This document shows, piece after piece, positions 1 to 20,694 of a DNA stretch of 20,694 nt. The position numbers and the translations under genes are program-made. The stretch lies in the IMG/VR virus record IMGVR_UViG_3300013094_000347, positions 1 through 20,694 of that record. One strand, 5' to 3'. The stretch's first letter is position 1, and every line of letters starts with the position of its first letter. The notes below the pieces were generated by a model that did no database searches, was not told the DNA's origin, and worked only from the letters and a program-made list of their open reading frames with translations. This DNA is from a virus.

Positions 1-520
1 AATAGCCAGAATATCCACTAATGCCGCTACCCGAATATCCAGAATATCCTGATACGCCAGAACCAGAGTAACCACTAATACCAGAATAGCCACTAAATCC
101 AGAAATACCACTATAGCCTGATAATCCATTTTGTCCACTTATTCCTGAGTAGCCGCTATATCCCGATATTCCGCTACCAGAATAACCGCTGATTCCAGAA
201 AATCCAGAATATCCACTTGTACCTGATTGTCCGACTGCGCCAGAATAGCCTGATATACCGCTAAATCCTGAGTAACCAGAAACACCACTACCAGAATAGC
301 CTGAGAATCCACTAAAACCGCTTATGCCGCTAAATCCAGACCAACCCGATACACCAGACCCAGAATATCCAGAAAACCCGCTATAACCGCTTACACCGCT
401 TCCGCTAAAGCCAGATATACCAGAGTAACCAGAATAACCAGAAATGCCTGAGAAACCGCTGTAACCAGAAATACCAGAATAACCCGAAAAACCAGAATAA
501 CCAGATGTACCTGGTGGCCC
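1..520 (-). repeat. Gly-X-Ser coding repeat, distal block
   Basis: This degenerate 9-bp repeat (GGN TAY/TTY/ATH TCN/AGY on the minus strand) encodes Gly-Tyr-Ser, Gly-Phe-Ser and Gly-Ile-Ser triplets. It runs from the GPPG step to the window edge. Codons vary from unit to unit, so the protein pattern is kept better than the DNA pattern. Several GSG dipeptide steps and one GAVGQSG step break the triplet phase. Confidence 0.9.
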
Positions 521-1276
521 TACAATTTCACCTACATTATTCCAAGTCGTGCCAGACCATACATACAGATCGCCATTGGAAGAAACAATGTAAGCATCGT
601 TTGGCAAATTCCCAACTAAAGGTAAATCGGCTGGTGTTGCAACCGTACCTTTAATATTAATTGATGTACCTTGTTGGCCGCTATATCCGCTAAATCCAGA
701 ATAACCAGAAACACCTGATCCGCTGTAGCCACTTATGCCGCTATATCCAGAATAGCCTGATATACCGCTAAACCCCGAATATCCGCTAATACCGCTGTAA
801 CCAGAATATCCAGAAACACCAGAACCAGAATATCCACTAAAACCTGACCATCCAGAAGTACCACTAAATCCTGACCAGCCACTTACACCTGATCCACTAA
901 AGCCAGATTGACCAGAAAATCCAGAATAGCCAGATATACCAGATTGACCTACTGCGCCACTATATCCAGAAATTCCAGAAAAACCGCTATACCCTGATAT
1001 ACCGCTACCAGAATAACCAGAATATCCGCTAATTCCAGAAAAACCAGAATAACCAGAATAACCCGAATATCCTGATTTACCAGAATAACCAAATCCAGAT
1101 GCGCCACTATAGCCAGAATAACCTGAGTACCCGCTTAATCCTTGTGGGCCAACTAAACCACGATCAATTTTAATGGTTTGATTAGGTGGAGTTGTAACTT
1201 TAACTGTCTGCCGTGCTTGTGGCACTACAGACACGGACACATTATTTTGATCCGTTACATTAACTTTTATACCCAT
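1..1276 (-). CDS. Collagen-like Gly-X-Ser repeat tail fibre protein, C-terminus beyond window
   Basis: The frame stays open from an ATG at 1276 to the left edge, giving 425 codons without a stop, so the C-terminus lies outside the window. Residues 1-42 are non-repetitive (beginning MGIKVNVTDQNN). A GPQG step at about residue 43 starts a long run of Gly-X-Ser triplets in which X is mostly Tyr, Phe or Ile, sometimes Trp. Residues about 203-252 form a non-repeat module containing the segments DAYIVSSNGDLYVW and TTWNNVG, which is typical of modules inserted in phage collagen-like fibres. GPPGTSGYSG then starts a second triplet block that reaches the edge. GGAG lies 7 nt before the ATG, and the upstream gene stops 2 nt away. 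Its place at the end of the tail operon fits a fibre or virion surface protein. The triple-helix role is inferred from the Gly periodicity; the Pro-poor, Tyr-rich triplets are atypical of collagen. Confidence 0.85.
   Translation of the reverse strand, partial: MGIKVNVTDQNNVSVSVVPQARQTVKVTTPPNQTIKIDRGLVGPQGLSGYSGYSGYSGASGFGYSGKSGYSGYSGYSGFSGISGYSGYSGSGISGYSGFSGISGYSGAVGQSGISGYSGFSGQSGFSGSGVSGWSGFSGTSGWSGFSGYSGSGVSGYSGYSGISGYSGFSGISGYSGYSGISGYSGSGVSGYSGFSGYSGQQGTSINIKGTVATPADLPLVGNLPNDAYIVSSNGDLYVWSGTTWNNVGEIVGPPGTSGYSGFSGYSGISGYSGFSGISGYSGYSGISGFSGSGVSGYSGFSGYSGSGVSGWSGFSGISGFSGFSGYSGSGVSGYSGFSGISGYSGAVGQSGTSGYSGFSGISGYSGSGISGYSGYSGISGQNGLSGYSGISGFSGYSGISGYSGSGVSGYSGYSGSGISGYSGY
678..1150 (-). 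repeat. Gly-X-Ser coding repeat, proximal block
   Basis: This block has the same degenerate 9-bp coding repeat as the block at 1-520. It covers residues about 43-200 and ends at a GQQG step. It contains GSGIS/GSGVS phase breaks and a GAVGQSG element that also occurs in the other block, which suggests past duplication of a higher-order unit. Confidence 0.9.
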
Positions 1277-1278
1277 GA

Positions 1279-1767
1279 TTACTCCACAACAATGCCATCA
1301 GAGCGGATCAAAAACAACAAGAAGATAATGTAATCATTTGCGGGGTTTGATCCTGATGCGGGAAAACTGATTTTGATGCGACCAGAATAAGCAACACAGT
1401 CTTGTGCGCCAATATCTAATTCTGGATCATCGGCCATTAGCCCCCAGGTTGAATCGTTAATAACAAGGGTAAATTTGCCTTGTGCGGCAACTTCATTTGT
1501 AATAGTAAGACTGATAGGCGTTGGAGTTGGGCTGTAATCACCAATATCAAACGACAGGCCATATCTTGAATCTTGCAAATTTGTAACTGTTCTGCGAATA
1601 ATTTGTGCATCAATCGTGGCAGATGTTAAATCTAATGGCGTTACACCATCAGACCCTACAATATCTAAATTCCAATAAGTCTGTTGTTCCCAGACCAATT
1701 CCCCCGCTATACAAGGGTTATCAAAACCACTAACTTGAGTGATCGTATTTTGCGAAAACATTGCCAT
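1279..1767 (-). CDS. Hypothetical tail/baseplate-associated protein, 162 aa
   Basis: This gene encodes a beta-rich protein of 162 aa. It starts MAMFSQNTITQVSG, carries a DLTSATIDAQIIRR segment and ends in a hydrophobic strand (YIIFLLFLIRSDGIVVE). The pattern of a short N-terminal strand, a 'DLTxAT' strand and a later IKISFPAS strand resembles the small Ig-like N-terminal domains of phage baseplate or fibre-anchor proteins (BppU-like). That match is structural intuition, not a recognised signature. The gene sits between the small fibre-associated gene and the collagen-like fibre, and its TAA is 2 nt from the next ATG, so the two are probably co-translated. A role anchoring or accompanying the collagen-like fibre is inferred. 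A second ATG two codons in is an alternative start; GGA lies about 8 nt before the first. Confidence 0.7.
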   Translation of the reverse strand: MAMFSQNTITQVSGFDNPCIAGELVWEQQTYWNLDIVGSDGVTPLDLTSATIDAQIIRRTVTNLQDSRYGLSFDIGDYSPTPTPISLTITNEVAAQGKFTLVINDSTWGLMADDPELDIGAQDCVAYSGRIKISFPASGSNPANDYIIFLLFLIRSDGIVVE

Positions 1768-1837
1768 GATTAATCCAATTCTCGATATAGCCCCTATGCC
1801 CTCACAGGCGGCTTTAAATCATGTCTTGTATTTTACT
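1768..1837 (-). other. 70-nt intergenic gap with possible weak hairpin
   Basis: This is the largest gap in the operon. On the minus strand it holds a GC-rich patch (AAAGCCGCCTGTGAGGGC then ATAGGGGCTATAT) in which AGCC and GGCT could close a stem around an inner GCCT/AGGGC pairing. No U-tract follows, and no clear -35/-10 pair is seen. It may be an mRNA spacer. Confidence 0.3.
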
Positions 1838-2017
1838 TTAAGCTGATGGAGTTGTAATCTCATCGGCTGGTAATGGTGTATTGCCTTCAGCTACCCATTT
1901 TAGGTAGGCTTGGTAGTCTGTGTTGGCTGAAGCAAAAGGAATATACGCACCATCTTCAATGCGGATAACCTGATTTGCTAATTCGCCAGTAAAAGGGTTT
2001 TTAACTAATTTATACAT
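1838..2017 (-). CDS. Small tail-fibre-associated protein (MYKL/NPFTGE family), 59 aa
   Basis: The start is placed at the ATG at 2017 (MYKLVKNPFTGE) rather than the ATG at 2044. GGAG lies 8 nt before the 2017 ATG, and the fibre gene stops 2 nt before it (TGATTATG), whereas the 2044 start would overlap that gene. The 59-aa product has the pattern 'MYKL-NPFTGE---VIRxEDGAYIPF---NTDYQAYLKWVAEGNTP'. That pattern is common in small phage proteins and fibre C-termini next to tail-fibre genes. Its function is not known to me. The DTDYQ-AYL-W-AEGNTP part looks like a short helical segment, and an accessory or chaperone role for the neighbouring fibre is only suggested by position. No membrane or signal segment is visible. 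Confidence 0.75.
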   Translation of the reverse strand: MYKLVKNPFTGELANQVIRIEDGAYIPFASANTDYQAYLKWVAEGNTPLPADEITTPSA

Positions 2018-2019
2018 AA

Positions 2020-3162
2020 TCATAACTCCGCACTTGCTTTCCAAGCAATCGTATTAGATGAACTTCCTAACTGTTTTGTTGCATTGGTATTATCGTAATA
2101 AATAAAACCAGTATTAGTTGTAAATGCACCTTGTGTTCCACCAGCAGTATTAGGATAAAAAGTCATTGTTGGTACATCTCTTTTTTGCACTAAAAAACCA
2201 ATATTAAAGCTACCATTTGATAAATTACTGGTTTGTGCCGCAAGAATTATCCAGTTGTAATTAGGTTCATAATAACGCTGACACAATGCTAACTCTTGAC
2301 CATACTGACGATACTCAAATCCAGTAGCACTACTTCCTACTTCTAATTGAACGCCAGCCAAATATAGCGTTGCGCTTGCATTAGAAGCTAATGTTACAGA
2401 ACCAGTAACACCATATAAGTTTGATGATTGCCAAGAACCAGCACTTCCTTTTCTTGAGCTTCCTGAACCTAAATCAAAACCAAGAATAATTCCTGTGCTA
2501 TTTGTTGTTTGCCAAGTTCCGCTTGTATCACCAGCAATTGTTACTGTGCAATATGTCCAAGTATTTGCCGAAGCTATTGAATAAGTAAAAGCATAAGACC
2601 TTGAAGCATCACTATTTCTTAATGAACCACTAAATGTTCCTGTAAGGCTTGAATATGCCCAAAAAGATAATGTAACAGTTTTAGCATTTGCCGTTCCCCA
2701 TTGCATATCTGCAATGTTGTAACCTTCAATTGGTTGTTGGAGTTCATAGTAATCTGAAGAACCAATACTTTGCGCTGAAGCTACTGTAATTTTTAAACTT
2801 GTAGAAAATCCAACAGGAACAGTTGATGACTGTTGAGTTGTAAATACATTTGAACCAATACTTTGAATTGACCATCTATCAATAGTGTAATAAGCAGAAC
2901 TGTTGCCACCTGGAACTGTATAACTAGCACCAGCATTTCTTTGGTCAATAACCATCGCACCATTAATAATGCGATTCTTCATAATAGAAGCGTTACCAGC
3001 ACCTAATTGCGTTGTTCCGATTGTGCAAGTACCGCCAGTAAGGTTTGTTGCATTAGTCGCATTTGTAGCGGATGCAACTGCGCCATTAACTGCCGATCCA
3101 GCTAATTGACCAGAAGAATTTACGCTATTTGCTAAATTAGCTAAATTAAGTGCTTGTGTCAT
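2020..3162 (-). CDS. Tail fibre / candidate receptor-binding protein, 380 aa
   Basis: This is a Ser/Thr/Asn-rich beta protein. The first 60 residues hold a low-complexity ATNATNATNL connector like those of trimeric fibres. There follow IINGAMVIDQRNAGAS, a DRW motif, a TLSFWAYSS strand and a QLEVGSSATGFEYRQYGQELALCQRYYE segment, and the protein ends SAEL. This combination is typical of many tailed-phage fibres with a carbohydrate-binding-like beta-sandwich (residues about 85-290). The C-terminal 90 residues are a separate domain that probably forms the distal tip. The start overlaps the stop of the tail-tip gene (ATGA), implying translational coupling. The inferred role is host-surface binding, mounted on the tip protein. 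At 380 aa it would be a short fibre. Confidence 0.8.
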   Translation of the reverse strand: MTQALNLANLANSVNSSGQLAGSAVNGAVASATNATNATNLTGGTCTIGTTQLGAGNASIMKNRIINGAMVIDQRNAGASYTVPGGNSSAYYTIDRWSIQSIGSNVFTTQQSSTVPVGFSTSLKITVASAQSIGSSDYYELQQPIEGYNIADMQWGTANAKTVTLSFWAYSSLTGTFSGSLRNSDASRSYAFTYSIASANTWTYCTVTIAGDTSGTWQTTNSTGIILGFDLGSGSSRKGSAGSWQSSNLYGVTGSVTLASNASATLYLAGVQLEVGSSATGFEYRQYGQELALCQRYYEPNYNWIILAAQTSNLSNGSFNIGFLVQKRDVPTMTFYPNTAGGTQGAFTTNTGFIYYDNTNATKQLGSSSNTIAWKASAEL

Positions 3163-6100
3163 ACTGCCCCATTTCTATTAAATGATTGCTCTACTAGGAT
3201 ATTAAGGTTACTTGTTGGTGTTTGTGACAATGTATAGCTTCCAGTTGTTACAGAATAATCCACAGTTTCTAATAATAATACTCCATTATTATATAGATTA
3301 AATGCTAATGGATTGAAAGTAAACGGATAAGTTGCTTGACCAGGAATTGTATAAACATCAGTATTTGATGGGTTGCCGTTTGGCTGACCTTGATTATTAT
3401 CTGTCCATTGAATAACTTGCAAATCACCAGAAACGGCATTTACAAAACTAATAGTCTGATCAGATATATTATAGTCTTGAGCATTAATTACTGTGCCATT
3501 TAGGAATAACAACTCATTACCGCTAACTAGCGTAAATCCTGATGCGGTGTATGATCCAGTATTACTTAATGTGTCTGAATTTCTGCTAAAACTATTATAG
3601 GTAGTGCTGGTTGACACGGCCACAGAAGCCATAGAAATGATTGTAATAATATCGTTTAAATTAGCCCCAGTTACTAAAGTAATGTTTCCAGTTGAGCCAC
3701 CAGTATCGGTATATTCGCTAGGATCAAGCAATAAACCATTTTGGAATACTAAACAGTTTCCAGATAAATATTCTGTTCCCCGTGTTACATGGAAAACGGT
3801 TTGACCGCTGGAAGCATCAAAAGCGGTCATAGTGTAATTAAATGTATCTGGTGGCACAAATCCTACAACACGGCCATATACATCCACAGTCAATGTAGCA
3901 ACGCTAGATGTATAAGTTTGCGCCCCGCCAGGGAAAGTCAATAATTGCGCCAATGATGCAACTACTTGACCTTGTGGGTTGTTGTTTACCGCAATTTCTC
4001 CAGTACCTACCGTAGTAGTACCAGTCTGAATAAGCTGACCAGTACGGGCATTAAGATCAATAATGTTGTAACCATCTTCCAACCCTTGCCAAATAGTAGG
4101 ATCGTAATTAGGGTCAGTTGGTACAAACAATGCAGAACCCGCTGATGGTGCGGCATTACCAGTAGCAAAACTAATAAAGTTATTGCCACGATTGCAAAAT
4201 AACAAATAATTTAATGTGCCAGAGCTACCAAATACAGGATTTGCTGGATACCAGATGTAATCTGTTGGCGTTAAATCAAATGATGGAATATTAGTATTTG
4301 CAATACCATAATAAGTTGCCCCTCTAGGATTTGAAGTAAATCCTGTACCAGTTTGACTTGTAGCATAAGCAATACTTAAATAGCGTTCTGCATATTGTTG
4401 GAATGTTGTTGGCCGCCATGTAAATAAACTGCTTGGCGGGCTATATAGTGATGTTTCTACAGAATTCACCATTCTGGTAAAGAAATACCAATTACCAGCA
4501 GAAATTGTTGATAGCGTTACTGGTGGTAATGCAACTGAATTACCATAGGGTATACCATTAGGTTGCACGGCAGTTGTGCCAGCAAATATAAGCTGTGATG
4601 GAGATGGATTGGAATAAGCCGAATACCAAATTTCTGCATATTGCACAATGCCATTTGTAGAACTTTTTATATCTACTTGGAATGATGGATTTGCCGCATT
4701 TGGTAATGAATTAGCAATAACTGGGGCTGGTATAGTGCCAAAGCTGTTAGGTGCTGGCAACCCGCTATTGGGCTGTGGGTTATATTGCGTAACGCTGGCA
4801 TCGTTATAAACCGATGGGTCATAAACCAATAATGTCAATGCCACAGAAATTGTGCCGTCTGGCGCAAAGTTTTGCTCTACTTTGATAACTCTAAATAGTT
4901 TTGCCACAAAACCATAATTGGCATTGGTCACGGTAACAATATCGCCAGCTTCTAATTCCAAACCAATATAGTTTATGGTGCAAGTAATTTGCAAATCCAT
5001 TCGTGCCGCTTTTAAGAATCGTGTAGCTAAAAGCTGGGCTTGCACATCGTTATTAACCAATGGCAGTTGAATGGTTTGGGCGTTTTGTGGCTCATTAGGG
5101 TATAGCAATGATGGCGCAACTAAAGCCAAATTAACGGTGCTAGTGTTAAATGAACTATTTAGGCTAATGTCTGGAAATTGGCATTGTGCAATGTTATAGG
5201 TATTTGAAATATCTAAAGATACCACTTGAATAGCAGAAACCATATTGCTATCGTTAATGTCCATAGCCACGCTGTAAGTTGGCTGATTAACAATAACTGA
5301 CCAAACTCCGTAAATCTCATTGTATTTAAGCAAACAATCGCAACAATTCACAATACTTTGCACATTGTCTAATATGTTTTTAGTGGTATCGATTGCGCCA
5401 TTAAAGGTAAATCTAGGCTGTGTTTCTGGTACGCCAAGATAATTATTAAATGTAATAGTTTGGGCGCAATAAGTATTTAGCGCAGTTAAACTGGCAGTAT
5501 CAATTTGTGATGCTGGAATTGCCCCGCCATATACGGTACTAGTCAAATAATCATAAATAACATCGCCTGGTGCTATTCGCGAATTAATGACTTCAAATTG
5601 TGTTTGAGCAATCGATGTAACACCAGCATTGGCGTTATAAGTTAAATGCACAATAGCAAAAGCGCAGTTGGTCATTAACTTACTATTATCCCATGTATAA
5701 GTAAGTCCAGGTGATTGCATTACTGTAATGGCAGATTGACTACTATTTACAGGATTATTTGATCCGTTGCTATACAAATATATATTTAGATACCCATTTA
5801 CTTTGGTATCAACTAATCCTGTGGCTGGATCAACCAATCCTGTAACTGCGGTACTAGAGCTTTGACCAGGATTAACCGCATACATTTCGTTGCCAACTAT
5901 TACTGATGGATCAATCGCCTTATTAAATACGATTGTATTAGTTGTGGTATTGATGCCGCTTACGGTGTAATAAATTGGTGAGCCAGAGTTAGCAAATGAA
6001 ACCAATAATCCAGAAGTGACGGGTATAGATAATGTGCCAGAGTAAGTAATAGTATTGCCAGAAATAGTGGCAACGCTAACACTCGAATCAGTATAAGTAA

Positions 6101-6497
6101 GGCCGCTAAACAAGCACAACTTACCACCATAATAGATATTGCCATAAGCAATGGAATCTGTGCCATTGCCTGTAACTTCGCAGAGTGAAAGAACATAATA
6201 TAAATTTTGATTATCAGAAGTAATTGAAAGATCGGTAATTGTGCCGCCAATATAACAGTTGCCATAAACGATTGGCAGTTTGTTATTTGTTGATGGTTGA
6301 ATCTGTAAATTAGTGCCAGTATTTAACTGAGTTGTTCCGTTGCTAACTGGTGGTTTTGGTGCGGTTAAGGCAGACACAATAGATGATGCAGTCATGGTTA
6401 GACCCATCATCACTAATTCTGGTTGCCCTGTTACTACGCCAACAATGGCAATAACAGCACCAACAATCGCACCTAAAACGCCACCACCGCCACCCAT
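3159..6497 (-). CDS. J: Tail tip / host-specificity protein J-like, about 1112 aa
   Basis: This is a large central tail-tip protein. I prefer the ATG at 6497 (MGGGGGVLGAIVG): it is 1 nt after the upstream stop and has GGAAG 8 nt before it. An ATG at 6536 would add 13 residues and overlap the upstream gene by 38 nt. Domains in order are a Gly-rich hydrophobic N-terminus (residues 1-45), an LPIVYGNCYIGGTI segment typical of phage J-like tip proteins, and a tail-hub region including LLATRFLKAARMDLQ and LEAGDIVTVTNANYGF (about 480-540). Fn3-like and beta domains follow. Last come three related modules with an '(F/Y)xNGxxLxxxDY' core near residues 915, 1000 and 1072. J-like proteins close the tail tube and carry fibres. 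The downstream fibre starts at its stop codon, which fits the beta modules being a fibre-attachment stalk. Confidence 0.85.
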   Translation of the reverse strand: MGGGGGVLGAIVGAVIAIVGVVTGQPELVMMGLTMTASSIVSALTAPKPPVSNGTTQLNTGTNLQIQPSTNNKLPIVYGNCYIGGTITDLSITSDNQNLYYVLSLCEVTGNGTDSIAYGNIYYGGKLCLFSGLTYTDSSVSVATISGNTITYSGTLSIPVTSGLLVSFANSGSPIYYTVSGINTTTNTIVFNKAIDPSVIVGNEMYAVNPGQSSSTAVTGLVDPATGLVDTKVNGYLNIYLYSNGSNNPVNSSQSAITVMQSPGLTYTWDNSKLMTNCAFAIVHLTYNANAGVTSIAQTQFEVINSRIAPGDVIYDYLTSTVYGGAIPASQIDTASLTALNTYCAQTITFNNYLGVPETQPRFTFNGAIDTTKNILDNVQSIVNCCDCLLKYNEIYGVWSVIVNQPTYSVAMDINDSNMVSAIQVVSLDISNTYNIAQCQFPDISLNSSFNTSTVNLALVAPSLLYPNEPQNAQTIQLPLVNNDVQAQLLATRFLKAARMDLQITCTINYIGLELEAGDIVTVTNANYGFVAKLFRVIKVEQNFAPDGTISVALTLLVYDPSVYNDASVTQYNPQPNSGLPAPNSFGTIPAPVIANSLPNAANPSFQVDIKSSTNGIVQYAEIWYSAYSNPSPSQLIFAGTTAVQPNGIPYGNSVALPPVTLSTISAGNWYFFTRMVNSVETSLYSPPSSLFTWRPTTFQQYAERYLSIAYATSQTGTGFTSNPRGATYYGIANTNIPSFDLTPTDYIWYPANPVFGSSGTLNYLLFCNRGNNFISFATGNAAPSAGSALFVPTDPNYDPTIWQGLEDGYNIIDLNARTGQLIQTGTTTVGTGEIAVNNNPQGQVVASLAQLLTFPGGAQTYTSSVATLTVDVYGRVVGFVPPDTFNYTMTAFDASSGQTVFHVTRGTEYLSGNCLVFQNGLLLDPSEYTDTGGSTGNITLVTGANLNDIITIISMASVAVSTSTTYNSFSRNSDTLSNTGSYTASGFTLVSGNELLFLNGTVINAQDYNISDQTISFVNAVSGDLQVIQWTDNNQGQPNGNPSNTDVYTIPGQATYPFTFNPLAFNLYNNGVLLLETVDYSVTTGSYTLSQTPTSNLNILVEQSFNRNGAV

Positions 6498-6498
6498 G

Positions 6499-6921
6499 CT
6501 ATATCTTCCAAGTGTTTTGTAACTTAGTTGCACCATATCTACTGAAATCAGAATCAGTAAAACAGGAAAAATGCGCTTCTTTTATTTCGCCAGTTTTCTT
6601 CATTTCTTTACCAATTTCAATAAACTTCTTAAACAGCTTTAATGATGTTTTGTCGTTTGTGCTATGCCACATAATCTCATGTAGTGAATATTCCCCTTCA
6701 ATAAAAAAACACGGGGCTTTCATTGCAACTAAAACACCACTTAAATCTTTTGCAATTAATATAAATCCAGCACCAGCCAGAATCATACTTAATTGCTTAC
6801 CTACATAATCCCTTGACCACTTTGCTTCATCTTTTAATATTTCAAATCGATGTGTTTGGCAAAAGTGTTCTAATATCTTGTAAATTGCATCAAAATCAAA
6901 TTTATTTGCGTACCGTATCAT
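6499..6921 (-). CDS. GNAT-like acetyltransferase in tail operon, 140 aa
   Basis: The fold order resembles the GNAT family: an N-terminal MIRYANKFDFDAIYKILEHF helix, a GFILIAKDLSGVLVAMKA beta-hairpin, and a HEIMWHS strand followed by a long Lys-rich helix. It ends in SRYGATKLQNTWKI, like the C-terminal 'yGF' motif. GNAT-like genes are often found beside the tail-tip gene of siphophages. The acetyl-CoA pyrophosphate loop (Q/R-x-x-G-x-G/A) is not visible: the expected place reads STNDKTSLKLF. Catalytic activity is therefore uncertain and a non-catalytic structural role is possible. The start overlaps the upstream stop by 4 nt and the stop is 1 nt from the tip gene, so it is made together with the tail tip. 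Confidence 0.7.
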   Translation of the reverse strand: MIRYANKFDFDAIYKILEHFCQTHRFEILKDEAKWSRDYVGKQLSMILAGAGFILIAKDLSGVLVAMKAPCFFIEGEYSLHEIMWHSTNDKTSLKLFKKFIEIGKEMKKTGEIKEAHFSCFTDSDFSRYGATKLQNTWKI

Positions 6922-7511
6922 TGCTTTCCAAAAGCATAATATATTGTCGATATAGTGGCCACTCGATTCATTGATGTATCGCCAGGGGTGAAATATTCCC
7001 AGCTTGAATCATTAGTAAATCGACCAACCGTTCTGTTTTGTAAAATCATTTGAATGTTTGCGGCACTAACTGTTACTGTACCTACATACATACGCACTTC
7101 TTCCATCCATTGTTCACCAATGTTGAAAGTATTGATAAATCCATAGAAATACTGATAAAGACCGCCAGCACCACCAGATGTTATTAAACTGCCATCAGTA
7201 TTGAAAAAACCTTTCCACATGGTAATTTGTGCGCCTTTTAAATTACCATTTAGCACCACGCCCAAAAGGGCTGTATCAATACCGACCAAAGTAATAGTAG
7301 TTTGATTGGCGGTAGATTTAATATCTCGCTGTACCTTGCCAATACCAATTAATTGACCTAATCCATCAAAAGGTTGTGAATCCACCGCTGACACGGTAAT
7401 AGCCGTTGGCGCAGTAGAAAACCTATATTCTGTAGATGGCGTAACAATACGCACAAAATCCGCATATCGAATATTGTTAGTATTTTGTATTGGTGCTATT
7501 ACTTGGCTCAT
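6918..7511 (-). CDS. Tail tip/hub protein, 197 aa (DUF2163-like)
   Basis: This beta-rich protein lies between the distal-tail-like gene and the GNAT/J genes, the usual place of tail-hub or tip-complex proteins. An early RYADFVRIVTPSTEYRFSTA strand pair, a central VQRDIKSTANQTTITLVGID segment and a C-terminal NRTVGRFTNDSSWEYFTPGD motif recall DUF2163/DUF1833-type tip proteins. The resemblance of the last motif is the best clue, and the family name is tentative. It probably forms part of the ring between tail tube and J. Both ends overlap neighbours by 4 nt, so expression is translationally coupled. No enzyme motif or Cys cluster is visible, which argues against an NlpC/P60 or Fe-S function. 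Confidence 0.6.
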   Translation of the reverse strand: MSQVIAPIQNTNNIRYADFVRIVTPSTEYRFSTAPTAITVSAVDSQPFDGLGQLIGIGKVQRDIKSTANQTTITLVGIDTALLGVVLNGNLKGAQITMWKGFFNTDGSLITSGGAGGLYQYFYGFINTFNIGEQWMEEVRMYVGTVTVSAANIQMILQNRTVGRFTNDSSWEYFTPGDTSMNRVATISTIYYAFGKQ

Positions 7512-8191
7512 AATACCGATTCAAATGCTTTAAATGGCCCTGACCATTGTATAAAGCTGTCATTGGTCATTGGAATTAAATTATAAGTTGGATATTGTTG
7601 CAAAATGATTGGGAAAGTAATCCCTGTATAAGTATTGCCGCCTAATGCAACGGTTGTGCCATATTGCCCAATAACTGCATTTTCTGGTGATACTAAGGTT
7701 GTTAATAAGGTGCGGTGAACAGGAATAGTAACGGTAGTCCCAGAACCACGCATAACATCAGCGGTAGCAATATAAGCATAACGATCAACCTGGCAAAAAT
7801 CACCAGCCTTTACGATATAAGATGTTGAAGATATGGATGGCAAATTGCCTAATACTAAATTCTTGCCAGAAGATGCCGTTTCCCATTGGCAAGCTGAAAT
7901 CTGTGTTGGGGTCATATTGCCTTGATAAGCAATATAGTTGACCCAGCCAGTAGAACCAAAATTAAGATATTGCTCTAATGATTTATCGTAGTAGCGCAAA
8001 TTAGCCAATAGATTACGATTCTGACTGTAAAGCTGATATGAATTTGGTTTAAAAGTAAATTGAAATGGGATAACAGACACAATTTCAGATGTAGAAATAC
8101 GCTGGTTACGGCTAATGGCTTGCCCAACCAGTCGTTGATCCATAATCGTTACTTGTTCTGACATTGCCAGAATGGTGCTTATATCTGCCAT
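7508..8191 (-). CDS. Distal tail-like protein, 227 aa
   Basis: This beta-rich protein is encoded directly after the tape measure, where distal tail (Dit) proteins normally sit. It begins MADISTILAMSEQVTIMDQ. A SEIVSVIPFQFTFKPNSY strand pair follows, and it ends YPTYNLIPMTNDSFIQWSGPFKAFESVL. That closing 'T/N-L-P-N-F-x-W-S/G-F-x-F/E' pattern is usual for distal-tail or tip proteins of aquatic siphophages. The likely role is the ring that joins the last tube ring to the hub. The assignment rests on gene order and general composition rather than a diagnostic motif; it could be another minor tail protein. Its start is 2 nt after the tape-measure stop and its end overlaps the next start by 4 nt. 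Confidence 0.6.
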   Translation of the reverse strand: MADISTILAMSEQVTIMDQRLVGQAISRNQRISTSEIVSVIPFQFTFKPNSYQLYSQNRNLLANLRYYDKSLEQYLNFGSTGWVNYIAYQGNMTPTQISACQWETASSGKNLVLGNLPSISSTSYIVKAGDFCQVDRYAYIATADVMRGSGTTVTIPVHRTLLTTLVSPENAVIGQYGTTVALGGNTYTGITFPIILQQYPTYNLIPMTNDSFIQWSGPFKAFESVL

Positions 8192-8193
8192 GT

Positions 8194-10095
8194 TTATCTA
8201 CTTTGCGGTAATGATCGTTGGGCAGATTGATTGGCCGCCCATACTGCGGTTTGGTTTCTAGCCAAGAATTGTGTAGCTGATTGTGTATCAATGGCAGACA
8301 TATTGGCAATATAAGGGCCGTTATACATTACAGATGGTTGATTTGAACCGCCCATAACATCAGCCAATTTGTTATTTGGCACAACTGTACCACCAGTTTG
8401 CGGAATAATTAATTCTGGGCCATTCTCACCTACTATAGTAGGCATATTAGCTGGAATATTGCCGCCACCAGCGGCCGCCATAAATTCGGCAGAATATTGA
8501 GTTGCTTCGCCACCACCAATTCCAAATAATCCACCTAAACCGCCCATTGCTTGAAATAACTTCATTTCTTGCGCCCGCAATTCAATCTTTAACATATCTG
8601 CCAAAATGCTTTTTGCTAAATCGCCAAAGTTTAATTTGCCAGTTTCTACAAATTTTTCCAACGCATTATTCATTGAGTTGGTAATAACGGCAAACATTTC
8701 TTGCGCTTGCATTGCCGCATTGTTTGAATTTTCTACATATTGTTCGTATGCTTTTTGCCAACCATAACTAAATGATTGTTGATATTCTTGGGTTGCTAAT
8801 ACTTCTTCTTCAGTCTTTTGAACATAAACTTGTGCGGTATCAATAATTTGTTGCTTTTGCTCTTTAAGCATTGCAATAGTGCGTTGACCAGCGGCAGTTG
8901 TTGGGTCAGTTGTTGCAATCTTTTTATCAACATTGTCCAAAGCCTTTTGCATTTCTGTAAGCACTTTGGTAATTTCAGAAACATATTCTTTTTGATTTTT
9001 AGTAAGATGTGTTTCTGCTTCTTTAGCGGATAACATTTGAAACTGAATGGCCGCTTGGCGTTCATACTCTTTAGATAAATCTTGTGCCGCCAATAATTGC
9101 TTTTGTCCAGCGGGAGTAACTGCACGGGTTACATCTTCTTGTGGTTGTTGCTTTGGTGCTTCTTTTGAACGATTTAAAATCTTCTGAGCAAATTCCTCAT
9201 CGGATTCAGCCATTTTTTTGACTTTATCGTCATAGTCTTTTAAGTCTTGCAATGCTTTAGAAAAGTCACCGTGAATAGCATCGGTGGTGGCCGCAATAAC
9301 GCCTTGTATTTCTGTAAAGAAACCAACAATAACTGTAGCAGTATATTTAAAGACTACGGCAACGGTTTCAGCCGTTGTTTGCAATACTTCGCCAAAAAAC
9401 TGTATAGCAGTAGCATCTTTATGCAACGCATCATAAAGCTGTAATAACGATGGAAATACTGCATTAGTAAATTCCAATGTAAGCTGATGTGATGCTTCTT
9501 TTAATTTAATGCTTAATTCGTGTGCTTGGGTAACGGCTTGGGCATATTTGTCCATCTCGCCCTTGCCTTCAACAAGGTCTGCCGCCAATCCTTTAATATC
9601 AACGCCCCTGATACCACGACCAAGAACTTGAAACGCCAAACCGTTTCGTTCCGCAGAATCTTGCATTTTTGCAAGACCTTGTACGGTTTTATTAAATAAA
9701 TCTTCCTCAGATAGCGTTTTAAGGTCTTTTAGGGAAACGCCTAACCTGGCAAATGCTTCTTGAACCTTGCCACTACCTAATGCGGCAGATTCAATTTTTT
9801 GGGTAAATCCAGAATAAATACGGCTGGTTTCTTCGGCATCCCCGCCATTTTTCATCAGAGCAGATGATAGGTTTAAAACGGATGCAACCGCTACATCATT
9901 GGCTTTTGCTGTTTTAACAACGGAATCTGCATATTCCATCGCCTTATTTGTCATTTCAGCAAATGCGGCAACGGACAGTAATTCGCCAGCCCGTTCTTTA
10001 AAATTCTGTAAGGCTTCTTTGGCTTTTTCGATGCCTTGTGTAAAGTCGGCTGTATCTATGCCTAACTTAACTCCAAGACTTGCGATATTTGCCAT
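8194..10095 (-). CDS. H: Tape measure protein, 633 aa
   Basis: This protein fixes tail length and probably passes into the host envelope during DNA injection. Residues 1-110 are predicted helical and begin with VKLGIDTADFTQGIEKAKEAL, the usual tape-measure N-terminus. Hydrophobic helices lie near residues 240-275 (VAVVFKYTATVIVGFFTEI). A long Gln/Glu/Lys coiled coil covers about 300-430. A lambda gpH C-terminal-like segment (FSYGWQKAYEQY to FVETGKLNFGDLAKSILADM) spans about 437-510. The tail end has Gly-rich and IVGENGPELIIP motifs, also typical. At about 0.15 nm per residue it would give a tail near 95 nm. The ATG follows the frameshifted chaperone's TAA without a gap, with AAAGGA upstream. 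The position directly after the G/GT chaperone confirms the call. Confidence 0.93.
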   Translation of the reverse strand: MANIASLGVKLGIDTADFTQGIEKAKEALQNFKERAGELLSVAAFAEMTNKAMEYADSVVKTAKANDVAVASVLNLSSALMKNGGDAEETSRIYSGFTQKIESAALGSGKVQEAFARLGVSLKDLKTLSEEDLFNKTVQGLAKMQDSAERNGLAFQVLGRGIRGVDIKGLAADLVEGKGEMDKYAQAVTQAHELSIKLKEASHQLTLEFTNAVFPSLLQLYDALHKDATAIQFFGEVLQTTAETVAVVFKYTATVIVGFFTEIQGVIAATTDAIHGDFSKALQDLKDYDDKVKKMAESDEEFAQKILNRSKEAPKQQPQEDVTRAVTPAGQKQLLAAQDLSKEYERQAAIQFQMLSAKEAETHLTKNQKEYVSEITKVLTEMQKALDNVDKKIATTDPTTAAGQRTIAMLKEQKQQIIDTAQVYVQKTEEEVLATQEYQQSFSYGWQKAYEQYVENSNNAAMQAQEMFAVITNSMNNALEKFVETGKLNFGDLAKSILADMLKIELRAQEMKLFQAMGGLGGLFGIGGGEATQYSAEFMAAAGGGNIPANMPTIVGENGPELIIPQTGGTVVPNNKLADVMGGSNQPSVMYNGPYIANMSAIDTQSATQFLARNQTAVWAANQSAQRSLPQSR

Positions 10096-10928
10096 TTATT
10101 TTCCTTTGAACAGACTTTTTGGTGCTTTTGGATTCATTAACATAAATGTTAATAATTGCTCATTAACTTGCGCCTTCTTATCCTGTTCTGTTAATGGCGG
10201 GTAAATATACCCATACACTCTAGGTATTATATCTTGTAATTTATAGCTTGGCTTACCTTTTGGCAACATTGAATTAAATTGACCAGCCGTCAATGTGCCT
10301 AATACTTCCAGAATTCCACGATTGCCAATTAGCCCATCTGCATACATTATGCAAATGTCGGTAAATGTTTCTTCGTCTATTTGGTTCGGGTCAGACCCGT
10401 GTGCAAGGATATAAGCCTTTGTTTGCCTACGGATCGACCCAGTTACTTTCCCTTTGCGGATTCGTAACTTGGGCTAATTGTTTTAGTGATGTTGTCCACA
10501 ACCTCTAATTGAATAGAGAATGGGAATAATTCTTCAACCATATCGTATGTAATAGTATTCATATCAAAAGATTTATCTTCTGGCACGATTAACTTAAACA
10601 TTTCAGTAATACGGTTTTCAGTAATAACTTTATTTTTGGCAGTTTCTTTTAATGATCTGCCTTTAATAAATACATCATTTTCTTGAAAATCAACGCCTTC
10701 TTTTTCAAAATCTTTTTTATTCTCAATAAATGGCGTAGATAATTCTAAATAATATTTATTAACTTTATCTTCATCAACTTGTTTAATTCTTTCAGAAATA
10801 GCTTCAAATTCCAATGTAGTTGGCACTTTAATCTGAAAGGTGTGGCCATTCATGTCAAATGAACGGGTGCGTACTAAATCTTGATTTTCAACAAATCGTT
10901 TTCCTAAAGCATTTGCAAATTGGCTCAT
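10096..10928 (-). CDS. GT: Tail assembly chaperone GT, -1 frameshift fusion product, 277 aa
   Basis: The frame beyond the G stop codon has no ribosome-binding start of its own, but it is open from inside the end of G. The sequence GCA AAG GGA AAG TAA ends G. A -1 slip on GGGAAAG continues as GTA ACT GGG TCG ATC (VTGSIRRQTKAYILAHGSDP), then MYADGLIGNRG and on to the TAA at 10096. The fusion is 161 + 116 = 277 residues, close to my recollection of the lambda gpGT size. In lambda-like phages G coats the tape measure and the T part recruits tube subunits. The T part ends next to the tape measure start. A free start at the ATG at 10347 would give only 83 residues and has no convincing SD, so I consider the fusion the real product. 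Confidence 0.85.
10387..10440 (-). promoter_or_regulatory. Possible RNA structure stimulating the G/GT frameshift
   Basis: GGGTC at 10440-10436 begins 5 nt after the slippery heptamer and is complementary to GACCC at 10392-10388. Flanking wobbles could extend this to 7 pairs around a 41-nt loop. The same GACCC can instead pair with GGGTC at 10398-10394 as a local hairpin (10399-10387), giving two competing folds. A smaller AAGG/CCTT stem lies inside the loop. The pairing is read by eye only. Confidence 0.4.
10443..10928 (-). CDS. G: Tail assembly chaperone G, 161 aa
   Basis: This is the zero-frame product of the tail chaperone pair and lies just upstream of the tape measure. It is a soluble, charged, mostly helical protein. 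It begins MSQFANALGKRFVENQDLVRTRSF, has a beta stretch (GHTFQIKVPTTLEFEAISERI) like phage tail chaperones, and ends in SYESAKGK. The last codons AAG GGA AAG and the TAA stop form the frameshift site. It is not expected in the finished virion and should bind the tape measure helix during assembly. The ATG overlaps the out-of-frame stop of the gp10-like gene (ACATGAGC), with AAGGA 7 nt upstream. Assignment rests on order, length and the frameshift rather than on a strong sequence signature. Confidence 0.85.
   Translation of the reverse strand: MSQFANALGKRFVENQDLVRTRSFDMNGHTFQIKVPTTLEFEAISERIKQVDEDKVNKYYLELSTPFIENKKDFEKEGVDFQENDVFIKGRSLKETAKNKVITENRITEMFKLIVPEDKSFDMNTITYDMVEELFPFSIQLEVVDNITKTISPSYESAKGK
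10446..10455 (-). promoter_or_regulatory. -1 programmed frameshift slippery site (GGGAAAG, overlapping AAAGGGA)
   Basis: On the minus strand the zero-frame reads G GGA AAG TAA. GGGAAAG (10452-10446) is the heptamer used in lambda G/GT and fits X XXY YYZ in the correct phase. An overlapping AAAGGGA (10455-10449) also fits that pattern. The stop codon follows at once, so ribosomes that do not slip terminate. Both heptamers lead into the same long -1 open frame. Confidence 0.85.
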
Positions 10929-11037
10929 GTCATATCCTTCATGTGTTTTGATCTATATTTCTCTAATGCCCCGCCCATATCCTTGCTTAATGAATCTAGG
11001 ATTGCTGGCGAATTGGTTTCTAAAGCTGGGCGCAAAA
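10925..11037 (-). pseudogene. Out-of-frame C-terminal part of the HK97 gp10-like gene
   Basis: In the -1 frame relative to the gp10-like gene, the sequence after its Pro-Phe reads LRPALETNSPAILDSLSKDM and goes on GGALEKYRSKHMKDMT to a TGA at 10925-10927. That is the C-terminus expected for this family ('PFLRPALE...L..ALEKYR'). Its stop overlaps the next gene's ATG, as elsewhere in this operon. One extra T in the TTTT run (AAAA at 11034-11037 on the plus strand) would join it in frame and give a 174-aa protein. This is either an assembly or sequencing error, a real truncating mutation, or unusual recoding. Confidence 0.8.
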
Positions 11038-11448
11038 CGGCTTTGCTGGCATTTTAGCAGTACCAAATTCATTGGCAACCGTTCTGGCATCCATTACGGC
11101 ATATTGTTTAATTGCCCCTTTGCCGCTGTGTAGATTATGGAATGTCTTAGGGTGAAACTTACTGCCAGGGGCTACAGAAACCCTCGCTATGACGATTTCA
11201 GTAGGGCTGACATACCTAGAGTGCTTATCCTTGTTTGTAGGCTTCCTAGCTTCAATTTGTAGGGTTGCCGCTAACTGACCAGTATCTTTACGCACCAACT
11301 CTCTAGCGGTGTTTAATGCTGGCTTCATGGCTTTTCTTGCACCATTACGCAAAATATTGTTTTGGTCTTTAGGGCCAAAATCATCTTCAATCTGATTAAT
11401 CAATTCTTCAAATTCTTGGAATCCCTCAAATTTGAAAGTTGTTTTCAT
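11020..11448 (-). CDS. HK97 gp10-like tail/neck protein, ending early by frameshift, 142 aa as read
   Basis: The product resembles the HK97 gp10 family of small tail-completion or neck proteins. It begins MKTTFKFEGFQEFEELINQI, has ILRNGARKAMKPALNTAREL and TGQLAATLQIEARK, then a basic SRYVSPTEIVIARVSV region, HPKTFHNLH and finally GTAKMPAKPF. The family normally continues LRPALE after that point. Here the frame instead reads CAQL and stops at 11020, while the expected residues are present in the next frame down to 10925. As read, the last four residues are probably foreign to the family. It overlaps the upstream 78-aa gene by ATGA. The gene sits after the tube gene, whereas in HK97-type operons I usually find it before the terminator. 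Confidence 0.8.
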   Translation of the reverse strand: MKTTFKFEGFQEFEELINQIEDDFGPKDQNNILRNGARKAMKPALNTARELVRKDTGQLAATLQIEARKPTNKDKHSRYVSPTEIVIARVSVAPGSKFHPKTFHNLHSGKGAIKQYAVMDARTVANEFGTAKMPAKPFCAQL

Positions 11449-11681
11449 TTTGGCTTAATTAAATTCTCAAATATAGAATTATTGAGTTTTCTAACGAATA
11501 AAGTAATTTCGTCTGGTGTTAGTTTATCGGCATGATTGGAAGCGATCTGATATGCCAGATCAACTCCCATCAGCTTTTGTTGTTGCCAGCCAAACCAATC
11601 TTTAACGCCAGAATCGGCTTGACCAGCAAGGTATGTCAAATAGTTTGCTAAATCGTTATTATTTTTTATTGTCGGATTCAT
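11445..11681 (-). CDS. Hypothetical small tail-region protein, 78 aa
   Basis: I do not recognise this protein. It is small and mostly helical, beginning MNPTIKNNNDLANYLTYLAG and containing DWFGWQQQKLMGVDLAYQIA and TPDEITLFVRKLNNSIFENL. It has no signal peptide, membrane segment or Cys motif. The gene begins 3 nt after the tail tube stop and overlaps the gp10-like start by ATGA, so it looks like a true member of the operon. Two helical hairpins around a Trp-rich centre could make a dimer or a binding partner. A role in tail assembly is only inferred from position. Confidence 0.65.
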   Translation of the reverse strand: MNPTIKNNNDLANYLTYLAGQADSGVKDWFGWQQQKLMGVDLAYQIASNHADKLTPDEITLFVRKLNNSIFENLIKPK

Positions 11682-11684
11682 ATA

Positions 11685-12206
11685 TTAAGTGTTATTTGAC
11701 CAACCGTATTGATTACCTCTTGGGTGAATCGTGAATGTGCATTTCGCTTCTGCGTTAGGTGCATTGTCGATAGTGAATTCAGAAACACGGCCATTAAAAG
11801 CATATGCTACTGTGTTTGCGCCATCAACTGCGGCAATAACGAATGTACGATCAATGATTCCGCTGTAAGCATCGCCACGAATCAACAATAAACCAGCATC
11901 GCTTGGATTCCATGCGGCAACGATTGTCATTGAAGTTGGTTTGCTTTGTGTTGGAATAACATCAGACTGACGGCTACCAGCAACATAAAAGTTTGCAGAA
12001 GCATCATCTTGACCAAACTTAGGGATTGCTTCAACATTCAAAATTTCGCCAGAAGAACCAGTACCATTAGCAGAAGTGCCAACAATAGATGCAACTTCAC
12101 CAGTCCAAGTAGATAACTGAGTAAGAGTTAAAGGTGTTGGAGTTGCGCCAGTTTGACACCATAACGATGCCGAAAACCCAGGTAACACTTGATTTGGGAG
12201 AGCCAT
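11685..12206 (-). CDS. Major tail tube protein, 173 aa
   Basis: This gene follows the tail terminator and precedes the chaperone pair and tape measure, the usual slot of the tail tube gene. The product is beta-rich with few charges, of a size usual for siphophage tube proteins (about 150-200 aa). It starts MALPNQVLPGFSASLWCQTG, has GEILNVEAIPKFGQDDASANF, and ends AKCTFTIHPRGNQYGWSNNT, with alternating strands throughout. No C-terminal Ig-like domain (as in lambda gpV) is present. AAGGA lies 7 nt before the ATG, and a 38-nt AT-rich spacer separates it from the terminator gene, the kind of spacing that allows high independent translation. It should hexamerise into the rings of the tube. Confidence 0.8.
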   Translation of the reverse strand: MALPNQVLPGFSASLWCQTGATPTPLTLTQLSTWTGEVASIVGTSANGTGSSGEILNVEAIPKFGQDDASANFYVAGSRQSDVIPTQSKPTSMTIVAAWNPSDAGLLLIRGDAYSGIIDRTFVIAAVDGANTVAYAFNGRVSEFTIDNAPNAEAKCTFTIHPRGNQYGWSNNT

Positions 12207-12244
12207 TTTTAATCCTTCAAAAATAAAAAGTTAATCAAATTATA

Positions 12245-12661
12245 TTATGTTGGAATGTCTAAAGTGCAATCCATAATAATATGGTTTAACTTTACTGTAT
12301 CATCATAAGTATTATACAACCAAACTACATCTGCTTTGGCTACATAAAACCCGCTTGAACCGCCAAATTGCCCATTATATCCGTGCAATGATTGTAATAT
12401 AGTATTTGATATATTAAAAGCATCATTCTGATCTTGTGCAAACACATTAATCTGAAAGACGGGGCGATCAATGCCCTTATTATTCTGGTTTTGCCCTGTA
12501 TATACGGGCTGGTGAATATTCCTTAATTGCCAAGTAATAAACTTAGGCTGTTTAGCAAATTCACGGTTAAATACTGCATAAACGGGGATTGAATTTCCCA
12601 CCACAGATTTAAGCTGATATTGAACGGCTTTGCCATATACGGCTGGATTGTTTTGGCTCAT
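12245..12661 (-). CDS. Tail terminator / DUF3168-type tail completion protein, 138 aa
   Basis: The protein has the order expected of DUF3168-like tail terminators: a first half with VGNSIPVYAVFNREF and FITWQLRNIHQPVY, a DRPVFQINVFAQDQNDAFNI segment, a helix (SNTILQSLHGYNG) and a final strand (LNHIIMDCTLDIPT). These small proteins cap the growing tail tube and bind the head connector. It overlaps the head-closure gene by 4 nt (ATGA) and precedes the tube gene, which agrees with a terminator. Length is in the usual range (about 110-140 aa). Other small neck proteins have similar order, so I rate it as likely rather than proven. Confidence 0.75.
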   Translation of the reverse strand: MSQNNPAVYGKAVQYQLKSVVGNSIPVYAVFNREFAKQPKFITWQLRNIHQPVYTGQNQNNKGIDRPVFQINVFAQDQNDAFNISNTILQSLHGYNGQFGGSSGFYVAKADVVWLYNTYDDTVKLNHIIMDCTLDIPT

Positions 12662-13002
12662 ACTTGTGTCTGTGGATCGTTACGGTAACAAGTAAATGTA
12701 ATGCTCATTTTGTCATTTGCTTCATTGACATCAGCAATACGCCAGTCGTGACCACGCCATTTAAAAGCATAATCTACTTGATCTGTAGACATGGTAACGG
12801 TGTTAGGGGTGTAATTAAGCATAAATTTAACATGGTTTTCGTATACCCGTTCATCCTTTGGGATGGTCAAATCATTGCGTACATCCATAATTTTAGCCCT
12901 AGTGGTAAACCACTTGGTTAATACGGTGTTAGTCTGCCCTATATCATCAACAGATATAGCGACTTTATTAACATCCACATTTTCAAAACGGGCGATTGCC
13001 AT
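12658..13002 (-). CDS. Head closure / head-tail joining protein, 114 aa
   Basis: This small beta-barrel protein resembles the phage head-tail joining family (SPP1 gp16 / HK97 gp7 type). It has TKWFTTRAKIMDVRND early, an ERVYENHVKFMLNYTPN strand pair, a DYAFKWRGHDWRIADVNE segment and ends ITFTCYRNDP. The 'F.W.G..W.I..V.E' block is the common signature in such stoppers. It is encoded directly after the connector (no gap) and overlaps the terminator by 4 nt. The family closes the DNA exit channel after packaging and is the tail-joining surface. Confidence 0.8.
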   Translation of the reverse strand: MAIARFENVDVNKVAISVDDIGQTNTVLTKWFTTRAKIMDVRNDLTIPKDERVYENHVKFMLNYTPNTVTMSTDQVDYAFKWRGHDWRIADVNEANDKMSITFTCYRNDPQTQV

Positions 13003-13671
13003 TTATAGCACCAGCGGTTTATATGGGCGTAAAAGTTGCTCTACGCCAAATGGCAACTTAGCCAACTGTCCTGTTGTGGTGTCGCTACGGTTGTTATAAA
13101 GATGGGTTAAAAGCAATAAGCCAGCTTGCTGAATAACTGGGTAACTAGCCAAAGGGTTAGCGGCCAAAGTATAGGTAACAACAATCGGATTACTAATAAA
13201 CTGGTTTACTTCGCTTGGAATACCACTAACAATGACTTTATTGCCAGTAGGATCATAAAAATACTGATCTGACGATATAAGGGTAAATACTGGTGTTGTG
13301 TCGCTTGTATAGTAACCAACGGTATTAATGACCACGCCAGGTATAGACCCATTGTTTTGTCCGACTTCTGGCAAATCAAGCATAACTTGTGTGCCACTCA
13401 TGCCATTAAACGCCCCGTAATAGACTTTATAACTTACGGTGAATATGGACATACCCAAATAGTCCTCGATGGCCATACGGGTTGCCAATTCAAGGCTAAA
13501 TAGATAGTCTGCTTGGCTGGTATCGCCAACCAAATTAAGCTGTTGTAGGATTTGATCCAAACTTAGCCAAGAACTGCTTATATCTCGGCTAGTTTGCTCA
13601 ATCTTTTCATAGCTAAAGGGGTTACGGACTGTACCTAAGTACGGCCCGTTGGTATAACTATCTAATGGCAT
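13003..13671 (-). CDS. Head-tail connector (HK97 gp6 / phiE125 gp8-like), 222 aa
   Basis: This is a connector or adaptor that docks on the portal. The N-terminal half has SSWLSLDQILQQLNLVGD and the helix-rich DYLFSLELATRMAIEDYLGM, typical of gp6-like connectors. It is followed by a strand-rich part with a V-x-L-D-LPEVG motif and a VVINTVGYYT strand. A final helix is QQAGLLLLTHLYNNR and the end is LPFGVEQLLRPYKPLVL, which closely follows the family ending. It begins 7 nt after the second capsid gene, with AAGG upstream, and is directly followed by the head-closure gene. The length is slightly above the usual 150-200 aa. Confidence 0.8.
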   Translation of the reverse strand: MPLDSYTNGPYLGTVRNPFSYEKIEQTSRDISSSWLSLDQILQQLNLVGDTSQADYLFSLELATRMAIEDYLGMSIFTVSYKVYYGAFNGMSGTQVMLDLPEVGQNNGSIPGVVINTVGYYTSDTTPVFTLISSDQYFYDPTGNKVIVSGIPSEVNQFISNPIVVTYTLAANPLASYPVIQQAGLLLLTHLYNNRSDTTTGQLAKLPFGVEQLLRPYKPLVL

Positions 13672-13678
13672 ATTGGCC

Positions 13679-14710
13679 TTATGATTCTAAACGGACACCC
13701 GCAAATACATCACGAATTGTTGAGCATACACGCTTTTCAGCATACAGGGTTACTGTACCTGGTTGTGTTTGCTCTAAACGCTGGATGCTAAATTCTTCGT
13801 GATCCACGATAGTTACAAACTTATCCCAGTTAGCCAAATAGATTGGGAAGTTACCACTACCAACCACTTGCATATATGGGTTAGGGATTACAGGGAAACC
13901 AAATACATGAGCAACTGCGCCACCATCAGAATCGCCAACTTCAACAAACAATGGCTGACCAGTAGAACTTGTCAACTCACGCAATGCCAAAATGGTATTT
14001 GGGTGCATATGCCAAGAAGTACCTGGCAAACTCCAGTATTGGGCTGGCAATGCAGATGCTAAAGATGCAATGTCGTTATAAACGATTGTGCCGCCAGTAG
14101 CGGTGCTAACAGTCTTAACTGTATGCAAACCGTTTGTTGCGCCAGAACCGCTTGTACCAAATGCGGCAGTTGAACCGCTTGGATAGTAGTTTAAGCCACG
14201 CAAACCATTGGTTGCACCAGTTGATGTTGTGCCAGAACCAGCTTGATCATTGTTCTGGATCATAGACAATGCTTCTTGTTGGCTAAACTCAAGCATCAAA
14301 TCGCCAACAACTGCTTCATCAAGGTTATTAATATCATCCATTGCGGCAGTACGGATTGGTAACTGCGCTGTAATGGCTTGTAAAGGTAATTGCCAGAATG
14401 ATGTGGCAATGTTTGGAGTACCAGAGTTTACATTAACTGGATAGCCCCACGGATTCGTTGCATTTGTAGCGTTACCAGTCTTAACAACAAACGCTTCATT
14501 TGAACCAATCGTAGTAATTTCTCGACTTCCCATACGCAATGGGTTAGCCATACGCAACGATGCAAAAGCATCATCATAAATAACACGACCACCAACCCCA
14601 GAGCCAGAACCCTGTAGCCCAGCGGCTTCTTTTAAATTTACCTTTACCGAATCACCATTTTTATCGGTTAAGGCTGATTTGATTGCTTCAAGGATTAGTT
14701 GATTTTTCAT
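13679..14710 (-). CDS. Second HK97-fold major capsid paralogue lacking delta domain, 343 aa
   Basis: This is a full HK97-like capsid protein. Residues about 40-160 contain GGRVIYDDAFASLRMANPLR, a WGYPVN motif, then QLPIRTAAMDDI and LEFSQQEALSMIQNNDQ. It shares this set closely with the neighbouring larger capsid protein, including 'PIRTAA(L/M)DDI' and 'M.EFSQQE.LSMI.NNDQ'. Later GLRGLN, QYWSL and the C-terminal TLYAEKRVCS also match. It differs in having only a short, Gly-rich N-terminal stretch of about 35 residues and no coiled-coil delta domain. It is therefore a divergent paralogue that is not truncated in the fold. Possible roles are vertex pentamers (as T4 gp24 beside gp23), a minor shell subunit or a second shell protein. 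GGAAGAA lies before the ATG, with a hairpin 22 nt upstream. Confidence 0.85.
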   Translation of the reverse strand: MKNQLILEAIKSALTDKNGDSVKVNLKEAAGLQGSGSGVGGRVIYDDAFASLRMANPLRMGSREITTIGSNEAFVVKTGNATNATNPWGYPVNVNSGTPNIATSFWQLPLQAITAQLPIRTAAMDDINNLDEAVVGDLMLEFSQQEALSMIQNNDQAGSGTTSTGATNGLRGLNYYPSGSTAAFGTSGSGATNGLHTVKTVSTATGGTIVYNDIASLASALPAQYWSLPGTSWHMHPNTILALRELTSSTGQPLFVEVGDSDGGAVAHVFGFPVIPNPYMQVVGSGNFPIYLANWDKFVTIVDHEEFSIQRLEQTQPGTVTLYAEKRVCSTIRDVFAGVRLES

Positions 14711-14732
14711 ATTTCTTCCAAAAGATTAAGTT

Positions 14733-14753
14733 GGGGGGACTTTTGATCCCCCC
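14733..14753 (-). terminator. G6/C6 stem-loop between the two capsid genes
   Basis: The minus-strand RNA reads GGGGGGATCAAAAGTCCCCCC: a 7-bp stem (six G-C and one A-U) with a 7-nt loop. It starts 7 nt after the tandem TAATAA stop of the first capsid gene. No U-tract follows, so it is more likely a partial terminator, an mRNA 3'-end stabiliser or a processing barrier than an efficient terminator. Confidence 0.6.
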
Positions 14754-14760
14754 GCCTTTA

Positions 14761-16116
14761 TTACGCTGTTGCTGTTGCGGTAGAACGGTAAGCGATGATA
14801 GAGAGTGGGTCTACATTTGATGTAGCCAAACGCTTCTCACCGTAGAATGTGATATAACCAGGCAATGTCTGGTCATATCTACGCAATACCATGTTCAAAC
14901 GATCAACAATGGTATGTCCACGCTGGAAGTCACCGAAATACATTGGGAACAAGTTAGCCGCTGTGTTACCAGAGAATTCACTTGGATTATCAACATATTT
15001 GTTAACTACCACATCAAAGCCTAACATACGGCCAACGATACCGTCAGCATCGCCTGGGTGCATACGCTCAAAAATTGGTGTGCCATTGTTATCTTTCAAG
15101 CCACGGATTTGTGCCAAGAAGATTGGGTTAACCAAGAATTTCGCTGTTGGTGTCCAGTATTGTTGTGGCAAGTTGTAGATGAAGTTAATGATGTCTTGAT
15201 AAGTCACATTAGCCGCACCAACTGTATTGCCGTTAGTAGTGATCTGGTCATAAACAGCCAAGCTGTTCAAACCGTTGCTAGTAGCAACACCAGAAGTACC
15301 GAAAGCACCAGTAGTGATTGTGCCGCCAGTATAAGTACCGTTAGCACCATAGTTAGCGTATTGATTCAAACCACGCAAACCCTGTGTACCACCGTATGTG
15401 TTAGGTGAATCAGTTTGATCGTTGTTCTTGATCATTGATAGACCTTCTTGCTGGCTAAATTCCATCAACATATCGTCAACCACATTGGCTTCCAAACCAT
15501 CGATGTCATCGAGTGCCGCAGTACGGATTGGGAACTGGACATTCAAATCTTGTAGAACTAATTGCCAAATAACTGTAGATTCAGTTGTTGGGTTAGGGCC
15601 ACTAGATGTGTTGTTGTTTACTGGATAACCCCAGAAACTTCCAGAATTGCCCGTTTTTGCTCTAAATTGATATGTAGAACCATCAGTAGTTACATTACGG
15701 GAAAGACCACGCATAGGGTTAATCAAACGCAATGTGTGGAATACTGGATCGTAGGCTGTACGACCACCGATGTTGTAACCGCCACCAGTCAATGAAGAAC
15801 TTTCAGTTAAGTATGCTTGATATTGTGATTCATCTTCAAACATCTTTAATTCTTTTTCCATCGAACCTTTTTTAGCAAACTTTTTAAGTTGCTCGCGAAC
15901 CATCTTGTTTACATCTTCCTTGATGGATTTAGCTGGCTTGATGATTGATGGTGCTGTATTGATTTCAGCAACACGGGCTTTAATGGTTTCTAATTTCTCA
16001 TCCATTTCAGCTTTAGCGGCTTCAATAGCGGCAACTGCTTCGGTTTTTACTTCTTGAATTTTAGATTCGTTTGATGCTTCGATAGCATCCAACTTTTCAA
16101 TAATTTTGTCAGACAT
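14761..16116 (-). CDS. HK97-fold major capsid protein with N-terminal delta domain, 451 aa
   Basis: This is the main shell protein. Residues 1-105 are a charged, Lys/Glu/Ala-rich helical region (including ESKIQEVKTEAVAAIEAAK), the delta/scaffold domain that HK97-type phages cleave at about residue 104. The fold begins at about 110 with SLTGGGYNIGGRTAYDPVFH. It continues with WGYPVN, QFPIRTAALDDIDG and MEFSQQEGLSMIKNNDQ (to about residue 232), then GLRGLN, QYWTPTAKFLVNP and a C-terminal TFYGEKRLATS. Cleavage is expected to be by the protease encoded directly upstream. AAGGAAA sits 8 nt before the ATG, overlapping the protease stop region, and the gene ends in two TAA codons. A paralogue without the delta domain follows. 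Confidence 0.92.
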   Translation of the reverse strand: MSDKIIEKLDAIEASNESKIQEVKTEAVAAIEAAKAEMDEKLETIKARVAEINTAPSIIKPAKSIKEDVNKMVREQLKKFAKKGSMEKELKMFEDESQYQAYLTESSSLTGGGYNIGGRTAYDPVFHTLRLINPMRGLSRNVTTDGSTYQFRAKTGNSGSFWGYPVNNNTSSGPNPTTESTVIWQLVLQDLNVQFPIRTAALDDIDGLEANVVDDMLMEFSQQEGLSMIKNNDQTDSPNTYGGTQGLRGLNQYANYGANGTYTGGTITTGAFGTSGVATSNGLNSLAVYDQITTNGNTVGAANVTYQDIINFIYNLPQQYWTPTAKFLVNPIFLAQIRGLKDNNGTPIFERMHPGDADGIVGRMLGFDVVVNKYVDNPSEFSGNTAANLFPMYFGDFQRGHTIVDRLNMVLRRYDQTLPGYITFYGEKRLATSNVDPLSIIAYRSTATATA

Positions 16117-16125
16117 GATATTTCC

Positions 16126-16929
16126 TTATTTGATGCGTTTAGATAGTTGCTTCAATAATTCTCTTTCCTCAAGGGCTTTGAGAATTTCATCAGCTTCGTT
16201 TACCACCGCTTCCAACTCACTTGGTTGTGGTGTTTCTTTAACAACTTCCTTGCCAGCATCACGCTGTTCAAGAATTTTCTTAAAGACGGAAGATGCGGTG
16301 GTCGCACCTTTCTTGGACAGCCCAGCATCACGCAAGGTCTGCTCAACTATACGAGGATTCAAATGCCCTTCGGCATCAAAACACTCTAATCTTTGAATTT
16401 CGGCATTGGGATTGTTTGGGTACATAACCACAGACACTTCACGCAAGCCGCCTTTAGTAATTTGAAAATAGGCTTCTTCGTCATCATCGTTATCGTCATC
16501 CATTGGCTCACCATCGCCATCAACCCAACACGCTTCATCTGCGTATGCGCCAACGGAAACACCACCAAATAGATTAGGGGATGATTTTAATACTTCATAA
16601 AGGTCAGAACCAGTTGAAGTATTCATAAATAGATTGCCTTTAGCAACCATGCCATCTTTATCAAAGTTAAATTCATTCCATTGACCGACTGGCATACCCA
16701 TGTCGTTATGGTTTAAAAACATTGGTAATGGTTTACCCTCAGATTTAAACTGTTCTGCCCATTCAGCAAAGCCATCAGGCTGATAGTTAAATTTTCTACC
16801 GTCTGCGCCCTCACGCTTACCCCATGTAGTAACACGGGCAACAATATTGCCGCTAGGATTTTGGGATTCTTTGCCTTGTTTTTCTAGGCTTAGTTGTGCT
16901 TCGCAAACGACTGTCAGGTTTTGATTCAT
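16126..16929 (-). CDS. HK97-type prohead protease (S78), 267 aa
   Basis: This Ser protease cleaves the capsid delta domain during maturation. The likely catalytic triad is His74 in LNHNDMGMPVGQW, Ser125 in GGVSVGAYADE and Glu164 in GGLREVSVVMYPNNP, in the family's order and local sequence. Between Ser and Glu lies an acidic insert (about residues 135-153, with DDDNDDDEE). The C-terminal 80 residues (KKGATTASSVFKKIL, then a Glu-rich coiled coil ending LLKQLSKRIK) are outside the catalytic core and could be a scaffold-like region. An in-frame TAA directly before ATG 16929 fixes the upstream limit, with GGGA about 7 nt before it. It sits between portal and capsid genes, as in HK97. Confidence 0.9.
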   Translation of the reverse strand: MNQNLTVVCEAQLSLEKQGKESQNPSGNIVARVTTWGKREGADGRKFNYQPDGFAEWAEQFKSEGKPLPMFLNHNDMGMPVGQWNEFNFDKDGMVAKGNLFMNTSTGSDLYEVLKSSPNLFGGVSVGAYADEACWVDGDGEPMDDDNDDDEEAYFQITKGGLREVSVVMYPNNPNAEIQRLECFDAEGHLNPRIVEQTLRDAGLSKKGATTASSVFKKILEQRDAGKEVVKETPQPSELEAVVNEADEILKALEERELLKQLSKRIK

Positions 16930-17050
16930 TTATAATCCCATCTTTAATCGAGTAATCGATGTCGTATATTATATGAGATTTTTTTGATTTTATCGGCAGT
17001 TTAGCATTAAACCGCCTAATCATTGAATCCAATCTATCTTTTATTGTCAT
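16853..17050 (-). CDS. Possible small basic protein between portal and protease, 65 aa
   Basis: The ATG overlaps the portal stop as TAATG, so it could be translated by reinitiation, but no SD is visible. The 65-aa product is strongly basic and begins MTIKDRLDSMIRRFNAKL, ending SRLRSTTKPRKTRQRIPKS. Its last 77 nt overlap the protease in another frame. I do not recognise it. The first 43 residues fill most of the 120-nt gap between portal and protease, which makes it plausible as a gene, but composition alone cannot separate it from a chance open frame. Confidence 0.35.
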   Translation of the reverse strand: MTIKDRLDSMIRRFNAKLPIKSKKSHIIYDIDYSIKDGIINESKPDSRLRSTTKPRKTRQRIPKS

Positions 17051-18534
17051 TAAGTTGTGCCAATATTCATTTTGCGGGTTTGATTGCCCCCGCCACCACC
17101 AGTATCTTGTGGGCTTGTGCCTGGAATAATTTTAGCTGTTTTCGATGTTACTGGTATATCTGTAGATGATAATTTTTGTGTATTAACGCCACCTAATTGA
17201 TCACCGCCATCAATTTTTGCAATATTCAAATATTCACGGGCTTCATTTGGGGTCATAATGCCACCAGCAACACCAGCATTAACAAAATTCATTTGGTCTA
17301 ATGCCGCACCCTTCAAGAAATCTTTAGTATCAAAACGAATTGCAAGGTTTGGATAACCTTTTAATAATCCCATTTTGAATTTTTGCTCAATATTAATAAT
17401 CATTGGGTACATGGTAGTTTTATAAAACTCATCCAATAATGTTTGAGTATTATTATATTTACCCATCTCCAAACCTAATAATTGTGCTGGTACTCCAAAC
17501 AATGCACAAATACGCTTAGTAGTTTGATCTTTTAATTTGCTGGCTTCGGCATCTTGCAATGTCAGCATATGGACTGGTGTGTAAGTCATGCCCTGATCTA
17601 GCAACATTCCTTGACCTGGCTTGCTTAAATCACTTGGGCGGCTACCAGTCATGCTAGACCATGCTTCTTTTAATCTGGCGGCAATTTCTTTAAATTTGCT
17701 ATCTGGAATTACTTGAGTTGTGCTAAAAATGCCAGATGGTTTTGCGCCATTTTGCATGACATAGTTAGCATACAAGTCAATATCAGTATCAAGTGCCACC
17801 AATTCAGTTGCCAAAATACCTTTGTTAAAACCAGCAGAACCTTGCCACGGTGCTTCGGTGCAATGTATTACCTGATAAGCGGCTAATGGCTCATCCTTGT
17901 TAAATCCGTATGTTGGTGTAGAAACACGGTATGTAGGATAACGGGCTGGGCTGGCTTGAACAGTAATTAAAGTTGCATCAAGGTTATATAACTCAATCGG
18001 GGTTTGGTTAGGGTCTTTTTGGTCTTTACGGTATAGCAATGTAAATACTTCACCCGCCAGGGAATACCATAATGCCCATTGATACCAAAACTCATATTGG
18101 TTTTGAAAGTTATTTGGTTCAGTTAATAGGTTTAATACTTGTTTTGCTTTGTTTTTATCCCGTGTGCCAGATTTATCAGACTTTAAACAATCCTCAAAAG
18201 TGCCATCATCGGTCTTATACATGACTGTTAATGAACATTGTGCCAATGCTCTAGCAATCATATTGGCGCATGACATCACCGTACTATTACGGGATAAAAC
18301 CGACATATCCACAACTCGACCCGCATTGGTGGCCGATGCTGTAGTTACATACAGTAATTGGAAGTTTGCGCCTTGTTGACCGCCTTGATTCTGGCGTAAT
18401 ATTTGGTTACCTAGCTGGGTTTGACCAAATAGCGTATTGTTTTCGTTAAAGTTTTGCACGGAAACTTCTGATGTTTGCACCTCATTTTTGGGCAAATTGT
18501 ATTTATCTTTATTGAATATATCTAACATTCCCAT
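17050..18534 (-). CDS. HK97-family portal protein, 494 aa
   Basis: The portal dodecamer is the DNA entry gate at one capsid vertex and nucleates head assembly. The protein has the family layout: an N-terminal LYVTTASATNAGRVVDMSVLSRNSTVMSC segment, an FWYQWALWYSLAGEVFTLLY core strand/helix region, and GFNKGILATELVALDTDIDLY. A late KRICALFGVPAQLLGLEMGK motif followed by YNNTQTLLDEFYKTTMYPMI (about residues 335-375) is characteristic of HK97-type portals. The C-terminal 40 residues are low complexity (TGGGGGNQTRK). Length is typical. AAGGGA lies about 8 nt before ATG 18534; an ATG two codons inside is an alternative. It follows the large terminase by 33 nt and precedes the prohead protease. Confidence 0.93.
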   Translation of the reverse strand: MGMLDIFNKDKYNLPKNEVQTSEVSVQNFNENNTLFGQTQLGNQILRQNQGGQQGANFQLLYVTTASATNAGRVVDMSVLSRNSTVMSCANMIARALAQCSLTVMYKTDDGTFEDCLKSDKSGTRDKNKAKQVLNLLTEPNNFQNQYEFWYQWALWYSLAGEVFTLLYRKDQKDPNQTPIELYNLDATLITVQASPARYPTYRVSTPTYGFNKDEPLAAYQVIHCTEAPWQGSAGFNKGILATELVALDTDIDLYANYVMQNGAKPSGIFSTTQVIPDSKFKEIAARLKEAWSSMTGSRPSDLSKPGQGMLLDQGMTYTPVHMLTLQDAEASKLKDQTTKRICALFGVPAQLLGLEMGKYNNTQTLLDEFYKTTMYPMIINIEQKFKMGLLKGYPNLAIRFDTKDFLKGAALDQMNFVNAGVAGGIMTPNEAREYLNIAKIDGGDQLGGVNTQKLSSTDIPVTSKTAKIIPGTSPQDTGGGGGNQTRKMNIGTT

Positions 18535-18567
18535 GATTTTTCCCTTACATTTCTTAACGATTTTACA

Positions 18568-20229
18568 TCAAAAACTTCTAAAACCGAATGAATTTGATAC
18601 AAAAGGGTTATCTAAACTGCAATGGGCGGCAATAATCATGGCAATAATGCCGTCAACTTTGGCTGATTTGTCAGATTCGTTCTTGCGAACCTTGATATTG
18701 CCGTTTACATCTTCATACACTTCACAATTTCCTAGTTGCCATCCTACAAATGGGTTACCATCGTGTTTAATCTGATGGTTCATTATTAGCTTTTCTACAT
18801 ACTTGGAAGGATTATTTAGCACGGCCATCCCCTGTCCAACCTTTTTTACAGGAATTCCAGCATCATGCAAACGAGCAACCATAGAAGCGGCATTGTAAGC
18901 ATCGTAACCTACCTCTTTTACATCATACTTTTCACATTGGTTTTTGATGAATTCGCTAATCTCCCGATCATCCATTACATTACCTTCGGTCAGCTTGAGA
19001 ATCCCAGATTGGATGGCTACTTCAAATATATCCAGATAATGCTTGGGTATTAATTCAAGTGCGGCTTCTGGCAAAAAAAATTGAAACTCAGCAAAGTATT
19101 CGTTTTCTTGATACCGCTTTAAAGTGCATACGGCATTTAAGTCACGGGTGGCCGCCAAGTCAAATCCGATAAATACGGCTTCTGGGTCTTGGGCTGGCAA
19201 TACATCGGCAGATTCATCCCAGTAATTTCTGTCAATCCATGCGCTATTGGCACTAACAAATATGTTAAGTGTCTTGCATAAAAATTCATTAAGTGCGGCT
19301 GGCTTGTGTTTGGCTTCTTCGCATCGTTGGGCAATCGCATCTTCAAATACAGATATGCCGTGCATGGGGTTAGCCTTTGCCCAGGTCTTAGGGTCTTTCC
19401 AGTCATCTTCTGGGTCTAGGCCATAAAGCAAACCAAACCATCTTGGGTTATCAGTTGCTTCGCCATTAAGCATCGATTCAAACATCGACATATCTTCATA
19501 AAACTTGGTGTCTTTAGTAAAGCTGGCAGTTGTAATATATATACGCAATGGATTCTGACGGGCAACCATACCAGAATGTAATACTTCGATGGAGTTGCGA
19601 TCTACAATCTGGGCGGCTTCATCCACGATTACGCATGATGGATTTTTACCGTCACCCGTCTTTTTGGTGTCACGGGATAACGCTTTAAACATCGACTGTG
19701 AATCGCCAGAGTTTTTAATTTCGTACTTGCTGACCTCAAACCATGACTGGGCTTCTGGCGGTAAGTTTTCAATAAACCCTTTGGCGGCATCAAACACAAT
19801 CGTTGCTTGTTCACGATTAGTTGCCAGGGTAAAAACTTCTGCACCGACTTCGCCAAACTTTAATTCGTAAAGAGCAATGATGGCCGTTAGTGTTGACTTA
19901 CCAGCTTTACGGGGAATGTATAGTATTACATCGGTGACCATCCGTTTAGATACATCCGTTTTTTTACGGAATCCATAAACGGCACAAATAAAGAAAATTT
20001 GGAATGGGTCTAATACTATTGGCTTGCCAGCATCAGGGCCTTTAGTGTGTTTCATGTGCGATGCAACATCTAACACATGGGCGGGAAACCTAGAATCGAA
20101 AATCCAGTCCCATTCTGTATTAGCGTATTGATCTAAAAATCGTTGACAAGATGCACGAACATTTCGGCAAACATTAATTTTGCCATCGACTACATCGTGT
20201 GCGTATTGAACCCCTAATTCCCAATTCAT
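18568..20229 (-). CDS. terL: Large terminase subunit, HK97-type, 553 aa
   Basis: This packaging ATPase and nuclease drives DNA into the prohead. The ATPase part has a Walker A-like loop IPRKAGKST (Lys111, Ser112), a Walker B SCVIVDEAAQ (Asp203, Glu204) and a coupling motif IYITTAS (about 230-236). The C-terminal RNase H-like nuclease shows GFDLAATRDL (Asp357), VGYDAYNA (Asp443) and KSAKVDGIIA (Asp526), consistent with the acidic metal-binding residues of the family. Length is within the usual 450-600 aa of Terminase_1-type enzymes. The start overlaps the small subunit stop (ATGA), implying coupled synthesis. The type of DNA end cannot be read from it, though HK97-like terminases commonly make cohesive ends. 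Confidence 0.95.
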   Translation of the reverse strand: MNWELGVQYAHDVVDGKINVCRNVRASCQRFLDQYANTEWDWIFDSRFPAHVLDVASHMKHTKGPDAGKPIVLDPFQIFFICAVYGFRKKTDVSKRMVTDVILYIPRKAGKSTLTAIIALYELKFGEVGAEVFTLATNREQATIVFDAAKGFIENLPPEAQSWFEVSKYEIKNSGDSQSMFKALSRDTKKTGDGKNPSCVIVDEAAQIVDRNSIEVLHSGMVARQNPLRIYITTASFTKDTKFYEDMSMFESMLNGEATDNPRWFGLLYGLDPEDDWKDPKTWAKANPMHGISVFEDAIAQRCEEAKHKPAALNEFLCKTLNIFVSANSAWIDRNYWDESADVLPAQDPEAVFIGFDLAATRDLNAVCTLKRYQENEYFAEFQFFLPEAALELIPKHYLDIFEVAIQSGILKLTEGNVMDDREISEFIKNQCEKYDVKEVGYDAYNAASMVARLHDAGIPVKKVGQGMAVLNNPSKYVEKLIMNHQIKHDGNPFVGWQLGNCEVYEDVNGNIKVRKNESDKSAKVDGIIAMIIAAHCSLDNPFVSNSFGFRSF

Positions 20230-20672
20230 CTAGCCAATGGGCCAGCGGCTAATCTTGCAACTGGCGATTCTTTTCTTATATTAGTCTTAACTAACTTAGA
20301 CTTAGGGGTTAGCCCTAATTCGTTCATCAGCCTTACAATCTGTGTCAATGTCTTATCCCTAATACTAATCAACGGATTTGGTGCAAGGGTTTTGCCATCG
20401 TTGGTAGATACTATTAGGTCTGCACCAATTAAGCCAATATTACAATTCACATAGGTTTCAATCTGGTCTGCCAGCATACTTAGTGTATGTTTGTTCTGGT
20501 CATCATATATCCCGTAACTGTCATATATGTAATTGGCAGTTTCTTGGGTAAATTTCTTTTTGTCCCAGGCTAAAGGATTTTCCATCCACTCCGCATGGGG
20601 AATTCTTTTACGCAAATTCGCACTTAGGGAATTCCCTTCGACTAAGCGCAACTCAGTTGGTTTGTTTTCCAT
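20226..20672 (-). CDS. terS: Small terminase subunit, P27 family, 148 aa
   Basis: This DNA-recognition subunit starts packaging and recruits the large subunit. It begins MENKPTELRLVEGNSLSANL and continues RKRIPHAEWMENPLAWDKKK. A helical middle part (TLSMLADQIETYVNCN) follows. The C-terminal half has LAPNPLISIRDKTLTQIVRL and MNELGLTPKSK, the clearest signature of P27-type small terminases (usually 'NP.....................LGLTP.SR'). Its stop overlaps the large subunit start. Only 22 bases lie upstream before the window ends, so regulation is not fully visible. No clear SD is seen before ATG 20672. Confidence 0.88.
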   Translation of the reverse strand: MENKPTELRLVEGNSLSANLRKRIPHAEWMENPLAWDKKKFTQETANYIYDSYGIYDDQNKHTLSMLADQIETYVNCNIGLIGADLIVSTNDGKTLAPNPLISIRDKTLTQIVRLMNELGLTPKSKLVKTNIRKESPVARLAAGPLAR

Positions 20673-20679
20673 GCGTATT

Positions 20680-20685
20680 ATTATA
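20680..20685 (-). promoter_or_regulatory. Possible -10 element TATAAT upstream of terS
   Basis: The minus strand reads GGGGGGGTATATAATAATACGC before the terS ATG. It contains a perfect TATAAT at 20685-20680 (7 nt from the ATG), which would put the transcript start almost at the ATG (leaderless). The -35 position would be outside the window, so this cannot be confirmed and may be chance in AT-rich DNA. Confidence 0.25.
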
Positions 20686-20694
20686 TACCCCCCC

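Follow-up and report, generated by a model that had tools for sequence, protein, structure and literature searches.

Duplicated phage capsid genes are clearly described in two systems, T4 and SaPIbov5, in the literature covered here, outside which most subscription papers lie. In phage T4, the HK97-fold paralogs gp23 and gp24 carry a long pro-region on the hexamer protein and a short one on the vertex protein, so that gp23 loses 65 residues and gp24 only 10 (PMC9958956). T4 is a large prolate myovirus, and its two paralogs are only ~20% identical. The second system is HK97-type and uses a delta domain; the capsid homolog Ccm of SaPIbov5, which is satellite-encoded and retains an 87-residue delta region of its own, makes pentamers, and the phi12 capsid protein (CP) makes hexamers (PMC8569155). 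In HK97 and phage D3, a single delta-domain major capsid protein (MCP), encoded after the portal and protease genes, forms both hexamers and pentamers; HK97 contains 415 MCP copies (PMC12749128).

Here we describe two tandem capsid genes, cap1 and cap2, in a 20,694-base IMG/VR virus record, referred to below as the window. Cap1 resembles HK97 gp5 and the D3 protein in its capsid fold, its delta domain and its place after portal and protease. The pair differs from that of T4 in that the delta domain lies within the MCP, the two proteins are 41% identical, and the genes stand in tandem with a hairpin between them; as in gp24-type vertex proteins, cap2 is a paralog of the MCP of the same phage, apparently through one duplication. 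Unlike Ccm and CP, cap1 and cap2 are both phage-encoded and cap2 has no delta domain. Methylophilaceae phage P19250A (38.7 kb) belongs to the same group, its cap1 (4600-5988) and cap2 (6066-7124) being ~61% and ~59% identical to those of the window over nearly their full length. Its cap2 is annotated only as a hypothetical protein, and we found no published description of the cap1/cap2 pair, nor a proteomic or structural study of any phage in the group.

Two HK97-fold proteins in one head operon

Head genes on the minus strand of the window run in the order TerS, TerL, portal, S78 protease, cap1, cap2, Ad1 and tail genes (Table 1). At the far end of the record (2-1276, minus strand), a collagen-like repeat protein (PF01391, E=1.2e-36) is open at the contig end and is probably a tail fibre.

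Table 1. Features of the head operon in the window
Feature	Position	Strand	Evidence
Portal protein	17050..18534	-	PF04860, E=2.5e-61
S78-family prohead protease	16126..16929	-	PF04586, E=1e-9
cap1, major capsid protein with HK97 fold and delta domain, 451 aa	14761..16116	-	PF05065, TIGR01554, codon bias
Delta (scaffold) domain, cap1 residues 1-105	15802..16116	-	Predicted helices; absent from cap2
Candidate cleavage motif L103-T104-E105 / S106, cap1	15802..15810	-	[LIMV]-x-E motif
GC-rich hairpin in the cap1-cap2 intergenic gap	14732..14754	-	Terminator-like in relatives
cap2, delta-less capsid paralog with HK97 fold, 343 aa	13679..14710	-	PF05065, E=6.4e-24
cap2 N-terminal leader, 28 residues, candidate pro-peptide	14627..14710	-	Helix 2-15; cap1 homology starts at its end
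Candidate cleavage motif L26-K27-E28 / A29, cap2	14627..14635	-	Motif in 57/57 representatives; cleavage inferred
Ad1 head-tail adaptor, invariably next after cap2	13003..13671	-	phrog_40, E=4.6e-10; conserved order

A sequence-only reading of this DNA had proposed two divergent HK97-fold capsid genes sharing several sequence blocks, and both open reading frames are present at the positions and lengths that it gave, as are the blocks that it quoted. BLASTP aligns the two proteins over 321 aa with E=4e-69, far beyond chance. Both exceed the curated cut-offs of PF05065 (Phage_capsid; E=2e-27 for cap1) and TIGR01554 (E=6.8e-34 for cap1) over the capsid core, and few strictly paralog-specific residues were found between them. 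In a Foldseek comparison, the AF2 model of cap2 (mean pLDDT 66.6) matches best the capsid of the Rhodobacter capsulatus GTA (E=2.4e-16, 6tb9) and, at E=8.3e-14, HK97 prohead I (8fqk). In sequence, too, the GTA capsid (6tb9/6tba) is the nearest relative with a solved structure (cap1, E=6.6e-9; cap2, E=7.8e-6), although the matched PDB entries hold one capsid protein, Rcc01687.

Because the cap1 model is poor (mean pLDDT 50.9), we used it for the N-terminal helices only; these are predicted, at low confidence, at residues 2-54, 65-82 and 96-107, making the first ~107 residues mostly helical. This agrees with the proposal of a ~105-residue helical delta domain in cap1 only. The cap2-specific N-terminus is a leader of ~28 residues with a short helix in the model and a conserved LxE motif at its end. 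It is therefore short, as had been claimed, but the glycine-rich stretch ascribed to it is common to both proteins (SLTGGGYNIGG / GLQGSGSGVGG).

Conservation and distribution of the pair

We sampled 80 loci anchored on cap2 and 80 on cap1 (partly overlapping sets), together with three GTDB contigs and P19250A. The order protease-cap1-cap2-Ad1 is invariant in all 149 loci that are readable on both sides, a total that should not be equated with independent lineages because some loci lie on overlapping or near-identical contigs. In seven further loci a single capsid gene is seen with the contig end adjoining it, and none of the loci examined has room on both sides and lacks cap1 or cap2. Recurrence of the pair in these 149 loci, including the GTDB contigs and the isolate, rules out a single gene split by assembly. 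One GTDB MAG named Nitrosotalea, an archaeal name, holds a phage contig of this group, probably through a binning error (L085).

Confirmed relatives in IMG/VR number 202 for cap2 and at least 522 for cap1. Among the 50,697 records of a phage collection, P19250A alone has a cap2 relative, and the layout is thus rare among isolates yet common in environmental contigs; the group that bears the pair is one of widespread, mostly freshwater bacterial viruses. A plasmid search gave no match, and phage Venkman was rejected as a relative because its head genes are different. Among 143 genomes from a single class, a survey for PF05065 genes in tandem gave matches in seven and listed no tandem pair, but says little about rarity since it missed the known cap2 in G001.

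Origin of the two copies and selection on them

In a tree with four single-capsid phages as outgroup, each paralog forms one clade (support 83/97 for cap1 and 96/90 for cap2) with the outgroups outside (100/100), and one duplication therefore preceded the group. A single ancient duplication of a capsid gene, as the earlier reading had envisaged, is supported by this topology, although the position of the root is less secure than either clade because the outgroup branches are long. The outgroup capsid proteins (391-458 aa) have a long N-terminus, which makes loss of the delta domain from cap2 the simpler reading and suggests that this is what happened. There is no strong sign that recent gene conversion lies behind the shared blocks; the best 25-codon stretch in the window is 77% identical at the DNA level, as in several other loci.

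Median omega values of 0.063 for cap1 and 0.084 for cap2 place both copies under strong purifying selection and rule out decay of either one. Cap2 is the faster-evolving copy, its mean column identity being 65% compared to 74% for cap1. A frame break near the 3' end of cap2 was seen in one locus (L103). These data bear on the idea that cap2 is simply a spare, or an alternative capsid used under some conditions, given that both proteins have the HK97 core and either could in principle form a shell. We regard such redundancy as highly improbable: the gene order is fixed over ~40% divergence with no loss, replacement or decay, and cap2 has no delta scaffold, nor was a separate scaffold gene seen in the head operon. 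Purifying selection on the full capsid core of cap2, and a fold that matches shell proteins, also make it improbable that cap2 is an internal protein or assembly factor acting only at the portal vertex or in the procapsid interior, even though the gene adjoins that of the adaptor in all loci and its product, having no delta domain, would be free of the scaffold core.

A candidate maturation site common to both proteins

A motif of the form [LIMV]-x-E-[AS] stands just before GGR..YD, at the start of the homology between cap1 and cap2. Using a pattern that also accepted Q or D after E, we found this LxE-type motif in all cap2 proteins and in 56 of the 57 cap1 proteins of a representative set (57 loci at <90% cap2 identity); the remaining cap1 reads MKETG. 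The motif resembles the sites of the T4 prohead protease, and it may be a maturation site shared by cap1 and cap2. In the window ~105 residues precede it in cap1 and ~28 in cap2, giving cap2 a much shorter putative pro-region. These predicted cuts (105 and 28 residues) parallel the trimming of gp23 and gp24 (65 and 10). The S78 protease gene lies upstream of delta-bearing cap1; cap2 is the copy without that domain.

A hairpin and codon usage set cap1 apart from cap2

Between cap1 and cap2, 71 of 72 distinct loci have a stem of five or more GC pairs, and 63 have one of six or more; in 56 of these 63, a U tract (four or more U within nine bases) follows 3' of the stem. Stems with at least six GC pairs are found after portal in 0/56 loci, after protease in 0/59, after cap2 in 2/68 and after Ad1 in 0/79. 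The inner stems comprise 41 distinct sequences in which pairing is kept, and the changes are thus covarying and compensatory. The window's own hairpin (MFE -18.5 kcal/mol, z -2.6) may not terminate transcription, as it has no clear U tract. Any effect of the hairpin would not be specific to cap2 because expression of the adaptor and tail genes would drop too. The sole exception among the 72 loci (L093) has a 344-base HNH-endonuclease insert, the same as that in L022, where an HNH endonuclease gene (PF01844; L022:5654-5980) lies between cap1 and cap2 and the hairpin is displaced. In another locus (L119), 642 bases separate the two genes, and the ORF of the insert resembles a GIY-YIG endonuclease on visual inspection but has no Pfam match.

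Codon usage was measured as the C-ending fraction in two-codon NNY families. This fraction is 0.49 in cap1 versus 0.34 in cap2, with cap1 higher in 54/57 loci. Portal, protease, Ad1 and the major tail protein gene resemble cap2 (~0.33-0.37), so that the bias is confined to cap1 within the operon genes compared, and codon bias is evidently a proxy that misses some many-copy proteins, since the major tail protein is not raised. Together with the hairpin, codon usage makes cap1 look like the high-output product and cap2 like a lower-output one. The two signals predict unequal amounts and so argue against the proposal that cap1 and cap2 are comparable partners in mixed capsomers throughout the shell, as does the faster evolution of cap2. 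Both proteins are intact and conserved, and would have similar mature sizes if cut at the motif (346 and 315 aa), but we consider such an arrangement quite improbable.

Proposed role of cap2

We propose that one icosahedral head is built from two HK97-fold shell proteins that are duplicates of a single capsid gene. Cap1, with its delta scaffold domain, would be abundant and build the hexamers; cap2, which would have lost the scaffold domain and kept a leader of ~28 residues, would be made at a lower level, either through attenuation of transcripts at the intergenic hairpin or through their stabilisation upstream of it. Pentamers of cap2 would then fill the eleven non-portal vertices, and the phage protease would probably trim both proteins after the LxE motif, before A or S. 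If the shell is T=7, as we assume by analogy with HK97, copy numbers would be ~55 for cap2 and ~360 for cap1. We put the probability of this explanation as a whole, from cap1 hexamers and minor cap2 vertex pentamers to hairpin attenuation and trimming of both, at roughly 0.6. There is about an even chance that this HK97-type siphovirus shell divides scaffold and shell roles by position, with delta-bearing subunits in the hexamers and delta-less ones at the vertices, that it arose separately from T4 gp24, and that the hairpin sets the output.

The assignment of cap2 to the vertices draws on the analogy with T4 gp24 and SaPIbov5 Ccm, and a vertex pentamer is the most likely form of a minor shell subunit that is a paralog with the shell fold, is never lost, is apparently made in smaller amounts and has no scaffold domain. 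The specialised role suggested for cap2 by the sequence-only reading thereby gains indirect support, the hairpin and codon usage giving cap2 its lower-output look, and the vertex pentamer itself comes from the two precedents; an alternate shell made of cap2 alone, which that reading had also entertained, finds no support. A separate vertex protein is not forced on such phages because one MCP serves both positions in HK97 and D3. The scaffold domains that surround regular penton vertices in HK97 prohead I are not in substantial contact with the subunits of the penton (PMC10275583), with the counterpoint that pentons do carry scaffold density.

Low predicted output would also suit a minor subunit that is not exclusive to vertices and is instead incorporated into hexamers or adjusts curvature and head size, and Ccm does enter the shell and change capsid size (PMC8569155). 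Heads of a single size need no such factor, however, and the retention of cap2 in all 149 loci argues for an essential fixed position; we therefore think this alternative unlikely.

Two loci have a cap2 with an extra N-terminal domain of ~100 residues that matches phrog_2859 (L127:2816-4141 and L137:5691-7013). In isolates this family occurs in large genes (~800 aa) that carry a major capsid protein annotation (S-CBS1 and Roseobacter CRP phages), which we read as protease-capsid fusions, and also in prohead protease genes. Its presence on cap2 is in keeping with a head protein whose N-terminus faces the interior and can be removed.

Implications

By analogy with T4 and SaPIbov5, cap1 and cap2 would be a variant of the dedicated-vertex arrangement that is established in few other systems, the vertex step being the part that we infer. 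If this is correct, the pair would constitute a naturally occurring HK97-type capsid with two components, and thereby a test of the open question in HK97-type assembly of whether a scaffold domain is needed in pentamers. It would also mean that a separate vertex protein has evolved more than once.
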